Shown piece after piece: positions 1-64,000 of a stretch of 64,000 nt of DNA. Below the pieces are notes generated by a model. The model was not told the origin of the DNA, did no database searches, and worked only from the letters and a program-made list of their open reading frames with translations. A program made the translations under genes and the position numbers. The DNA lies in the NCBI RefSeq assembly GCF_000317145.1, contig NC_019697.1:3196385-3260384 (forward strand), read 5' to 3'. This DNA comes from Chamaesiphon minutus PCC 6605. GTDB lineage: Bacteria; Cyanobacteriota; Cyanobacteriia; Cyanobacteriales; Chamaesiphonaceae. Position 1 is the first letter of the stretch; each line of letters begins with the position of its first letter.

Positions 1-308
1 CGTCCGTAAAAAGTCAGGGGATTATCCCACTTCACCATGCCATTGAGACTATTTACCAGCGTGACATACCACTGGGATACTCGATCGATTTCTTCCGTTT
101 TTTCGCTCCCCAAAAAAGTCCTGACAGCGATCGCTAGTGTTAGTTTTCGCATCTCTTTTTCTAGGCTAATCGTGCCCAGCTTGCCCCAATTTGCCACTGT
201 TTCGGTGACAACCGCCTGAATCGTGTCAAAGTAAGAGGCGATCGCTTGATGATGGAACATCGGCAAAATTAGCTTCCGACTGGCGCGATGCTCTGCACCA
301 TCTTGCAA

Positions 309-343
309 CCTGAGTTCGATGAGGCTATGCCTCATCGAACTCA
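309..343. repeat. Perfect terminal hairpin at the left end of IS982 copy 1
   Basis: CTGAGTTCGATGAGGC is followed by a TAT loop and its exact complement, giving a 16 bp stem. The outer arm is the terminal inverted repeat itself, so the left end carries a second, inverted copy of the transposase target. The right end has only a shorter hairpin, GATGAGGC-TGT/ACA-GCCTCATC. Confidence 0.85.
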
Positions 344-462
344 GATGTGACAACATGTTCAGCTTAATAGCAAATTTTATGTAAATTTTGGCACGATAAA
401 ACCCATCATTAAGATGATTAATGATTGAAAATATTGAGTTAAGTTAATAAATAAATAATCGG

Positions 463-1353
463 CTAAATAGGAACAATACTAAAGAAGTTTTGAGCAGGCT
501 CATCTAGCTTCAAACTCGGCTTTTTAGGTTGATGAGTATAAGCAATTAATGCTGTAATCAGATTTAGCATGAAATTATGCAAGCTCCGATGGCGAGAATG
601 GACTAAATAACAAATATTTTTTAACTGGTCATTTACCGTTTCAATCAGCGAGCGTTTCCGAAGTGATATTTTGTCATCCATCAAGATGAGCTTGTTTTTC
701 ATATTAGATTTTAGTGGCGTAATTAGCTGCAATCCTTTATTTAATAATTCTTCAAATAGTTCTTTCTTAATATATCCTTTGTCTCCAAATATTTTTCCTG
801 ATATTCCCTGTGTCATTGATGGCAAATGTGTGCGGTCATCGACATTGCCAGGTGTGATTTTGCAGCTTAATATCTCTCCGCAATCATTAATAATTAAATG
901 AAGCTTGAATCCAAAGTACCATCCCATAGAACTCTTACTCAGCTTGGCAGTTTCTTTGAAAACCTTATTTCTTTTAATTCTTTTTGGGTGACAAACTGGA
1001 ATAGCCGTGCTATCCACGAAACTAATTCCAGTCACCTTACCTTGACGAGAGTTGAGATAATAAAGGCAAGCTATTAAAACATTTGGCATCAACTCCACCA
1101 TTCTATTGTAACTAACCAATTTTGGAAAATAATCAGTTAAGTTTTGACAAACATTTTTGAGGTAATAATCCTTAAATGTTCGATAGCTTGACTGATGGAA
1201 ATGAATAGAAATAGTCATGACCTCGCTCAGTGATAGGCCGCAGCGTTTTGGTAAGCTATTACCGTTGGCAGGGAAAGATATTGATGAAAAAGTTGCCAGC
1301 CAATCTTGGCAGAAATCATCTATTTCACAAAATAGTTCGGTTAAGTCCATCAT
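463..1353 (-). CDS. IS982-family DDE transposase (copy 1, intact)
   Basis: This 296-residue protein catalyses cut-and-paste movement of its own element. The IS982 signature is clear: FVDSTAIPVCH (first catalytic Asp, D114), the SSMGWYFGFKLH stretch, TPGNVDDR, GDKGYI (second Asp, D191) and RSLIETVNDQLKN (Glu, E238). Length matches the family (about 270-300 residues). It starts MMDLTELFCEIDDF, and either of the two adjacent Met codons could serve. Compared with copy 2 it has five T (coding strand) instead of four near codon 21 and so keeps its frame. The TIRs, target duplication and catalytic triad are all present, so the element could be active, though no activity can be shown from sequence. 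Confidence 0.93.
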   Translation of the reverse strand: MMDLTELFCEIDDFCQDWLATFSSISFPANGNSLPKRCGLSLSEVMTISIHFHQSSYRTFKDYYLKNVCQNLTDYFPKLVSYNRMVELMPNVLIACLYYLNSRQGKVTGISFVDSTAIPVCHPKRIKRNKVFKETAKLSKSSMGWYFGFKLHLIINDCGEILSCKITPGNVDDRTHLPSMTQGISGKIFGDKGYIKKELFEELLNKGLQLITPLKSNMKNKLILMDDKISLRKRSLIETVNDQLKNICYLVHSRHRSLHNFMLNLITALIAYTHQPKKPSLKLDEPAQNFFSIVPI

Positions 1354-1512
1354 CTAAGTGTGGTTTTCTAATATATATATTAATTTAACCAGAATCAGAG
1401 ATTATACATAAGGGTTGCAATGCTATTTGTACTTTTATTTGCCGACCGCTCCTCAGAACTTTTAATAACTTATTAATTGTTAATTATTTGTAATTATCGA
1501 TCGACGTTTTAC

Positions 1513-1559
1513 TTCCAAGTCATTATCAATAATCAAAGCTTATTGATAATGACTTGGAA
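1513..1559. repeat. 19 bp-stem hairpin inside IS982, upstream of the transposase
   Basis: TTCCAAGTCATTATCAATA, a 9 nt loop and the exact complement form a strong hairpin about 160 bp upstream of the transposase start. The same structure is kept in copy 2 at 4223-4269. It could limit read-through transcription into the transposase, be a small nested palindromic repeat, or be a structured RNA. Confidence 0.75.
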
Positions 1560-1944
1560 ATATCTCATTTTAATAATTGATGTTTATGACTCAAGCACAG
1601 TCAGAGACTTGATTTGATGATGAGGCACAGCCTCATCGAACTCAGGTTTGCAGCAACACCAAATCTTTACTCACGATCGGTTCTAGCGATCGATTCCCCA
1701 ATCGCGATGATAACTTGTCAGCGGCATCTTTTAACATCAATTGATTAGCCTCTGGCCCAATCAGACAAGCACATTTACCAAAGCCGAGCGCGGCTGGGAA
1801 TGATATTTTGAAAATATTGCCGTACTCTTGATACTGCTGCCAATAAAATAGCTCGTGGTTGACGAGGGCACCGATCGTGTGTCCGATGAACGGCAATCCA
1901 AAGCTCCCAGGCATCATGTCAGCGGACTTAAGTTTATCCGTCAT

Positions 1945-1981
1945 AACAACAATTTATTCCAAATTGTGACATAATTATTTT
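1945..1981. promoter_or_regulatory. Divergent promoter region between P450 and TetR-like genes
   Basis: Only 37 bp separate the two start codons, so the promoters and any TetR operator must overlap here or extend into the coding starts. The stretch is AT-rich, with the partial dyad ATTGTGACATAATTAT. No clean operator can be assigned by eye. Confidence 0.4.
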
Positions 1982-2911
1982 ATGAGTAAGTCCTCATCTT
2001 TGTCAAGTGATCGAACTCTTCGTCGCCAACCCCAGCAACAACGCGGGAAACAGCGCGTAGAGAAGATTCTCCTTGCCGCTGCGGAAGTTTTCGCCGAGGC
2101 AGGATTTGCAGCAGCCACGATCCAACAAATCGCCGATCGAGCCAATACTGCTGTCGGTTCGATTTACCAATTTTTCCCAGATAAATTAGCGATTTTCCAA
2201 GCTCTGCTTTCAGAGCACATGCAGCAGCAAGAAATCTTGGAGACAAATTTTTTTGCTGCCGATCTGAATCGCCCACTTATGCAACTGATCGGCGAATATA
2301 TCGATACCCTAGCTTGCTACTTTGAACGGCCTATTCCGCGCTGTATCGCCTTACAAGACTATTTACAGCCGATCGCTGGACTGTCTAATCTAGTTGAAGA
2401 CATGCCAGAGCAACTATCGATATCATTGAAAAGACATGCCAATTTTTATCGACAACGCAACCCTAATTTGAGCGAAGCCAAAAGTGAATTACTTACGGAA
2501 GTTGCTCACAATATGTCAAATAGCTTGTTTCTGAGTGCGCTCAAGAGTGATGCAACACACCGCCAGGAAATTTATGCCGAAATCAAGGATGTGCTCTACG
2601 GCTATCTCAATCCGCACATCGGCGACCATTTACTCCCAGTGTCTAATCAATTGATGATATGCCCCGACTGTCAGAGCGATCGAGTGGCGAAGAACGGTCG
2701 CCAGCAAGGCAAACAACGTTATATATGTAGAGGATGTGGGCGGCAATTCCTCGATCGATACACGCCTAGAGGATATCCTCTAGACGTTAGACAGAGGTGC
2801 CTCGCTCTCCATGCGCAGGGAGTCGGCTTTCGGGAAATCGAGCGTCAGACGGGGGTAGATTGCAATACGGTGATTAATTGGGTGAAAAATCTTCAAGCAC
2901 CTAGTGGGTAA
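1982..2911 (+). CDS. TetR-family regulator fused to an IS1 InsA-type zinc-finger/HTH domain
   Basis: The 309-residue protein has two parts. Residues 22-76 are a TetR DNA-binding domain (ILLAAAEVFAEAGFAAATIQQIA, then GSIYQFFPDK), and residues to about 215 form the helical ligand/dimer domain. From Met225 on it reads as the InsA protein of cyanobacterial IS1-family elements: C227-x2-C230 and C249-x2-C252 zinc knuckles, GKQRYICRGCGRQF, then the helix-turn-helix VGFREIERQTGVDCNTVINWVK, stopping soon after. No insB or transposase core follows. The gene is divergent from the P450 gene, the usual place for a TetR repressor of an oxygenase. Either the protein gained a second DNA-binding module, or an IS1 insertion was later cut down and left its first ORF in frame. 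Both domains are recognisable; function of the fusion is inference. Confidence 0.85.
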   Translation: MSKSSSLSSDRTLRRQPQQQRGKQRVEKILLAAAEVFAEAGFAAATIQQIADRANTAVGSIYQFFPDKLAIFQALLSEHMQQQEILETNFFAADLNRPLMQLIGEYIDTLACYFERPIPRCIALQDYLQPIAGLSNLVEDMPEQLSISLKRHANFYRQRNPNLSEAKSELLTEVAHNMSNSLFLSALKSDATHRQEIYAEIKDVLYGYLNPHIGDHLLPVSNQLMICPDCQSDRVAKNGRQQGKQRYICRGCGRQFLDRYTPRGYPLDVRQRCLALHAQGVGFREIERQTGVDCNTVINWVKNLQAPSG

Positions 2912-3080
2912 AATAAGTTTAAACCTCTTCTAAGAGGATGTCTGAAAAGTCTAATTGCTTCGTTTGCAGTGGGTAAATCCCCCTGTCTTGTCGCACACAA
3001 ACGGGAGGGAACCTCCCGTTCGATGCGCCGCTAAATCCCCCTTAAAAAGGGGGACTAAGAGTCTGGTTCCCCCCTTAAAA
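2912..3080. repeat. Intergenic hairpin repeats, including a CTGTCTTGTC-type repeat
   Basis: 2983-3030 reads CTGTCTTGTCGCACACAA followed by the hairpin ACGGGAGG-GA-ACCTCCCGT and a GCGCCGC tail. It belongs to a family also seen near 15.1, 20.9, 42.0 and 49.3 kb. Next to it, CCCCCTT-AAAA-AGGGGG (3035-3052) is another small hairpin. No gene is seen. Confidence 0.6.
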
Positions 3081-4134
3081 AGCTATCCATTACCCACAGA
3101 TCGTGTAATATTTGCATTTCGAATATTACACGATCTGTCCCCAAGAACCAATAACTGACTAGAGTTGAGTTAGAATCGAGTTATAAATCATCAAAAAAGA
3201 GGTCAAAAATGGAAACTTGGGTAGCATGAGAGCTAAGATATCTGTCGATGAAAGATGTGCGGCTGAAGCAGAGATTAATTACTTTAGTAGAACAACTAAG
3301 TTGTAAACCAACTGAAAGTATCCCACTGGCTTGCGGAAACTGGGCAAAGACCAAAGCTGCATATCGATTTTGGGACAATAAAAAAGTGGATTTCAACGAA
3401 ATTATTGCCGCTGGTCAATTAAGTACGCTAGACAGAATGAAAGATGAGGAAATCATCTTAGCTATTCAAGATCCAACGGATCTAGATTTTACACACCATC
3501 CACACACTCAAGGACTAGGACATCTAGAGGCAGCTTATTTACGCGGAATCAAGGTACATACAACACTAGCCGTCAGCGGTGAGGGCGTTCCCTTGGGTGT
3601 ACTAGGACAAGAAATTTGGACTAGAGATCTTGAGACAATTGGTAAAAAGCACAAAAGAAAACAGAAAGAAACTAGTGAAAAAGAAAGTCAAAGATGGTTG
3701 ACAGCCCAGCAACAAACAGTCATTAATACTCAGGGTAAACAGAAAATTATTACTGTAGCAGACCGAGCAGCAGACATTTTTGATTTATTCAGTCAAGCCA
3801 GTAATAACAATGGTGATTTTCTGATTCGTGCCTGTCATAATCGGAGAGTTGAGAGTGAGTTATCCTATCTAATTCCGACGATTGAGGCGGCACCGATTGC
3901 GGGTGAAATGAATGTGGAGATTAAGCGAAATTCTCATAGTGCCGCAAGAATTGCCAGACTCAATATTCAGTTCATGAGTATGACTATTTATCAACCAGCG
4001 AATCGGACAATTGCCCAGTCATTGCCACCAGTAACAGTCAATGTCATCTTAGCGACAGAGACTGATTTCCCGCCGTTTCTTGTGAGTGCATCTTAGAACC
4101 AGATGAATGGCAAGCTTTAGCTTGTCATCATCTA

Positions 4135-5473
4135 ACCTGAGTTCGATGAGGCTGTGCCTCATCATCAAATCAAGTCTCTGACTGTGCTTGAGTCATAAAC
4201 ATCAATTATTAAAATGAGATATTTCCAAGTCATTATCAATAAGCTTTGATTATTGATAATGACTTGGAAGTAAAACGTCGATCGATAATTACAAATAATT
4301 AACAATTAATAAGTTATTAAAAGTTCTGAGGAGCGGTCGGCAAATAAAAGTACAAATAGCATTGCAACCCTTATGTATAATCTCTGATTCTGGTTAAATT
4401 AATATATATATTAGAAAACCACACTTAGATGATGGACTTAACCGAACTATTTTGTGAAATAGATGATTTCTGCCAAGATTGGCTAGCAACTTTTCATCAA
4501 TATCTTTCCCTGCCAACGGTAATAGCTTACCAAAACGCTGCGGCCTATCACTGAGCGAGGTCATGACTATTTCTATTCATTTCCATCAGTCAAGCTATCG
4601 AACATTTAAGGATTATTACCTCAAAAATGTTTGTCAAAACTTAACTGATTATTTTCCAAAGTTGGTTAGTTACAATAGAATGGTGGAGTTGATGCCAAAT
4701 GTTTTAATAGCTTGCCTTTATTATCTCAACTCTCGTCAAGGTAAGGTGACTGGAATTAGTTTCGTGGATAGCACGGCTATTCCAGTTTGTCACCCAAAAA
4801 GAATTAAAAGAAATAAGGTTTTCAAAGAAACTGCCAAGCTGAGTAAGAGTTCTATGGGATGGTACTTTGGATTCAAGCTTCATTTAATTATTAATGATTG
4901 CGGAGAGATATTAAGCTGCAAAATCACACCTGGCAATGTCGATGACCGCACACATTTGCCATCAATGACACAGGGAATATCAGGAAAAATATTTGGAGAC
5001 AAAGGATATATTAAGAAAGAACTATTTGAAGAATTATTAAATAAAGGATTGCAGCTAATTACGCCACTAAAATCTAATATGAAAAACAAGCTCATCTTGA
5101 TGGATGACAAAATATCACTTCGGAAACGCTCGCTGATTGAAACGGTAAATGACCAGTTAAAAAATATTTGTTATTTAGTCCATTCTCGCCATCGGAGCTT
5201 GCATAATTTCATGCTAAATCTGATTACAGCATTAATTGCTTATACTCATCAACCTAAAAAGCCGAGTTTGAAGCTAGATGAGCCTGCTCAAAACTTCTTT
5301 AGTATTGTTCCTATTTAGCCGATTATTTATTTATTAACTTAACTCAATATTTTCAATCATTAATCATCTTAATGATGGGTTTTATCGTGCCAAAATTTAC
5401 ATAAAATTTGCTATTAAGCTGAACATGTTGTCACATCTGAGTTCGATGAGGCATAGCCTCATCGAACTCAGGT
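4135..5473 (+). mobile_element. IS982-family insertion sequence, copy 2 (1339 bp)
   Basis: Same element as copy 1 but in the other orientation, with ends ACCTGAGTTCGATGAGGCT at 4135 and its complement ending at 5473. It is flanked by the 5 bp direct repeat ATCTA (4130-4134 and 5474-5478). It sits inside the Tn5-like transposase remnant. It is one base shorter than copy 1 because of a T deletion in the transposase gene, with few other differences, so both insertions look recent. Confidence 0.92.
4429..5318 (+). pseudogene. IS982-family transposase (copy 2, frameshifted)
   Basis: The start ATG at 4429 matches that of copy 1, but the run of five T near codon 21 is four T here (4491-4494). The reading frame therefore ends after about 40 codons. 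The rest, from ISFPANGNSLPK to NFFSIVPI, is open in the shifted frame and keeps all three catalytic residues. A TTG at 4479 could restart translation 20 codons downstream of the original start, but no good ribosome site is seen for it. The element can probably move only with enzyme from copy 1. Confidence 0.85.
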
Positions 5474-5746
5474 ATCTAGGTTCTCCTGTGCCACTAGCAC
5501 AGCCACCATCATTGGGGGAAGCCGTTTTGTGGATTGCTCAACTGGGTGGTTTTTTAGCCCGTGCTGGTGATGGTGTACCTGGTGTTAAGACAATTTGGCG
5601 TGGATTCTCTCGGTTGACAGATTTAGTCAAGATGTGGAGATTACTCAATGCAGCTCTGCATCCCATCTAGAACTTCTCGATTTACGGGACAGATCGTGTA
5701 TTTTTTGCAGTGCAAAAAATACACGATCTGTGGGTAATGGATAGCT

Positions 5747-6037
5747 TATAAAAGGGAGGAGAAGATTCTAGAGATTTATGCGAACTACTTTTACTTTCTA
5801 ACTGTTTCTCTTTGTGAGAATGCTATGGTAACGAGTTATGGATGATTGTAGTGCTGGATTTATTTTTGCTAGAAGAACCCGGATCTGTGGGGAGAAAATC
5901 TGCGGGTTCAGTTTTTGACGTTGCTGAATTAAGGCATGAAAACATCGGTGGGGCAATTCATAAATTGTCCCTACCGATGAGAAAGAATTCTCTGTTCGCC
6001 TGTCGCTCCCAGCCGCCCCGCCCCCGAACCAATTCTA
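5747..6037. other. Intergenic stretch with one hairpin, no gene recognised
   Basis: Between the Tn5-like element and the phosphatase gene there is no convincing coding region. Bases 5943-5981 form an imperfect hairpin (CATCGGTGGGGCAATT paired with AATTGTCCCTACCGATG) that may end transcription or be a small repeat. Confidence 0.4.
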
Positions 6038-6796
6038 TTAAAACTTCACCCGCGTCGGTTCTACCTCTTTAACGACTCGATCGAGCGGTTGTTTGCGCTG
6101 TTTTCCGGAAAACACATTGACCTGGTAGACCAGGGCATTTGTAATATCTAGGGCGGTCATCCAGCCGCTTTTGCGGTGATAGGCACCAGTTTCGATATTT
6201 AGCCAGCCGGGACCTTGAGCGACTTCTCCAGGTCGGACACCGGGGAGCGTGAAGGTAATTGTGTGTCCGGTAATGATGGTTTTGTCGGGAAAATAGGGAA
6301 ATTGATTGCTCAAAAACTTTTCTCTAATCCAGCAAAATTGCTCGTTATTTTGCTTATCGAGCGATCGAAATGGATCGACTCCCGCATGGACTAGAAATAC
6401 ATTGCCTAAATCGAGATAAGAGGGCAGACTGGCAAACCATTTCATGTCGTCTGCTGGAATCCCACCATCGCCATAGCTTTCCAATGTGGTGTCGCCGCCA
6501 GATGGTAACCAATGGCGTAGTGACATTTCATCGATTTTGCCATGATTGAGTGATGTCAATAACATCACTTCATGATTGCCCATCAGGCAGGGATAGTTGC
6601 GCTCCCGAATCCACTTGACTACCTGCGCGCTTTTGGGGCCACGATCGATGACATCGCCCAAAAAATACACCCGATCTTCTGGCGCGATCTTACAAAAATT
6701 AATCAGTTGCAGCATCCCATCGTAATGACCGTGGACGTCACCGATGGCAAACTGTCGGGGTTTAATGCTATTCTTCGATTGAAAAAAGTTAAACAT
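6038..6796 (-). CDS. PPP-family serine/threonine protein phosphatase (metallophosphoesterase)
   Basis: 252 residues with the complete PPP signature: GDVHGHYDGM (metal ligands Asp and His, residues 18-21), GDVIDRGPKS (about 47-56), GNHEVM (about 73-78), and later histidines in TGHTITF and VHAGVDP. These enzymes use two metal ions to remove phosphate from Ser/Thr (sometimes Tyr) of proteins; bacterial members resemble PrpA/PrpB of enterics and the SppA type of cyanobacteria. Length is normal. It begins MFNFFQSKNSIKPRQFAIGDVHG and looks cytosolic, with no membrane segment. A second phosphatase of another family (PP2C) lies 267 bp upstream on the same strand. Specific substrate unknown. Confidence 0.9.
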   Translation of the reverse strand: MFNFFQSKNSIKPRQFAIGDVHGHYDGMLQLINFCKIAPEDRVYFLGDVIDRGPKSAQVVKWIRERNYPCLMGNHEVMLLTSLNHGKIDEMSLRHWLPSGGDTTLESYGDGGIPADDMKWFASLPSYLDLGNVFLVHAGVDPFRSLDKQNNEQFCWIREKFLSNQFPYFPDKTIITGHTITFTLPGVRPGEVAQGPGWLNIETGAYHRKSGWMTALDITNALVYQVNVFSGKQRKQPLDRVVKEVEPTRVKF

Positions 6797-7063
6797 AGAA
6801 TAGTTAGTACTGGATGATATCGATCGGTTATTAACCGATCCCTCAGCCGTAGGGTATCGCTCTCGTTTTAACGTTGGACGTTAGATAGTCGTATTGGATA
6901 CTATATTTCTCATTATTGCTCAATTTCTAGATATGAGGGCTGAATCTATCTTTTAGCTACTTGACGGGGATCGGGGCGCGCCAGGTGGGGAAAAGCAGCG
7001 AATGTCTAGCAATTTAAGTAGTCTATTCCCAGCTCTTGTTTGTATTATCAAACTTTACGAGTT

Positions 7064-8866
7064 CTAATCGTTCGATCGATTTTGCTCTATTTGCGAAGAT
7101 CGGTCTGGAAAGAATTGGTGGTGCATGTTTTCAACCCAATCGGGATAGAAAAAAGCGATGGCGATGGCGATGGCGGCAAGTAGTCCGATGCTAGTAGTTA
7201 TCCATAAGAATAAGTTAATAAATCTACTCAATGCGAACTGCGGTGTGGCACCAGAATCGCCTTCAGACGATCGATTTTCGCGATCTAACCTATTACCTCC
7301 TAAAGCTACTAACTGACTGCCTAGTCGCGATTTTTCGGTCGATACTTGACAAGACATCAGCACTAACGAGATATTATCATCACCATTTTGGCGATGGGCT
7401 AATGCCAGCCAAGACTGAACGGCTTCGGTGAGGGGAATATCAGTCTGAAGGATGCGATCTGCGTACTCTTGCCACGAACGTTCGACCAAATTTCGATCGC
7501 TCAAACCATCCGAGCAGAGTAATAAAATGCCATCTTCGATCGCCATAAATCGCTGGACTGTAGGTCGGATCAGCTCTCCAGGCTTCATACCCAGTGCTTG
7601 AGTTAGAGCTGTCGCATCGGGGCGATTGGCACTATGCCACGGAACGTCGCGACCTTGTTTGACTTCGCGAGTGGCGATATCATCATCGAGCGTGAGTAAT
7701 TGGCAGCGATGGGGGGTAATCCAATAGGCCCGACTGTCGCCGACGTGGGCGATATAAATCTCATGAGAATTGCCGACACCATTGTGGTTGGGAATACGCT
7801 GATTGACTTGGAGAGCCATCACCATGGTAGTTCCCATCCGACGGCGATCTTCGCGGCCTTGGGTTTGGTTTTGAGCGGTAATAGTATTATTAACCACCCG
7901 GACGATCGCACCGATCGTATTACAGATCTGTTCGGGAGGGACGATTTCCTGAGAGTTAATCAGCTCTTGTAACAAGAGCTGGGTTTCGATTTTGAGGAGT
8001 TTGACGGCCATTTGACTGGCAACTTCGCCGCCTTCATGTCCAGCGACACCATCGCAGATAATCGCAATTTTGCCGCCAGTGATGTCTTGAGCTAGTTCGA
8101 GTGGGGTGGGGTAATATGAATCTTCATTATGCTCGTAGCTAGCTCCAGCATCCGTACCGCCGGCAATCTGCCATGCTAACGGGAGTAGGGCGGCTTGCTC
8201 GATCGCGATCCGATTTAGTTCCGCAGAGACATCTCGCAAGGATACGCGTTCCGCTTCCATTTTCATAAATAGGGTGGTCAATCGATCTGCAATTTCCAGA
8301 TTGGCACCGCCAAGGGCTTGCAGCCAGAGCGTTCCCAGTTTGGCCAGTGTCACTTTGTTACTAGCCGTGGTATAGTCAGGAATTAATTCGCACAAGCGCA
8401 GACACCAACCATCGACTCGCAAGTTGTCCATCACCACCAAACTTGACAAGACGCCAGTACCAGCCAGCGGTGCCCATAGATCGATCGCTTGCCACAACCA
8501 ATAGGCTTGATACAGTGGCGTTGCCGTACTCCAGGCTTCGAGCAAACTGGGGAGTAATTTGCCTTCACTATCGATCGGGACATTTTCGAGCAGGGGAATC
8601 TCGATCGTTTCATGGGATCTTTTGAGCGAACAAAAGCCATGTAGTTGGGGTAAATGTAGCTTGTACTGGTATAAATGTGCGTAGGCTAAAGCTTGGCGTG
8701 GCAGGGGCGATAAGATGTCTGGGGGTTCTTGCGGCTTGGTATCCAGCCACAATTGTGGCGCGATGACATGATATCGATCTTCAACTAATCGATCGGCAGG
8801 TATCCAAGTTGCTTGTCGTTCGGCAGCCCAGAGATAACGAGACATCACGGGTTGGGCGGTAGTCAT
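7064..8866 (-). CDS. PP2C-type protein phosphatase with N-terminal extra domain and C-terminal membrane anchor
   Basis: 600 residues. About 1-220 form a cyanobacterial domain I cannot name, rich in Trp and Leu. Residues about 235-515 are a PPM/PP2C phosphatase: NEDSYY, AIICDGVAGHEGGEVAS (metal-binding Asp-Gly), HVGDSRAYWI, DDDIATREV, LLLCSDGLSD and GDDNISLVLM. One hydrophobic segment near 550-572 would anchor it in the membrane, leaving a short charged tail. PP2C enzymes reverse Ser/Thr phosphorylation by Hanks-type kinases. It lies downstream of the DICT histidine kinase gene on the same strand, separated by 312 bp of repeat DNA, so co-transcription is uncertain. The start MTTAQPVMSRYLWAAERQATW is the first good Met; the family call is firm, the partner kinase is not known. 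Confidence 0.9.
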   Translation of the reverse strand: MTTAQPVMSRYLWAAERQATWIPADRLVEDRYHVIAPQLWLDTKPQEPPDILSPLPRQALAYAHLYQYKLHLPQLHGFCSLKRSHETIEIPLLENVPIDSEGKLLPSLLEAWSTATPLYQAYWLWQAIDLWAPLAGTGVLSSLVVMDNLRVDGWCLRLCELIPDYTTASNKVTLAKLGTLWLQALGGANLEIADRLTTLFMKMEAERVSLRDVSAELNRIAIEQAALLPLAWQIAGGTDAGASYEHNEDSYYPTPLELAQDITGGKIAIICDGVAGHEGGEVASQMAVKLLKIETQLLLQELINSQEIVPPEQICNTIGAIVRVVNNTITAQNQTQGREDRRRMGTTMVMALQVNQRIPNHNGVGNSHEIYIAHVGDSRAYWITPHRCQLLTLDDDIATREVKQGRDVPWHSANRPDATALTQALGMKPGELIRPTVQRFMAIEDGILLLCSDGLSDRNLVERSWQEYADRILQTDIPLTEAVQSWLALAHRQNGDDNISLVLMSCQVSTEKSRLGSQLVALGGNRLDRENRSSEGDSGATPQFALSRFINLFLWITTSIGLLAAIAIAIAFFYPDWVENMHHQFFPDRSSQIEQNRSND

Positions 8867-9178
8867 GGTTTAGGAAATCGGGGGTTCGGACGGGGGTATC
8901 CCGATCGAGAGATTTTTTGCAAGCAAAAAGTATCGGGATTCAGTTTGTAGTTTACGCTAGAAATCGAGATTTTCAACATATCTTTAGAAAGTCTCGATTT
9001 GGCTCATGTTCGACATCGAAGAACTGGTAAAAGCGTAGATCTAAAGGGTGTCCACGAGGGGCACCCCTACAGATAGATCGTGTAGGGGTGCCCCTCGTGG
9101 GTACCCTCTAGATCTACACTAAGCACTAGCATATTTAAATTGATGCAAGATGTGTGTCTTCCCATCCCCGCGATCGAG
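8867..9178. repeat. Intergenic repeat DNA with a long TGTAGGGGTGCCCC hairpin
   Basis: CCACGAGGGGCACCCCTACA (9050-9069) pairs with TGTAGGGGTGCCCCTCGTGG (9079-9098), and outer arms around GTAGATCT extend the structure to about 9040-9116. A second, weaker dyad at 8895-8940 pairs ATCCCGAT with ATCGGGAT. Related TGTAGGGGTGCCCC sequence occurs at 25.3-25.4 kb. No gene is seen. Confidence 0.7.
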
Positions 9179-11176
9179 TTAAATCGATGGCACGGTAAAG
9201 TGAAACCGACTGCCACAATCTTTGCCCGCAGACTCCGCCCAAATTTCGCCGCCCCAGCCGTTGACGATTTGGCGACAGATGGCCAATCCTAAACCCGTCC
9301 CACCCGCAGTCCGCCGCAAGGAACCTTCCGCTTGGTAAAACCGCTCGAAGACCATCTGGAGTAGTTCTGGGGCAATGCCGCGTCCGGTATCGGCAACAAT
9401 GACTTCTAGCATCGATTCAGTTTTGGCGGCTTCGATCGCGATCCGATCTTTGCCTGTAGTAAACTTACATGCATTATCTAGCAATTTTGTCAATACTTCG
9501 ACCAACCATTCGCCATCGGCGCGGACGAAGGGTAGGTTGGGCGGCAGATTGACGACAATCTTGGGTAAATCTCGATTGTAGCGACGGGTATTAAGACCGC
9601 TGAGGGCTAAATCGATGCATTCTTCGAGCGATAGCGGCTCTGGATGCCATTGAATCCGACCGCTTTCGAGCTGCGAGAGGGTCAAAAAGTCCTGCACGAG
9701 CTTACGCATCCGTTCGGCATCGCCCAAGGCGGTATTGAGCATCACTTGCCGCATTTCGAGCGACATATCTGGCTCGGTGGCGAGACTCTCTAGACAGACT
9801 TGAATGGTAGAAAGTGGCGTTCGCAGTTCGTGTCCGGTAATGGCAACTAAATTGGCGCGGGTGCGATCGAGTGCTTCGAGTTGTTGGTTGAGATATTCGA
9901 GATTGGTGTAGGATTCGGCTTGAATCAGCGTGCTGCCAATTTGGGTAGCGATCGCTTCTACTAAGTTAATCGTATCGTCCGACCAGGGTAAGGACGATGG
10001 TTCGTGTTGGTGTAATTCGATCGCGCCCAAGAGTCGATCTTGATGGAGTACTGGTACGATTAACCAATCGTTAATGCCCTGTCTGTCGAGTGTGCGCTGC
10101 CAGGTTTTGGTGATGCTAACTTCGGCTAGCGATATCGATTCGTGAGTGGTAACGACTTCTTTGAAGATGGGATTGTCGGCGAGATTCCAAGATTTGCCGA
10201 CTAAAGAGGTAATACTTGAATTGGCCAAATATTCATGAGCGATCGTCACAGCTCGATCGTCTTTACGATATTGATAAATCAGACAGCGACTGACTCCAGT
10301 TGCTTTACCGATCTCTTGTCCAGCTACTTGGAGAATATCTGCCGAGTTGAGCGATCGCCGAATTGCCCCGGTAATTGTATTAACTAGGCGTTCGCGTTCT
10401 TCTTTTTCTTCGATCGAACGGTATGCTTTAAGGAGTTTGTATTGTCGAGCTTGCAGATATGTCACCAATCGCTGTACGAAGGCGTCTGCACTGGCCGAAT
10501 GGTCTTGGGGGATAGTGGGGACGGCGACTAGATATTCCTGCTTCGCCTGGGCGATTTTAGCGGCCAGATCGGGACGATAGCCTTTGATGCGATCGAGTAA
10601 AATATGTGCGGCGGCGATCGTCACTTGGCGATCGAATGTCCAGATCCCTTCAAATCTGCGGGATGCGTCGATTTCTGGTAGAACGGGAATCTCTGACGGT
10701 GGGACAATTTTTTCGCGACAGATCAGGCACGCCGAGGACTGGGCACCAATGGCGACTAGATGCCATTCGGAAGCCAGCGCGTCGGTACTGGTGAATGGGA
10801 CTAGGTCGTATTCGTTCACCCGATCGCTAAATTCAGTATCTGGCGCAGCCAGCACGTAAACTTGGTCGCTGATTTCGCCCAAACGACGATAGCGATGTGC
10901 CTCTTGGCGATAAAACTTTTCTTGCTGAAAACTAGCAATTAGTAACGGTCGATCCGTTCCGGCTAGCACCCGATCTTCCATAGCGTGCGATAACGCAGTG
11001 AGGGAAGATTTAAAATACAAATGCGATCTCAGTTGGGGCATCTGCCTCAGTAATTCACTTAAAACCGATTGTTGTTGGCATAGCCTTTCCTCTGGAAAAT
11101 CGCTCACTATGATCCTTCTCCTAGAGCTGCGGTAGTGTGGGGCAGAGATCGCCATTGTCAAGCACACTGCTTGCAC
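9179..11176 (-). CDS. DICT-GAF hybrid sensor histidine kinase
   Basis: 665 residues. About 35-190 is a DICT sensory domain, a light- or metabolite-linked module found often in cyanobacterial kinases; 270-430 is a GAF domain (SADILQVAGQEIGKATGVSRCLIYQY to WLIVPVLHQDRLLGAIEL). The dimerisation/phosphoacceptor helix has ITGHELRTPLST with His449, and the ATPase has N box LLDNACKFT, G1 VADTGRGIAPE and G2 GGTGLGLAI. It has no transmembrane helix, so it is a soluble kinase. It would autophosphorylate His449 and pass phosphate to a response regulator not encoded nearby. A second Met (residue 8, MAISAPHYRSS) is an equally good start. The downstream neighbours are two protein phosphatases, which makes this a small signalling cluster. 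Confidence 0.9.
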   Translation of the reverse strand: MQAVCLTMAISAPHYRSSRRRIIVSDFPEERLCQQQSVLSELLRQMPQLRSHLYFKSSLTALSHAMEDRVLAGTDRPLLIASFQQEKFYRQEAHRYRRLGEISDQVYVLAAPDTEFSDRVNEYDLVPFTSTDALASEWHLVAIGAQSSACLICREKIVPPSEIPVLPEIDASRRFEGIWTFDRQVTIAAAHILLDRIKGYRPDLAAKIAQAKQEYLVAVPTIPQDHSASADAFVQRLVTYLQARQYKLLKAYRSIEEKEERERLVNTITGAIRRSLNSADILQVAGQEIGKATGVSRCLIYQYRKDDRAVTIAHEYLANSSITSLVGKSWNLADNPIFKEVVTTHESISLAEVSITKTWQRTLDRQGINDWLIVPVLHQDRLLGAIELHQHEPSSLPWSDDTINLVEAIATQIGSTLIQAESYTNLEYLNQQLEALDRTRANLVAITGHELRTPLSTIQVCLESLATEPDMSLEMRQVMLNTALGDAERMRKLVQDFLTLSQLESGRIQWHPEPLSLEECIDLALSGLNTRRYNRDLPKIVVNLPPNLPFVRADGEWLVEVLTKLLDNACKFTTGKDRIAIEAAKTESMLEVIVADTGRGIAPELLQMVFERFYQAEGSLRRTAGGTGLGLAICRQIVNGWGGEIWAESAGKDCGSRFHFTVPSI

Positions 11177-11448
11177 TCAAGACAATGAGATCTGGGGTTT
11201 ATCGATTTCTATATTACAGAAAAAAGAAGGCAAATAGTGACTGGATCGGGTTTTCGCGGCGATAGCTTCATTATTATTTACTATCTAGCCGCTTGACAAT
11301 TGTGACAAATGTCGTAATTAAATTGTAGGTTAGCCGCATTTGGTGGCGATCGCCAATCTGACACCTGAAATTTGGCGCACTCAGTAATGTTAGGAGTACG
11401 ATCGGGATCGCTGGAGCAACGCATCTGCGGGTGGATACACCAAATAAT

Positions 11449-13455
11449 TTAGAAATTAGCCGCAACGCCCACCCGATAAGTTCTACCCGGACTGTAGATC
11501 CGATTCACTTTCTCATATTGGACATCGGCGAGATTCTCTACATACAGATTGACGCCGACATTCTCGCCCACAGGGATCCGCGCACTCAGATCCAGATTGA
11601 AAAAGGACGACACGAAATTGGTGCTAATTTGACCGGGATTATTAAAGAAAGCACGGCGCGTCCCAGCATTATAGTTGGCGAGCAGATTAACTTCCCAGCC
11701 GCGATTGGCATAACCGACTCCCAATTGAGCGACAGAATACGGTACTAGCGACAGTTGCAAACCTCGCTCTATTCCTGACTGAATTTTGGCATCGGTGTAG
11801 GTATAATTGGCAAATGCCGACCATTGGGGCGTTATTTGTTGTTTGAAGCCAATTTCCAAACCATTGGTGCTTACCTGTCCGATATTCGTCCACTGCGTGA
11901 CAGTCGGACTGATGGCTTGAGTGGCAATGCGATCGTTTAAATTACTACCAAAGTAGGTAATTGTAGCTGTCGAGGTAGGGCTAAATGCCAGATCGACTCC
12001 CGCCGTCCAAGTTGCTCCCGTTTCTGGTTTGAGATTGGGATTGGGAAACCAGCCGTGGACGGTATCGTAGAGGTAGAGTTGGTCGAGTCCGGGGTTGCGT
12101 TGTGCGCCAGCGACAGAGGCACGCAAGGCGAGATTGGGGGTAATTTCCCAACGGGAGCCAAGACTGGGATTGAGATAGTTACCAAACTGGGTGTTAAAAT
12201 TTTGTCGTAAGCCAATATCGATCGCCGTGCGCTCGTTAACTTTCCAGGTATTGACGGCAAATAAAGCGGTATTGACGACGTTGCGATTTTCAGTCTCGTT
12301 AAAGGCAATCCGGTTGGGAACCGTGCTAATCGTCGTGCCATTGAGTTGACGATTTTGGATTTCACCACCCCACCGCAGCGTATTTGTGGCCGAAGTCTTC
12401 CAGTTATGATCTATTCTCCCCGTTACGTCTTGGCTATCGAGCGTACCCCTGCGGCTATTGGCTCCACTAGGGCCGAAGGTATCAAAATAATCTTGGTTAA
12501 AACTCAGAGTAGTATTAAGAATCGAGCTACGATCGCTGCTGAGTTGAGATCGCCAATTAAGTCCGACGTTTAGAGCATCATGATTTAACCTGTCGCGTTG
12601 AAAGGGAAATCCAAAATAAACCAAACCCCGCCGACTAGTAATTTTAATTGCATCGAAATCTAGACGATTGCGATCGTCGATCGTGGCAGAAATCTTACCA
12701 GAGTAACTGGTAAGATCGGTATCGGCATTGGTGAGATTTCCCGTGACTGGATCGCGGTTGGCAGCTCCAACGGGGACGCGATAATTATTATCGATCCGAT
12801 ATTTTTCGACGCCGATGCGGTAGTTTAATCGATCGCTGCCACCTGTATAACTAGCACGATAATCTTGACGACCGTAAGATCCTAATTCCGCCGATATATT
12901 AGTTTGCGGGGTACCTTGATAAGTTTTGGTAATGATATTGACAACACCGCCAAAGGTTTCCGATCCGTAGAGAATATTACTGGCACCACTAGACAATTCG
13001 ATCCGCTCGATTGCATCGACGGGAATGCTATTGAGATCTGTCGCGCCATGATAAGTATTGATATTATTGCCAATCGGACGACCGTTGAGCAGAATGATAA
13101 ATTGATTTATCGATGCGCCGCGATAATAAGTTCCGGTGTGAATATCGGCTCCATAACCAGCATTATTAATCGCAAAGCCTGGTAAATTATTTAAAGTATC
13201 GGCAACATTTTTTGCACCCTGTCGTTCGATTTGTTGGCGATCGATCGTGTAAACTGGCGTCGATTTTGGTAGCTCGATCCGGCGTTCTCCCGTAACATCG
13301 ATCGTCAGTTCGGGTTCGGCAGAATTATTGGGATTATCGATCGGAGCTGCATGTGTGTAGCGACTAAACAGAATTAAGTTATTACCGAGAATTAGCAACA
13401 CCACAGTCAATAGTTCACTGGCGATTCGGCTACTGCGGCTATTCAAGATCTTCAT
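11449..13455 (-). CDS. TonB-dependent outer-membrane receptor
   Basis: 668 residues with a hydrophobic signal sequence (about 14-36). A plug domain (about 60-165: PVYTIDRQQIERQGAKNVADTLNNLPGF, then IERIELSSGASNILYGSETFGGVVNIITK) is followed by a beta barrel of alternating aromatic strands ending NLYVENLADVQYEKVNRIYSPGRTYRVGVAANF with the terminal Phe typical of outer-membrane proteins. Such receptors import siderophores, cobalamin or other metal complexes using TonB energy. The ELTIDVTGERR stretch near residue 48 may act as the TonB box. It is shorter than siderophore receptors with AMIN or signalling domains and looks BtuB-like. It is divergent from a BlaI/M56 pair 167 bp away, which may regulate it. 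Ligand not determinable. Confidence 0.9.
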   Translation of the reverse strand: MKILNSRSSRIASELLTVVLLILGNNLILFSRYTHAAPIDNPNNSAEPELTIDVTGERRIELPKSTPVYTIDRQQIERQGAKNVADTLNNLPGFAINNAGYGADIHTGTYYRGASINQFIILLNGRPIGNNINTYHGATDLNSIPVDAIERIELSSGASNILYGSETFGGVVNIITKTYQGTPQTNISAELGSYGRQDYRASYTGGSDRLNYRIGVEKYRIDNNYRVPVGAANRDPVTGNLTNADTDLTSYSGKISATIDDRNRLDFDAIKITSRRGLVYFGFPFQRDRLNHDALNVGLNWRSQLSSDRSSILNTTLSFNQDYFDTFGPSGANSRRGTLDSQDVTGRIDHNWKTSATNTLRWGGEIQNRQLNGTTISTVPNRIAFNETENRNVVNTALFAVNTWKVNERTAIDIGLRQNFNTQFGNYLNPSLGSRWEITPNLALRASVAGAQRNPGLDQLYLYDTVHGWFPNPNLKPETGATWTAGVDLAFSPTSTATITYFGSNLNDRIATQAISPTVTQWTNIGQVSTNGLEIGFKQQITPQWSAFANYTYTDAKIQSGIERGLQLSLVPYSVAQLGVGYANRGWEVNLLANYNAGTRRAFFNNPGQISTNFVSSFFNLDLSARIPVGENVGVNLYVENLADVQYEKVNRIYSPGRTYRVGVAANF

Positions 13456-13622
13456 ATCCTCGTTTTGAAAGATTTAGTAACGTCAAGATTTATTGCGGAA
13501 ATAAATAGGTAGTTCCTCCATTGATTGTGAATGGGGACGATCGATGGTGTCAAAAGACAAGCCGTCAAACATCAGGGGCTAATTCTTGCGCTAGTCTAAG
13601 GAAAAGCTCGTCCGTAAATTGC
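13456..13622. promoter_or_regulatory. Divergent promoter region between TonB receptor and blaI-like gene
   Basis: 167 bp carry the promoters for both directions and are the probable binding place for the BlaI-like repressor. I see no clear TACA/TGTA-type operator dyad by eye, so the site is not assigned. An open frame runs upstream from 13521 into blaI but is not expected to be translated. Confidence 0.4.
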
Positions 13623-14042
13623 ATGGTTTCTCTGCCTAAATATCGACCCAAACAGCTCTCGCTGGGGCCATTAGAGACTGAAATTCTCAAAATTATCTGG
13701 GAACTGGGTAAAGTAACCGTCAAAGATGTCCACGATCGCATCCTCAGCGACCCCGATCGCGAATTAGCGTATGCTTCAGTGACAACGGTACTCAACCGCC
13801 TGACTCAAAAAGGTTGGTTACAATGCGATCGTCAAGAACGTAGCTTTATTTGGCAACCCTTAGTTTCTGAAGCTCAGGCACAAGCAATTCAAGCCTACGA
13901 AAAGTTGCAGCAATTTTTAGCAGTTGGCAATCCCGATGTCGTTGCTGCTTTTGCCGATAGTCTCGATCGATCCAGCATCGATCGGATTGAAGCGATTTCG
14001 CAACGGCTGCAAGCGATCCGCAAAGAGAAGGAGGAACGATAA
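13623..14042 (+). CDS. BlaI/MecI/CopY-family transcriptional repressor
   Basis: 139 residues from the ATG at 13623 (MVSLPKYRPKQLSLGPLETEILKIIWELG), chosen because family members begin just before this winged-helix start; the open frame extends 34 codons further upstream without similarity. The domain reads KVTVKDVHDRIL, ELAYASVTTVLNRLTQKGWL and SFIWQPLVS, the penicillinase-repressor fold. BlaI-type repressors bind DNA as dimers and are released when a membrane M56 protease cleaves them; in cyanobacteria homologues control copper or metal genes. The stop codon overlaps the next gene's start (TAATG), so the two are translationally coupled. No metal-binding cysteines are obvious. The target is probably the divergent TonB receptor and its own operon (inference). 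Confidence 0.88.
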   Translation: MVSLPKYRPKQLSLGPLETEILKIIWELGKVTVKDVHDRILSDPDRELAYASVTTVLNRLTQKGWLQCDRQERSFIWQPLVSEAQAQAIQAYEKLQQFLAVGNPDVVAAFADSLDRSSIDRIEAISQRLQAIRKEKEER

Positions 14043-14926
14043 TGCACCTAATTGTCATGGCGGCGATTTTGGCAATCGCTTGGGGACTGCGTTACACTTG
14101 GACGCCGACAGAGCCGACTGTGTGGCTCAATGCGCCACACAGTCGACTGCACCAATACTGGGAACGTACTTTAACGGTATTTTTGTTACCGCCACTACTG
14201 CTATTTACCAGTGCGATCGCCATTATTTGGATGGGGCCGCACGGACGGATGGTTTGGGTGGGTAATGATTGGTTTAGTTACGCTCTGGCAATCGCATTTT
14301 TGGGAGTTGCCGCAGTTTATTGGTGCCAGTTGGCTGGCTCTGGCTGGCAACTGCTCAAACAGGTGCGGACTTATCCGATCGTTACATTGAACGATACGCA
14401 GGTGCGGCTCCTGGATTTGTCCGCGCCCTATATTGCCCAAATTGGCTTCTGGAAGCCAGAATTAGTCGTCACCACAGCTTTAATCGATACATTAAGTTCG
14501 GAGCATTTAGAGGCCGTTTTAGCCCACGAACAGGCGCATTATCTCTATCGCGATACCTGGTATTTTTTCTGGCTGGGATGGGTGCGCCAAATTACCAATT
14601 GGCTGCCCCAAACTGAAGCTATCTGGCAAGAACTATTAATGTTACGCGAAATTCGTGCCGATCGGTGGGCATCTACCCAAACCGATCCCCTGTTAGTTGC
14701 CGAAGCCCTGCTGTCGATCGTCCAAAGTACGCCCGTATTCGCCGATAATATCTGTGCGGCGTTTAGCCAGCTTGCCCCCATCGATCGACTAGATCGACGC
14801 ATTGAAGCACTATTAACCTGCTTGGAACCTCTAGCCGAAGATCGTTCACTCTACTCGAATTGGCGATCGTGGGCATGGTGTTCGATCGCATTTTTACCAT
14901 TTGTGGCGGTGCCTTTTCATAATTAA
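14042..14926 (+). CDS. M56-family membrane zinc metallopeptidase (BlaR1/MecR1-like)
   Basis: 294 residues with hydrophobic segments near 2-14, 44-63 and 79-96, then the zinc motif AHEQAHYLYRD (HEXXH, His172 and His176) followed by a further helix and the downstream glutamate region EIRADRWA. A last hydrophobic segment near 281-290 closes the protein. It lacks the C-terminal penicillin-binding sensor of BlaR1, so it is the short M56 form common in cyanobacteria. Its partner is the BlaI-like repressor encoded directly upstream with a TAATG overlap; cleavage of that repressor is the expected output. The inducing signal is unknown. The family call is firm from the motif and gene order. Confidence 0.88.
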   Translation: MHLIVMAAILAIAWGLRYTWTPTEPTVWLNAPHSRLHQYWERTLTVFLLPPLLLFTSAIAIIWMGPHGRMVWVGNDWFSYALAIAFLGVAAVYWCQLAGSGWQLLKQVRTYPIVTLNDTQVRLLDLSAPYIAQIGFWKPELVVTTALIDTLSSEHLEAVLAHEQAHYLYRDTWYFFWLGWVRQITNWLPQTEAIWQELLMLREIRADRWASTQTDPLLVAEALLSIVQSTPVFADNICAAFSQLAPIDRLDRRIEALLTCLEPLAEDRSLYSNWRSWAWCSIAFLPFVAVPFHN

Positions 14927-15570
14927 TTTTCGATTAGTCCCTTTACCCCATCCTTTGAGGAGCTTCAGGAACTGCCCAGCCATTCCCTTGAAGAGGAAAG
15001 GAAGCTAGAGCATCCCCTTTATAGAACTCATTTGAGATCTTTCGATCGATTCTCGATGCGTCGCTCCTTGATTATGCCAGACAAGACAAACCCACCCACA
15101 CTGCGCCGCTTTTCGCGTTGGGAAACCCGACGGGCGCAAGCCGCGACTTTAGGCTACGCCCAGACCAAGGGGAGATCCCGATCGTAAATATACTCAAAGT
15201 TATTACAAACAATGTCGAAGTCGATTTCCTACGGAACGCTACGCGAACGACTATCTTCTAGTGTGTTTAGACTGAATTAATTCAGCCTAAACACCCCATT
15301 TTGGGGCATTATGTGGAAAGCGGCTCAAATCGCGCTGAGGCTTCCTCAGCCTGCATTTGAGACAAGACATTTGTCCATCTAACTACCCAAAATGGGGGTA
15401 TTAGACTGAATGTGTCAGCCTAAATAATAGTTGTGCGGCTTAAGTTGTTGGTCGGGCGGTAGCTTAGAGATTAGTCGTAAGTCAGCAAGATCAAGTTGTC
15501 TTAGGCGATTGGTTCTGTCCTGAATTTCCGCTTGTTCCCCTAAACTTATAAAAAGAGTTTGGAGCGCAAA
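14927..15570. repeat. Long intergenic region with several hairpin repeats
   Basis: No gene is seen in about 640 bp. 15076-15165 carries GCCAGACAAGACAAAC and a GCGCCGC/GGGCGCAAGC stretch, the reverse-strand form of the CTGTCTTGTC repeat family. 15259-15290 is a near-perfect 16 bp dyad (GTGTTTAGACTGAATT paired with AATTCAGCCTAAACAC). 15321-15362 pairs GCTCAAAT..CTGAGG with CCTCAG..ATTTGAG. The CTACGGAACGCTACGCGAACG stretch near 15230 is another string common in cyanobacterial repeats. Confidence 0.55.
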
Positions 15571-16290
15571 ATGAGTTTTGAATTTGAAGCTGCGGAGATA
15601 TTAAAGCAAGTCGCGTTGGACGAGGAGATCAAAGGCTTCGTGCTTCAGCACCCATCGCTCTATCAACCTCTCCTTCATGCTGCTTTGCGTTTTATTGGGG
15701 GTGAAACACTGTCAGACTGCGTAGAAACGGCAAAATTGCTGAATCAGCAAGGATTTTCTGTCACGATCGACTATATGGGCGAAAGCACTCGCGACGCTGA
15801 AATGGCACAGCAAGCTACACAAGAATTTCTGTGTGTGATTCAGGCGATCGCCGAACAGAACCTGGACTCGTCTGTATCTTTAGACTTGTCTTACATTGGC
15901 ATGGTAATTGATACTGAGTTAGGGTACAAAAACGCTTGTATTTTGGCTGAATCAGCCCAGAGTGCAGGACTGGAAATGACGATCGGCATGGAAGGAACGG
16001 ATCGCACGAACTCGATTTTGGAGATTCATTAACGGCTGTGTGAAACGTTTGACAATGTTGGAATTACCCTGCAAGCATATCTTCATCGCACACCTGACGA
16101 TCTTGAAAGTGTGTTGCAGCGCCCAGGAAAGATTCGATTAGTCAAAGGAGCCTATGCGACTCCTGATGGTCTAGCTAAACCTCGTGGTGCAGAACTCGAT
16201 CGGTCTTACCGCCAGTTGATGGAAAAATTATTAATGAGTGGACATTTGTGTTCGATCGCAACCCACGATCCTGCTTTACTCCATCTGTGA
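15571..16290 (+). pseudogene. Proline dehydrogenase, internal stop and 3' truncation
   Basis: From ATG 15571 (good GGAG ribosome site at 15561-15564) the frame encodes MSFEFEAAEILKQ and a FAD-linked proline dehydrogenase N-terminal half up to GMEGTDRTNSILEIH. There an in-frame TAA (16030-16032) stops it. Continuing in the same frame gives RLCETFDNVGITLQAYLHRT, GKIRLVKGAYATP and HLCSIATHDPALLHL, all strong family motifs of the TIM barrel. It ends at TGA 16288-16290, where a 189 bp inverted-repeat element begins. About the last 50-70 residues are lost. Proline dehydrogenase oxidises proline to pyrroline-5-carboxylate. One nonsense mutation plus a 3' deletion indicates a dead gene; a sequencing error could explain the internal stop but not the truncation. 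Confidence 0.85.
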
Positions 16291-16475
16291 CAAGTTAAGG
16301 TTTTCGATCGAATGTCAACACCCATATATAGCGTGGCTGTTGGTTCGGTCTCACTATATATCAAAAAACTCGATTGATAGTGCTAATGTATTCGATCTCT
16401 GAATATCTGATGTAACGGTCGATCGAAGGATCGCCAAACGTGCTTGACAATTGCGATCGCGCCTTAACTTGTCAC
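16287..16475. mobile_element. 189 bp MITE-like element with 14 bp inverted repeats
   Basis: GTGACAAGTTAAGG (16287-16300) is exactly inverted as CCTTAACTTGTCAC (16462-16475). The inside holds no open frame of note. It abuts the truncated proline dehydrogenase on the left and a truncated IS5-type element on the right. No matching target duplication is seen, so this may be a recombined end. Confidence 0.55.
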
Positions 16476-18087
16476 GAATGAGTCCAAGGTGTTAATACTC
16501 ATGTACCGACAAGTTGACAACGACCCAAAACCAGCAGAAAACTTCAAGTTGGGAAACACAATAGCGTTAGCAGCAAATAATCGGTGGGTAATCATGGCAA
16601 ATCTAATTCCTTGGACAGAATTTGAAGGAGAATATGCAAAAAACTTTCTGACAGAAATGGGGGCACCAGCCAAACCATTCAGGATGGCACTAGGGGCACT
16701 AATAATCAAAGAAAAATTGGGAACAAGCGACAGAGAAACGGTAGAACAGATTAGAGAAAATCCGTACTTGCAGTACTTTATCGGGTTAGAAGAATATCAA
16801 GATGAAGCACCATTCGACGCATCAATGCTAGTACACTTCCGGCAAAGAATAGGTAGGTCACTAATCAACCAAATCAACGGCAAGATCGTCGCCGAGAATC
16901 GAACACAAGAGAGGGAGGAACAGGGCGAAAAAAAGTCTACAAAGGATTCGGAAAACGTAATCAAGGAAAAAAAGGAATAGAGGAAAACTGATAGTTGATG
17001 CATCTTGTGCGCCAGCCGATGTAAAATATCCGACAGATTTAGATCTGTTAGCAACAGCAAGAGTAGAAAGTGAAAAAATTATCGATATCCTAGACCGAGA
17101 AAATCGCCCAAAGGGGAAAAGGAAATCGAGAACCCATCGCCAAATAGCAAGAAAAGAATACTTAAAAGTAGCCAAACAGAGACGACCGACAAACAAAAGT
17201 CGGCGCAAAGCCATCAAGAAACAACTTCAATACCTCAAGCGAAATCTGGCTCACATCGAGCGGTTGCTAGATGCAAGTCGCTCGATACCCCTGAAAAGAA
17301 AGCAGCACAGACAACTGTTAATTATCAGAGAAGTATACAGACAACAACTAGAGATGTATGAAAAAAACATTCACAGAATCGATGACAGAATAGTAAGCAT
17401 TCATCAACCACATATTCGTCCGATCGTTAGAGGAAAAGCTGGAAAACCTGTAGAATTTGGAGCAAAGATATCTGCCAGTTGTCAAGATGGATATGTATTT
17501 TTAGATCGAATAAGTTGGGACAACTATAACGAATCTAACGATCTAATCGATCGAGTTGAATCATTTAAAGGGGCTAATGCTTGTTATCCCGAATCAGTTC
17601 ACGCTGACAAAATCTATCGCACCAGAGCCAACCGAGCGTGGTGTAAGGAAAGAGGAATTAGACTGAGTGGGTCTACCCAAGGGTAGACCCAGAAAGGGAA
17701 TTGACACTGAGAGTAAAAAGCAGGCTCAATCTGATGAAAGAATTCGCAACCAAATTGAGGGGAAATTTGGTGTAGCTAAACGCAGATTTAGTCTCGACCG
17801 TGTGATGACAAAGCTGTCTGACACTTCAGAGACTGCGATTGCTATTATCTTCTTGGTTATGAATCTTTCCCATCTGCTTCGGCAGATAATTGAGCATTTT
17901 TTTGTGTCTTTAATTTTTGACTGTTTTCAATTGTCAATTTATCCCATCTACCGATTAGAAATCTTGCTTGTATCTCCTTTGAGCTTAACTAAAAATTATC
18001 ATTGGCGATCGTCGCTAGACGACGCGCTTCGAGTGAGCGTGCTTCGAGATTCGCTCACTCGATCGTATGACTTATTCAGCAAGCCCT
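16476..18087 (+). mobile_element. IS5-type insertion sequence, copy 1 (left end lost)
   Basis: The right end CAGCAAGCCCT (18077-18087) matches the right end of copy 2 at 22475. The expected left end AGGGGGTGCTG is absent: only about 25 bp precede the start codon, against 129 bp in copy 2. The element was therefore cut on the left, at the 189 bp inverted-repeat unit. It is immediately followed by an IS982 remnant. Confidence 0.75.
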
Positions 18088-18089
18088 AA
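16501..18089 (+). pseudogene. IS5-family (DUF772) transposase, copy 1, in three frames
   Basis: Start MYRQVDNDPKPAENF at 16501. The N-terminal DUF772 domain (NRWVIMANLIPWTEFE, GAPAKPFRMALGALIIKEKLG, ETVEQIRENPYLQYFIGL) runs to about 16930. A slippery heptamer A_AAA_AAG follows (16928-16934 region); a -1 shift there leads straight into VYKGFGKRNQ...GKLIVDASCAPAD, the first catalytic Asp. The frame continues through KPVEFGAKISASCQDGYVFLDRISWDN and ADKIYRTRANRAWCKERGIRLSG to a stop at 17686. The last part, GRPRKGIDTES...IEGKFGVAKRRFSLDRVM with the catalytic Glu, needs another shift caused by an extra G near 17670. The first shift may be programmed; the second looks like decay. Confidence 0.82.
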
Positions 18090-18326
18090 TTAAGCTCATG
18101 GACAAGATCTTACTCCGAAAACGCGCCATTATCGAATCGGTCAATGACCAACTCAAAAATATTTGTCAAATTGAGCATTCCCGTCATCGTAGTCGGTTTA
18201 ACTTTCTGGTTAACTTGATTTCTGGCTTGATTGCTTATTCTTACCACCCTAAAAAGCCTTGTTTGGATTTGGAATGTAAGGGTCTTGATGCACTACCCCC
18301 AGCCATTTTCTAACATCGAACTCACG
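18088..18326 (+). pseudogene. IS982-family transposase remnant with terminal repeat
   Basis: An open stretch of 71 codons from 18098 encodes [42 protein letters not shown] and [10 protein letters not shown], the C-terminal quarter of an IS982 transposase including the catalytic Glu. It differs at many positions from the two full copies, so it is an older element. CATCGAACTCA at 18314-18324 is the end of the terminal inverted repeat. Everything upstream of the catalytic Glu region is missing, replaced by the IS5-type element. Confidence 0.82.
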
Positions 18327-19488
18327 TTAATACTTGTCCGACTGCTTCTGATTGAGAAATCGATTTCACGGCGATCGCTGCTACCATTAGTGCATCCAGA
18401 TTTACCGCTCGAACGATCGAATATGGTAAATTAGTTGTCCGAAGTTTGGCAACCAAATCGTCGGTACTCGTAGTAGAATCGATGACGACTAATTGGGGCA
18501 TAGTGTCACCACCATAGGCCGCGATCGATTCGATTTCTAGTGAGAATAAACCAGGCGTGAATCGCGGGTTTAATGCTCGATCGTATTCAAACTTACTGAG
18601 CATTAATTGAAAAGAACAAATTTGAGTGGTATCGAGCGGTGCATTCGGAACTGTCTTGGCGCGGAAGATCGGTACTAAGCCTTTAAATGGTACTTGAATT
18701 GTCATCCATTCATTTGCGATCGTATCGAAAGAATGAGCATAACCCACTCCATCCCATTTCTCCTCAGTCCGCAAGAAGATCTTATATCTTTGGCCGTCAC
18801 CTTTTACTTTTAATTCGATTCCTTGATAGTTACTTAAATTGAGACTCGGATCTAAATTACGCGTCCGCACCGATGCAAAGCCACCAGAATTATCAGTCGA
18901 AACATTACCACTAAACACGGCAACACCCGCCCTCATCCCAATCCCACTCTCGCTAACACCACCCATGACCACATCATCCACAGCTCCCCATGTCGCTTGC
19001 AGATCGATCGTCGGGTGCGTAAAATCAAAAAGTTCTAAGCGATTATTGGTGGGTAAATAAGTATTTACCGCCGCAGTCAAATTGTCTAAAGCTACTGTAG
19101 ATAAAGTTTCTTCCGCATCCAAACACACAATAATCGCTCGCACCCCTTGCATGACTCGATCGGTGAGGCTACTATTGCTAAGTGATGTATTATTATCAGG
19201 AGCGACCATTACATATTCCACGCCCGCAGGTATGCTAAATGGTGCCAAGCTCAGATCCGCAATCGCCGCTCTGACTGTGTAGCCGCTCTTAACCAACTGC
19301 TGAACCAATACTTGTCCGATGTCAGTCATCGCACCTACCACCAAGATTTTACCCACAGCTTTCCCTCCATTAGTGGTAGATTTACGATTAGATCCGCCTG
19401 TCAACCAGCGTTGTAGATCGCTGACAACCGGAATTGCTTCAAAATAGCTAACGGTATTTAAAAATCTGCCTGCATCCCATTTAGCCAT
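18322..19488 (-). CDS. NAD(P)-binding protein with inserted CIA30 domain, probably 3'-truncated
   Basis: 388 residues. About 46-130 is a Rossmann start (KILVVGAMTDIGQVLVQQLVKSGYTVRA); about 150-320 is a CIA30 domain (FDFTHPTIDLQATWGAVDDVVMGGVSESG, SLNLSNYQGIELKVKGDGQ, FSLEIESIAAYGG); the tail (LPYSIVRAVNLDA) resumes the SDR-like fold. Cyanobacterial proteins of this layout resemble Ycf39/atypical SDRs and complex I assembly factors. The protein stops at QVLT, where family members continue into a helix beginning near a DVA motif. The stop TGA (18322-18324) lies inside the IS982 terminal repeat, so an old insertion seems to have removed about 50 residues. N-terminal MAKWDAGRFLNTVSYFEAIP is typical of the family. 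Function and any residual activity are uncertain. Confidence 0.75.
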   Translation of the reverse strand: MAKWDAGRFLNTVSYFEAIPVVSDLQRWLTGGSNRKSTTNGGKAVGKILVVGAMTDIGQVLVQQLVKSGYTVRAAIADLSLAPFSIPAGVEYVMVAPDNNTSLSNSSLTDRVMQGVRAIIVCLDAEETLSTVALDNLTAAVNTYLPTNNRLELFDFTHPTIDLQATWGAVDDVVMGGVSESGIGMRAGVAVFSGNVSTDNSGGFASVRTRNLDPSLNLSNYQGIELKVKGDGQRYKIFLRTEEKWDGVGYAHSFDTIANEWMTIQVPFKGLVPIFRAKTVPNAPLDTTQICSFQLMLSKFEYDRALNPRFTPGLFSLEIESIAAYGGDTMPQLVVIDSTTSTDDLVAKLRTTNLPYSIVRAVNLDALMVAAIAVKSISQSEAVGQVLT

Positions 19489-19643
19489 AATTATACAAAG
19501 ATTGGGTAATGGTTATTTGCACTCATCTCTAGTGTTCTGTGCGCGACTACTGCATTTATTATAACGAGTTTATCCTTACCAGTTACCTCAGTTTCGATCG
19601 ACTATCAACCGATTTAATATTCTCTGCATCCTGAAAATTAGCT

Positions 19644-20414
19644 ATGATTTTTGCTGACAAAATCTCGCTTTACTTAGAAGATATCGAACATCCGATCGGT
19701 AAAGCGGTCAATTTAGCGATCGCGGGTTTAGTAGTCGTCTCTACAGGTATTTTCATTGCAGAAACCTATCCGCTCTCATCAGAGCTACGTTCGATCTTTG
19801 AAAGAATAGATTCGATCGTTCTCTACATTTTCACTATCGAGTATCTACTGCGTTTTATCACTGCACAAGATAAATTAAAATACTTATTTAGCTTTTATTC
19901 TCTTATCGACTTGATTGCGATTCTACCAATGTTAACTGGTATCACTGATGTCAGTTTTATCCGAATTTTGCGCTGGTTTCGGATTTTACGACTGCTACGA
20001 TTTATCGAAGGTAAAACCCTCTTAGGAAATCTCGATCGCGAGGATAGTTCGATTGTCACTCGAATTTTATTTACGATCTTCTCGATTATTTTTATTTATT
20101 CTGGCTTGATTTATCAAGTCGAGCATCCCGTCAATCCCAAGTTCGATACTTTTTTCGATGCCGTTTATTTTGCCGTCGTCACCATGACAACGGTCGGATT
20201 TGGCGACATCACGCCTATTTCTAATGCTGGCAAATTCATGACAGTATTAATGATTTTATCTGGTATTGCTCTGATTCCTTGGCAATTAGGGGATCTGATT
20301 AAACAAGTTGCTAAAAGCGCAAACAAAGTAAATGCTGCTTGCCCTAATTGCCAATTATCTAGTCACGATCTTGACGCCAATTTTTGCAAACGCTGCGGTA
20401 CAAAGTTGCATTAA
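19644..20414 (+). CDS. Voltage-gated-type potassium channel with C-terminal zinc ribbon
   Basis: 256 residues. An S1-S4 module is visible: segments near 22-40, 56-72 and 80-98, then RILRWFRILRLLRF with regularly spaced arginines like a voltage sensor (about 107-120). The pore region holds MTTVGFGDITP (171-181), the potassium selectivity filter, followed by S6 (about 190-212). The tail has CPNC and CKRC (about 235-252), a small zinc ribbon. Single-subunit channels of this type form tetramers in the membrane and set membrane potential or K+ fluxes. The ribbon is cytosolic and could sense metal or redox or help assembly (inference). It starts MIFADKISLYLEDIEHPIG. It is flanked by repeats and stands alone. 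Confidence 0.9.
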   Translation: MIFADKISLYLEDIEHPIGKAVNLAIAGLVVVSTGIFIAETYPLSSELRSIFERIDSIVLYIFTIEYLLRFITAQDKLKYLFSFYSLIDLIAILPMLTGITDVSFIRILRWFRILRLLRFIEGKTLLGNLDREDSSIVTRILFTIFSIIFIYSGLIYQVEHPVNPKFDTFFDAVYFAVVTMTTVGFGDITPISNAGKFMTVLMILSGIALIPWQLGDLIKQVAKSANKVNAACPNCQLSSHDLDANFCKRCGTKLH

Positions 20415-20518
20415 GAGCATAAAATTATGTCTGAGATTGATGTTATCTATCTTTCAATGTAAATAATTTTATTGCATATCAAAGATGCAAATTAGCCTGT
20501 AATTCCTTCTCTAATACT
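20415..20518. other. Intergenic, left flank of a MITE
   Basis: Short AT-rich stretch after the channel gene. The last nine bases, TCTAATACT (20510-20518), are the left copy of a target-site duplication. Confidence 0.5.
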
Positions 20519-20662
20519 ACGACTTGGCAAGTTACCAAGAAAGAATATTCCGATCAACCTATTTTCGTGGTGCATCCGATCGCTCGATCGCGATTTAAGG
20601 TAGCTGAAAGGCATGATTTGCCGAGATAATTATTTTCTCTGTTCGTAACTTGCCAAGTGCTG
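20519..20662. mobile_element. 144 bp MITE with 9 bp target-site duplication
   Basis: ACTTGGCAAGTTAC (20521-20534) is exactly inverted as GTAACTTGCCAAGT near 20645-20658. The unit is bracketed by the direct repeat TCTAATACT (20510-20518 and 20663-20671). It has no coding capacity. A 9 bp duplication is typical of IS4/Tn5- or IS1-type transposases, so one of these may have mobilised it; no parent element with these ends is in the window. Confidence 0.85.
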
Positions 20663-20671
20663 TCTAATACT

Positions 20672-21041
20672 GTTTTCATTGACTGCATTGATGAATTTTT
20701 TCTAAAGTTATATCTAAATTTTCTAAATAACTAATATTTGAATTTCCACGAGTTGTACTATTTTCAGATAACGCCATCATCGAGGAGATGTTATCTCCCC
20801 GATCTTATCCGAACAGTTATCTCTAGGACGAGACGGCAGAAATGAAGCTACCATTTCTTGCCCAATCTCCCCGCTGTCTTGTCTTGACGCACACAACCGG
20901 GAGGTTTCCTCCCGGTCGTTGGCGGAGCCTTCCCGAAGGGAGCTGCGTCGCTGTCTCGCATAATCCGGGAGGAAACCTCCCGGCTGCGAGCCGCTCCCCG
21001 CCAAAATAGTAACTAGATTTACGCCGTAGACTACTCTAGAT
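20672..21041. repeat. Intergenic repeats with two CCGGGAGG hairpins
   Basis: 20874-20996 is a member of the CTGTCTTGTC repeat family with two hairpins: CCGGGAGG-TTT-CCTCCCGG and CCGGGAGG-AAA-CCTCCCGG. The stretch before it, GAAATGAAGCTACCATTTCT, resembles GAAATCAAGCTACCATATCT near 49275, where another family member lies. No gene is supported. AGAT at 21038-21041 is the target duplication of the next element. Confidence 0.6.
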
Positions 21042-22475
21042 AGGGGGTGCTGATAAAAGCCAAAACCCAGCCACAGAGGGAGATATAAGCTGTGAAAAGT
21101 TACTCTAGTTCAATGAAATCGACTAAAATCAACTAAAATTAGTGAGAACATCGACACACCCGTACAGGCAATGTATAAAAAAGTTGAGCAACTTGAAGCT
21201 GAATTAGAAAACTTTGAACTGCCATTTGGGGGAAAATTAGCAGAAGATAATCGATGGGTAATGATGGCAAAATTAATTCCCTGGGCGGAAGTAGAAGAGG
21301 AATATGCGAAAAAATTCACGATAGAAATAGGAGCACCAGCGAAATCAAGTAGGATGGCATTAGGAGCATTAATAATCAAAGAAAAATTAGGGATAAGTGA
21401 TAGAGAAACGGTAGAGCAAATTAGGGAGAACCCATACTTACAGTACTTTATCGGGCTGAGAAGTTATAGAAATGAGGCACCATTTGAAGCCTCGATGCTA
21501 GGACATTTTCGCCAAAGACTAGAAACAGATTTAGTAAATAAAATTAACATCAAAATGTGTGAGGAAGCTAGAGAGGAAGTAGAAACAGAAAAAAAGTTGT
21601 CGAGAGCGGAAAGAAGGAAGAGAGTATAAATCGAGGAAGATTAATATTAGACGCAACATGTGCGCCAGCAGATATTAGATACCCAACGGACTTAGGATTA
21701 TTAAATCAAGCAAGAAAGTACAAAATGCTGTTAGTCGTAGCTACAGTGTATCAACAACAGTTATCGATGTATGAAAATAATCAACAGCGTGTTGATGATA
21801 GAATAGTTAGTCTAACGCAACCACATATTCGCCCAATTGTGAGAGGAAAGGCTGGAACGCCAGTTGAATTTGGAGCAAAGTTATCAGTTAGCTATCATAA
21901 TGGATACGTGTTTATCGACAGGTTGAGCTGGGATAATTTTCATGAATCTGGTGATTTGAAATCACAAACAGAAGAGTTTAAGCTAGCCACAGGAAATTAT
22001 CCAGAATCTATCCATGTTGACCAAATATATCGCACTAACGAAAATCGAGCTTGGTGTAAAGAAAAGGAATTAGAATTACAGGTATACCGTTAGGAAGAAA
22101 ACCAAAAGTTGTTGACAAAGAGAAAAAGAAACAAGCACAGTTAGATGAGCGGTTTCGCAGCCGAATTGAAGGTAAATTCGGAGAAGCTAAGCGCAGATTT
22201 AGTCTTGGTCGAGTGATGACTAAACTTTCTGAGACTTCTCAGACAGCTATTGCAATCACTTTTCTAGTGATGAATCTTTCGACACTGCTCCGGCAGTTTT
22301 TTGCCTTTTTTTGTATTTATTCGAGAATCAACGCTGTTTTTGTAATATTTGAGTTCGGATGATTAATAAAATTTATGATTGATTCTAATCGTATCCTAAT
22401 TGCTGATAGATTAAATTAGATCGATCGTTAATCGATCTAATTAAATGCTATTTATCAACTTTTTCAGCAAGCCCT
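21042..22475 (+). mobile_element. IS5-type insertion sequence, copy 2, with AGAT target duplication
   Basis: Left end AGGGGGTGCTGATAAAAG and right end (reverse complement) AGGGCTTGCTGAAAAAG form imperfect inverted repeats. The flanks are AGAT (21038-21041 and 22476-22479), a 4 bp duplication in line with IS5-type elements. The element is 1434 bp and lacks about 240 bp of the transposase linker found in copy 1. It sits exactly at the 3' end of purB. Confidence 0.82.
21171..22362 (+). pseudogene. IS5-family (DUF772) transposase, copy 2, deleted and frameshifted
   Basis: MYKKVEQLEAELENFELPFGG starts at 21171 and the DUF772 domain is complete (GAPAKSSRMALGALIIKEKLG, ETVEQIRENPYLQYFIGL). At GAA AAA AAG the same slippery heptamer A_AAA_AAG as in copy 1 occurs, and the -1 frame continues as VVESGKKEES..GRLILDATCAPAD. 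About 80 residues are missing after DLGLLNQARK. The next part (GTPVEFGAKLSVSYHNGYVFIDRLSWDN to NENRAWCKEKE) stops at 22093, and a further one-base shift is needed to read GIPLGRKPKVV...IEGKFGEAKRRFSLGRVM. Divergence from copy 1 is considerable, so the shared slippery site is not just a recent duplication. Confidence 0.8.
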
Positions 22476-23769
22476 AGATACTCAAACGTTGATAAATCTC
22501 GTCGAGGTGCTTGAGATGCTGGGTGGGGTCGAAACAATGCTCGATTTCTGCTGGTGTCAGATGCTCGGTGACGCGAGGATCGCTAGAGACAACCTTGCGG
22601 AAGTCGCCATCGGGGGTATTCCAGACTGACATGGCATTGGATTGGACGATCTCGTATGCTTCTTCCCGATTCAATCCTTTACCAACTAGAGCCAGTAATA
22701 CCGACTGACTGAAGACGACCCCACCATAGCAGTTGAGGTTCCGCGCCATATTTTCGGGGTAAATCAACAGATTTTTGATCAGGTTGGTGGTTTCAACCAA
22801 CATGAAGTGCGCGATAATGCAGGAATCGGGCATACAGACGCGTTCGACCGAGCTATGAGAAATATCTCGTTCGTGCCACAGAGCCACGTTCTCCAGGGCA
22901 GCGATCGCGTTTCCACGCAAGATTCGTGCCATTCCCGTCAGGCGTTCGGAACGAATTGGGTTGCGCTTGTGGGGCATTGCAGAGGAGCCTTTTTGACCCT
23001 TGGAGAAGAATTCTTCGACTTCCAAAACGTCGGTGCGTTGCAGGTTGCGAATTTCGACGGCAAACCGTTCGATGCTGGCACCGATCAGGGCTAAAACTTG
23101 TGCGAATTCAGCATGAATGTCGCGAGAAATTACTTGAGTAGAAGCTGTGTCTGGCGTCAATCCTAGCTTCTGACACGCGATCGCCTCTGCACGCGGTTCG
23201 ATATTGGCATAGGTACCAACAGCACCAGAAATTTTACCAACAGCAATCGTCTGGCGGACTCGTACCAATCGATCTCGATTCCGCAGCATTTCAGCCAGCC
23301 AGCCAGCTAATTTAAAGCCAAAGGTAATCGGTTCGGCATGAATCCCATGGGAACGGCCTATCATTACAGTATTGCGATGTTTTTGGGCTTGATAGCGAAT
23401 CGCTTGAATCGTATCTTCCAATCGAGTCAAGAGAATATCGGTACTCGCTACCATTTGCAGCGCGAGAGCGGTATCGAGTACATCTGAGCTAGTCATCCCT
23501 AAATGGATATATCGTCCCGCCGCGCCAACATGTTCGTTGACGTTAGTAAGAAATGCAATCACATCATGACGGACTTCAGCTTCAATTTCTAAGATGCGAT
23601 CGACATCGAACTTTGCTTTAGCCTTAATTTCATCAACAGCTTCCTGTGGAATATGTCCTAGTTCGGCTTGGGCTTCACAGACGGCAATTTCGACTTGCAG
23701 CCAGGTTTGAAATTTATAAGCATCTGTCCAAATTTCACCCATTTCGGGCAGAGTATAGCGTTCGATCAC
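22474..23769 (-). CDS. purB: Adenylosuccinate lyase
   Basis: Catalyses two steps of purine synthesis: release of fumarate from SAICAR and from adenylosuccinate. The protein (431 residues from GTG 23769, VIERYTLPEMGEIWTDAYKF) has GRYIHLGMTSSDVLDT, IGRSHGIHAEP with the catalytic His, and the fumarase/ASL signature SSAMPHKRNPIRSE. GTG 23769 fits the usual MIERYTLPEMG start; a TTG seven codons upstream (23790) is possible but lies in a region shaped by a local duplication. The stop TAG (22474-22476) is partly formed by the adjoining IS5-type element, and the original flank would also have given TAG, so the protein is intact. Sequence and length are normal for cyanobacteria. Confidence 0.95.
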   Translation of the reverse strand: MIERYTLPEMGEIWTDAYKFQTWLQVEIAVCEAQAELGHIPQEAVDEIKAKAKFDVDRILEIEAEVRHDVIAFLTNVNEHVGAAGRYIHLGMTSSDVLDTALALQMVASTDILLTRLEDTIQAIRYQAQKHRNTVMIGRSHGIHAEPITFGFKLAGWLAEMLRNRDRLVRVRQTIAVGKISGAVGTYANIEPRAEAIACQKLGLTPDTASTQVISRDIHAEFAQVLALIGASIERFAVEIRNLQRTDVLEVEEFFSKGQKGSSAMPHKRNPIRSERLTGMARILRGNAIAALENVALWHERDISHSSVERVCMPDSCIIAHFMLVETTNLIKNLLIYPENMARNLNCYGGVVFSQSVLLALVGKGLNREEAYEIVQSNAMSVWNTPDGDFRKVVSSDPRVTEHLTPAEIEHCFDPTQHLKHLDEIYQRLSI

Positions 23770-23914
23770 TTGTCCGTCACTTGAATTCAACCCACTTAGT
23801 ATAGCGTTCGATGTGGGGGGTGCGATCGAAATTTGGACTTGTAGCTAGGTTTGAAATTTGTCATCATCTGTCCAAATTTCACCCATTTCGGGCAGAGTAT
23901 AGGGTTCGTTAATG
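23691..23914. repeat. Partial duplication of the purB 5' end
   Basis: About 78 bp at the start of purB (23691-23768) recur with few changes at 23836-23914, 145 bp upstream in the same orientation. Both translate to YTLPEMGEIWTD followed by KFQT, but the upstream copy then meets a stop codon and has INEPYTLP in place of IERYTLP. The duplicate lies where the purB leader and promoter should be. Confidence 0.8.
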
Positions 23915-24051
23915 GTGATGGGCTGCTCTGTCCGCCCTTTTTCCATCGATCGACTCTCCCTCGACATAGCGCGGCTTTTTTACTGCCTCCTTTAATAGAG
24001 TAGTGCCGATACTCAGCCTTCTGCCCGATCGACCATTCAGGTTTTTAAAAA
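23915..24051. other. Intergenic, no gene seen
   Basis: Between the purB duplication and the permease gene. No coding region or clear terminator is supported. Confidence 0.4.
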
Positions 24052-25239
24052 TCAGGTGGAAGAACGTTGTAAATTGCGCGGATCGAGGGCATCGCGTAAA
24101 CCGTCGCCCAGAAGATTGAATGCTAGTACAGTCAGGATAATTAATACTGCTGGCGGCCAAATTAACCAGGGTTGGAAGATCAGAATTGAAGTATTAGTCG
24201 CGATCGAAAGTAGATTGCCCCATGAAGGATCGGGGGGTTGAATCCCCAATCCGATCAGGCTCAATACCGACTCAGAAACGATGAAACTCGGAATCGCTAA
24301 AGTTGCCGAAATAATTAAATAAGTAGCCGTTTGTGGCAGCACATGGCGGACGATAATATAAAACGGTTTCGCACCCATTGCGCGTGCGGCTTGGACGAAT
24401 TCTCGCTCTTTGATCGATAATACTTGACCACGAATTACCCGTGCCAATCCCGCCCAACTGATGAATGATGTAATTGCGACGATTAGTAAAAAACGTTGAG
24501 AACTACTGACTCGATCGGGTAATACTGAAGCTAGAGCCACTAATAAATATAGACTCGGTAGAGTCATCAGTACCTCAGCTACGCGCATGATTACAGCATC
24601 GATCCAGCCGCCAAAATAGCCCGCAATCCCACCTAAAATCATGCCGATGGGGAAAGAGATTAATACGCCAATCAGACCGATAAACAGGCTAATTCTACCG
24701 CCATAGACGAGCCGACTGAATTGATCTCGCCCCTGTTCGTCAGTGCCGAAGAGATTGATTTTGCCCGCACCTGTGGTACCAAATAAATGCCAATCGCAGG
24801 GAATACCAGAAAAGATCGTAAATTCCTGAGCGTCAGCTTTAGTCTTGACAACTGCGGCATTACCCTTATTTTTCTTACTCATCGCCGGATCGAATTTCGG
24901 CAGCAATGGGATACTAACTTGAAACAACTTATAGCTAGAACCGCGCACCAACAAGCTAATCGGCGATGGTTTTGTCGTATCTACCTTAAGCAATCGATCT
25001 CCTGTATTTAGATCGGTTTTTCCCTGAGTAGTGGGGTACACATGCGCCCCAATCCACTTACCCTCTGGATCTGTCCAATGAATGGCAGTTGGTGGCAACA
25101 GGGAGCCATCATCTTGCGAAACATAAGGATCGTATGGCGCGACAAACTCGGCGGCAATGACCATTAGATACATCAACACTAGCGCGATCGCACCTATTCT
25201 AGCCAATCCATTCCGTTTTAACTGTTCCCACCAATTCAT
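24052..25239 (-). CDS. Oligopeptide/dipeptide ABC transporter permease (OppC/DppC-like)
   Basis: 395 residues. The N-terminal helix (15-33) is followed by a periplasmic insert of about 130 residues (DPYVSQDDGSLLPPTAIHW to GTTGAGKINLFGTDEQGRDQ), then five membrane helices. The EAA-type contact loop with the ATPase is EFVQAARAMGAKPFYIIVRHVLPQ. GTDEQGRDQFSRLVYGGRISL and the end GDGLRDALDPR are hallmarks of the OppC/DppC/NikC family. The insert is longer than in enterobacterial OppC (about 300 residues), as is common in cyanobacteria. The partner permease, ATPase and binding protein are not in the window, so substrate is unknown. Start MNWWEQLKRNGLARIGA has a typical charged-then-hydrophobic layout. 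Confidence 0.9.
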   Translation of the reverse strand: MNWWEQLKRNGLARIGAIALVLMYLMVIAAEFVAPYDPYVSQDDGSLLPPTAIHWTDPEGKWIGAHVYPTTQGKTDLNTGDRLLKVDTTKPSPISLLVRGSSYKLFQVSIPLLPKFDPAMSKKNKGNAAVVKTKADAQEFTIFSGIPCDWHLFGTTGAGKINLFGTDEQGRDQFSRLVYGGRISLFIGLIGVLISFPIGMILGGIAGYFGGWIDAVIMRVAEVLMTLPSLYLLVALASVLPDRVSSSQRFLLIVAITSFISWAGLARVIRGQVLSIKEREFVQAARAMGAKPFYIIVRHVLPQTATYLIISATLAIPSFIVSESVLSLIGLGIQPPDPSWGNLLSIATNTSILIFQPWLIWPPAVLIILTVLAFNLLGDGLRDALDPRNLQRSST

Positions 25240-25451
25240 TGAAAACCTCCAGAAAATTCAACCTATACGATCGATCTGTCGGGGCACCCTCATCAATGAG
25301 GGGTCAGCACGAGGCATTACCCCTCTAGATGGTGATTCAGGGATTCACCCCATACAATTAATCTGTAGGGGTGCCCCTTGCGGGTACCATCGATGCGGGG
25401 TCAGCACGAGGCATTAACCCTACAGATGCCGCTCTGGTTTGAAGATGGTGT
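25240..25451. repeat. Intergenic repeats of the TGTAGGGGTGCCCC family
   Basis: GGGGTCAGCACGAGGCATTA occurs twice as a direct repeat (about 25299 and 25397), between stretches reading TCTGTCGGGGCACCC and TCTGTAGGGGTGCCCCTTG. The latter matches the hairpin at 9079. No gene is seen in these 212 bp. Confidence 0.65.
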
Positions 25452-26747
25452 CTATAATGTCAAAGATTGAGCGTTAGTTTGAATTAACAGAGCCAAATCT
25501 TTGAGGAAATTAGCTGCATCGGCACCATAGATAATCCGATGATCGGCAGTCATATTTACCTGCATTTGACGCCGGATCGCAAACGTACCATCTTCGCTAG
25601 CCACTACTTGCGGCTGGGATGCACCGACTGCCAAAATTGCGCCCGTACCGGGGGGTAGAATGGCATCAAACCGATCGACACCGAGCATTCCGAGGTTGGA
25701 GATGGTAAAGGTGCCAGAGCTATACTCTTGAGGCTGTAACTGCTTGCTCCGCGCCCGATCGACTAGATCTTTCCACATCCGCGAGAGGGAGTAAAGGTCG
25801 AGTTTATCGGCATTTTGGAGGACGGGGGTAATCAAACCGCCATCGGGCATCGAGACGGCGACGGCGATGTTAATCGAGCCAGGATGGTTAATGCCTGCAT
25901 CGGTGTAGCTAGCATTAACGATCGGATGTTTCGCAAGGGTCATGGCGACTGCTTTGGCTAGCAGTGCCGTCATGGTAACGCCCTTATCTTTAATTTGTTT
26001 ATAAAGTTTATCGAGATTGTTGGTTTCGATCGTGTAGCCGACGCGGAATGTCGGTACCGAAAGGCTCGCCATCATGTTGCGAGTGACGGCGGATTGGAGG
26101 GTTGTAAAGGGAACTACGCTGCCAGCTACCGCTGCGATTGCGGGAGCAGCAGGCGGTACGAATGTGGGTGCAGCAACTGGTGTTGCTGGCTGGCTGTGAC
26201 CGGGAGCTGCTTGCGGTTTCCCAGCAGCGGTACCGACATCTTCTGCCGTAATCCGACCATTGGGGCCAGTACCATTAAGAGTTTCGACAGCAACGCCGTA
26301 TTCTTTGGCTAATTTCCTCGCACGAGGGGAAACTACGGGCCGATCGCTTCTGAGTGGAGCTGCTGCTGGAGTTGCAGTTGTGGCTGGGGGCGCGATCGTG
26401 GTAGCTGCGGCGGTGGCGGCTGGTGCCGATGTTGTCGTGGGGGCAGTGGCCGTCGCGGCTGAAGATTTGCCTTGGGCTTGCTGCTTGGCTACTTCTATTT
26501 CAGCTTGAGTTTCGGCCACTAACGCGATCGCCGATCCGACTGGTGCGGACTCTCCGGCTGGGACGACGATCGTCGCAATATAGCCGCTATAAAAGGTTTC
26601 CACGTCCATATCGGCTTTGTCGGATTCGACCACGACAACGATTTCACCTTTTTCAACTTTGTCCCCTGGCGATTTTTGCCAAGAGACGATCTTGCCTTCA
26701 GTCATAGTCGAACTTAGAGCAGGCATGAAAACTTCGTGTATTGCCAT
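25452..26747 (-). CDS. pdhC: Dihydrolipoyl acetyltransferase, E2 subunit of pyruvate dehydrogenase
   Basis: E2 moves the acetyl group from E1 to CoA through a lipoyl arm. The 431-residue protein has one lipoyl domain (MAIHEVFMPALSSTMTEGKI, lipoylated Lys44 in ESDKADMDVET), an Ala/Pro/Thr-rich linker (about 95-135), an E3-binding domain (VSPRARKLAKEYGV...GPNGRITAEDV) and a second Ala/Pro linker. The catalytic domain follows, from about 215 to the end, with FTISNLGMLGVDRFDAILPPGTGAIL and ADHRIIYGADAANFL. The Tyr after DHRII, where other bacteria have Asp, is usual in cyanobacterial and plastid E2. Length is normal. It is monocistronic by spacing. Confidence 0.93.
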   Translation of the reverse strand: MAIHEVFMPALSSTMTEGKIVSWQKSPGDKVEKGEIVVVVESDKADMDVETFYSGYIATIVVPAGESAPVGSAIALVAETQAEIEVAKQQAQGKSSAATATAPTTTSAPAATAAATTIAPPATTATPAAAPLRSDRPVVSPRARKLAKEYGVAVETLNGTGPNGRITAEDVGTAAGKPQAAPGHSQPATPVAAPTFVPPAAPAIAAVAGSVVPFTTLQSAVTRNMMASLSVPTFRVGYTIETNNLDKLYKQIKDKGVTMTALLAKAVAMTLAKHPIVNASYTDAGINHPGSINIAVAVSMPDGGLITPVLQNADKLDLYSLSRMWKDLVDRARSKQLQPQEYSSGTFTISNLGMLGVDRFDAILPPGTGAILAVGASQPQVVASEDGTFAIRRQMQVNMTADHRIIYGADAANFLKDLALLIQTNAQSLTL

Positions 26748-26823
26748 GGGGAATCTTCTCGATCGAACAGTTTAGGTTGAGCTTGCGACTACTTATCTTA
26801 GCCTAATTGGGGGACTGAGGAGT

Positions 26824-26928
26824 GGATGGGCGGATGGGTGGATGGGTATGGATCGGTAGGACGTGATAACGACGCTTACGGCTGAAGTCACAATCGCCTA
26901 ACCCCAATCCCCAATCCCCAATCCCCTA
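26824..26928. repeat. Heptanucleotide-type tandem repeats
   Basis: Two short arrays lie between pdhC and ylqD: GGATGGGY units at 26824-26850 and CCCAATC units at 26902-26928. They match the short tandemly repeated repetitive sequences common in filamentous and related cyanobacteria. Confidence 0.75.
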
Positions 26929-26933
26929 TGTTT

Positions 26934-27383
26934 CTAAATGTTCCCCCGAATCTCCATCACCACTCCATCATGAAGTAGAACTTCGACGTTCATTTTGGAA
27001 ATCAAATTATCGCCAAGTTTGACTGCAAAATAACCTTCAACTTGACCTTGATTGACTTCCTGTTTGAGTTCGAGCTGTTGAACTTGTTGGAGCTGTTGTA
27101 AAGCCATGTTTTTTTGTTCGAGCAGTTCGCTTTTCTGCTGATTTACTTGCATCTGAATGCTTTCAATCTGTTGCATGACTTGAGGGCCAGGGGGTTGCAG
27201 GTTTTGCTTTTGAATTTCGGCGACGGCTCTTTGTCCCTGCATTTCAAGTTGTTGCAGTTGGCCATCAAGGTCGCTAATTTGTGTTTGTAATAGTTGCTGG
27301 GTTTCGTCTTTCCAGCGTTGGGTCACTACAGCTTTGATACTGACGACCCGTTTGAGCAATAGTTGAGAGTCTGGTAGATCCAT
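26934..27383 (-). CDS. YlqD family protein
   Basis: 149 residues, beginning MDLPDSQLLLKRVVSIKAVVTQRWKDE. The middle (about 25-110) is a Gln-rich coiled coil (LQTQISDLDGQLQQLEMQ, QQKSELLEQKNMALQQLQQVQQLELKQEV). The end folds as a small beta unit (GQVEGYFAVKLGDNLISKMNVEVLLHDGVVMEIRG). This matches the YlqD family, conserved in cyanobacteria and Bacilli and of unknown function. There is no signal peptide or membrane segment. It lies 74 bp downstream of the acyl-CoA/ACP synthetase gene on the same strand and may be co-transcribed with it. Confidence 0.85.
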   Translation of the reverse strand: MDLPDSQLLLKRVVSIKAVVTQRWKDETQQLLQTQISDLDGQLQQLEMQGQRAVAEIQKQNLQPPGPQVMQQIESIQMQVNQQKSELLEQKNMALQQLQQVQQLELKQEVNQGQVEGYFAVKLGDNLISKMNVEVLLHDGVVMEIRGNI

Positions 27384-27457
27384 GATTTAGGTAATTTTGG
27401 TGACTAGTGGCTATTGGTTTAGTGGCTAGCGGCGTTAACCCATACCCTATTCCCTGT

Positions 27458-29455
27458 TCAGCGTGCGAACATCTCGTCAATCATACCGTGATACCGCGCC
27501 ATCACAACTGGGCGACGAATTTTCAGAGTTTGGGTAAGCAGGCCATTTTCGATGCTAAATGGCTCGGCAATTAACTTGATGGTAGCAATCCGATCGTCAA
27601 TCCGGTAGCCAGGGCGGTTCTTGACTTCGCGGTTGAGTTCGTCGCGGAAGAGGTCTATGACTTGGGTATTGTTGAGAATTTGCGGATTGTCGAGGAGGAT
27701 ATTCGGCTCGTTACTGCTGGCTGGGTTTGTCGCTGCTATCGGAGCGGGAATGAGATTTTGACTTATCGCCCATTGGTGTAGTGCTTCGGAGTTAGGTACG
27801 ATCAGCGCGCCGAGTGCTTTTTGGTCTTGACCGACGAGGACTATTTGGCTGATATAAGAGCTGCGGAGACAAGCATCTTCGATCGGGGTGGGTTCGATAT
27901 TTTCGCCATTGCTCAGCACGATCGTGTCTTTGGCGCGTCCGGTAATCGTCAGATCGTTGTTGGGAGTAAGCATTCCCAAATCGCCACTATTAAACCAACC
28001 GTCAACGTCGATCGCTTTGGCAGTGGCTTCGGGATCGCGGTAATATCCTTGCATGACTTGCGGCCCGCGAATCATCACTAATCCTTTTTGCCCGATCGCG
28101 ACTGGCTGACGGGTATCGACATCGACGATCCGGATCTCGGTACCTGGTAACGGTTGTCCTGACGAGAGCCGGAGATTTTGCCAGGGACGGCGGACGTTGG
28201 TAATCGGGGCGGTTTCGGTTAAGCCATAGCCGACGAGAATATTCACGCCAATTATCTCGAAAAATAAGTCAAGATGTTTGGCTAACGAGCCGCCGCCGCT
28301 GATGATATATCTGATTTTGCCACCAGTAGCCGCTCTAATTTTGCTGTAGATCAGCTTATCGGCGATCGCGTGAATGGGGGCTAAAATCGCCATCTGGAGC
28401 CGTGCGATTAATTTTTGACCCAGAGTGGGGTTGAGACATTCTAAGCTCAATCCTTGGACGATCCGGCGGGCTTCGATGTATTTGGTGCTGAGTGCCAGCA
28501 GACGAGCAACCAATTTTTGTTTGTTTGGGGGCTGCTCGCGAAATTGCTTCTGAATGCCTTCATAAATCGATTCTGAGAGCCGAGGAACTGCGACGAGGTA
28601 CTCAGGCTGGTATTCTTTCAAATCCTGCTTGAAATAGCGAATATTGGTGTATGTCTGAGTACAACCCTGCGAGAGCAGATAATATTCGCACGATCGCTCG
28701 TAGCTATGCCACGAAGGTAAAATACTCAAGACTCGCGAGCCTGGTGTGGCGGGGATGACCGTACCGCAGGTATTGATTTGGTGCAATAGATTGGCATGGG
28801 TGAGCATCACACCTTTGGGGTTGCCAGATGTGCCAGAAGTGTAGATGAGCGTGGCTAAATCTGTTTTGGCGATCGTCGCTGGCTGAAATTGGGCACTGCG
28901 ACCGAGATCGATCGTCTGGCTGAAGTTGAGGAGTTTAATCGGCAGTTCTACATCGGTTGTTTCGTCACAAAGTAGAATGATTAACTTAATCGGCAAATCG
29001 GCAAGTCGATCGCTTAACTTGTTGAGAGTTTTGAGATCTTCAACTACTAAAGTTTGAGCTTGACTGTTATCTAAAATTGAGAGTAATTCTTGTACCTCAG
29101 CTTGAGAACTCCGAACGGCATTAAAGGCCCCTGTGGTCATAATCCCTTGATCGGCTATCAACCAGCGGGGACTATTATCGGCAAATAACGCCACGCCAGT
29201 CTGAGGCTTGATTCCCAAGCTTTGCAAGCCAGTGGCAAATAACTTAATTTGAGTAGCCACTTCTCGATAAGTCATACTAATTGCTGGCTTGCTATGGGGG
29301 GCATTTAGCGCGACAGTATCTCCACATTTAGCAGCGACGATCGGCCAGACTTCGGGCAGCGAATTTATCTGTGTATAATCGATCGTCTGACTGATATTTT
29401 GAGCTTCTTGCTGAGAAATTGTGTAAGGATAGTTTGCTAATCTGGCAGTTGTCAT
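27458..29455 (-). CDS. Long-chain acyl-CoA/acyl-ACP synthetase (AMP-binding)
   Basis: 665 residues of the adenylate-forming superfamily. Motifs: LIYTSGTSGNPKGVMLTHANLL (P-loop), ILPSWHSYERSCEYYLLSQG, IISGGGSLAKHLDLFFE, VGYGLTETAPI, WFNSGDLGMLTPNNDLTITGRAKDTIVLSNGENIEP. This layout matches the cyanobacterial Aas protein, which activates free fatty acids to acyl-ACP (or acyl-CoA) for recycling into lipids. ACP against CoA cannot be settled by eye. It is likely associated with the inner face of the thylakoid or plasma membrane. The start MTTARLANYPYTISQQEAQN is the only plausible Met near the 5' end. It is divergent from an ABC exporter gene. Confidence 0.9.
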   Translation of the reverse strand: MTTARLANYPYTISQQEAQNISQTIDYTQINSLPEVWPIVAAKCGDTVALNAPHSKPAISMTYREVATQIKLFATGLQSLGIKPQTGVALFADNSPRWLIADQGIMTTGAFNAVRSSQAEVQELLSILDNSQAQTLVVEDLKTLNKLSDRLADLPIKLIILLCDETTDVELPIKLLNFSQTIDLGRSAQFQPATIAKTDLATLIYTSGTSGNPKGVMLTHANLLHQINTCGTVIPATPGSRVLSILPSWHSYERSCEYYLLSQGCTQTYTNIRYFKQDLKEYQPEYLVAVPRLSESIYEGIQKQFREQPPNKQKLVARLLALSTKYIEARRIVQGLSLECLNPTLGQKLIARLQMAILAPIHAIADKLIYSKIRAATGGKIRYIISGGGSLAKHLDLFFEIIGVNILVGYGLTETAPITNVRRPWQNLRLSSGQPLPGTEIRIVDVDTRQPVAIGQKGLVMIRGPQVMQGYYRDPEATAKAIDVDGWFNSGDLGMLTPNNDLTITGRAKDTIVLSNGENIEPTPIEDACLRSSYISQIVLVGQDQKALGALIVPNSEALHQWAISQNLIPAPIAATNPASSNEPNILLDNPQILNNTQVIDLFRDELNREVKNRPGYRIDDRIATIKLIAEPFSIENGLLTQTLKIRRPVVMARYHGMIDEMFAR

Positions 29456-29786
29456 AATAGTTGTCTCTATAAGTTTTTGTAGTCGTAAACTGCGTCCGAT
29501 GACATCAGTTAACTGTTTCTATATATTTAGATTAGCTGCGGTCGATCGCGATCGGCGAGCGATTGTGACAGAAAGTAAGGTGGCTAGGATCTATGACAGC
29601 TAATGAATTGTCACAACCGATCGCGCCCTAACACTTCACATTTAACCACAGATGGTATTGCAAAATTAGAGTGTATATAGAGTTACAGATACCTCTACCA
29701 ATAATTTCAACTATAATATCTGAACGCCTTGATGAGTAATGGTTTAAGCCAGGGCGAACGCGATCGGAGGATTCGCAACCGCAACA
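29456..29786. promoter_or_regulatory. Divergent intergenic region (331 bp)
   Basis: It separates the acyl synthetase and ABC exporter genes and should contain both promoters. Apart from GATCGCGATCGGCGAGCGAT-type motifs no structured element or open frame is supported. Confidence 0.4.
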
Positions 29787-31631
29787 ATGAATAGAAAGAA
29801 AAAAAGCGACTGGCAAAGAGCGCGATTATTCAGTCAGACGCTTCGCCAATCGCTGTCGGTATTTCGTTATGGGGGCAAAGCTCTCGATTTAGTTTGGACT
29901 ACCAGCCGCGCCTTGACGATCGCCTTGGCAGTTTTGGCTCTAGTTGGTGGATTGCTCCCAGGAGCGATCGCGATCGTCGGTAAATTAATCGTCGATAGTG
30001 TAGTATCAGCCAATCGCAGCGGTTTGGCAATCGATCGTCAGAATGCCCTGATCTATGTGGGTTTAGAAGCAGTCGCGATCGTGTTATTAGCAGCTTCCCA
30101 AAAGGGCTTGGTAGTGTGCCAATCTTTGTTGCGAGTACTGTTAGCGCAGCGCGTCAACGAATTGATTCTCGAAAAAGCTCTAACGCTGGATCTGGCGCAT
30201 TTTGAGGATTCCGAATTTTACGACAAAATGAGTCAGGCTCGATCGCAAGCATCCAGTCGCCCGCTCTCGCTCATCAACCGCACATTTGGCTTGTGTCAGT
30301 CTGCTTTAACGCTATTGACATTTGGTGGGCTATTATGGCAGTTTTCAGCATGGGCGGTTTTGGGTTTGATTATGACAGCAATTCCGTCATTTATTGCTGA
30401 AACCCGCTTTTCCGAACATGCCTTTCGACTGTTTAGGTGGCGATCGCCAGAAACCCGCCAGCAGCATTATTTAGAGACATTATTAGCGCGGGAAGATTAT
30501 GCCAAGGAGGTACAGCTCTATCAACTCGGTGGAATGCTGTTGCAGCGTTACCGCGATATCTTTAATCTTCTCTATGAGGAAGACCGCAATCTGACGATTC
30601 GGAAGGGGTTTTGGGGTTACTTACTGGGGTTATTGAGTACGGTGGCTTTTTATGCAGCATACGCGTGGATTGTCATCGAAGCGATTTCTGGACAGATTAC
30701 GTTAGGTGAAATGACGATGTATTTGGTGGTGTTCCGTCAAGGACAATCGACATTTTCATCTGCATTAACTTCGATCGGGGGTATGTATGAAGATAACCTG
30801 TATCTGGCCAATCTTTATGAGTTTCTCGAACAACCCATCTCCCATTCTCAGGGTTATATTACTCAAGGAATCGATTTTGATGGGATTCGATTTGAGAACG
30901 TTTCATTCAGCTATCCCGGCAATACTCAACCAGTCTTAAAAAATATCTCATTACATCTCCAGCCGGGCGAAAAACTCGCGATCGTCGGTGAAAATGGCTC
31001 TGGTAAAACTACGTTAATTAAGTTACTAACTAGGCTATATTTACCGAGCAGCGGCAGAATTTTATTAGATGGTGTGGATCTAAATGATTGGGATCTCGAC
31101 GTTCTCAGACAGCGCATCGGCGTAATTTTTCAGAACTTCGTTCAATATCAATTTACCGTCGGCGAAAACGTTGGCGTAGGTGATGTTCGGCATCTCGACG
31201 ATCGATCTGAATGGGAAATTGCCGCGAGTAAAGGCATGGCTAAACCATTTATCGATCTCCTTCCAGCCGGATTCGATACCCAGTTGGGCAAATGGTTTAA
31301 AGGCGGTCAAGAATTATCTGGCGGACAGTGGCAAAAAATCGCTTTAGCAAGGGCATTTATGCGATCGAACGCTGATATTTTGATTTTGGACGAACCCACT
31401 GCGGCGATGGATGCTGAAGCCGAAATGAATATTTTCAATCGCTTCCGCGCGCTCACTCAGGAGCGGATGGTAGTCTTAATTTCGCATCGGTTTTCGACTG
31501 TCAGAATGGCCGATAAAATTGTGGTGATGGCTAGGGGTGAAATTATCGAGCAAGGCTCTCACGAGCAATTATTAAAAGCTGGCGGTAGGTACGCGCACTT
31601 ATTTTCTTTACAAGCGGCTGGGTATAAGTAA
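29787..31631 (+). CDS. ABC exporter, fused membrane and ATP-binding domains
   Basis: 614 residues, half-transporter layout. The N-terminal membrane domain has about six helices (first near 48-72, ALTIALAVLALVGGLLPGAIAI). The nucleotide-binding domain from about 365 holds Walker A GENGSGKTTLIKL, Q-loop IFQNFVQYQ, signature LSGGQWQKIALARAF, Walker B ADILILDEPTAAMD and H-loop LISHRFSTV. It works as a dimer, pumping an unknown compound outward or across the membrane. The linker sequence ENVSFSYPGNTQPVLKNISLHLQPGEKLAIVG is standard. It starts MNRKKKSDWQRARLFSQTLRQ; an upstream GTG is not evident. It is convergent with mfd (36 bp gap). Confidence 0.9.
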   Translation: MNRKKKSDWQRARLFSQTLRQSLSVFRYGGKALDLVWTTSRALTIALAVLALVGGLLPGAIAIVGKLIVDSVVSANRSGLAIDRQNALIYVGLEAVAIVLLAASQKGLVVCQSLLRVLLAQRVNELILEKALTLDLAHFEDSEFYDKMSQARSQASSRPLSLINRTFGLCQSALTLLTFGGLLWQFSAWAVLGLIMTAIPSFIAETRFSEHAFRLFRWRSPETRQQHYLETLLAREDYAKEVQLYQLGGMLLQRYRDIFNLLYEEDRNLTIRKGFWGYLLGLLSTVAFYAAYAWIVIEAISGQITLGEMTMYLVVFRQGQSTFSSALTSIGGMYEDNLYLANLYEFLEQPISHSQGYITQGIDFDGIRFENVSFSYPGNTQPVLKNISLHLQPGEKLAIVGENGSGKTTLIKLLTRLYLPSSGRILLDGVDLNDWDLDVLRQRIGVIFQNFVQYQFTVGENVGVGDVRHLDDRSEWEIAASKGMAKPFIDLLPAGFDTQLGKWFKGGQELSGGQWQKIALARAFMRSNADILILDEPTAAMDAEAEMNIFNRFRALTQERMVVLISHRFSTVRMADKIVVMARGEIIEQGSHEQLLKAGGRYAHLFSLQAAGYK

Positions 31632-31667
31632 TACCATTTTAGATTTTGAATCTTGGATTACCTTCAA

Positions 31668-34600
31668 TTAACTCGAACTAGCAGCCATCAATACCCCTTG
31701 CATCTTGCTCAACACATCAATTAACATCTCCACCTGCTCGTTCGGACGCAACACGCCTAAACCTCTTGCTGTCACTTTACCCGTACTATAAACATAACGC
31801 GATCGAGCATTGTCAGGAATGTATTCAGCCAGTAAATTCCAGGCTGGTTCTGCCATTGGTGTCTCTAAAATAACGTGTTGTTTACCATCAGGACGAATCC
31901 GACTAAAGCCGAGTTGTTTGGCAATTTGTTTGAGTTCGACGATGCGGAATAATTGTTGAGCTGGTTTGGGAATTTCACCATAACGATCGTGCCATTCGGC
32001 AGCAATATTGGTGAGTTCTTGTTTGGTATCGGCGGCAGCAACAGCGCGATAAGCACTCATTTTTTGCTCCAGATCGGCGATATAATCGGCAGGAATCATC
32101 GCCGTGACTTTGAGATCGATTTGAGTATCATCGACTTGGGGAATTTCTTGGCCGCGAATTTCTTTGATGGCTTCTTGCAACATTTCCATGTATAAGTCAA
32201 AGCCGATAACATCCATCTGTCCCGATTGTTCTGCACCCAAAAGATTACCAACGCCGCGAATCTCCATATCGCGAGTGGCAAGTTGATAACCCGAACCCAA
32301 CTGAGTGAACTCCTGAATCGCTTTTAACCGCTGTCTGGCTGTCTCGGAGAGGGTTGATTCCTTGGGATAAAATAACCAGGCATGGGCTTGAATTCCGGCG
32401 CGTCCGACGCGTCCGCGCAATTGATATAATTGCGCCAATCCAAAGCGATGGGCATCTTCGACTAGAATGGTGTTGACGCGGGGAATATCTAAACCAGATT
32501 CGATAATGGTCGTACAAACTAGTAAATCGGCATCGCCATTACTAAAGGTTAACATCGTCGATTCGAGTTCAGCTTCGTCCATTTGGCCGTGAGCGATCGC
32601 GATCCGACAAGATGGAATTTGTTCGCGAATTTTACCAGCAGTTTCTTCGATGCCTTCGATTTTTGGCACTACATAAAATATCTGTCCGCCGCGATCGAGT
32701 TCTTGACGAATGGCAGTGGCGATCGCGTCAATTTTGTAGGGCGATAAGTGGGTTGCGATCGGACGGCGCGAGGGTGGTGGCGTGGTAATTAGGCTCATTT
32801 CGCGCACGCCAGATAAGGACATATAGAGGGTGCGCGGAATGGGTGTAGCCGAGAGTGTTAATACATCAATTTGACTTTTGAGGGTCTTAATTTTTTCTTT
32901 TTGATTGACACCAAATCGTTGTTCTTCATCGATTGTTAATAAACCCAAATCTTTGAATTTTAACTCTTTACTCAAAAGTTGATGCGTCCCGATCACGATA
33001 TCTAGTTCGCCAGTTTTGAGGCGTTGTAAAATATCCTTGCGCTCCTCAGCCGTCCGAAAGCGATTTAGCAGTCCGATGTTAATGGGATAGGGTGCAAATC
33101 TTTCTTTGAGCGTATGGTAATGTTGCTGAGTTAAAATTGTCGTCGGTGCCAGAAAAATAACCTGCTTATTAGCAGTAGTGACGGCTTTAAATATCGCCCG
33201 AATTGCAACTTCAGTTTTACCAAATCCCACATCCCCACACACTAAACGATCCATCGGTCGATCGCTTTCCATATCGCGCTTGACATCTTGAGTTGCTTTT
33301 AACTGATCGGGTGTCGGTTGATAGCGGAACGAGTCTTCTAGTTCTTGTTGCCATGGGGCATCGGGTGGAAAGGCAAAGCCCTCTTTTTGCGATCGCTCGG
33401 CATAGAGTTTGAGTAAGTCGAATGCTAACTTTTTAATTGACTTCTTGACTTTTGCTTTGGTCTTTTCCCAAGCTTGTCCAGATAATCTATTTAGTTCTGG
33501 TTTTGCTCCTGCCGCTTGCCTAAATCTAGACAGTACGCCCACTTGATCTGCCGGAACTTTCAGCGAGCCATCGGCATATTGAATCGTTAAATAGTCCCGC
33601 AAAGTATCGTCAGTCTGGATACTTTCAAACTTAATAAATCTTCCCAAACCATGATTGCGATGCACCACATAATCGCCAGGGCGCAATTTATTCGGATCGA
33701 CTTGTTTGGATGCCGCCTGACGCCGCTTGCGAACGTAGCTAAAACTTGCTAAAGATTGCTGTCCGAAAAACTCACGATCGGTAACTACTACCATCCGAAA
33801 TGTCGGCAGAATAAAACCTTCTAATTCTGCCATGCCCGAATATTTAATTGCTACCGCAGTATGCTGAATTTGTAACTTATCGATCGCGGGAAAGTCGCGC
33901 GGATTGGGAACGAATTGGGCGGGACAATCGTGTTCTTGTAATAACGATACCGATCGCGAAGGTTGTGCCGATACCAGCCAGCTCGAATAACTTTGTTTGT
34001 GATAGCCGCGTAAAGTTTCGGCAATCTTGGCAAACTGATGGGGAATCGTCGGAATCGCCCGACAAGATAAATTCAAACCTTCACCACTGACGGCTAATTC
34101 GTCTAATTTTAAGTACCTAAATCTTGCGGCAATCTTGGCGACGCTCACACCAAACTGTTGATGCCTAACTGGTGTCCCCTCCGGTAAAGTCTCCCACTCC
34201 TCTTGAATATACTCAAACCAGCGATCGTTATGCGCCTGAGCGCGATCGAATTCATCGATCGCTACCACACAATTATCGGGTAGATAATCTAATAAAGAGT
34301 ACCGCGATTGCGTATTATCTTCCCCAAAAATCGTCCCAAAATTCACCGGAGTCAATACCAAACTCTCAATTTTATCGAGCGAACGTTGCGTACTCGGATC
34401 GAACTCTCGCAACTTATCTAACTCATCCCCAAACCACTCCAGCCGCACGGGTAACTCCGCCGCTACTGGGAAAATATCGATAATATCTCCCCGCCGACTC
34501 CATTGTCCCTCCGTTTCTACCAAAGGCACCCGCTCGTAGCCCAGATGCACCAACTGAGTACCCAGCCGCTCCACATCGCCCTCATCCCCCACCCGCAACG

Positions 34601-35081
34601 TCAAACATCGCACTGCAAACTCGGCTGGCGAAGGCAAATGTGGCTGTAAAGCCAACGTCGTACACACGATCGCTACTCCAGATCTTCTCCCAGTCCCCCC
34701 GTCTCCTACTCCCCCCGTCTCCCCGTCCTCTAACGCTCCACCCAAAGCCTGCACCTCAGCCAACCCCTGCATCTGCCCCCAAATCATCTCCGATTCGAGG
34801 CTAGCATCCCCGTAGGGCGACGATTCAGTCGTAGGATAGAAATGTACCGACTTCCAGCCCATCGCCTCTAATTGAGCCGCCCAGCGACCTCCTTCTTCCA
34901 CCGTCGCCGTCACTACTACTAGATGTTGCTGCGATGCTTGCGCTAGAGCCGAAGCCACCAAACCTTTGGGCAAACGTGGCAACCCAGCCAAATGCAACAG
35001 CCCCTGTTGTTGGAGCTTGGAGAGCAGTTCTGCTGAAAGTTGAGAGCGTTCGAGGGTGCGAATCAGTGCAGAAAAAGCCAT
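31668..35081 (-). CDS. mfd: Transcription-repair coupling factor
   Basis: 1137 residues. It removes RNA polymerase stalled at DNA damage and recruits UvrA. Order: UvrB-like N-terminal part (to about 320), RNA polymerase-interaction domain ([21 protein letters not shown]), translocase with Walker [19 protein letters not shown] box [25 protein letters not shown], helicase VI region [15 protein letters not shown] and the C-terminal TRCF domain. Residues about 114-135 ([20 protein letters not shown]) look like an in-frame insertion encoded by GA/GC-rich repeat DNA, discussed separately. It starts [16 protein letters not shown]. Both ends look complete and all catalytic motifs are kept, so it should be active. 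Confidence 0.95.
34680..34740. repeat. Low-complexity GTCTCC/CCCC repeat inside mfd
   Basis: On the + strand it reads as strings of CCCCCCGTCTCC and CCCCGTCTCC, the complement of the GGGGAGACGAGGAG repeats at 41918-41988. Its length keeps the mfd frame open and adds about 20 Gly/Asp/Glu-rich residues at a place where other Mfd proteins vary. Confidence 0.7.
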
Positions 35082-35275
35082 CGTTTCAGTCAGCAGTAAA
35101 ATAGTTTGTAGCGGTTATCCCGACCTGCCAGATCTCTATAACAACACTAATGTCGGGATCTCAAGACTGTAGTTCTCTCACCTTAAACGGTTTTACTAGA
35201 TTTTGGAAGGGTATTTAGGGAGAATCTAGTTAGTCTTTACTACCATTCGATCGAGCGATGTCAATATAAATACAA

Positions 35276-35306
35276 AATCGGGGCAATTTATCAAATTACC
35301 CCGATC
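35276..35306 (-). terminator. Terminator of the pst operon
   Basis: ATCGGGGTAATTT and AAATTGCCCCGAT form a 13 bp stem with one mismatch on the minus strand, followed by TTTGTATTT. It lies 24 bp past the pstB stop and between two operons. Confidence 0.75.
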
Positions 35307-35329
35307 GAGATCGTCAAGCACCAATTATT

Positions 35330-36127
35330 CTAGCCAAATCGACCGCTGATATACTCTTGAGTTCTTTCCTCTTTCGGCGAACCGAAGATAGTGCGGGTAT
35401 CGTCGTATTCTACTAAGTAGCCAAAACGACTGCCGCCTTCACCCGCTTCGGCATTAAAAAAGGCGGTTTTGTCCGATACTCGTGCCGCCTGTTGCATATT
35501 GTGGGTAACGATAATAATCGTGAACCGATCCTTGAGTTCGTGGATCAGATTTTCGATCTGGACTGTCGAAATCGGATCGAGTGCCGAGCAAGGCTCGTCC
35601 ATCAAGATCACTTCTGGCTCGACGGCAATCGTCCTAGCGATACACAGACGCTGTTGTTGTCCGCCAGAGAGCGATAGACCGCTTTGTTGAAGTTTATCTT
35701 TGACTTCTTCCCATAGGGCTGCTTTACGGAGCGATTGCTCGACGCGTTCGTCAAAATTGCCTGTAAAACCTGCTATTTTCAAACCAAATGCTACGTTATC
35801 ATAAATAGATTTGGGGAAGGGATTGGGCTGTTGAAAAACCATGCCAATCCGCCGCCGCACTTCTACGGGATCGACCTTAGAGTCGTACAGATTGGTACCG
35901 CGATAAGTAATCTCGCCCTGAACTTTGGCATTGGGAATTAGATCGTTAAGGCGATTGTAGCAGCGCAATAGGGTACTTTTGCCGCACCCAGAAGGCCCGA
36001 TGAACGAGACGACATTATTTTTAGGAATATCTAAAAAAACATTCCGCACTGCCTGAAAGGTACCATAGAAGATCGAAACATTATCTGTCTTAATGACAAT
36101 TTCCCGATCGGTAAGAGTATTGACCAT
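35330..36127 (-). CDS. pstB: Phosphate ABC transporter ATP-binding protein
   Basis: 265 residues. It powers phosphate uptake by PstCA. Motifs: Walker [14 protein letters not shown], the PstB-typical [19 protein letters not shown]-loop [14 protein letters not shown], signature [17 protein letters not shown], Walker [15 protein letters not shown]-loop [12 protein letters not shown], and the end [10 protein letters not shown] that marks the PstB family. Start [22 protein letters not shown]. It is last in the order pstS-pstC-pstA-pstB, all on the minus strand. The 161 bp gap from pstA holds no gene. Expression is expected to rise under phosphate limitation through the Pho box upstream of pstS. 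Confidence 0.96.
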
Positions 36128-36288
36128 AAAATTAGAGACTATTAATTAATGGGTATTAAAGATATGACTAGAACCCAATAGTTGTTGAATATTGCTCGAT
36201 TTGAAGCTATCGCTACGAAGTAACGCTCTCAATAACATTCCCAGCGTTGCGACTATTTATCTACGATCGCGTACTTATGAAGATAAAT

Positions 36289-37182
36289 TTAGTAAACTTT
36301 TCGCCGAGAAAGAAGCCGAGCGAAGATACTGATCGATAAAATCAGTAATACAATGAGCAACGCAGCTACCCACGCTAACTTTTGCTGGTTGGGGTAAGGA
36401 GAAATCGCAAAGTTGTAGATAAGAACTGACAGAGTGGCGGTCGGCTCCCATAGCCCCTTTATATCATACTGGTTAAATAGAGCGGTAAATAAAAGTGGTG
36501 CTGTTTCTCCAGCAGCTCTGGCGATCGCTAGCGTCACGCCTGTCGCCACAAATGGTAGAGCAGCAGGCAATACGATCTGAGTTACTGTTTGAAAATTGGT
36601 AGCACCGATCCCTACAGCCGCCAGCCGAGTAGCTTTGGGAACCGATTTGAGTCCTTCCTCAGATGTCCGAATAATAGTAGGCAACATTAGTACGGATAGA
36701 GCCGCCCCACCAGCTACTGCCGAAAAACCGCCCGTGAGTAACACGACGATCCCATAAGCAAATAAACCAGCAATAATCGAGGGTACGCCGCTGAGGACGT
36801 TGGTGCAAAACCTGACAAGTTGAGAGATCCAGTTACCCTGTCCGAACTCAACTGTATAAATTGCAGCTAATACGCCGAAGGGTATACTTATTATAGCCCC
36901 GATCGCACAGGTGAGCAGGGTACCGACGATCGCGTTTCTAAAGCCACCGCCCTGCATTCCTGCCGCAGGCGGTAGCTCGGTAAAGATTGCTGGTGAAAAG
37001 CCGCCGAGTCCATTGGTAATGACCATGAACAGAATTGAAGCCAGCGGAATGATGGAGATTGCGACACAGGCAAATACCAATCCGGTCATCACCTTACCAA
37101 AGAGCTGGCGACTGGGAGATACTCCAAACTGGTTATTATCGGGTCGATCGGTAGTAGATAGTTGAGAAGATACGGGAATCAT
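36289..37182 (-). CDS. pstA: Phosphate ABC transporter permease PstA
   Basis: 297 residues with six membrane helices (first near 28-55, MTGLVFACVAISIIPLASILFMVI). The permease loop reads VPKATRLAAVGIGATNFQTVTQIVLPAALP, and AIARAAGETAPLLFTALFNQ is a PstA hallmark. It forms the phosphate channel together with PstC. The N-terminus before the first helix is longer than in E. coli PstA by only a few residues. It lies 180 bp downstream of pstC; a hairpin in that gap could reduce distal expression. Confidence 0.94.
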   Translation of the reverse strand: MIPVSSQLSTTDRPDNNQFGVSPSRQLFGKVMTGLVFACVAISIIPLASILFMVITNGLGGFSPAIFTELPPAAGMQGGGFRNAIVGTLLTCAIGAIISIPFGVLAAIYTVEFGQGNWISQLVRFCTNVLSGVPSIIAGLFAYGIVVLLTGGFSAVAGGAALSVLMLPTIIRTSEEGLKSVPKATRLAAVGIGATNFQTVTQIVLPAALPFVATGVTLAIARAAGETAPLLFTALFNQYDIKGLWEPTATLSVLIYNFAISPYPNQQKLAWVAALLIVLLILSISIFARLLSRRKVY

Positions 37183-37311
37183 AAGTTTCGCCTACACAAC
37201 AGCAACATTAAGAGTTAAGGATGAGGGTTTAGGCTGAGAAGAAGGTGGAAAAGTCTTATTTATCATTGTCTCGTGCTATTGAGGCTGCAATAGGGTTTCC
37301 TAAATAAAGAG

Positions 37312-37347
37312 CGACCCGATGAGATTTTAAATCCTCAATTCGGGTCG
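37312..37347 (-). promoter_or_regulatory. Hairpin between pstC and pstA
   Basis: CGACCCGA (37312-37319) pairs with TCGGGTCG (37340-37347), with an inner TGAG/CTCA pairing and no strong T-run. It may be an attenuating or mRNA-stabilising structure inside the operon. Confidence 0.5.
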
Positions 37348-37362
37348 ATCGATTTATGCTAG

Positions 37363-38352
37363 TTACTCAACTTGCTGAAAGCGACTGACAAGTGCTTGTG
37401 CGAGCATGTTGACCACCAAAGTTAAGACCATCAAAATCAACGCTTCATAAAACAGCGATGACTTCTGAAGTCCGCTGGCTTCGCCAAACTGGTTGGCAAT
37501 CAGCGATGATAGTGTCGATGCAGGCGACAACCAGGAGATATTGACCTTATTCGCATTCCCAACTAGCATCGTCAAGGCCATCGTCTCGCCTAAAGCGCGC
37601 CCGAGTGCCAACATGATCGAACCGATAATTCCTGAAAGTGCCGCTGGCAGCAACACTCGCGTGATGGTTTCCCACCGCGTCGCACCCAATCCGTAGGCTC
37701 CTTGACGGAGTTTTGGGGGTAAGGAGTTGAGTGTATCGCGGGAGATGGCAATAATCGTTGGTAAAATCATGATTGCCAGGACGATCGATGCACCAAAAAG
37801 CTGACGTCCGCTCGGCTCGGTTGAGAAAATGGGAATCCAGCCAAGGTAATTGTGCAGTGCTTGAAACAAGGGCTTGAGTGCTGGCAAGAACACAAATAAT
37901 CCCCACAAACCGTACACTACGCTAGGTACTGCGGCTAGTAGTTCGATCGTAAAGGCGATCGGTTGGAGGATCTGTAGTTTCAAAAAGTTTTCAGTCAAGA
38001 AAATCGCCACTCCAACTCCCAAAGGCACGGCAAATAGCAGTGCGATGATAGAACTGAGTACGGTACCGTAGATATGCGGCAGTGCGCCATAAACACCACC
38101 GACACCCGTAGTCGGATCGACATTTTTATTCGGGTCCCAAGTACTATCTGTCAAAAATCCCAAGCCAAACTTCTGAATCGCAGGCAAGGCAATGACAAAC
38201 AGAGAGTAGGCGATCCACATCAGGATCAGCCCCACTGAAACCGCCAGTCCCAGTGTCAGCCACTGGAAACTTCGATCGACCGTTCGCACTAATTTGAAAT
38301 TAGTAGATGATTCTAATAATGTTTCTTTGGGAGCTGGAGAATTTGAAGTCAT
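37363..38352 (-). CDS. pstC: Phosphate ABC transporter permease PstC
   Basis: 329 residues with six membrane helices. Family motifs: FLTDSTWDPNKNVDPTTGVG, GALPHIYGTVLSSIIALLFAVPLGVGVAIFL, the ATPase-contact loop LPPKLRQGAYGLGATRWETITRVLLPAALSG and GRALGETMALTMLVGN. It pairs with PstA. Only 5 bp separate it from pstS, so both are surely on one transcript. Start MTSNSPAPKETLLESSTNFKLVRTVDRSF. Confidence 0.95.
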   Translation of the reverse strand: MTSNSPAPKETLLESSTNFKLVRTVDRSFQWLTLGLAVSVGLILMWIAYSLFVIALPAIQKFGLGFLTDSTWDPNKNVDPTTGVGGVYGALPHIYGTVLSSIIALLFAVPLGVGVAIFLTENFLKLQILQPIAFTIELLAAVPSVVYGLWGLFVFLPALKPLFQALHNYLGWIPIFSTEPSGRQLFGASIVLAIMILPTIIAISRDTLNSLPPKLRQGAYGLGATRWETITRVLLPAALSGIIGSIMLALGRALGETMALTMLVGNANKVNISWLSPASTLSSLIANQFGEASGLQKSSLFYEALILMVLTLVVNMLAQALVSRFQQVE

Positions 38353-38357
38353 GAGGT

Positions 38358-39527
38358 TTATTTCGCCTTATTGAGTTCTGCCTTGACCTTCGTAACTAGA
38401 TCGGCTTCTAATGGAATATAGCCTAGCTCTATAGCTGCGGCTTTGCCTGTAGTTAACGCCCATTCGATCGTGCTTTTCAATGCTGTTTGTTTGGCAGCAT
38501 CTTTGGGTTGTGGATAGAGTAGCAACCAAGTCAGACCGGAAATCGGGTAAGCTTTAGGATTGGCAGAATCTGGTACTGTCAAAGCCAGATCTGCTGGCAC
38601 TGTTTGACCGACAAATGCTTCAGCACCAGCTTCGGGCGATGGTACGATGATTTGGCCTGATTTATTTTCGATCGCGGCCATTGTCAGCGCGGTTTCTTTC
38701 CCATACGAATACTCTACATAACCGATCGAATTAGGCGTTTGTTTGACCTGAGCGGCGACACCTTCATTGCCCTTGGCACCAGTACCAGCAGGCCAAGATA
38801 CGGACTTGTTAGCACCTGCCGTCCAGACGCCAGGACAAGCCGCTTTGAGGTGAGTCGTAAACTGAAAAGTCGTACCGCTACCATCGGAACGATGGACGAA
38901 TTGAATGGCTTGGTCTGGTAGTTTTGCACCCGCATTGGTTTTGGCGATCGCCGGATCGTTCCATTTGGTAATTTTACCAGCAGCAATCCCACAATATGCA
39001 GCGCGAGACAGTTTTAAATCCTTCACCCCTTCTATGTTGTAAGCAAATACCACACTACCGCCAGTCATCGGGATCTGAATTGGTTCGGCACCATATTTGG
39101 TCTTAAACTTAGCGCGTTCTTCTGCCTTCAGTGGTGCGTCCGTCGCCCCAAAATCTACTGTACCTGCCAAAAATTGTTCGACACCAGCACCACTACCGAC
39201 GGATTGATAACTGATTTGAGTGCCAGGATTGGCTTTATTGTAGTCATTAAACCAGCGTTGGTATAAAGGAGCTGGGAATGATGCTCCAGCACCACTGAGC
39301 GCAGAACTACTCCCACCACCAGCCGCAGGTGCTGGCGTTGATGTTCCGCCTGTGGGTGGGGTCGCTACATCGGGACTAGTGGGGGTACAAGCCGACATGC
39401 TCATTCCAATCGTCAGCGCGATCGGAATGAGCATGTAACGCGACCTATCAGTAGCTTTGGTAATATAATTGGCACGACGCTCTTGTTTAGAGGTTTCACC
39501 AATGAGTTGGTTGAGATCGATCTTCAT
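38358..39527 (-). CDS. pstS: Phosphate-binding lipoprotein/periplasmic protein
   Basis: 389 residues from ATG 39527, preceded by a strong GAGGAG site 4 bp upstream; an upstream TTG (39539) is in frame but overlaps that site. The N-terminus is unusual, with 30 polar residues (MKIDLNQLIGETSKQERRAN) before the hydrophobic export signal MLIPIALTIGMSMSACTP, which has a lipobox-like SMSAC. After a Thr/Pro/Gly linker the binding domain shows LSGAGASFPAPLYQRWFNDYNK, YQSVGSGAGVEQFLAGTVDFGATDAPL, VHRSDGSGTTFQFTTHL and NSIGYVEYSYG, which cradle phosphate. It delivers phosphate to PstCA in the periplasm. Confidence 0.95.
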   Translation of the reverse strand: MKIDLNQLIGETSKQERRANYITKATDRSRYMLIPIALTIGMSMSACTPTSPDVATPPTGGTSTPAPAAGGGSSSALSGAGASFPAPLYQRWFNDYNKANPGTQISYQSVGSGAGVEQFLAGTVDFGATDAPLKAEERAKFKTKYGAEPIQIPMTGGSVVFAYNIEGVKDLKLSRAAYCGIAAGKITKWNDPAIAKTNAGAKLPDQAIQFVHRSDGSGTTFQFTTHLKAACPGVWTAGANKSVSWPAGTGAKGNEGVAAQVKQTPNSIGYVEYSYGKETALTMAAIENKSGQIIVPSPEAGAEAFVGQTVPADLALTVPDSANPKAYPISGLTWLLLYPQPKDAAKQTALKSTIEWALTTGKAAAIELGYIPLEADLVTKVKAELNKAK

Positions 39528-39539
39528 ACTACTCCTCAA

Positions 39540-40045
39540 GATTTGTTACGGTCTAAGATTTCTCACACTATATCCGCTCCAAACCGAGTAAATTTATTAC
39601 TCGCACCCAATTTATTAGGTGCCTGTAAAGGTTTTGGTTAGCGGAGAATGTCACAGTACTAAAATTAGATTCAAAATTTAGTACTAGCTTAATTCTATTG
39701 AAAATATGTCAATCGAGAATAACTTTTGGTTAACGATAGGTTAAGGTTTATCTTTACTTTTCGTTAACCAATCTGACGCATAGGGCTGTCATCATAACTA
39801 CCGATTGGTGCTCAAAGATAGACCAAGCTACTCCCTAACCGATAATAGCTTTATCTGGCAATTATACGCCTAGCCAATTGGCCGATTTAACGATCGGAAT
39901 TGACTGCTGAATCTAGTTTATTTGAGTCAGATTGCTAGGTACCGCAGCCAGACAAAAAATATCTGTAACGATTAAAGAAAGATCGTTACAGACTCTCAAC
40001 AGTTTGACTTATTAGTTAACGAACATCGCTCCGATGTTCGTTAAC
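39540..40045. other. Intergenic region upstream of pstS (506 bp)
   Basis: It holds the pstS promoter and Pho-box-like site. At 39964-39988 TCTGTAACGAT and ATCGTTACAGA form an 11 bp hairpin, and at 40018-40044 GTTAACGAACATCG and CGATGTTCGTTAAC form a perfect 14 bp dyad that is probably the terminator of the next gene. No coding region is seen. Confidence 0.55.
39727..39745 (-). promoter_or_regulatory. Pho-box-like site upstream of pstS
   Basis: On the minus strand it reads CTTAACCT-ATC-GTTAACCA, two 8 bp units at 11 bp spacing, close to the cyanobacterial PhoB (SphR) site of CTTAACCT repeats. A further TTAAC occurs at 39763-39767 on the same face. It is about 200 bp upstream of the pstS start, a fitting distance for activation under low phosphate. 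Confidence 0.7.
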
Positions 40046-40966
40046 TTAAGTATCGACTCGATAGTATTCTTTGCTCGCTACAGAATAGCCCCACCCAATA
40101 CCGTCAGGATCGCGATTGCGCGTCCAGTCGGTGAAATTTGGTTCGCTCCGTCGCTTATAAACAGTACTAGAATGCACGTCTAAGCGTTTAGCCAGATCGG
40201 ATTGGAGGATCGTGACTAGCGGCGCAGTGGCTGAGGGAGTTGGCTCTAATGAGATCGCCACTGGTTCTGGCTCCACATGTTCGGAGACAATGGGAGTAGA
40301 TGGGGCGAGCTCTTGGGGCAGATCGTCACTAGCGGTTTCGGTGGGGGCAACAGAGGCAATCTCTTGGGGTAGATCCGCAGGTAGATCGGGTATTGCCACT
40401 GATGGCGTTGCTAGTTCGGGAGTGGGAGCCGATGCCGTTGGCATGGCAATCGTCACAGTTGCAGCAGGTGTAGCTGCTGACTGGACTACTGTTTCGACAA
40501 CAGATGTAGCAGGCTGAGATTGAAAAGCCACGACTGGAGTTGTCGCTGGCATTAGTTCTGGTAACTCGACCTCACTGTCGTCCAGAATGCTGCCAAGAGT
40601 ACTAATTGAGACAAAATAATAAACTTGACCTCGATCGGGATGTAGTCGGCTACTAGTGCCAAATTCGTGGGCTTTGGCAGCCAAATACCGTTTGGCAACC
40701 GACCCAGGAATATTTGCTTTGACAGAGAGATCGAGTGGGGTAATTTCACCGCGATATTGGACGATCGATTGTTGAAAAACTGGATCGATCGATCGCACAG
40801 TCTTCGACCATTCGTAATTTTGCCAGATATTTCCACTAGCGATGAGCACAGTCACGCCCAAAATTATCGGCCACGCTATAAATAGCGCAGACATTGCTAG
40901 TGCTGCTGGTAGCAGAATCAGCAGAAACCCTGTGGCACTTTTTGTATTTACAGCTCTTTCAGGCAT
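40046..40966 (-). CDS. Uncharacterised membrane-anchored protein with HTH-like ends
   Basis: 306 residues, family not recognised. Residues 11-45 form one or two membrane helices (GFLLILLPAALAMSALFIAWPIILG..). About 70-125 looks like a winged-helix fold (YRGEITPLDLSVKANIPGSVAKRYLAAKAHEF ... GQVYYFVS). About 130-245 is a low-complexity Pro/Thr/Ala/Val linker. The C-terminal 55 residues (LQSDLAKRLDVHSSTVYKRRSEPNFTDWTRNRDPDG..GWGY) look like a second helix-turn-helix. It would be an inner-membrane protein with cytosolic putative DNA- or protein-binding ends. It stands alone, upstream of the pst operon but separated by about 500 bp and a terminator-like dyad. Confidence 0.7.
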   Translation of the reverse strand: MPERAVNTKSATGFLLILLPAALAMSALFIAWPIILGVTVLIASGNIWQNYEWSKTVRSIDPVFQQSIVQYRGEITPLDLSVKANIPGSVAKRYLAAKAHEFGTSSRLHPDRGQVYYFVSISTLGSILDDSEVELPELMPATTPVVAFQSQPATSVVETVVQSAATPAATVTIAMPTASAPTPELATPSVAIPDLPADLPQEIASVAPTETASDDLPQELAPSTPIVSEHVEPEPVAISLEPTPSATAPLVTILQSDLAKRLDVHSSTVYKRRSEPNFTDWTRNRDPDGIGWGYSVASKEYYRVDT

Positions 40967-41135
40967 TTGCCCTATTGTTTTTTTAACTTAATGCTAAATT
41001 ATTTTAGTCGATCGCACCGCTTTTTAGCGCATACTTTTTTGTATTGGCACCGATTGGTTACTTCCGCTCCAGCAATAATAGTTTTTTAGGATGAAGCGGA
41101 TCGAAAAGCGATCGCTTTTGGGAGATATCTTTCGG

Positions 41136-41882
41136 CTATTTATAATTAACAATCCCCGCAAAATCACCAGCAGCAAGACTCGCACCGCCAACTAGCACGC
41201 CATCGATTTGGGGTTGCGCCATGATTTCGTCAATGTTACTCGGCTTGACCGATCCTCCGTATTGAATGGTGACCTGGGGATCGCTGAGACGATCGCGAAT
41301 AATGCCAATGACACGATTGGCTTCGATCGCTTCACAGGTTTCGCCAGTGCCGATCGCCCAAATTGGCTCGTAGGCAATGACCAAGCGACGGAGATCCACC
41401 CCTTCCAGACCCCGATCTAGCTGCGCGAAGATTGTTTGTTCGACTGCGCCAGCATCCCGCTGTTGCTTAGTCTCACCCACGCACAAAATTGGAATCAAAC
41501 CACCATTTTGAGCGGCTTTGAGGCGGAGATTTACTGTTTCATCAGTTTCTCCAAAATACTGACGGCGTTCGCTATGTCCGACAATGACGTATCTAACACC
41601 CATTTCTGTCAACATACTGGCCGAAATTTCGCCCGTATAAGCTCCACAATCTTCCCAATGAACATTTTGGGCACCTAGCCGGATTCGGTTGCCGTGCAGG
41701 CTCTTATTAACTATTGTTAAATCTGTAAATGGCACGCACAAAACTACTTCGCGGTCTTCCGGCACATTGTCAATTTCAGGAATAAATTCCATCAAAAACT
41801 CAGCGGCTTCACCCTGAGTTTTATACATTTTCCAATTACCAGCAATAATTACTTTACGCACAATCTCAATCATCTTCCTCAT
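41136..41882 (-). CDS. tpiA: Triosephosphate isomerase
   Basis: Interconverts dihydroxyacetone phosphate and glyceraldehyde 3-phosphate in glycolysis and the Calvin cycle. 248 residues with [11 protein letters not shown] (substrate Lys), [28 protein letters not shown] (catalytic His), [13 protein letters not shown] (catalytic Glu) and [13 protein letters not shown]. The first Met gives [15 protein letters not shown]; family members usually begin at the position of the internal VRKVII (a GTG at 41861), so the first seven residues may not be translated. Length and motifs are complete. It is monocistronic. Confidence 0.96.
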
Positions 41883-41917
41883 CGGTTCGTTCTCTATATT
41901 CCCATGGATTGGTGACT

Positions 41918-42091
41918 AGGGGAGTGGGGGACGGAGGGAGTGGGGGACGAGGAGACGGGGAGACGAGGAGATGGGGAGACGAGGAACTGGGTGCATGTTA
42001 TTCTCAATCCAAAATCCAAAATCCTGTCTTGTCTCGCTCAATCTGGAGGGAACCTCCAGAGCGCGAGCCGCAAAATCCAAAATCCAAAATC
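41918..42091. repeat. GGGGAGACGAGGAG repeats and a hairpin repeat set inside AAAATCC repeats
   Basis: 41918-41988 is a GA-rich low-complexity array (GGGGGACGAGGAGACGGGGA units). 42006-42023 and 42070-42092 are runs of AAAATCC heptamers; between them (42024-42072) sits a CTGTCTTGTC-type hairpin repeat (CTGGAGG-GA-ACCTCCAG), as if it had inserted into the heptamer array. The short ORFs across this stretch are repeat products. Confidence 0.7.
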
Positions 42092-42265
42092 CTACCGCCT
42101 AACCCCTAAAAATACTGCCAACGCGATCGAGGGTAAAAAGACGGCAATTAGGACGATCCCCGTGGTAGGCGTGGGTGCAATGAGAGTACCGAGGTAGTTA
42201 ATCGCGATCGAGATCGCGACAGATGGTAATAACATTTTAAGTAATAGTCCGATTTGGTCTGGCAC
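42092..42265 (-). CDS. Small hydrophobic protein, 57 residues
   Basis: A short open frame from GTG 42265 to TAG 42092 encodes MPDQIGLLLKMLLPSVAISI, then a stretch with PTPTTGIVLIAVFLPSIALAVFLG, ending VRR. Two hydrophobic segments separated by a Pro/Thr turn suggest a small membrane hairpin protein. It is divergent from lpxD (24 bp between starts), and its last codons run into the AAAATCC repeat. I cannot name a family; codon pattern and membrane-like composition favour a real gene, but a homology check is needed. Confidence 0.5.
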   Translation of the reverse strand: MPDQIGLLLKMLLPSVAISIAINYLGTLIAPTPTTGIVLIAVFLPSIALAVFLGVRR

Positions 42266-42289
42266 TAACTAATCTTTATCCCCGAATTA

Positions 42290-43327
42290 ATGATGCAATT
42301 TAGCGAACTGATAATTAAACTAGGGTCTGCGGTGACGGCAAGTAGTTTCGATCGCGATCGCCAGCTCGATCCCATTTTAACTGGCTTGGCACCGATCGAG
42401 GCAGCCACAGCGGGGACGATTAGCTATATCGAAGGCGATAAGTTTGCCAAATTTGTCGGGAGTACGGCGGCGAGTGCTTTGGTGTTGCCGATGAATGAGA
42501 CGATTCAAGCACAGGCTAGCGACAGAGGAATTGCTTGGATTGCCACCAAAGAGCCACGATTGTTATTTGCCCAAGTTATCAAAGTATTTTATCAACCGTT
42601 TAAATTGCCTGTGGGCGTGCATCCTAGCGCGATCGTCGAGATGGGCGTTGAGTTAGGCGAGAATGTGTCGATCGGTGCCCATACAGTCATTCAAGCTGGG
42701 GTAAAAATTGGGAATGATGTAACGATTCACCCTAATGTGGTCGTCTATCCTGACGTCCAGATCGGCGATCGCACGATCTTACATGCCAACTGTACCATTC
42801 ACGAACGGGTCAGACTTGGTAACGATTGCGTCATCCACAGTGGGGCGGCAATCGGCGCAGAGGGCTTTGGATTCGTGCCAACCGCCACAGGCTGGTTCAA
42901 GATGGAACAGGCAGGTTATACGGTCTTAGAGGACGGTGTGGAGATCGGTTGCAATAGTACTGTCGATCGACCAGCCATGGGCGAAACGCGAATTGGTCGA
43001 GATACAAAGCTAGATAATTTAGTGCATGTCGGACATGGTTGTCAGATCGGCTCTAATTGCGCGATAGCGGCTCAGGTGGGTTTGGCTGGCGGCGTCAAGG
43101 TGGGCAATGGTGTGTTACTAGCTGGACAGGTTGGCGTTGCCAATCAGGTAACCATAGGCGATCGAGCGATCGCTTCATCGAAGACGGGGATTCACAGTAA
43201 TGTCGATCCGGGTGAAATTGTTTCGGGGTATCCCGCTGTTTCCCACAAACTCTGGCTCAAAACTGCGGCGATCGTCAATCGTCTTCCCGAAATGTATCAA
43301 TTTTTCAAACAAAGCCAGCGTAATTAA
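42290..43327 (+). CDS. lpxD: UDP-3-O-acylglucosamine N-acyltransferase
   Basis: Third step of lipid A synthesis: adds a hydroxyacyl chain from ACP to the 2-amino group. 345 residues; an N-terminal uridine-binding domain (to about 105, ending FYQPFKLPVGVHPSAIVE) is followed by left-handed beta-helix hexapeptide repeats from about 106 to 310 (VELGENVSIGAHTVIQAGVKIGN and so on). GYTVLEDGVEIGCNSTVDR and LDNLVHVGHGCQIGSNCAIAAQVGLAG contain the catalytic His region, HVGHG. The C-terminal helix NRLPEMYQFFKQ is standard. Start MMQFSELIIKLGSAV; either Met is possible. Confidence 0.95.
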   Translation: MMQFSELIIKLGSAVTASSFDRDRQLDPILTGLAPIEAATAGTISYIEGDKFAKFVGSTAASALVLPMNETIQAQASDRGIAWIATKEPRLLFAQVIKVFYQPFKLPVGVHPSAIVEMGVELGENVSIGAHTVIQAGVKIGNDVTIHPNVVVYPDVQIGDRTILHANCTIHERVRLGNDCVIHSGAAIGAEGFGFVPTATGWFKMEQAGYTVLEDGVEIGCNSTVDRPAMGETRIGRDTKLDNLVHVGHGCQIGSNCAIAAQVGLAGGVKVGNGVLLAGQVGVANQVTIGDRAIASSKTGIHSNVDPGEIVSGYPAVSHKLWLKTAAIVNRLPEMYQFFKQSQRN

Positions 43328-43975
43328 TCCACCGATTTTCGCGACTCAGTGCGACTGCCAATCTGTTTTCGATCTCAATTTTTATTGATAAATAAATGCT
43401 GAGTGAAGAATCAAGAAAGTAGCTTTGTGCAAGAGAATCGATAGTTTCAGAGTGAAAATAAGTAAAGATATTCAAATATTCGGATTGTAATGGCTGCCAT
43501 GACTAATGAAGCATGATAAGCTACCAATGATGTCAAATTTAGCAACTTTAGTAAAAGTATATATTATCTATCTTTCAATAATTAATACTACTTACTTTTA
43601 GATAGCTACTAGAGCATATTTTTGTTAAGCTTATTCAATGAGCGATTTAGTTGTTTCAAGCTACTAGATCGAAGACAAGCCAAAGAATCCATAACTAGAT
43701 ATTTTCGATCGACATCACAATTTTAACGATAAGTATATTTGGCGACAGCTTTTTTTGGATCTGCAACGCTTTTACACTCGTTGCGCTCGAACAAAACGGA
43801 ACGAAATAAATATTTCGATCTGGCGCAGGCAGCAGTCGAGCCTTACCAGGGCATTAACATGGTAATTCTTTTAGCCATTATATTCTCTGTCATGCGGGAG
43901 CGATCGCCAAGTATGCACGATTGTGTTTGAGCCTCACACGCAGTTCGTAATATTTACAACTTACATAGCAAAGAT
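43328..43975. other. Intergenic, about 650 bp, no supported gene
   Basis: AT-rich. A 63-codon open frame from a TTG at 43739 (LRSNKTERNKYFDLAQAAVE, then GINMVILLAIIFSVM) has one hydrophobic stretch and could be a gene remnant or small protein, but the start is weak and I recognise nothing. No repeats or terminators stand out. Confidence 0.4.
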
Positions 43976-45634
43976 ATGAACGAAACTTGGCAACTCATTA
44001 GTGCGGGAACCGAAACTAGTCAACTTATTGCTAAACATTGGCTGCTCGCGCAGACCACTATACCAGTCGCTACCCCAAATATTTCGACAACAGGGATTGA
44101 AAATCTGGCCAGACAAACTGGTGGCACGATCGGAGCCTATTTACCAAGCCTATTGGGCGCGATCGTGACATTATTTATCGGCTGGATCGTGGCTTTTATT
44201 GTCTCATCAGTCGTTCGCAACCTGCTCAAACGCACCGACCTAGATAACCGATTGGGTCGGATGGCAACTGGTAGCTCGAATATGAATACCGAAAAATTAG
44301 TCGGAGACATTGTGTTCTGGCTAATTTTTCTATTTGCGGTACTAGCATTTCTCAATGCACTCAATCTAACTGTTGTAGCGCAACCGCTCAACAATGTCTT
44401 AAACCAGATTCTGGCATTTATCCCCAAATTAGCATCAGCGGCAGCTTTAGCTGCGGTGGCTTGGTTGGTAGCCACCGCCGTAAAAGCGATCGTCGTGCGG
44501 ACTGCTGGCACGATCGTGCCAGCGATGTCACAGCGCATGGCTGTCGGCGACAATCAAGTCTTGCCTAGCGAAACCCTCGGCAATGCCTTGTACTGGTTCG
44601 TATTTTTATTCTTTCTACCACTGATCCTCGACGTCCTCGATCTCAGAGGCCCCTTAGCACCCGTCCAGAATCTCTTAAACGATATACTCAGCGCACTGCC
44701 AAACATCTTTAAAGCAGGTCTGATCGCTCTGGTGGGTTGGTTTGTCGCTCGGATCGTCCGCGAATTGGTGACCAATTTACTCGCTGCGGCTGGAACTGAG
44801 AGACTAGCGGCGAAGATCGGCTTAAATAGAGCCGCTCCCGGTCAATCACTATCGGGATTGTTAGGCACGATCGTCTATGTGATGATTTTAATCCCGACAG
44901 CAGTTGCCGCATTAGATGCACTGCAAATCCCGGCGATTTCTGGCCCTGCAACATCCATGCTCCAACGAGTATTGGATACCATCCCCCAAATCTTAACCGC
45001 AGCGGTAATTTTAGCGATCGCGTTTGTAGTCAGTCAGTTTGTAGGCGATTTGGTTGCCAATCTGCTTAATGGTTTGGGCTTTAATAATATCTTCCGTGCC
45101 TTGGGACTGCATACCCTGCATCAATCTACCCTCAGCGATACTCCCGTTACGCCTGTAACCGGACGCGAACTCGTGCCGCCTTCCACCAAGCAGACACCAT
45201 CAGAGATTGCGGGTTTAGTCGCTCGCGTGGGGGTGATGCTAATTGCGACAGTTGCAGCGACTGAAGTATTAGGAATTCCATCGCTCAACGATTTAGTTCA
45301 GGGATTGTTGCTCATTGCCGGACAAGTCTTAGCCGGAGTACTCGTATTTGCGATCGGTTTATTCCTGGCCAATCTCGCTCAAAGAGTCGTCAGCAGTTCT
45401 GGTACTCATCAAGCACAAATTCTCGGACAAGTAGCACGGTTAGCAATTATCGCCTTTGTCGGGGCGATGGCCTTACAGCAAATGGGCATTGCAGCTAGTA
45501 TCGTCAATTTGGCCTTCGGTCTAATGTTAGGTGCGATCGCAGTTGCCGTGGCAATCTCTTTCGGTTTGGGCGGTCGCGATGTCGCTTCCGAACAACTCCG
45601 CGACTGGTTGGCTGGTTTCCGCGACAAGCGTTAA
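43976..45634 (+). CDS. Mechanosensitive ion channel family protein (TM-helix repeats)
   Basis: 552 residues made of repeated units: each has a pore-like amphipathic helix (GAYLPSLLGAIVTLFIGWIVAFIV; LAFIPKLASAAALAAVAWLVATAV; LSALPNIFKAGLIALVGWFVARIV; LDTIPQILTAAVILAIAFVVSQFV), a charged loop and another helix. This matches the conserved TM_helix repeat of MscS-related proteins. Typical MscS beta domains are not obvious. The end FGLGGRDVASEQLRDWLAGFRDKR matches the amphipathic pore-helix and cap region in many MscS-like proteins. About ten or more membrane helices are expected. A strong terminator follows. A 3' fragment of a second copy lies at 47.2 kb. Confidence 0.88.
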   Translation: MNETWQLISAGTETSQLIAKHWLLAQTTIPVATPNISTTGIENLARQTGGTIGAYLPSLLGAIVTLFIGWIVAFIVSSVVRNLLKRTDLDNRLGRMATGSSNMNTEKLVGDIVFWLIFLFAVLAFLNALNLTVVAQPLNNVLNQILAFIPKLASAAALAAVAWLVATAVKAIVVRTAGTIVPAMSQRMAVGDNQVLPSETLGNALYWFVFLFFLPLILDVLDLRGPLAPVQNLLNDILSALPNIFKAGLIALVGWFVARIVRELVTNLLAAAGTERLAAKIGLNRAAPGQSLSGLLGTIVYVMILIPTAVAALDALQIPAISGPATSMLQRVLDTIPQILTAAVILAIAFVVSQFVGDLVANLLNGLGFNNIFRALGLHTLHQSTLSDTPVTPVTGRELVPPSTKQTPSEIAGLVARVGVMLIATVAATEVLGIPSLNDLVQGLLLIAGQVLAGVLVFAIGLFLANLAQRVVSSSGTHQAQILGQVARLAIIAFVGAMALQQMGIAASIVNLAFGLMLGAIAVAVAISFGLGGRDVASEQLRDWLAGFRDKR

Positions 45635-45665
45635 TTTTCTGACAATAAGTTAATTTTCGCTCCCT

Positions 45666-45701
45666 CAGAAGTCAGTATCGATACTGGCTTCTGATTTTTT
45701 T
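45666..45701 (+). terminator. Rho-independent terminator of the mechanosensitive channel gene
   Basis: CAGAAGTCAGTATC pairs with GATACTGGCTTCTG (one mismatch) and is followed by ATTTTTTTAT. It is convergent with the aldehyde dehydrogenase gene. Confidence 0.85.
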
Positions 45702-45754
45702 ATCTACTATTTATAGAACCCAATTGGGATCTTGGCGATCGAAAGACGCTGAGC

Positions 45755-47143
45755 TTAACCAGTCACAATGCCCTTGAGTTGTTTGAGCTTTTGAGCCGTA
45801 TAGGGGGCATAACGCCAGCCTAAATCTAGCCAAAATTCACGTCTGAGAATACTTTTAAAGTGAGAGAAGGTGTTAAAACTTGCTTTGCCATGGTAGGAGC
45901 CGATGCCGCTTTCGCCGACACCACCGAAGGGCAAGGTATTGACGCCAACCTGCATGACGGTATCGTTGATACAGACACCGCCAGAGGAAGTCGCCTGCAA
46001 AATCCGCTCTTGCTTTTGACGATCGTGACTAAAAAAGTACAGGGCCAGCGGTTTTGGGCGGGCATTGACTCGATCGATCGCCTCTTCTAGCGTGTCATAG
46101 GTCAGAATTGGCAAAATGGGGCCAAATATCTCTTCTTGCATCACTGGATCGTCCCAAGCGACCGCATCGATTAGAGTTGGTGCCAGATAACGATCGTCTG
46201 GATTGTAATCGCCGCCGAGGATAATTTCCCCTTTATCTAAAAAGGCAATCAGGCGATCGAAGTGTCGGCGATGGATAATGCGGCCATAGTCGGGACTTTT
46301 GGCTGGATTTTCGCCGTAGAATTCTTGAATATAGTGTTTGATGCGATCGACCAAATCGTTCTTAATCTGACTCTGAACCAGGAGGTAATCTGGCGCAATG
46401 CAGGTTTGTCCGGCATTGATGAGTTTGCCCCAGGCAATGCGTTTGGCTGCACGATCGAGATGAACATCGCTATCGACGATACAGGGACTTTTCCCGCCCA
46501 ATTCTAGGGTAACAGGAGTGAGGTGTTGTGCCGCTGCCGCCATCACGATCCGACCGATCGCGGTTCCTCCCGTAAAGAAAATATGGTCGAATTTTTCGGC
46601 GAGGAGTTGTTGGCTAACGCTGGCATCTCCTTCGGCAACGGCAATATAGCTAGAATCGAAGGTGTCAGCAATCAGTTCGGCCACCACCCGCGATGTATGG
46701 GGAGCGTGTTCGGAAGGTTTGAGCAGAGCACAGTTTCCTGCCGCGATCGCGCCTACCAAGGGCGACATCATCAACTGAAAAGGATAGTTCCACGGGCCAA
46801 TAATCAGCACCACGCCGAGCGGATCGGGCTGAATCCAAGCCGAAGCGGGAAATTGGTCGATGGGGCTTTTGACCCGTTGCGGCTTGGCCCATGTTTTGAG
46901 ATTTTTGAGGGCGAGGTTAATTTCACTGATGGTCGCAATCTCAAAGTAAGCTTCAAAAGCTGGACGACCGAGATCGGCTTTGGCTGCCTGCAAAATTGCC
47001 TCTTGACGATCGATGATGGCCTGTTTGAGCTTGGCAAGCTGTTCTAGACGAAAGGAGATCGCTTTAGTCTGTTCGGTGCGAAAAAACTCCCGTTGTTGTT
47101 GGACTAGGAGGGGAATGGCGGTGGTAAGGAACTGTTGGGGCAT
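45755..47143 (-). CDS. NAD(P)-dependent aldehyde dehydrogenase
   Basis: Oxidises aldehydes to acids. 462 residues, class-3-like layout with a C-terminal hydrophobic-charged tail (LGWRYAPYTAQKLKQLKGIV). Motifs: LIIGPWNYPFQLMMSPLVGAIAAGN, FFTGGTAIGRIVM, VTLELGGKSPCIVDSDV (catalytic Glu) and NAGQTCIAPDYLLV (catalytic Cys), QEEIFGPILPIL, and PFGGVGESGIGSYHGKASFNTFSH. Similar cyanobacterial enzymes act on fatty aldehydes or apocarotenals, but the substrate is not fixed by sequence. Start MPQQFLTTAIPLLVQQQREFF. It lies between the channel gene and a duplicate of that gene's 3' end, so the locus has been rearranged. Confidence 0.92.
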   Translation of the reverse strand: MPQQFLTTAIPLLVQQQREFFRTEQTKAISFRLEQLAKLKQAIIDRQEAILQAAKADLGRPAFEAYFEIATISEINLALKNLKTWAKPQRVKSPIDQFPASAWIQPDPLGVVLIIGPWNYPFQLMMSPLVGAIAAGNCALLKPSEHAPHTSRVVAELIADTFDSSYIAVAEGDASVSQQLLAEKFDHIFFTGGTAIGRIVMAAAAQHLTPVTLELGGKSPCIVDSDVHLDRAAKRIAWGKLINAGQTCIAPDYLLVQSQIKNDLVDRIKHYIQEFYGENPAKSPDYGRIIHRRHFDRLIAFLDKGEIILGGDYNPDDRYLAPTLIDAVAWDDPVMQEEIFGPILPILTYDTLEEAIDRVNARPKPLALYFFSHDRQKQERILQATSSGGVCINDTVMQVGVNTLPFGGVGESGIGSYHGKASFNTFSHFKSILRREFWLDLGWRYAPYTAQKLKQLKGIVTG

Positions 47144-47231
47144 GACTAGCGGCTAGGAATCGTTTAGACAATTATAATTTTAGGCATCATATCGGCTCGA
47201 GCGGGAGATTCTCACCGAGGCGACACGACCA

Positions 47232-47440
47232 CAAATGGGCATTGCAGCTAGTATCGTCAACTTGGCCTTCGGTCTAATATTAGGTGCGATCGCAGTTGCA
47301 GTAGCCATTTCGTTCGGTTTGGGCGGTTGCGATGTCGCTTCCGAACAACTCCGCGACTGGTTGGCTGGTTTCCGCGACAAGCGTTAATTTTCCGACACTA
47401 AGTTAATTTCTGCTCTATCAGAAGCCATTATCGAGCTTAA
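47232..47440 (+). pseudogene. Duplicated 3' end of the mechanosensitive channel gene
   Basis: From 47232 the sequence repeats 45480 onward almost base for base: MGIAASIVNLAFGL, GAIAVAVAISFGLGG, DVASEQLRDWLAGFRDKR and the stop, and weaker similarity continues into the 3' flank (TTAATTTTCCGACACTAAGTTAAT). One codon has changed (GGR to GGC: Arg to Cys). Upstream of 47232 the similarity ends abruptly. No start codon or complete gene is present; the terminator hairpin of the original has decayed. Confidence 0.85.
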
Positions 47441-47546
47441 AAAGATCCCGAACGGGTCCTACAGATGTAAGGCGATCGTCACAGAGTATAATCGATCGAT
47501 GAACTAGAGATAGTCATCTAATTACATAGAGCGGGATGCAGATACC

Positions 47547-48680
47547 ATGAAACCAACCAGCATTAATTCTGGAGTTATTGCCATATTATGTGCGCTGGGT
47601 GTGGCAGGAATAGTCGCACCTGCAATTACAGTTACGACACCCGTTACCACTACTAAAACGCCACTACCAGTCAATACGCCGCTACCCACCAAAGTTGTCC
47701 CGCCAGCAACCAAAGTTATTCCTAGCACTACCGTAACTCCGACTACCTTACCAGCAACTAATCCTCAGCCTGTAACTACTCCTAATAACCCGCCGCTAGT
47801 TGCCGTACCACCCCTCATCCCAGCGACTCTCAAAAACTTCACGAATGTCTACGGACAAGTACTAGGGGTCAAATTTACCCCCAACCAGCAGCAAAAAATT
47901 GCCCAACGGCTGAGCAAAGACTGGATGACCAATTTGGGAATGCGGAATACTGTCTTTCAAACCATTGCGCTCGAACCCCAAATCGTTAAGGGTACTCTAG
48001 CCGAACGCACTCAAATCCAAACTAAATTAGTCGCAAATCTCCGCCAACAAGCACTCGACGGAGATCGAGATGCACTGTGGCTGGTGTCTTTCTATGATGC
48101 CGTACCTAAAAATTGGCTCGCACCTGGCAAACCACCATTAAATCGCATGACTAGCGACATGAGTGCAGAGGTGCTATGTTTTATGATAAATGAGGTCATG
48201 GGCAAATCTGTCGCTACTGCCGATACCAAGCTCAAGAATGCGATCGCAGCCAAACTCACGGCTGAATACGCTAAAATTCCCGTCGATACTAAACAGGAAC
48301 TATCTAGATTACCTACAAATTGGCTGACATTTAAAAGTGGTCAATGGCTTCGACGCGGTGAGTATTTTCGAGAACAAATGCGGGTGCAATGGGGACAAAA
48401 TCTGGAAGCTTATATTCCCGAAATTAGAGATATAAGTAAACTCAGACGCGATCGATTGGCAAAACTCAAAGCAGATCCTAAGATTCAGTGGAATAAAATT
48501 AGCTCGATCCAACGGCAGGTTGTATTTCAAAAATCCGATCTAGAATTTCAAACTAGCCTTCGCACTCTCCCGCCAGTCACAACAGTTCAATTAACTAATT
48601 ATCTTAACACCATGCAAGTTGGTAATACGATCGGCAATTCGCCTACACGTTATTATTCTTCTACACCAAAAGTTAAGTAG
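47547..48680 (+). CDS. Uncharacterised exported protein with Thr/Pro-rich linker
   Basis: 377 residues, family not recognised. A hydrophobic N-terminal segment (SGVIAILCALGVAGIVAPAI, 8-27) is probably a signal or anchor. Residues 28-90 are a Thr/Pro/Val-rich low-complexity linker (VTTPVTTTKTPLPV..). The rest (about 92-345) is a mostly helical soluble domain (FTNVYGQVLGVKFTPNQQQKIAQRLSKDW, GDRDALWLVSFYDAV, PTNWLTFKSGQWLRRGEYFREQMRVQW). This is likely a periplasmic or surface-exposed protein. It precedes a 143-residue unknown gene by 44 bp on the same strand, so the two may be one operon. Role unknown. Confidence 0.75.
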   Translation: MKPTSINSGVIAILCALGVAGIVAPAITVTTPVTTTKTPLPVNTPLPTKVVPPATKVIPSTTVTPTTLPATNPQPVTTPNNPPLVAVPPLIPATLKNFTNVYGQVLGVKFTPNQQQKIAQRLSKDWMTNLGMRNTVFQTIALEPQIVKGTLAERTQIQTKLVANLRQQALDGDRDALWLVSFYDAVPKNWLAPGKPPLNRMTSDMSAEVLCFMINEVMGKSVATADTKLKNAIAAKLTAEYAKIPVDTKQELSRLPTNWLTFKSGQWLRRGEYFREQMRVQWGQNLEAYIPEIRDISKLRRDRLAKLKADPKIQWNKISSIQRQVVFQKSDLEFQTSLRTLPPVTTVQLTNYLNTMQVGNTIGNSPTRYYSSTPKVK

Positions 48681-48724
48681 CAATCTGTCGATCGTTTGTT
48701 GTAGATCTTGAAGCTCTTATTTAT

Positions 48725-49156
48725 ATGCGTCTGTATCGTCCGATCGGCTATCGGGAGCTAGAATTAATTGCCAATAGTCAGTTTCTAGCTTTCCCGCCGC
48801 GATTGCCATCTCAGCCGATTTTCTATCCGGTTTTGAATTTAGATTATGCAATTCAAATCGCCAAAGATTGGAATACCACCGATCCAAATTCCGGCTATGC
48901 TGGCTTTGTAACCCAGTTTGATGTCGATGATACGTATGTTTTTCAGTTTGAAGTTCAAATTGTCGGTAGCTCTCAAGTTCACAAAGAATTATGGATACCT
49001 GCTGAAGACTTAGTAGAATTCAATCAGCATATTTTGGGTGAAATAAAAATTGTTGCTGCTTATTATGGTGACGGTTTTGTTGGTAAAACTGATACCAATA
49101 CTAATTTACCCATCGCGATCGATCGCTCTATAGAATCGATCGAGTCGGGGATGTAG
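48725..49156 (+). CDS. Uncharacterised conserved-looking protein (ADP-ribosylation/crystallin J1-like annotation in relatives)
   Basis: 143 residues. The start MRLYRPIGYRELELIANSQF and the core FPPRLPSQPIFYPVLNLDYAIQIAKDWN, GYAGFVTQFDV, VHKELWIPAEDLVEFNQHILGEIKIVAAYYG resemble a small bacterial family often given the name ADP-ribosylation/crystallin J1 in databases, on weak grounds. No signal peptide or membrane segment. Immediately past the stop, another frame stays open for about 35 codons (VDLLKLLQHVAANENYSPM..) without its own start. The original C-terminus may have been lost by a frameshift in the GATCGATC-rich stretch at 49120-49150, or this is a separate remnant. Function unknown. Confidence 0.65.
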   Translation: MRLYRPIGYRELELIANSQFLAFPPRLPSQPIFYPVLNLDYAIQIAKDWNTTDPNSGYAGFVTQFDVDDTYVFQFEVQIVGSSQVHKELWIPAEDLVEFNQHILGEIKIVAAYYGDGFVGKTDTNTNLPIAIDRSIESIESGM

Positions 49157-49261
49157 ATTTGCTGAAACTGCTTCAGCATGTAGCCGCAAACGAAAATTAT
49201 TCACCAATGATTCGAGAAGAAGCCCAGAATTATCTAAACTACCCAAAAGAAAAAAGCACTG

Positions 49262-49436
49262 CCTAGTACAATACGGCGGAAATCAAGCTACCATATCTGC
49301 CCCAACTCCCCGCTCTCTGTCTTGTCTTGTCTCGCTGCTTGGTGCGCTCAACCGATTGATGATGGGTTTTGCCGTACTTTAGCCAAACCACAAATACTCG
49401 ATATTTAACAGCATCTACTCTCTACCCTCTAATTAA
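49262..49436. repeat. Intergenic with a CTGTCTTGTC-type repeat
   Basis: GAAATCAAGCTACCATATCT (about 49275) and CTCTGTCTTGTCTTGTCTCGC (from 49316) match the arrangement near 20.85 kb, but the CCGGGAGG hairpin core is missing. No gene is seen. Confidence 0.5.
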
Positions 49437-50414
49437 ATGCGTATTCTTGTAACTGGTGCCAGCGGTTGTGTCGGTCATTATATTAGCGAAACCCTGATCC
49501 AAAATACCGATTACGAACTATTTCTCTGCGTCCGCAACCCTGCCAAATTGCAAGTAGATACGAACGCACGTCCTGGTATCCATGTCATTACTGCCGACAT
49601 GATGGAAATTGAAAAACAAGCTGAGTTACTGAAAACGATCGAGGTTGCCGTTTTGACAGCAGCAGGTTGGGGCGGACAGGAAGCATTTGATATTAATTAT
49701 ACAAAAACTCATGCTTTATTCGATTTGCTCGACCCGCAAGTGTGTCAGCAAGTTATCTATTTCTCGACTCAAAGCGTGCTCGATCGCCAGAATAAATTAC
49801 TGCCAGAAGCAGGTAAGATCGGGACAGATTATATTGTGTCCAAATACCAGTGCTTGGACAAATTAACTCGCGAGCGCAATGCTTCTAATAGTGCCAAAAG
49901 TATTGCCTCAAAAATTACTACAGTTTTTCCTACTCTCGTATTTGGTGGCGATGCAACCAAGCCCTACTCTTATCTCTCTGCCGACTTACCAACTATTTCT
50001 AAATACGCTGGACTATTGCAATGGTTCAGTGCCGACGGTAGCTTCCATTTCATTCATGGCAAAGATATCGCCGAAGTCGTCAGACATCTCATCACCCATC
50101 CCGAAATTGCTGATAAATTCGATCGCCGCATCGTTTTGGGCAATCAACTAGTCCAGGCAGATGCTGGTATCAAAGAGATTTGTGCCTACTTTGGCAAAAA
50201 AAGTCTTTTCCAGATTCCCCTCTCGATCGGGCTGACCAATTTCTTTATTAAGCTATTTAAGATTCAAATGGCTGAATGGGATCGCTTTTGTCTGAATTAT
50301 CGCCACTTTAGCGCGACTAATCCGGTCAGTCCCGCTACCTTTGGCTTGCCCACCTACGCACCTACAATTACCGATATTTTCCGCACGCGCGGTCTGACGA
50401 GCACCGCTAAGTAG
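49437..50414 (+). CDS. NAD-dependent epimerase/dehydratase (extended SDR)
   Basis: 325 residues. Rossmann start MRILVTGASGCVGHYISETL with the extended-SDR GxxGxxG motif. The active-site triad is likely Ser in IYFSTQSVLD with Tyr and Lys of TDYIVSKYQ (YxxxK). FPTLVFGGDATKPYSYL and FHFIHGKDIAEVVRHL fit the substrate and dimer regions. Enzymes of this shape act on nucleotide sugars or on lipid and flavonoid-like carbonyls; the substrate cannot be told. Cytosolic. It stands alone, 183 bp before the ATP synthase operon. Confidence 0.87.
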   Translation: MRILVTGASGCVGHYISETLIQNTDYELFLCVRNPAKLQVDTNARPGIHVITADMMEIEKQAELLKTIEVAVLTAAGWGGQEAFDINYTKTHALFDLLDPQVCQQVIYFSTQSVLDRQNKLLPEAGKIGTDYIVSKYQCLDKLTRERNASNSAKSIASKITTVFPTLVFGGDATKPYSYLSADLPTISKYAGLLQWFSADGSFHFIHGKDIAEVVRHLITHPEIADKFDRRIVLGNQLVQADAGIKEICAYFGKKSLFQIPLSIGLTNFFIKLFKIQMAEWDRFCLNYRHFSATNPVSPATFGLPTYAPTITDIFRTRGLTSTAK

Positions 50415-50597
50415 CCGACTCAGCCAAACTGTCCGTGAGTAGTACCAAATTGATAGCTGTAGGCGATCCCCCACTCACAGTCTCATCTCTAGGCGATTTA
50501 GCGCAATTCTCAGCCGATAAATTTTTTTTAAGTATTGTTACCTGTCGGTGATACAATCGATGATGGTCGATTCGGGATCGAATAACACTAAACCGCT

Positions 50598-51044
50598 GTG
50601 AAATCTACTGACGAAACACCTCAACTGACAGAATTATTAGTTAATGAGGCAACTACACTTGATGAATCTAGTGTAACTCAATCGTCAGAGAACTCGATGG
50701 GTGAGTATCAACAGCTCAAACAAGAGTTGTATCTGATTACTCTAGCAATTACTGCTGTGGCATTTGCTGCTGTGGTTTATTTCTATGGTTTGAGGGTCGC
50801 TGGCAATTACCTATTGGGTGCAGTTACTGGAGTAGTGTACTTGAGACTGCTAGCCAGAGATGTAGACCGCCTGGGTACTGAAACTATGAAGCTCAGCCTC
50901 AATCGTCAAGCACTAGTGGTAGTCTTGATGCTTGTTGCCGCCAAATGGAACCAGTTGCAAATTCTGCCAGTCTTTTTGGGTTTTCTGACCTACAAAGCCG
51001 CGTTGCTGGTATACCTAGTGCGGATACTCTCGATCGCTGACTAA
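50598..51044 (+). CDS. atp1: ATP synthase protein I (assembly factor)
   Basis: 148 residues, starting with GTG at 50598. The first 35 residues are polar; then about four hydrophobic segments follow ([70 protein letters not shown]). It matches the cyanobacterial Atp1/AtpI protein thought to help c-ring assembly. It opens the operon, 87 bp upstream of subunit a. Confidence 0.85.
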
Positions 51045-51131
51045 AATCTGTCGAATTTAGTCGAGCAACAAGATCGACCACCAATTGCAAAATATTTTGC
51101 TTGGTAAATAATCACTGGAAACAGCTCCTAG

Positions 51132-51890
51132 ATGCACATGTTAGATGGTTTAAACATCATAAATTTCCTGCCCTTGGCGGCATTGGATGTCGGTCATCAC
51201 TTGTATTGGCGACTAGGGAACCTCCAAATCCACGGTCAAGTGTTTCTGACATCTTGGTTTGTGATTGGCTTGCTGCTAATTGCGGCAATTGCTGCGACTC
51301 GCAATGTTCAGCGCATTCCCCGTGGGATTCAAAACCTGATGGAGTATGCCTTGGAGTATATCCGCAACTTAGCCAAAGACCAAATTGGTGAGAAGGAATA
51401 TCGGCCTTGGGTGCCATTTATCGGTACCTTGTTTTTATTCATCTTCTTATCCAATTGGTCGGGTGCTTTGCTGCCGTGGAAGCTAATCCACTTGCCATCC
51501 GGCGAACTAGCTGCGCCAACCAACGACATCAACACTACGGTGGCATTGGCATTGCTGACGTCCCTAGCTTATTTTTATGCAGGTTTCCGCAAACGTGGTT
51601 TGGGATATCTGGCTAAATATATCGAGCCGACACCAATCCTGCTGCCAATCAACATCCTTGAGGACTTCACTAAACCGTTATCACTAAGCTTCCGTTTATT
51701 CGGAAACATCCTTGCTGATGAATTAGTGGTAGGCGTACTAGTTCTACTAGTTCCGTTTATTATCCCGATTCCAGTTATGCTATTAGGGTTGTTTACCAGT
51801 GCGATTCAAGCATTGGTATTTGCAACACTAGCTGCTGTGTACATCGGTGAAGCGATCGAAGGTCATGGCGAACATGAAGAAGAACACTAA
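51132..51890 (+). CDS. atpB: ATP synthase subunit a
   Basis: 252 residues (called atpI in cyanobacterial nomenclature). It forms the proton half-channels next to the c ring in the thylakoid and plasma membranes. The essential Arg lies in [21 protein letters not shown]. Also visible are [38 protein letters not shown] and the terminal [16 protein letters not shown]. Five to six membrane helices. Start [19 protein letters not shown]. Confidence 0.96.
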
Positions 51891-51910
51891 AATTTAGCGA
51901 ACAGTGAGTA

Positions 51911-51977
51911 GTGAATAGTAAATAGTGAATAGTCTGAAGACTCCCAACTCCGAACTCCCAACTCCGAACTCCCAACT
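51911..51977. repeat. Tandem repeats between atpB and atpE
   Basis: GTGAATAGTAAATAGTGAATAGT (a heptamer-type run, 51911-51933) is followed by the 14 bp unit CTCCCAACTCCGAA repeated two and a half times (51941-51976). They lie in the leader of the c-subunit gene. Confidence 0.8.
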
Positions 51978-51984
51978 AAATTAA

Positions 51985-52275
<291 letters not shown>

Positions 52276-52457
52276 TCCGCAAGTCAACGATCGGGGGAAC
52301 GGACAGTGAAGAGTTGGTCAGTCAAGCATTACAGACAGTTTGGATAGTTAGTAATTTCGATCGCTGTAGTTCAAACATGTTCGATCGCCACCTGACTACC
52401 GATTTCTGGGCTGCCGATTTCCTCCTGAGCTAAAATTTTCAAGGAAAGTATATAAAG

Positions 52458-52955
52458 ATGATCCCACAATGGACACTACTGCTGGTACCAGCCGCAGTAG
52501 AAGAAGTAGCCGAAAAGGGTAAACTGTTTGACTTTGATGCTACCTTGCCGCTGATGGCAATCCAAATTGTCATCTTGGTTGCAGTATTAAATGCCCTATT
52601 CTATAAGCCGCTGGGCAAAGTATTAGACGATCGCGACCAATACATTCGCGGTGGTTTAGGCGATGCCAAAGCCAAACTCGCCGAAGCTGAAACGATCGCT
52701 AAAAAGTACGAAGCAGAACTAGCCGATACCAGGCGTGAAGCTCAAGCAGTCATCGCTACAGCTAAAGCTGAAGCTCAAAAAATCGCTGCTAGTCAACTTG
52801 CTGAAACTCAACAAGCGGCGCAAGTTCAACGCGAACAAGCCCAAGTTGAGATCGATAAGCAAAAGCAGTCTGCTTTTACTGCTTTAGAGCCTCAAGTAGA
52901 AGCCCTCAGCCGTCAAATTCTGACTAAGTTGTTGGGAGCTGAGTTAGTTAAATAA
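52458..52955 (+). CDS. atpG: ATP synthase subunit b'
   Basis: 165 residues. It is one of the two unlike peripheral-stalk subunits found in photosynthetic bacteria and plastids. A single N-terminal membrane helix ([20 protein letters not shown]), then [29 protein letters not shown] and a long Ala/Glu/Gln coiled coil to the end. Start [36 protein letters not shown]; a later Met (residue 34) is too close to the helix. Confidence 0.93.
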
Positions 52956-53086
52956 AATAACCTGCTAGCCAGATTAAAACAGTTAGTAGCGAACAGTTAG
53001 TCGGAAACCTAAATGTAACCGATCGCTAGTCGCTGGTAACAAATGACCGATACGCCTGTCGAATCGCCCAGTTCTAGCACATATAT

Positions 53087-53614
53087 ATGATGGGAAATTT
53101 CTTATTCCTCGCCACCAGCGAAGGTGGCGGTTTCAGATTAAATACAGATTTTATCGAAGCCAATTTAGTTAACCTCGTTTTGGTCTTGATTTTTGTATTT
53201 GTCTTCGGGCGCAAACTCTTGACAGAAATTCTCACCGAACGCCGTCTGGCGATCGAAACTGCCATTCAAGATACGGAAGCTCGGCAAAAACAAGCCATCT
53301 CCGCCCTAGAAGTAGCCAAGAAAAATCTGGCTCAGGCACAAACAGAAGCTGAGAATATCCGCAAAACGGCAACTATCAGTGCCGAAAACGCCAAAGCGGA
53401 AATCGCAGCCAAAGCTGCTGCCGATATTGAGCGAATGAAAGAACTCGCTGCTGCCGATACCAATACAGAGCAAGATAAAGCCATCGCCGAATTGCGTGCG
53501 CGGGTGACTAAACTTGCTATGGAGCGGGCAGAATCTCAACTCAAAAACCTCTTGAACGACTCCGCACAAGCGCAGTTGGTCGATCGTAGTATCGCTCTGG
53601 TAGGAGATAAGTAA
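53087..53614 (+). CDS. atpF: ATP synthase subunit b
   Basis: 175 residues. A membrane helix (FIEANLVNLVLVLIFVFVFG) follows the FRLNTDFIEANLVN motif; then KLLTEILTERRLAIETAIQDTEARQKQA and a coiled coil of the peripheral stalk, ending NLLNDSAQAQLVDRSIALVGDK. Two Met codons open it (MMGNFLFLA). Its stop overlaps the delta start (TAATG), implying coupled translation. Confidence 0.94.
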   Translation: MMGNFLFLATSEGGGFRLNTDFIEANLVNLVLVLIFVFVFGRKLLTEILTERRLAIETAIQDTEARQKQAISALEVAKKNLAQAQTEAENIRKTATISAENAKAEIAAKAAADIERMKELAAADTNTEQDKAIAELRARVTKLAMERAESQLKNLLNDSAQAQLVDRSIALVGDK

Positions 53615-54162
53615 TGAAAGGTAGTGCCATGGGTAGTATCGTACTCACCCCTTACGCAGATGCGCTGATGTCCCTCGCTCAGTCTCAAAACCTGGTCGAT
53701 GAATTTGGTGACAATTGTGCCGCTTTGTTAGAGCTGCTCGATGAATCTCCAGAACTGACTCAGATCTTAGCCAATCCGATCGTCAAGATTGCCGATAAAA
53801 AAGAAATTTTAGGTAAAATTGTCGGCGGCAAAGTTCACCCATTCATGTCCAATTTCTTATCGATCTTAGTCGATCGCCGAAGAATTGGCTACTTGGCCGG
53901 AATTTGCCAGCGGTATCAAGCCATGATGCGCGACCTCAGAGGAATTGTCTTGGCTGAAGTCACCAGTGCAATCGCGCTAACTGACGCCCAAACGCAATCT
54001 ATCCGCGATCGCGTCCAAGGCATGACTGGCTCTAGTAGTGTCGAAATCGCCACCAAAATCGATCCAGAGATTATCGGTGGAGTCATTATTAAAGTCGGTT
54101 CTCAAGTCATCGACTCCAGCTTACGCGCTGAAATTCGCCGCTTGGGTCTGAGCATTGCATAG
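53614..54162 (+). CDS. atpH: ATP synthase subunit delta
   Basis: 182 residues (atpD in cyanobacterial nomenclature). It joins the peripheral stalk to the top of F1. LTPYADALMSLAQSQNLVDEFGDN, LLDESPELTQILANPIVKIADKKEIL, HPFMSNFLSILVDRRRIGYL and IDPEIIGGVIIKVGSQVIDSSLRAEIRRL are family hallmarks. The first Met overlaps the b stop codon; a second Met (53629, MGSIVLTPYADAL) is closer to relatives' starts and may be the real one. Confidence 0.94.
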   Translation: MKGSAMGSIVLTPYADALMSLAQSQNLVDEFGDNCAALLELLDESPELTQILANPIVKIADKKEILGKIVGGKVHPFMSNFLSILVDRRRIGYLAGICQRYQAMMRDLRGIVLAEVTSAIALTDAQTQSIRDRVQGMTGSSSVEIATKIDPEIIGGVIIKVGSQVIDSSLRAEIRRLGLSIA

Positions 54163-54168
54163 TAGGCA

Positions 54169-55788
<1,620 letters not shown>

Positions 55789-55792
55789 AAAT

Positions 55793-56009
55793 TAGGGGAT
55801 AGGGGATAGGGAATAGGGAATAGAGACGTGTGAGTGGGTGTTTCAAAGCATAGAATAAGAGCTGCACAAAACATCTACTTACACATCTTTTAAACCTAGT
55901 CTATTAAACCCGATCCCTTTTTTCATAAAAATTATAGATAAAAATATAGTGGAGATCGTTCTCAGGAATTAAAACCACTATCCCCTATTCCCTATTCCCT
56001 ATTCCCTTT
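55793..56009. repeat. Inverted heptamer arrays between alpha and gamma genes
   Basis: GGGGATAGGGAATAGGGAAT units at 55793-55823 and their complement CCCTATTCCCTATTCCCTATT at 55978-56009. As RNA the two arrays could pair over about 28 nt, looping out 154 nt. The loop itself contains no gene. Confidence 0.8.
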
Positions 56010-56054
56010 CTTAACTAAGCACCAAAAACCTACAACTAAGAACTCTTATAAAAT

Positions 56055-57005
56055 ATGGCTAACTTAAAACTTATTCGCGATCGAATTCAATCAGTTAAAA
56101 ATACTAAAAAAATTACCGAAGCCATGCGCCTAGTCGCAGCAGCTAAAGTACGTCGGGCGCAACAACAAGTTATCGCCACTCGTCCTTTTGCCGACAGATT
56201 GGCACAAGTTTTATATAGCCTTAAAAATCGCCTCACATTTGCCGATGCTACTTCACCTTTCTTGCAACAACGCGAAGCAAAATGCGTGGGCATCTTGGTC
56301 GTAACAGGCGATCGCGGCTTGTGTGGCGGTTACAATAGTTCGATTATCAAAAAAGCCGAACTGCGCGCCAAAGAACTTAAAGCCCAAGGTTTAGACTATA
56401 AATTTGTCACCGTCGGACGCAAAGCTACTCAGTATTTTCAACGCCGCAATCAACCTATCAGTGCTAACTACACGGGTTTAGAACAAATCCCGACTGCTGC
56501 TGAAGCAGGTAAAATCGCTGATGAATTGCTCTCGCTGTTCCTCTCCGAAAATGTAGACCGAGTAGAGCTAGTTTATACTAAATTCGTCTCGCTGATTTCG
56601 TCTCGCCCAGTAGTTCAAACTTTATTACCCTTAACTCCGCAAGGCTTGGAAGTTCCAGACGATGAAGTTTTTCGCCTGACTACTCGCGGTGGTAATTTCA
56701 GTGTCGAGCGTGAAAAAATCGATACATCCGTGCAACCACTACCCAGCGATACAATCTTCGAGCAAGATCCCAATCAAATCCTGGATGCACTCTTACCTCT
56801 GTATCTTAATAATCAACTCCTCCGCGCGCTTCAAGAATCCGCCGCCAGCGAACTAGCAGCTCGGATGACAGCGATGAATAACGCTAGCGACAACGCCAAA
56901 CAATTGATCGGTTCGCTGACACTCAGTTATAACAAAGCCCGCCAAGCCGCCATTACCCAAGAAATTCTCGAAGTCGTCGGCGGTGCTGAAGCACTTCAAG
57001 GTTAA
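56055..57005 (+). CDS. atpC: ATP synthase subunit gamma
   Basis: 316 residues; central rotor shaft. [36 protein letters not shown] and the C-terminal [25 protein letters not shown] are conserved. Relative to E. coli it has the photosynthetic insertion (about 200-240: [30 protein letters not shown]). The plastid redox cysteine pair is absent, as in other cyanobacteria, so it should not be thiol-regulated. It is last in the operon and is followed by a terminator. Confidence 0.97.
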
Positions 57006-57024
57006 ATTTGATTTATTAATTATG

Positions 57025-57063
57025 AAAAAATGTGCCTGAAACTAACTTCAGGCACATTTTTTT
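57025..57063 (+). terminator. Rho-independent terminator of the ATP synthase operon
   Basis: AAAATGTGCCTGAA pairs with TTCAGGCACATTTT around an ACTAAC loop, followed by a run of T. Stem of 14 bp, 20 bp past the gamma stop. Confidence 0.93.
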
Positions 57064-57449
57064 GTTTGGGTTCGATCGAAGAAGTGAAATGACTTAAAAG
57101 TTAGGTGATGGAGGATACTAAGTTCATTCAGTGTCATATTCTAATGATGTTATTGACACAAATTAGTACTTTTATAACTAACCACAAAATATCGTTGGTT
57201 TTAATGTCATAGGTTGAAATGTAATTAAATATATATTTGTCAATATTTTTAGTTATTTACTGAGAAAATTCACACGAATTAGCTCGCCTGTCAAAGAGTC
57301 TTTGTCTCTTAATGTTTTCTTGCTCGATCGCCCTAAAGCTTCGCATAAATTAGATGGCGAGATTGAAGCTTTAGATAGATTAATAGTTCAGAGCATCAAT
57401 CTCGATCGATTAAAATCAATAATGGCGATCGACCGTCGCCGATCGACAA
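57064..57449. other. Intergenic, about 390 bp, nothing recognised
   Basis: AT-rich, with GATCGATC motifs near its right end. GCTTTAGATAG and CTAAAGCTTCG hint at weak pairing. It lies between the ATP operon terminator and the clpS stop codon, so it needs no promoter. Confidence 0.4.
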
Positions 57450-57731
57450 TTACTCGGCAGGCTCGATCGTGCTAGTTAGACCGTGACTTTTGAGGACATC
57501 ACAGTAATGTTCGGCATGTTCTTGATTGCAGACGATCACCAAAGCCATTTCATTCTGATGTGCTTCCATCATCACACTAATGGCCTTAGTTTCAGACATA
57601 TGGGGAATGTTAGTCATTAATACCTGAACCACATGTTCCATGCTATTAAAATCATCGTTATGAAGCAGCACGCGGTAATTGGGCGCGAGCTTCCGAGATG
57701 TCGAACGCTGTTCGATAGTTTCAACAGACAC
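57450..57731 (-). CDS. clpS: ClpS adaptor of the Clp protease
   Basis: 93 residues. It binds N-degron substrates and passes them to ClpC/ClpA. YRVLLHNDDFNSMEHVVQVL carries the DD-Asn substrate pocket residues; MMEAHQNEMALVIVCNQEHAEHYCDVLKSHGLTSTIEP completes the fold. Met after NDDFN (SMEHV) is normal for ClpS1. Start MSVETIEQRSTSRKLAPN. Cyanobacteria have two ClpS forms; this one looks like ClpS1. Confidence 0.95.
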   Translation of the reverse strand: MSVETIEQRSTSRKLAPNYRVLLHNDDFNSMEHVVQVLMTNIPHMSETKAISVMMEAHQNEMALVIVCNQEHAEHYCDVLKSHGLTSTIEPAE

Positions 57732-57868
57732 GCTTTAATTTCCTCTTTTAAGTAGAACTGGACAACTTTCTCTATTATGCCGCAACCAGAGGTTGGTTTG
57801 CTTGAGCTGGGGGAAATGTCTAACATAGTCAATAGTGCGATCGATTCTCTCCATACTCAATTCACCCC

Positions 57869-58783
57869 ATGACTACCACTACGCCGCTAATTTCCACCCA
57901 ACCGCTCCCCGGTCAATATTGGCACTGGCGGGGCGAACAGATTTATTACGTGCGTGCGGGTGAAGCCAAATCTCACCGACCGCCGTTGCTCTTGATTCAT
58001 GGCTTTGGCGCATCGACAGATCATTGGCGCAAGAACATCTCCGAACTCAGTCAAGAATTCCAGGTTTGGTCGATCGATCTATTGGGTTTTGGGCGTGCCG
58101 CGAAGCCAGCTTGGACGTATAGTGCCGACTTGTGGCGGGCGCAATTGCATGACTTTATTACCGAAGTTATCGGTCAGCCTGTCGTTTTAGCAGGGAATTC
58201 GCTCGGTGGTTACGCGGCGTTATGTGTCGCTGCTGAGTATCCAGAATCCGCTGCTGGTCTGATTTTACTTAATAGTGCTGGCCCATTTACCGATAGCACT
58301 CATCCCAAAGAACCAAACTTATTTCAAAAAGCAATCAATCAGCTCCTAACTGGCTTTTTGCGTCATCCGATCGGTAATTCATTATTGTATAAATTCGTCC
58401 AACGGAAGTCATTTATTCGCAGTACGCTTAAGAAGGTGTATGTAGACCAGAGTGCAGTCACCGAACAACTAGTAGATGAGATTTATCGCCCTTCTTGCGA
58501 TCGTGGTGCGCCTCAAGTATTTGGTTCGATTTTTAGTAATCAACAAGGCGAAAAGGTGGACGTACTGCTGGGACAAATGCAGTGTCCGTTACTGATGATT
58601 TGGGGTGAAGGCGATCCGTGGATCGATGCACGCAAGCGCGGTGCAAAATTCCGGGAATATTACCCAAAATTGCAAGAATATTACCTTGCAGCAGGGCACT
58701 GTCCCCATGATGAAATGCCTACTCAGGTGAATGCGATCGTGCATAATTGGGTTAAGGAAAATTGTCGAGTTACTGTTGGTTAG
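57869..58783 (+). CDS. Alpha/beta-fold hydrolase
   Basis: 304 residues. Oxyanion HGFGASTDHWR, nucleophile elbow LAGNSLGGYAAL (Ser111), acid MIWGEGDPWIDARKR and His in AAGHCPHDEMP give a complete triad. It resembles cyanobacterial hydrolases of the haloalkane dehalogenase/epoxide hydrolase-like group and plant pheophytinase-like proteins. Substrate unknown; soluble, no signal peptide. Start MTTTTPLISTQPLPGQYWHWRG. It is convergent with the protease gene across a shared terminator. Confidence 0.88.
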   Translation: MTTTTPLISTQPLPGQYWHWRGEQIYYVRAGEAKSHRPPLLLIHGFGASTDHWRKNISELSQEFQVWSIDLLGFGRAAKPAWTYSADLWRAQLHDFITEVIGQPVVLAGNSLGGYAALCVAAEYPESAAGLILLNSAGPFTDSTHPKEPNLFQKAINQLLTGFLRHPIGNSLLYKFVQRKSFIRSTLKKVYVDQSAVTEQLVDEIYRPSCDRGAPQVFGSIFSNQQGEKVDVLLGQMQCPLLMIWGEGDPWIDARKRGAKFREYYPKLQEYYLAAGHCPHDEMPTQVNAIVHNWVKENCRVTVG

Positions 58784-58843
58784 CTGGATAAGTGACTTTA
58801 TTGGCATTGCTAAATCATGGAATGAAGTAAGATTGCCATTAAT

Positions 58844-58882
58844 AAATCACCGAGCTTAATTATTAATTAAGCTCGGTGATTT
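58844..58882. terminator. Bidirectional terminator between two convergent genes
   Basis: AAATCACCGAGCTTAATTA and TAATTAAGCTCGGTGATTT form a perfect 19 bp stem with one unpaired base. It can end transcription from both the hydrolase and the protease genes. Confidence 0.88.
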
Positions 58883-58924
58883 CGATCGAAAGTGTGTAAC
58901 TATATTTCCGAATATTTAACGAAC

Positions 58925-59869
58925 TTAGCGTCCGAATAGTCCTCTAATACTATCGACAGTTCTACGCGTTTCATCGACAGTTTCTCTGACATCGCGAACT
59001 GATTTTAGCGTGGCTTGAATATTATCGATTTTGTCGCGCGGATCTGGTTTGCTGCTAGCAACATAAGCCGCACCCGCTTCAGGAGCTGGAGATTTTTCGA
59101 TTTGTAATGAATCGGTATCGATCCCTACCGAGCCAGCCTTTTGTAAGAATACGCTAATAGGGATGGCATAGTTGAATCCTGGCTTAATTTTGGCCGCTAA
59201 ACCCATTGCTGCTTCTTGAGTCAAACCCGATTGAGCGAGTTGACGGGCATCCTCTTTATCTCCCAACCCATGCACTCCAACCAATCTACCCGCTGTATCC
59301 AATACCGGACAACCGCTCATCCCAGCACGGGTAACATTGGTATAAATCATGCTATAGCCGTTCAAAGGTCTAGGCAAAAAACCGGAAATACTGCCAGAGG
59401 TAAACTGTCTGATCAATTCGCCGCCTGCTGCATTCCCGATCGCGCCATTTGACGGCCAACCAGAGACAAATACATCTTGTCCTTCACTCGGTTTAGCCGT
59501 GCCAATTTTAGCAAGCGGATAGTTTTTCTCGCTGGTAAATTTGACGATTGCCAGATCGACACCATTAAACCGCTTGATTTTACTGTAATCGATCGAATAG
59601 GCTTGCTTGTCAGCAGTGACTATTTTAAAATCGTCTTTTTGTCTGACCACATGTTCGGCAGTGAGGACGTAGTATGTGTTGCCAGTTTTTTGAATAATTA
59701 CGCCCGATCCATGACTCTGGTCGCCGCGAATTAGGACAGTCACTTCACGAGCAATATCATTGACTTGACTGCCAGGTAAGGCACGAGCAGCACTAGGCAT
59801 GGTAATGACAATCGCACTGACGACTGCGGTGCCAGTCAAGATCGCTGCTAAGTGATAATGGTTGCGCAT
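58925..59869 (-). CDS. Exported trypsin-like serine protease
   Basis: 314 residues. An N-terminal signal segment (LAAILTGTAVVSAIVITMPSAARA) points to export. The S1 triad is complete: His73 in VLTAEHVV, Asp105 in GVDLAIVKF and Ser185 in RAGMSGCPVLD. No PDZ domain follows, unlike Deg/HtrA; instead there is a tail of about 90 residues ending in a helical segment (IDNIQATLKSVRDVRETVDET). Similar stand-alone trypsin-like proteins are common in cyanobacteria. Periplasmic quality control or signalling is plausible; the substrate is unknown. Confidence 0.88.
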   Translation of the reverse strand: MRNHYHLAAILTGTAVVSAIVITMPSAARALPGSQVNDIAREVTVLIRGDQSHGSGVIIQKTGNTYYVLTAEHVVRQKDDFKIVTADKQAYSIDYSKIKRFNGVDLAIVKFTSEKNYPLAKIGTAKPSEGQDVFVSGWPSNGAIGNAAGGELIRQFTSGSISGFLPRPLNGYSMIYTNVTRAGMSGCPVLDTAGRLVGVHGLGDKEDARQLAQSGLTQEAAMGLAAKIKPGFNYAIPISVFLQKAGSVGIDTDSLQIEKSPAPEAGAAYVASSKPDPRDKIDNIQATLKSVRDVRETVDETRRTVDSIRGLFGR

Positions 59870-60141
59870 ATAATTAATCGTTACTCAGAATTTATAAACT
59901 TTTAGCTGTCATTATCTACATCAGTTGTAGCCTGATTTCCGGCAAGATCTCGATCGCTCGCTCGGATTTTACAAAAATCTTAACTACTTACGTAGGTTGG
60001 TGGTTACTTGTTGTTAGTGTGTTTAGAAGGTAGAAGGTAGAGGATATCGTATGGGAGTGAAAATGCTCGCCTTTTTCCCAATCCCTACTCCTTACTCTCT
60101 ACCCTCTAGCTTTACCAATAACTCATAACTAGCAACTTAGG
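59870..60141. other. Intergenic with short repeats
   Basis: GTAGAAGGTAGAGGATA (about 60029) and CTACTCCTTACTCTCTACCCTCTAG (60086 onward) are complementary heptamer-type tracts, like those in the ATP operon. No gene seen. Confidence 0.5.
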
Positions 60142-61107
60142 TTAACGACGACGCCGTGATAGCCACTCGATGACTTGCTGCCCCAGACTGACGTCATTCA
60201 AGCGATCGATCTCGCGGATACCTGTAGGACTGGTCACATTGACCTCTGTCAAATAACCACCGATGACATCGATGCCCACGAAGTATAAACCAGCCGCTTG
60301 TAATTTCGGGGCAATTTCCGCACACATTTGTAGCTCGCGCTCGGTAATATCTACCTGTGCGCTGCGTCCGCCCACAGCCATATTGCCGCGAAATTCTTTG
60401 CCTGTCGGAATCCGATTTACAGCACCCAATGGTTTGCCATCGAGCAAAATAATCCGCTTATCGCCATCTTTGGCTGCGGGTAAAAACTTCTGAATCATCA
60501 ACGGCTCTCGATCGCGCCCCGTGCTGACTTCAACCAGAGAATTAAAATTGCGATCGTCTGGCGTCAGAAATAGAATCCCTTCTCCGCCTTTGCCTCCCAG
60601 CGGTTTTAATACAGCCGCACCATGCGTTTCGACAAACTGGCGAATTACATCTTTATCACGAGAGACGATCGTTTCGGTCATCCACTGTGCAAATTGCAAG
60701 GCAAACATTTTCTCATTTGCCGCTCTCAATCCCGCTGGACTATTGACGACCAGAGTTTTAGCCGGATCGATACAGTCGAGAATATAGGTTGTATATAAAT
60801 AAGGTACATCTACAGGTGGGTCTGTGCGCATGAAGACGGCATCCATTTCCTCTAAAGGCTGGAATGCTACATCGCCCAACTGATACCAGTCTTCCTGAGC
60901 CACCCAGCGGCCAGCTTGGAGCTGTACGGGAGTCAGTTTGACTGACTGAAGAAATCCCCACGCTCTTCCCTCCACAACGCTTAATTTTTCGGCTTGGGTA
61001 ATCCACACCTGATGCCCAGCTCGATCCGCCGCTTCCATCAATGCCACGCTGGTATCGTGAGTGGGATCTAATTTAGCGATCGGGTCGATAATAAATGTTA
61101 GTTTCAT
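60142..61107 (-). CDS. gshB: Glutathione synthetase
   Basis: Joins gamma-glutamylcysteine and glycine with ATP. 321 residues from ATG 61107 (MKLTFIIDPIAKLDPTHDTSVALM), the usual start; the frame stays open 35 codons further upstream through repeat-like sequence without similarity. ATP-grasp motifs: FMRTDPPVDVPYLYTTYILD, KPLGGKGGEGILFL, MIQKFLPAAKDGDKRIILLDG and FVGIDVIGGYLTEVNVTSPTGIREI. Length is normal. Confidence 0.96.
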   Translation of the reverse strand: MKLTFIIDPIAKLDPTHDTSVALMEAADRAGHQVWITQAEKLSVVEGRAWGFLQSVKLTPVQLQAGRWVAQEDWYQLGDVAFQPLEEMDAVFMRTDPPVDVPYLYTTYILDCIDPAKTLVVNSPAGLRAANEKMFALQFAQWMTETIVSRDKDVIRQFVETHGAAVLKPLGGKGGEGILFLTPDDRNFNSLVEVSTGRDREPLMIQKFLPAAKDGDKRIILLDGKPLGAVNRIPTGKEFRGNMAVGGRSAQVDITERELQMCAEIAPKLQAAGLYFVGIDVIGGYLTEVNVTSPTGIREIDRLNDVSLGQQVIEWLSRRRR

Positions 61108-61216
61108 CGGTTGGGGGTTGGGAGAGATGAGAGGGGAGAGGGGAAATGGTTGACACCTAGATTTTAGGTGGTGCTGCAATGGGGATGCAAGCAGATCGAT
61201 CGAGATCGACACAAAG

Positions 61217-61242
61217 AAGGGGTAATGAATGAATTACCCCTT
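61217..61242 (-). terminator. Terminator downstream of lexA
   Basis: On the minus strand AAGGGGTAAT-TCATTC-ATTACCCCTT forms a perfect 10 bp stem followed by CTTTGTGT. The weak T-tract makes it a moderate terminator, placed between lexA and gshB. Confidence 0.75.
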
Positions 61243-61274
61243 GCTGTTAATGTATTGGTGTCGAACTGTTAAAT

Positions 61275-61889
61275 CTAGCGTTTCATCGACTGATAACCGC
61301 GCCAAACGCCAACTAAGATTCCTTGAAGTTGGACTAAGTGAGCCTCAGCTTCGATTGGTTTGTATTTAGCATTAGCAGGTTGGAGGGTAATCTGTTCGCC
61401 CTGACGATGATAGCGTTTGAGAGTGGTACCTTGACCTTCGACGCGTGCGGCGACGATCGTGCCATTTTTCACATCAGCAGAGTCCTTGACGGGCTGCATA
61501 ATTGCCATGTCGCCCTCGACGATCGAATCTTCGATCATGCTATCGCCCATCACTTGCAGTGCAAAATAATCGGACTGGTGAAAAATCGGCGATAAATCTA
61601 ATTTGTCCGCCACATCGGTAAAAGGCTCGACCAATCCGCCTGCCGCGATCGTCCCATAAATCGGTACGCCGCTAGCTGCGTATTTAAGAATTTTAATCGT
61701 TCTGGCCTTACCCTCTGCCCATTCAATAAAACCTTTACTGCGTAAATGTTCTAAGCGACTTTGAATGGGGGCGGGCGATTTGAGGTTCATCGCCTGCATC
61801 ATTTGACGGATCGAAGGTGCGTGTTGGTGTTCGCGAATATAATCTACTAACCAATCGTAGAGTTCTTGTTGAGCTTTAGTTAATTCCAT
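61275..61889 (-). CDS. lexA: LexA repressor family protein
   Basis: 204 residues. Winged helix MELTKAQQELYDWLVDYIREHQHAPSIRQMMQAMNLKSPAPIQSRLEHLRSKGFIEW; the S24 domain has the Ala83-Gly84 cleavage bond (TIAAGGLVEPF), Ser117 in MGDSMIED and Lys158 in TTLKRYHR, so self-cleavage should be possible. In several cyanobacteria LexA controls carbon, redox or salt genes rather than an SOS set. I see no clear LexA box upstream. Start MELTKAQQEL fits family length exactly. Confidence 0.94.
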   Translation of the reverse strand: MELTKAQQELYDWLVDYIREHQHAPSIRQMMQAMNLKSPAPIQSRLEHLRSKGFIEWAEGKARTIKILKYAASGVPIYGTIAAGGLVEPFTDVADKLDLSPIFHQSDYFALQVMGDSMIEDSIVEGDMAIMQPVKDSADVKNGTIVAARVEGQGTTLKRYHRQGEQITLQPANAKYKPIEAEAHLVQLQGILVGVWRGYQSMKR

Positions 61890-62204
61890 AATGCGATCGT
61901 GTGGCGTCGGCTTTGCCGAATCGACTCAAATTCAATATATAACTACTATAGAGCGGTCGTACTATTTACGTCTACTTAATATTTAGCAAAATTATCTAAA
62001 TAATCTGAATTTGGGCTAAGTAGATTCAGATCGACTGCCGATCGATCGACCTTCCATACTCGCAGATTTAGTTACCATCGATCGCTATGGCTCAACCCAC
62101 TTCAGTGGAATTTTGCGCTTAGCCCATTGGCGTAGCCGTTCGGAACGAAACAATTTAGTTTAGGGCGTTTAGAGATTAAGCACCAACAAATAGATTCACT
62201 GAGG
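61890..62204. other. Intergenic, about 315 bp, nothing recognised
   Basis: It should hold the lexA promoter. GATCGACTGCCGATCGATCGACC around 62028 is motif-rich but not a defined operator. No gene is seen. Confidence 0.4.
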
Positions 62205-63026
62205 CTACTTACTATTGAGATTGTGTGCCTTATAAAAGGTTTCCAAACTGTTGATATCGCCGACAAACCGCCAGTGCCAAGGCTCGTAGCTAACTTTTTG
62301 AATGTTATTTTTGGGAAAAGATAGCTCGAAACCATAGGTAGCGGCGTTAGCCTTCATCCATTTATAAGCAGGTGTCGTATCGAAATTTTGATTGAGATTG
62401 GTCGCTGGTACCGTACCATCGCCGATATCGACAGCATAGCCAGTATGATGTTCGCTGTACTTGGGCGGTGCGCTGACTTCGGCACGTTTGGTGGGTTGCT
62501 GTCCGCGTGCCGCACCGACGCCAAAAAATAACCGTTTTTGATCTTCAACCGATCGAAATGCAGAAATTGTGGTGATATTTACCCCGTTGGCTCGGGCTGC
62601 TGCTACCATAGCTTGAAATTTAGCAGCCGCAGCTTTACGCAATCGATAGCCGCCGCCGATCGAGACTAATTCGGCGTCGGGAGCTTCGCTGTAAGGTAAA
62701 TGATTTAAAACATTATCTGTATCGGCGGACTGAGTGGCAGCGGGGGTTTGACTGAGACGATCGTCGTTACTAGGAGCCGTGTTCGCGCTCGGCGGTGAGA
62801 CGACGGGTGACTGGCGTAAAGCTGTAACTACCAAAAATGCCGCGCCACTAGAGGCTAAAATCGTCAATCCGATGGCGATGCCACTCACCGGACGTTTGGC
62901 GACTGCGATATGTTTGAGGCGATCGGGTCGAGTTTTATCGCCATCCCGCAGGGCTGCTGGGATGTCTTCGGCTTTACCTAGATGAGCCGATTTATTTGCT
63001 GGTCTAGACCGATCTGAGTTACTCAA
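62205..63026 (-). CDS. VanY-type D-alanyl-D-alanine carboxypeptidase, membrane-anchored
   Basis: 273 residues. After a charged N-terminus a single membrane helix (ISGIAIGLTILASSGAAFLVV, about 47-68) and a Ser/Asn/Thr linker lead to an M15B peptidase domain: ISAFRSVEDQKRLFF, YSEHHTGYAVDIGDG (zinc His and Asp) and YEPWHWRFVGD (zinc His). It trims the last D-Ala of peptidoglycan stem peptides in the periplasm. It is anchored, not secreted. Start MSNSDRSRPANKSAHLGKAED. Confidence 0.92.
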   Translation of the reverse strand: MSNSDRSRPANKSAHLGKAEDIPAALRDGDKTRPDRLKHIAVAKRPVSGIAIGLTILASSGAAFLVVTALRQSPVVSPPSANTAPSNDDRLSQTPAATQSADTDNVLNHLPYSEAPDAELVSIGGGYRLRKAAAAKFQAMVAAARANGVNITTISAFRSVEDQKRLFFGVGAARGQQPTKRAEVSAPPKYSEHHTGYAVDIGDGTVPATNLNQNFDTTPAYKWMKANAATYGFELSFPKNNIQKVSYEPWHWRFVGDINSLETFYKAHNLNSK

Positions 63027-63215
63027 CTGTTGCTCCCTGTTGCGACTTATTGCATTTTGACATATTGTTGACGCTCGGCGAGAAAAAGATTGTCAGAGTT
63101 TGAATCTGGCTCGATCTTTAGTGTTCCCACCAATCGTTACAAACCAGCGATGAATGCGAGCGGTCGATCGAGCTAGTGTTTACCATTGAATCTTTTCAAG
63201 AGTACCTGCTAACTT

Positions 63216-64000
63216 CTATTTCTGCAATCGAATTGCTGTGCCAAAGGGAAATTTGGCTAAATCTAATCCCCCAGGGGTGACTACCCACAGGGTGGGGATC
63301 GATGGTGGGTGCAGGGGAAATTCACCATAGCCATCTGTGAGATAAATGCAGACAGATTGGGTATGTTCGTCCCAGCTTTGGGCTACTCGATCGAAAAATG
63401 CGACAAAGGATGTTCCACCGCCACCTTGGGGTCTAGGTAAGGGTGAATCGCTCGTCAGTAGATAAGGGCCATAAGTATCGCGATCGACATAATATAAGTT
63501 ACAGGCTAAATGAGGATAGGCACCAATAATGCCTTTGACTTCATCGATAAATACTCCCAGAGTGGCTTCGCTGACCGAGCCGCTAGTATCGATCGCGATA
63601 TATACTTGCAATGATTCATTTTCTAGAGCTTCGAGATAGAGTCCCCGTCCGACAAAGCGGCGATCGAAGCCCTGAAAATCGGTCGGCGTGCGTGCTAAAT
63701 ATCGCCATAGATACGATCGCCAATCTAACTGTGGATTGAGGTTGGATTCTAATTCTCGCTCGATGCCTAGTGCTAATTTACCCCAACGAGATGTCCGATC
63801 GCTAGCGGTGGCTTGTTGGAGTGCCTGCTTCCAATAGGCGGTCACTTCTGCTTTGTGGTTGCCTGTTTGAGGCTGACTGAGCTTGCTGGCGAGCGAATCG
63901 CTGGTTGTGCTTGTCGTGTCTGTTGTCATCTTGCCAGCAGTGGGAGCGAGCAGATCGGGATAGACTAATTGAAAGCGATTGCTTCCTGTGGCTCTTAAGA
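63216..64000 (-). CDS. VWA-like/DUF2201 protein, 3' part (runs off the window)
   Basis: The frame is open from the window end to the stop at 63216. The codons before Met at 63929 (LRATGSNRFQLVYPDLLAPTAGK) are in frame and fit a coding sequence, so the start is outside. The visible part has the VWA-type fold of DUF2201 proteins: LQVYIAIDTSGSVSEATLGVFIDEV (MIDAS-like DTSGS), TSFVAFFDRV and CIYLTDGYGEFP. The usual N-terminal zinc-peptidase-like domain would lie beyond 64000. Such proteins are commonly encoded beside MoxR AAA ATPases and may act as metal-ion chaperones, but that neighbour is not visible here. Confidence 0.85.
   Translation of the reverse strand, partial: LRATGSNRFQLVYPDLLAPTAGKMTTDTTSTTSDSLASKLSQPQTGNHKAEVTAYWKQALQQATASDRTSRWGKLALGIERELESNLNPQLDWRSYLWRYLARTPTDFQGFDRRFVGRGLYLEALENESLQVYIAIDTSGSVSEATLGVFIDEVKGIIGAYPHLACNLYYVDRDTYGPYLLTSDSPLPRPQGGGGTSFVAFFDRVAQSWDEHTQSVCIYLTDGYGEFPLHPPSIPTLWVVTPGGLDLAKFPFGTAIRLQK

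Follow-up and report, generated by a model that had tools for sequence, protein, structure and literature searches.

A TetR regulator fused to an IS1 InsA-type zinc ribbon and helix-turn-helix in Cyanobacteriia, encoded divergently from oxygenase genes

TetR/AcrR repressors encoded divergently from the gene that they control share with the protein described here the TetR_N and TetR_C_15 domains, a divergent neighbour and a shared operator sequence. The protein differs from them by an added IS1-derived zinc ribbon and helix-turn-helix (HTH), which are missing from its tailless relatives L108, L111 and L163. Mce3R is a repressor with more than one DNA-binding unit per chain, a likeness to the fusion, but it doubles the TetR fold, whereas the second unit of the fusion is derived from a transposase. 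The structure of Mce3R (PDB 9b7y) matched our family profile in two stretches. IS1 InsA has its zinc ribbon and HTH in the same order as the fusion (profile positions 1-80), whereas the fusion lacks the catalytic half and, judged by the ends of the IS1 copies of its own genome, has no clear element ends around it, and its ribbon and HTH form a selected tail of a host regulator that falls in a separate clade. The CSB-PiggyBac fusion protein is eukaryotic and carries a piggyBac transposase. It reportedly joins a host protein to a transposon protein and is conserved, as is the case here (PMC2268245). PfsR (Sll1392) of Synechocystis PCC 6803 is likewise a TetR regulator from a cyanobacterium and binds to the promoter of its own gene; it differs in its length of 203 residues, too short for the tail, and in its link to iron homeostasis (PMC4092027).

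No description of a TetR-InsA fusion was found among the matches listed in the open-licence PMC literature, and in the open-licence PMC papers containing both 'TetR family' and 'zinc ribbon' the terms name separate proteins. The parts are known, and their combination is apparently undescribed in the searchable open-licence PMC papers; we file the protein with the TetR regulators, not with IS1. Its absence from the literature may be due to the InsA ribbon profile of Pfam, which misses the ribbon by 1.3 bits.

A TetR regulator with the DNA-binding half of an IS1 transposase

The window, a stretch of 64,000 nucleotides of the Chamaesiphon minutus PCC 6605 genome that was analysed as a whole, contains the fusion gene at 1982..2911 (+ strand), defined by its frame, domain matches, paralogue and orthologues. 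Open reading frame (ORF) analysis of the window yielded a single uninterrupted frame of 309 codons, encoding 309 aa, at 1982-2911, as an earlier note on this DNA had reported. The TetR_N DNA-binding domain occupies residues 29-75 (2066..2206, +; PF00440, 52.7 bits against a cut-off of 24), and the match to the TetR ligand/dimer domain covers residues 148-209 (2423..2608, +; PF17918 TetR_C_15, 38.6 bits against a cut-off of 26.8). The fused-family profile aligned with two TetR chains of solved structure, 3bni over positions 6-207 and 2oer over positions 11-208.

Beyond the TetR part, an IS1-type zinc ribbon (C-x2-C...C-x2-C) spans residues 223-258 (2648..2755, +) and is followed by an InsA-type HTH at residues 263-305 (2768..2896, +). 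The ribbon was recognised by the NCBIfam IS1/IS1595 zinc domain NF050000 (48.2 bits on the fusion protein, cut-off 28), while Pfam Zn_ribbon_InsA (PF03811) matched residues 227-252 with 24.8 bits, slightly under its cut-off of 26.1. For the HTH, the evidence is the NCBIfam IS1 transposase profile NF033558, of which positions 1-80 of 199 match residues 227-305 with 81.4 bits, a score that stays under the whole-protein cut-off of 100. Positions 81-199 of this profile, the IS1 catalytic half, were unmatched in the fusion protein; the IS1 transposase match thus covers the InsA DNA-binding half only. These matches agree with the earlier description of a TetR regulator joined to an InsA-like zinc finger and HTH. 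Nor was an insB found 3' of the fusion gene, as had been stated; a transposase-like frame (3248-4096) and then another insertion sequence (4134-5473) lie there instead.

An AlphaFold model computed from a three-sequence alignment had a mean pLDDT of 43 overall, with values of 77-86 in the HTH helices and 60-67 in the ribbon, and we regard it as poor in the TetR part and fair in the tail. Within the tail, strands were predicted at residues 235-241, 244-249 and 255-257, and three helices, which coincide with the HTH, at 267-278, 283-290 and 294-305. Among the best 60 of 159 matches to solved structures, no tailed TetR chain was noticed, and the tail alone retrieved zinc-finger and unrelated matches only.

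The InsA part also contains the perfect 18-bp palindrome noted earlier at 2766-2783, which proved exact. The window has two palindromes of this kind, where 0.26 are expected; the other lies at 44505-44522 (CTGGCACGATCGTGCCAG). In the same stretch of 12 relatives (L013, L018 and L083 are not among them), the longest perfect palindrome measured 14 bp in two, 8 bp in three and 2-6 bp in seven, while the peptide around it was largely retained (RGYP in 8 of the 12). A functional palindrome was rejected, as the feature is unconserved in these 12 relatives and its single-strand fold is ordinary (18 of 200 shuffles as good); it is taken as a codon coincidence.

Distribution, architectures and selection

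A full-length paralogue is present in the same genome (G000:C1:2266526-2267437; 60% identity over residues 1-306), and full-length orthologues with 60-79% identity occur in the genus and family, as judged from 60 related genomes. Among named records, Chamaesiphon polymorphus CCALA 037 and a Chamaesiphon MAG come closest to the window. Relatives that end right after the ribbon share 40-47% identity and belong to other families and once to the same family (L040, G009). A profile built from 16 fused proteins was run against samples of the order and class. It matched 75 of the 388 genomes of the order sample, and the alignments reached the zinc ribbon in 62 of the 84 matches listed, in 55 genomes. 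An alignment was counted as reaching the ribbon if it extended at least to profile position 254, one row (G139) being removed after its sequence was read; the profile search reads through stops, and a few of these 62 matches may be interrupted. The class sample (Cyanobacteriia) yielded matches in 79 of 388 genomes, including the 2.7-Mb genome G398 (locus L146) and four genomes also contained in the order sample, and the phylum sample in 7 of 146, all within the class Cyanobacteriia. A Synechococcus elongatus control genome matched the IS1/IS1595 zinc-domain family and gave no match to the IS1 transposase family, the combination expected of a TetR-ribbon gene. The earlier note had proposed a search for other proteins with TetR and the InsA zinc finger in the same order, and this order recurs in the paralogue, in the orthologues and across the class.

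Mobile elements were represented by two collections. The phage collection had no match at E 1e-5. The plasmid collection yielded 42 matching records, in none of which the match covered 80% of the query, and 3 among the 30 of these 42 matches listed ran from the TetR part to residue 257-259. A match on a Klebsiella plasmid (H17) was discarded, being an IS1B copy that adjoins a hypothetical gene. On plasmid2 of Calothrix sp. NIES-4101, the fusion is annotated as 'TetR family transcriptional regulator protein' and adjoins a 'putative rieske 2Fe-2S domain protein'.

We extracted 84 proteins and dropped the duplicates L061 and L063, leaving 82 rows in which the window's own copy, L145, was replaced by P0001. 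They comprise 57 proteins with TetR and ribbon, 16 with TetR, ribbon and HTH, 6 with TetR and an unrelated longer tail, and 3 with TetR alone. The ribbon is, therefore, present in 73 of the 82, and the HTH in 16 of those 73. The spacing C-x2-C/C-x2-C and its four Cys are invariant in 73/73 fused ribbons. The C-terminal end lies 0-25 residues past the ribbon in the 57 of 73 ribbon-bearing proteins that lack the HTH, and HTH-bearing relatives stop right after the HTH or some residues later. The stop directly after the HTH, taken earlier to fit a domesticated fusion and an insertion scar alike, is thus not a mark of a scar. The TetR relatives L028, L109, L110 and L159-L162 have a different second HTH-like tail, DeoR-like by eye, in place of the ribbon; L109, L110, L159 and L161, which have such unrelated tails, adjoin the same divergent Rieske cluster, and L162 a P450.

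A tail tree that leaves out identical IS1 copies and more distant IS1-type tails placed the 16 HTH-bearing fused tails in one clade, apart from 15 IS1 tails and one SWIM-linked tail (support 99/99); the branch that leads to them measures 0.5 changes per column. The IS1 tails nearest to this clade were L030, L032 and L034 (support 83/83), none of them from the window's own genome, whose IS1 tails are 45-49% identical to that of the window. In the ribbon-only tree (38 columns, 104 rows), the best topology had 4 changes and a single clade was not rejected (AU p 0.448); the ribbon alone does not settle a single origin of all fused ribbons. As the 16 ribbon-and-HTH tails form one clade, one capture followed by later trimming is favoured. 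On the TetR tree, built with a quick method, the HTH state requires 4 changes, and, therefore, repeated loss or transfer must be assumed. One capture of ribbon and HTH, then repeated HTH loss or some transfer, would be the simplest account.

Selection was estimated as dN/dS from pooled Nei-Gojobori (NG86) counts, using 16 of the 23 computed pairs so that no protein occurred in two pairs. In 11 ribbon-only pairs the pooled ratio came to 0.057 (ribbon) and 0.090 (TetR), and 5 HTH-bearing pairs gave 0.102 (ribbon), 0.159 (HTH) and 0.210 (TetR); the values are rough, because several synonymous distances are large. The maxima for single pairs were 0.188 (ribbon) and 0.248 (HTH). Pooled ratios of 0.06-0.16 over the ribbon and HTH, together with those of the TetR part, indicate that purifying selection acts on TetR, ribbon and HTH alike. 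A ratio below 1 over the InsA part, which the earlier note had named as a sign of function, is thus what the pooled pairs yield (ribbon 0.057-0.102, HTH 0.159).

Divergence was uneven along the gene. Synonymous divergence was higher in the tail than in TetR in the pairs L083/L084, L093/L095 and L080/L081, and the reverse held for the window and L013. The DNA of the latter two is about 0.9 identical at both gene ends (0.76 in the last block), whereas five of the six blocks in the sensor middle show 0.59-0.70 identity; between L013 and L075, the sensor-middle blocks are 0.79-0.92 identical. Because the ends of the window gene and L013 are alike while the middle has diverged, and because synonymous divergence differs between gene parts, the comparison points to exchange of gene parts by recombination, and the gene looks mosaic.

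The divergent oxygenase and a shared operator sequence

A divergent oxygenase lies upstream in 55 of 61 loci, the window included, as a Rieske cluster in 47 and as a P450 only in 8 (Pfam, one representative per cluster: Rieske E 3.8e-16, p450 E 5.9e-74). It is absent at the remaining 6, namely L080, L160 and L164, where contig ends are close upstream, and L081, L082 and L163, which have other neighbours. The P450 form occurs at six loci of the window's family, at L147 (ribbon and HTH, another family) and at L162 (unrelated tail), and the own-genome paralogue, L072, has retained the Rieske gene. The Rieske oxygenase is probably the ancestral partner, with P450 in the window's clade.

In the window itself, the divergent P450 is split by a 1341-bp insertion sequence (308..1648), on both sides of which 5-bp TTGCA repeats were seen by eye. 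The first 97 residues of the enzyme are encoded at 1648..1944 (- strand; open frame 1642-1944, ORF reading), where the insertion cuts them off, and the rest, from residue 97 on, at 1..305 (- strand; tblastn with the P450 of a relative), leaving the window. An inverted copy at 4134-5473 is 99.8% identical to the first, and the two flank the fusion gene. Because the adjacent P450 is split, the local circuit is probably impaired in this genome, with the frame of the regulator intact. An intact second P450 (462 aa) is located just beyond the split one. In the left part of L145 (G000:C1:3192000-3204000), P450 genes lie in tandem: one frame of 462 aa is complete, and another, at the end of this locus, is represented by its first 161 residues. 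The inverted insertion sequence copy, for its part, seems to lie inside another transposase-like gene (3248-4096, resuming after 5474 by eye).

Reading of the intergenic region and pattern scans identified a putative operator box, box 2 (TATGA-N8-TCR-NN-WWYGTCAA), at 1981..2006 (+ strand), overlapping the tetR start codon. A box 1-like sequence (AAATTGTGAC...) was read by eye at 1961..1980; it is seemingly nearer to box 2 in the window's clade than in the Rieske-linked loci, also by eye. The pattern GA-N8-TCR-NN-WWYGTCAA, composed after viewing the intergenic regions of the 61 loci, has a match in 55 of them between -300 and +60 relative to the beginning of the TetR domain and is absent there at L077, L082, L105, L160, L161 and L162. 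Outside tetR starts it matched once in 1.46 Mb, both strands considered; this match is beside the P450 of L077, with tetR about 1 kb off. Held-out loci, some of them closely related to loci from which the pattern had been derived, contained it in 20 of 21 cases, the missing locus starting at a contig end, with 0 matches outside in 0.15 Mb. In the own genome, the longer pattern was exact only at the two paralogues, and 5 one-mismatch matches were found, against 3 for a control pattern. In many loci box 2 extends over the beginning of the tetR reading frame, and coding constraint may account for part of its conservation; the box is also kept at L083, L084, L102, L104 and L106, where it lies upstream of the start codon as we read it.

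Of the 9 ribbonless loci, 6 have the operator (L108, L109, L110, L111, L159 and L163; not L160, L161 and L162), as do 49 of the 52 loci whose protein has the ribbon. Given its presence in both groups, the TetR heads are probably the part of the protein that recognises it. As the operator does not track the tail, nothing here shows that the tail reads DNA.

Proposed role of the tail and alternative explanations

The same fused protein is under selection in many cyanobacteria next to an oxygenase gene, and it is, therefore, a real fusion and no accident. We consider it likely that it is an old domesticated TetR-InsA fusion that acts as a local repressor of itself and of the divergent oxygenase, with the tail probably serving as an accessory grip. 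A TetR-family repressor would have gained a C-terminal zinc ribbon and HTH from an IS1-type InsA; many lineages would later have lost the HTH but not the ribbon, and both parts would have persisted in the window's family and in a few others. The N-terminal TetR domain is predicted to bind the conserved operator between its own gene and the divergent oxygenase gene, and the bound repressor would control both until released by a ligand, perhaps one linked to the oxygenase substrate. Judging from sequence, such binding, repression, autoregulation and ligand release are what we infer for the family. The result would be a bacterial case in which a host transcription factor captures the DNA-binding module of a transposase, which is selected across a class and then trimmed. 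A further prediction is that many cyanobacteria have such a regulator, together with its operator and an oxygenase as its target. Forms with TetR alone, with the ribbon, with ribbon and HTH, and with unrelated tails coexist, mostly with one shared operator, and the effect of adding a mobile-element domain could, therefore, be measured stepwise.

The role of the tail is the weakest step of this proposal. In TetR proteins the C-terminus points away from the N-terminal DNA heads, and so the tail would most likely make an extra DNA contact or bridge two DNA segments. That the tail provides an additional hold on DNA is the obvious first guess, because the zinc finger and HTH of InsA are both needed to bind IS1 ends (PMC12428005). 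The same requirement argues against a tail that is not a DNA-binding unit at all, and serves in metal or redox sensing or as a structural zinc knob for dimer or oligomer contact; so does the purifying selection on the HTH where it is kept. Most of the examined relatives keep the ribbon alone, which makes such a structural or sensory role a serious rival, though in our estimate a less probable one than the accessory grip. Its four invariant Cys, the nature of the partner enzymes (a Rieske iron-sulfur oxygenase or a P450) and an operator whose presence is independent of the tail speak for it as well. A bolder version of the domestication reading, which we advance tentatively and regard as rather doubtful, is a class-wide regulator family in which the TetR dimer carries the captured transposase module at its far end as an additional DNA head, bridging or looping DNA. 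Lineages would tune the regulator in several ways: the HTH would be trimmed off, a different sensor middle would be taken up while the two DNA-binding ends stay constant, and P450 would replace Rieske as the divergent oxygenase.

Two further explanations concern IS1 itself. The earlier note had weighed a domesticated fusion against a scar of an IS1 insertion, and the former is supported by the same-order relatives and the low dN/dS. A one-off scar, in which an IS1-like element entered the 3' end of tetR and left insA in frame and functionless, would explain why the tail is recognisably InsA and why insB is missing, and IS1-like elements are present in the own genome. It was nevertheless rejected as highly improbable: order and junction region are the same in the paralogue, in the genus orthologues and across the class, the tail is under purifying selection, and the HTH-bearing fused tails form a clade apart from the compared IS1 tails, the nearest of which come from other genomes. 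The fusion might instead still bind IS1 ends and act in trans on the IS1 copies of the genome as a host-borne repressor, which we deem unlikely. In favour of this, InsA acts in E. coli as a repressor of IS1 through binding to the ends of the element (PMC12428005), and in the HTH region the fused tail is similar to certain cyanobacterial IS1, such as L030. Using the ends of the IS1 copies of the own genome and 500 shuffles for each of three regions, we found a weak match at the TetR/InsA junction (6/500 shuffles as good, three regions having been tested), while similarity was no better than in shuffles in the 3' flank (292/500 as good) and the intergenic region (94/500 as good). The operator region thus offers no similarity to these IS1 ends to such a repressor, and the earlier idea that the fusion could couple a P450-linked regulator to transposon ends is not supported. 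The branch leading to the fused tails and the 45-49% identity between the IS1 tails of the own genome and the tail of the window weigh against action in trans as well.

Other joins of an IS1-type ribbon to host proteins were encountered during the searches. In the own genome, at G000:C1:766992-767771 (L011, L132, L196), such a ribbon precedes an O-methyltransferase (PF01596) in a 267-aa frame; among 194 genomes, the frame is open over the ribbon only in the own genome, and two others reach the ribbon or its edge through stops only. A SWIM zinc-finger protein (L038, G043:C33:6060-6299) carries a C-terminal IS1-type ribbon and HTH in a 426-aa frame. For its five relatives in the 194 genomes (G043 is outside the sample), no match extends past residue 332 of a query of 408 residues, and all lie before the ribbon. 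Neither of the two looks conserved in these 194-genome samples, and both were set aside as conserved fusions. Within the window, the best ungapped match to the 24-base IS1 end of the own genome lies at 5917-5940, with 5 mismatches and far from the fusion gene, and is possibly an old IS end.
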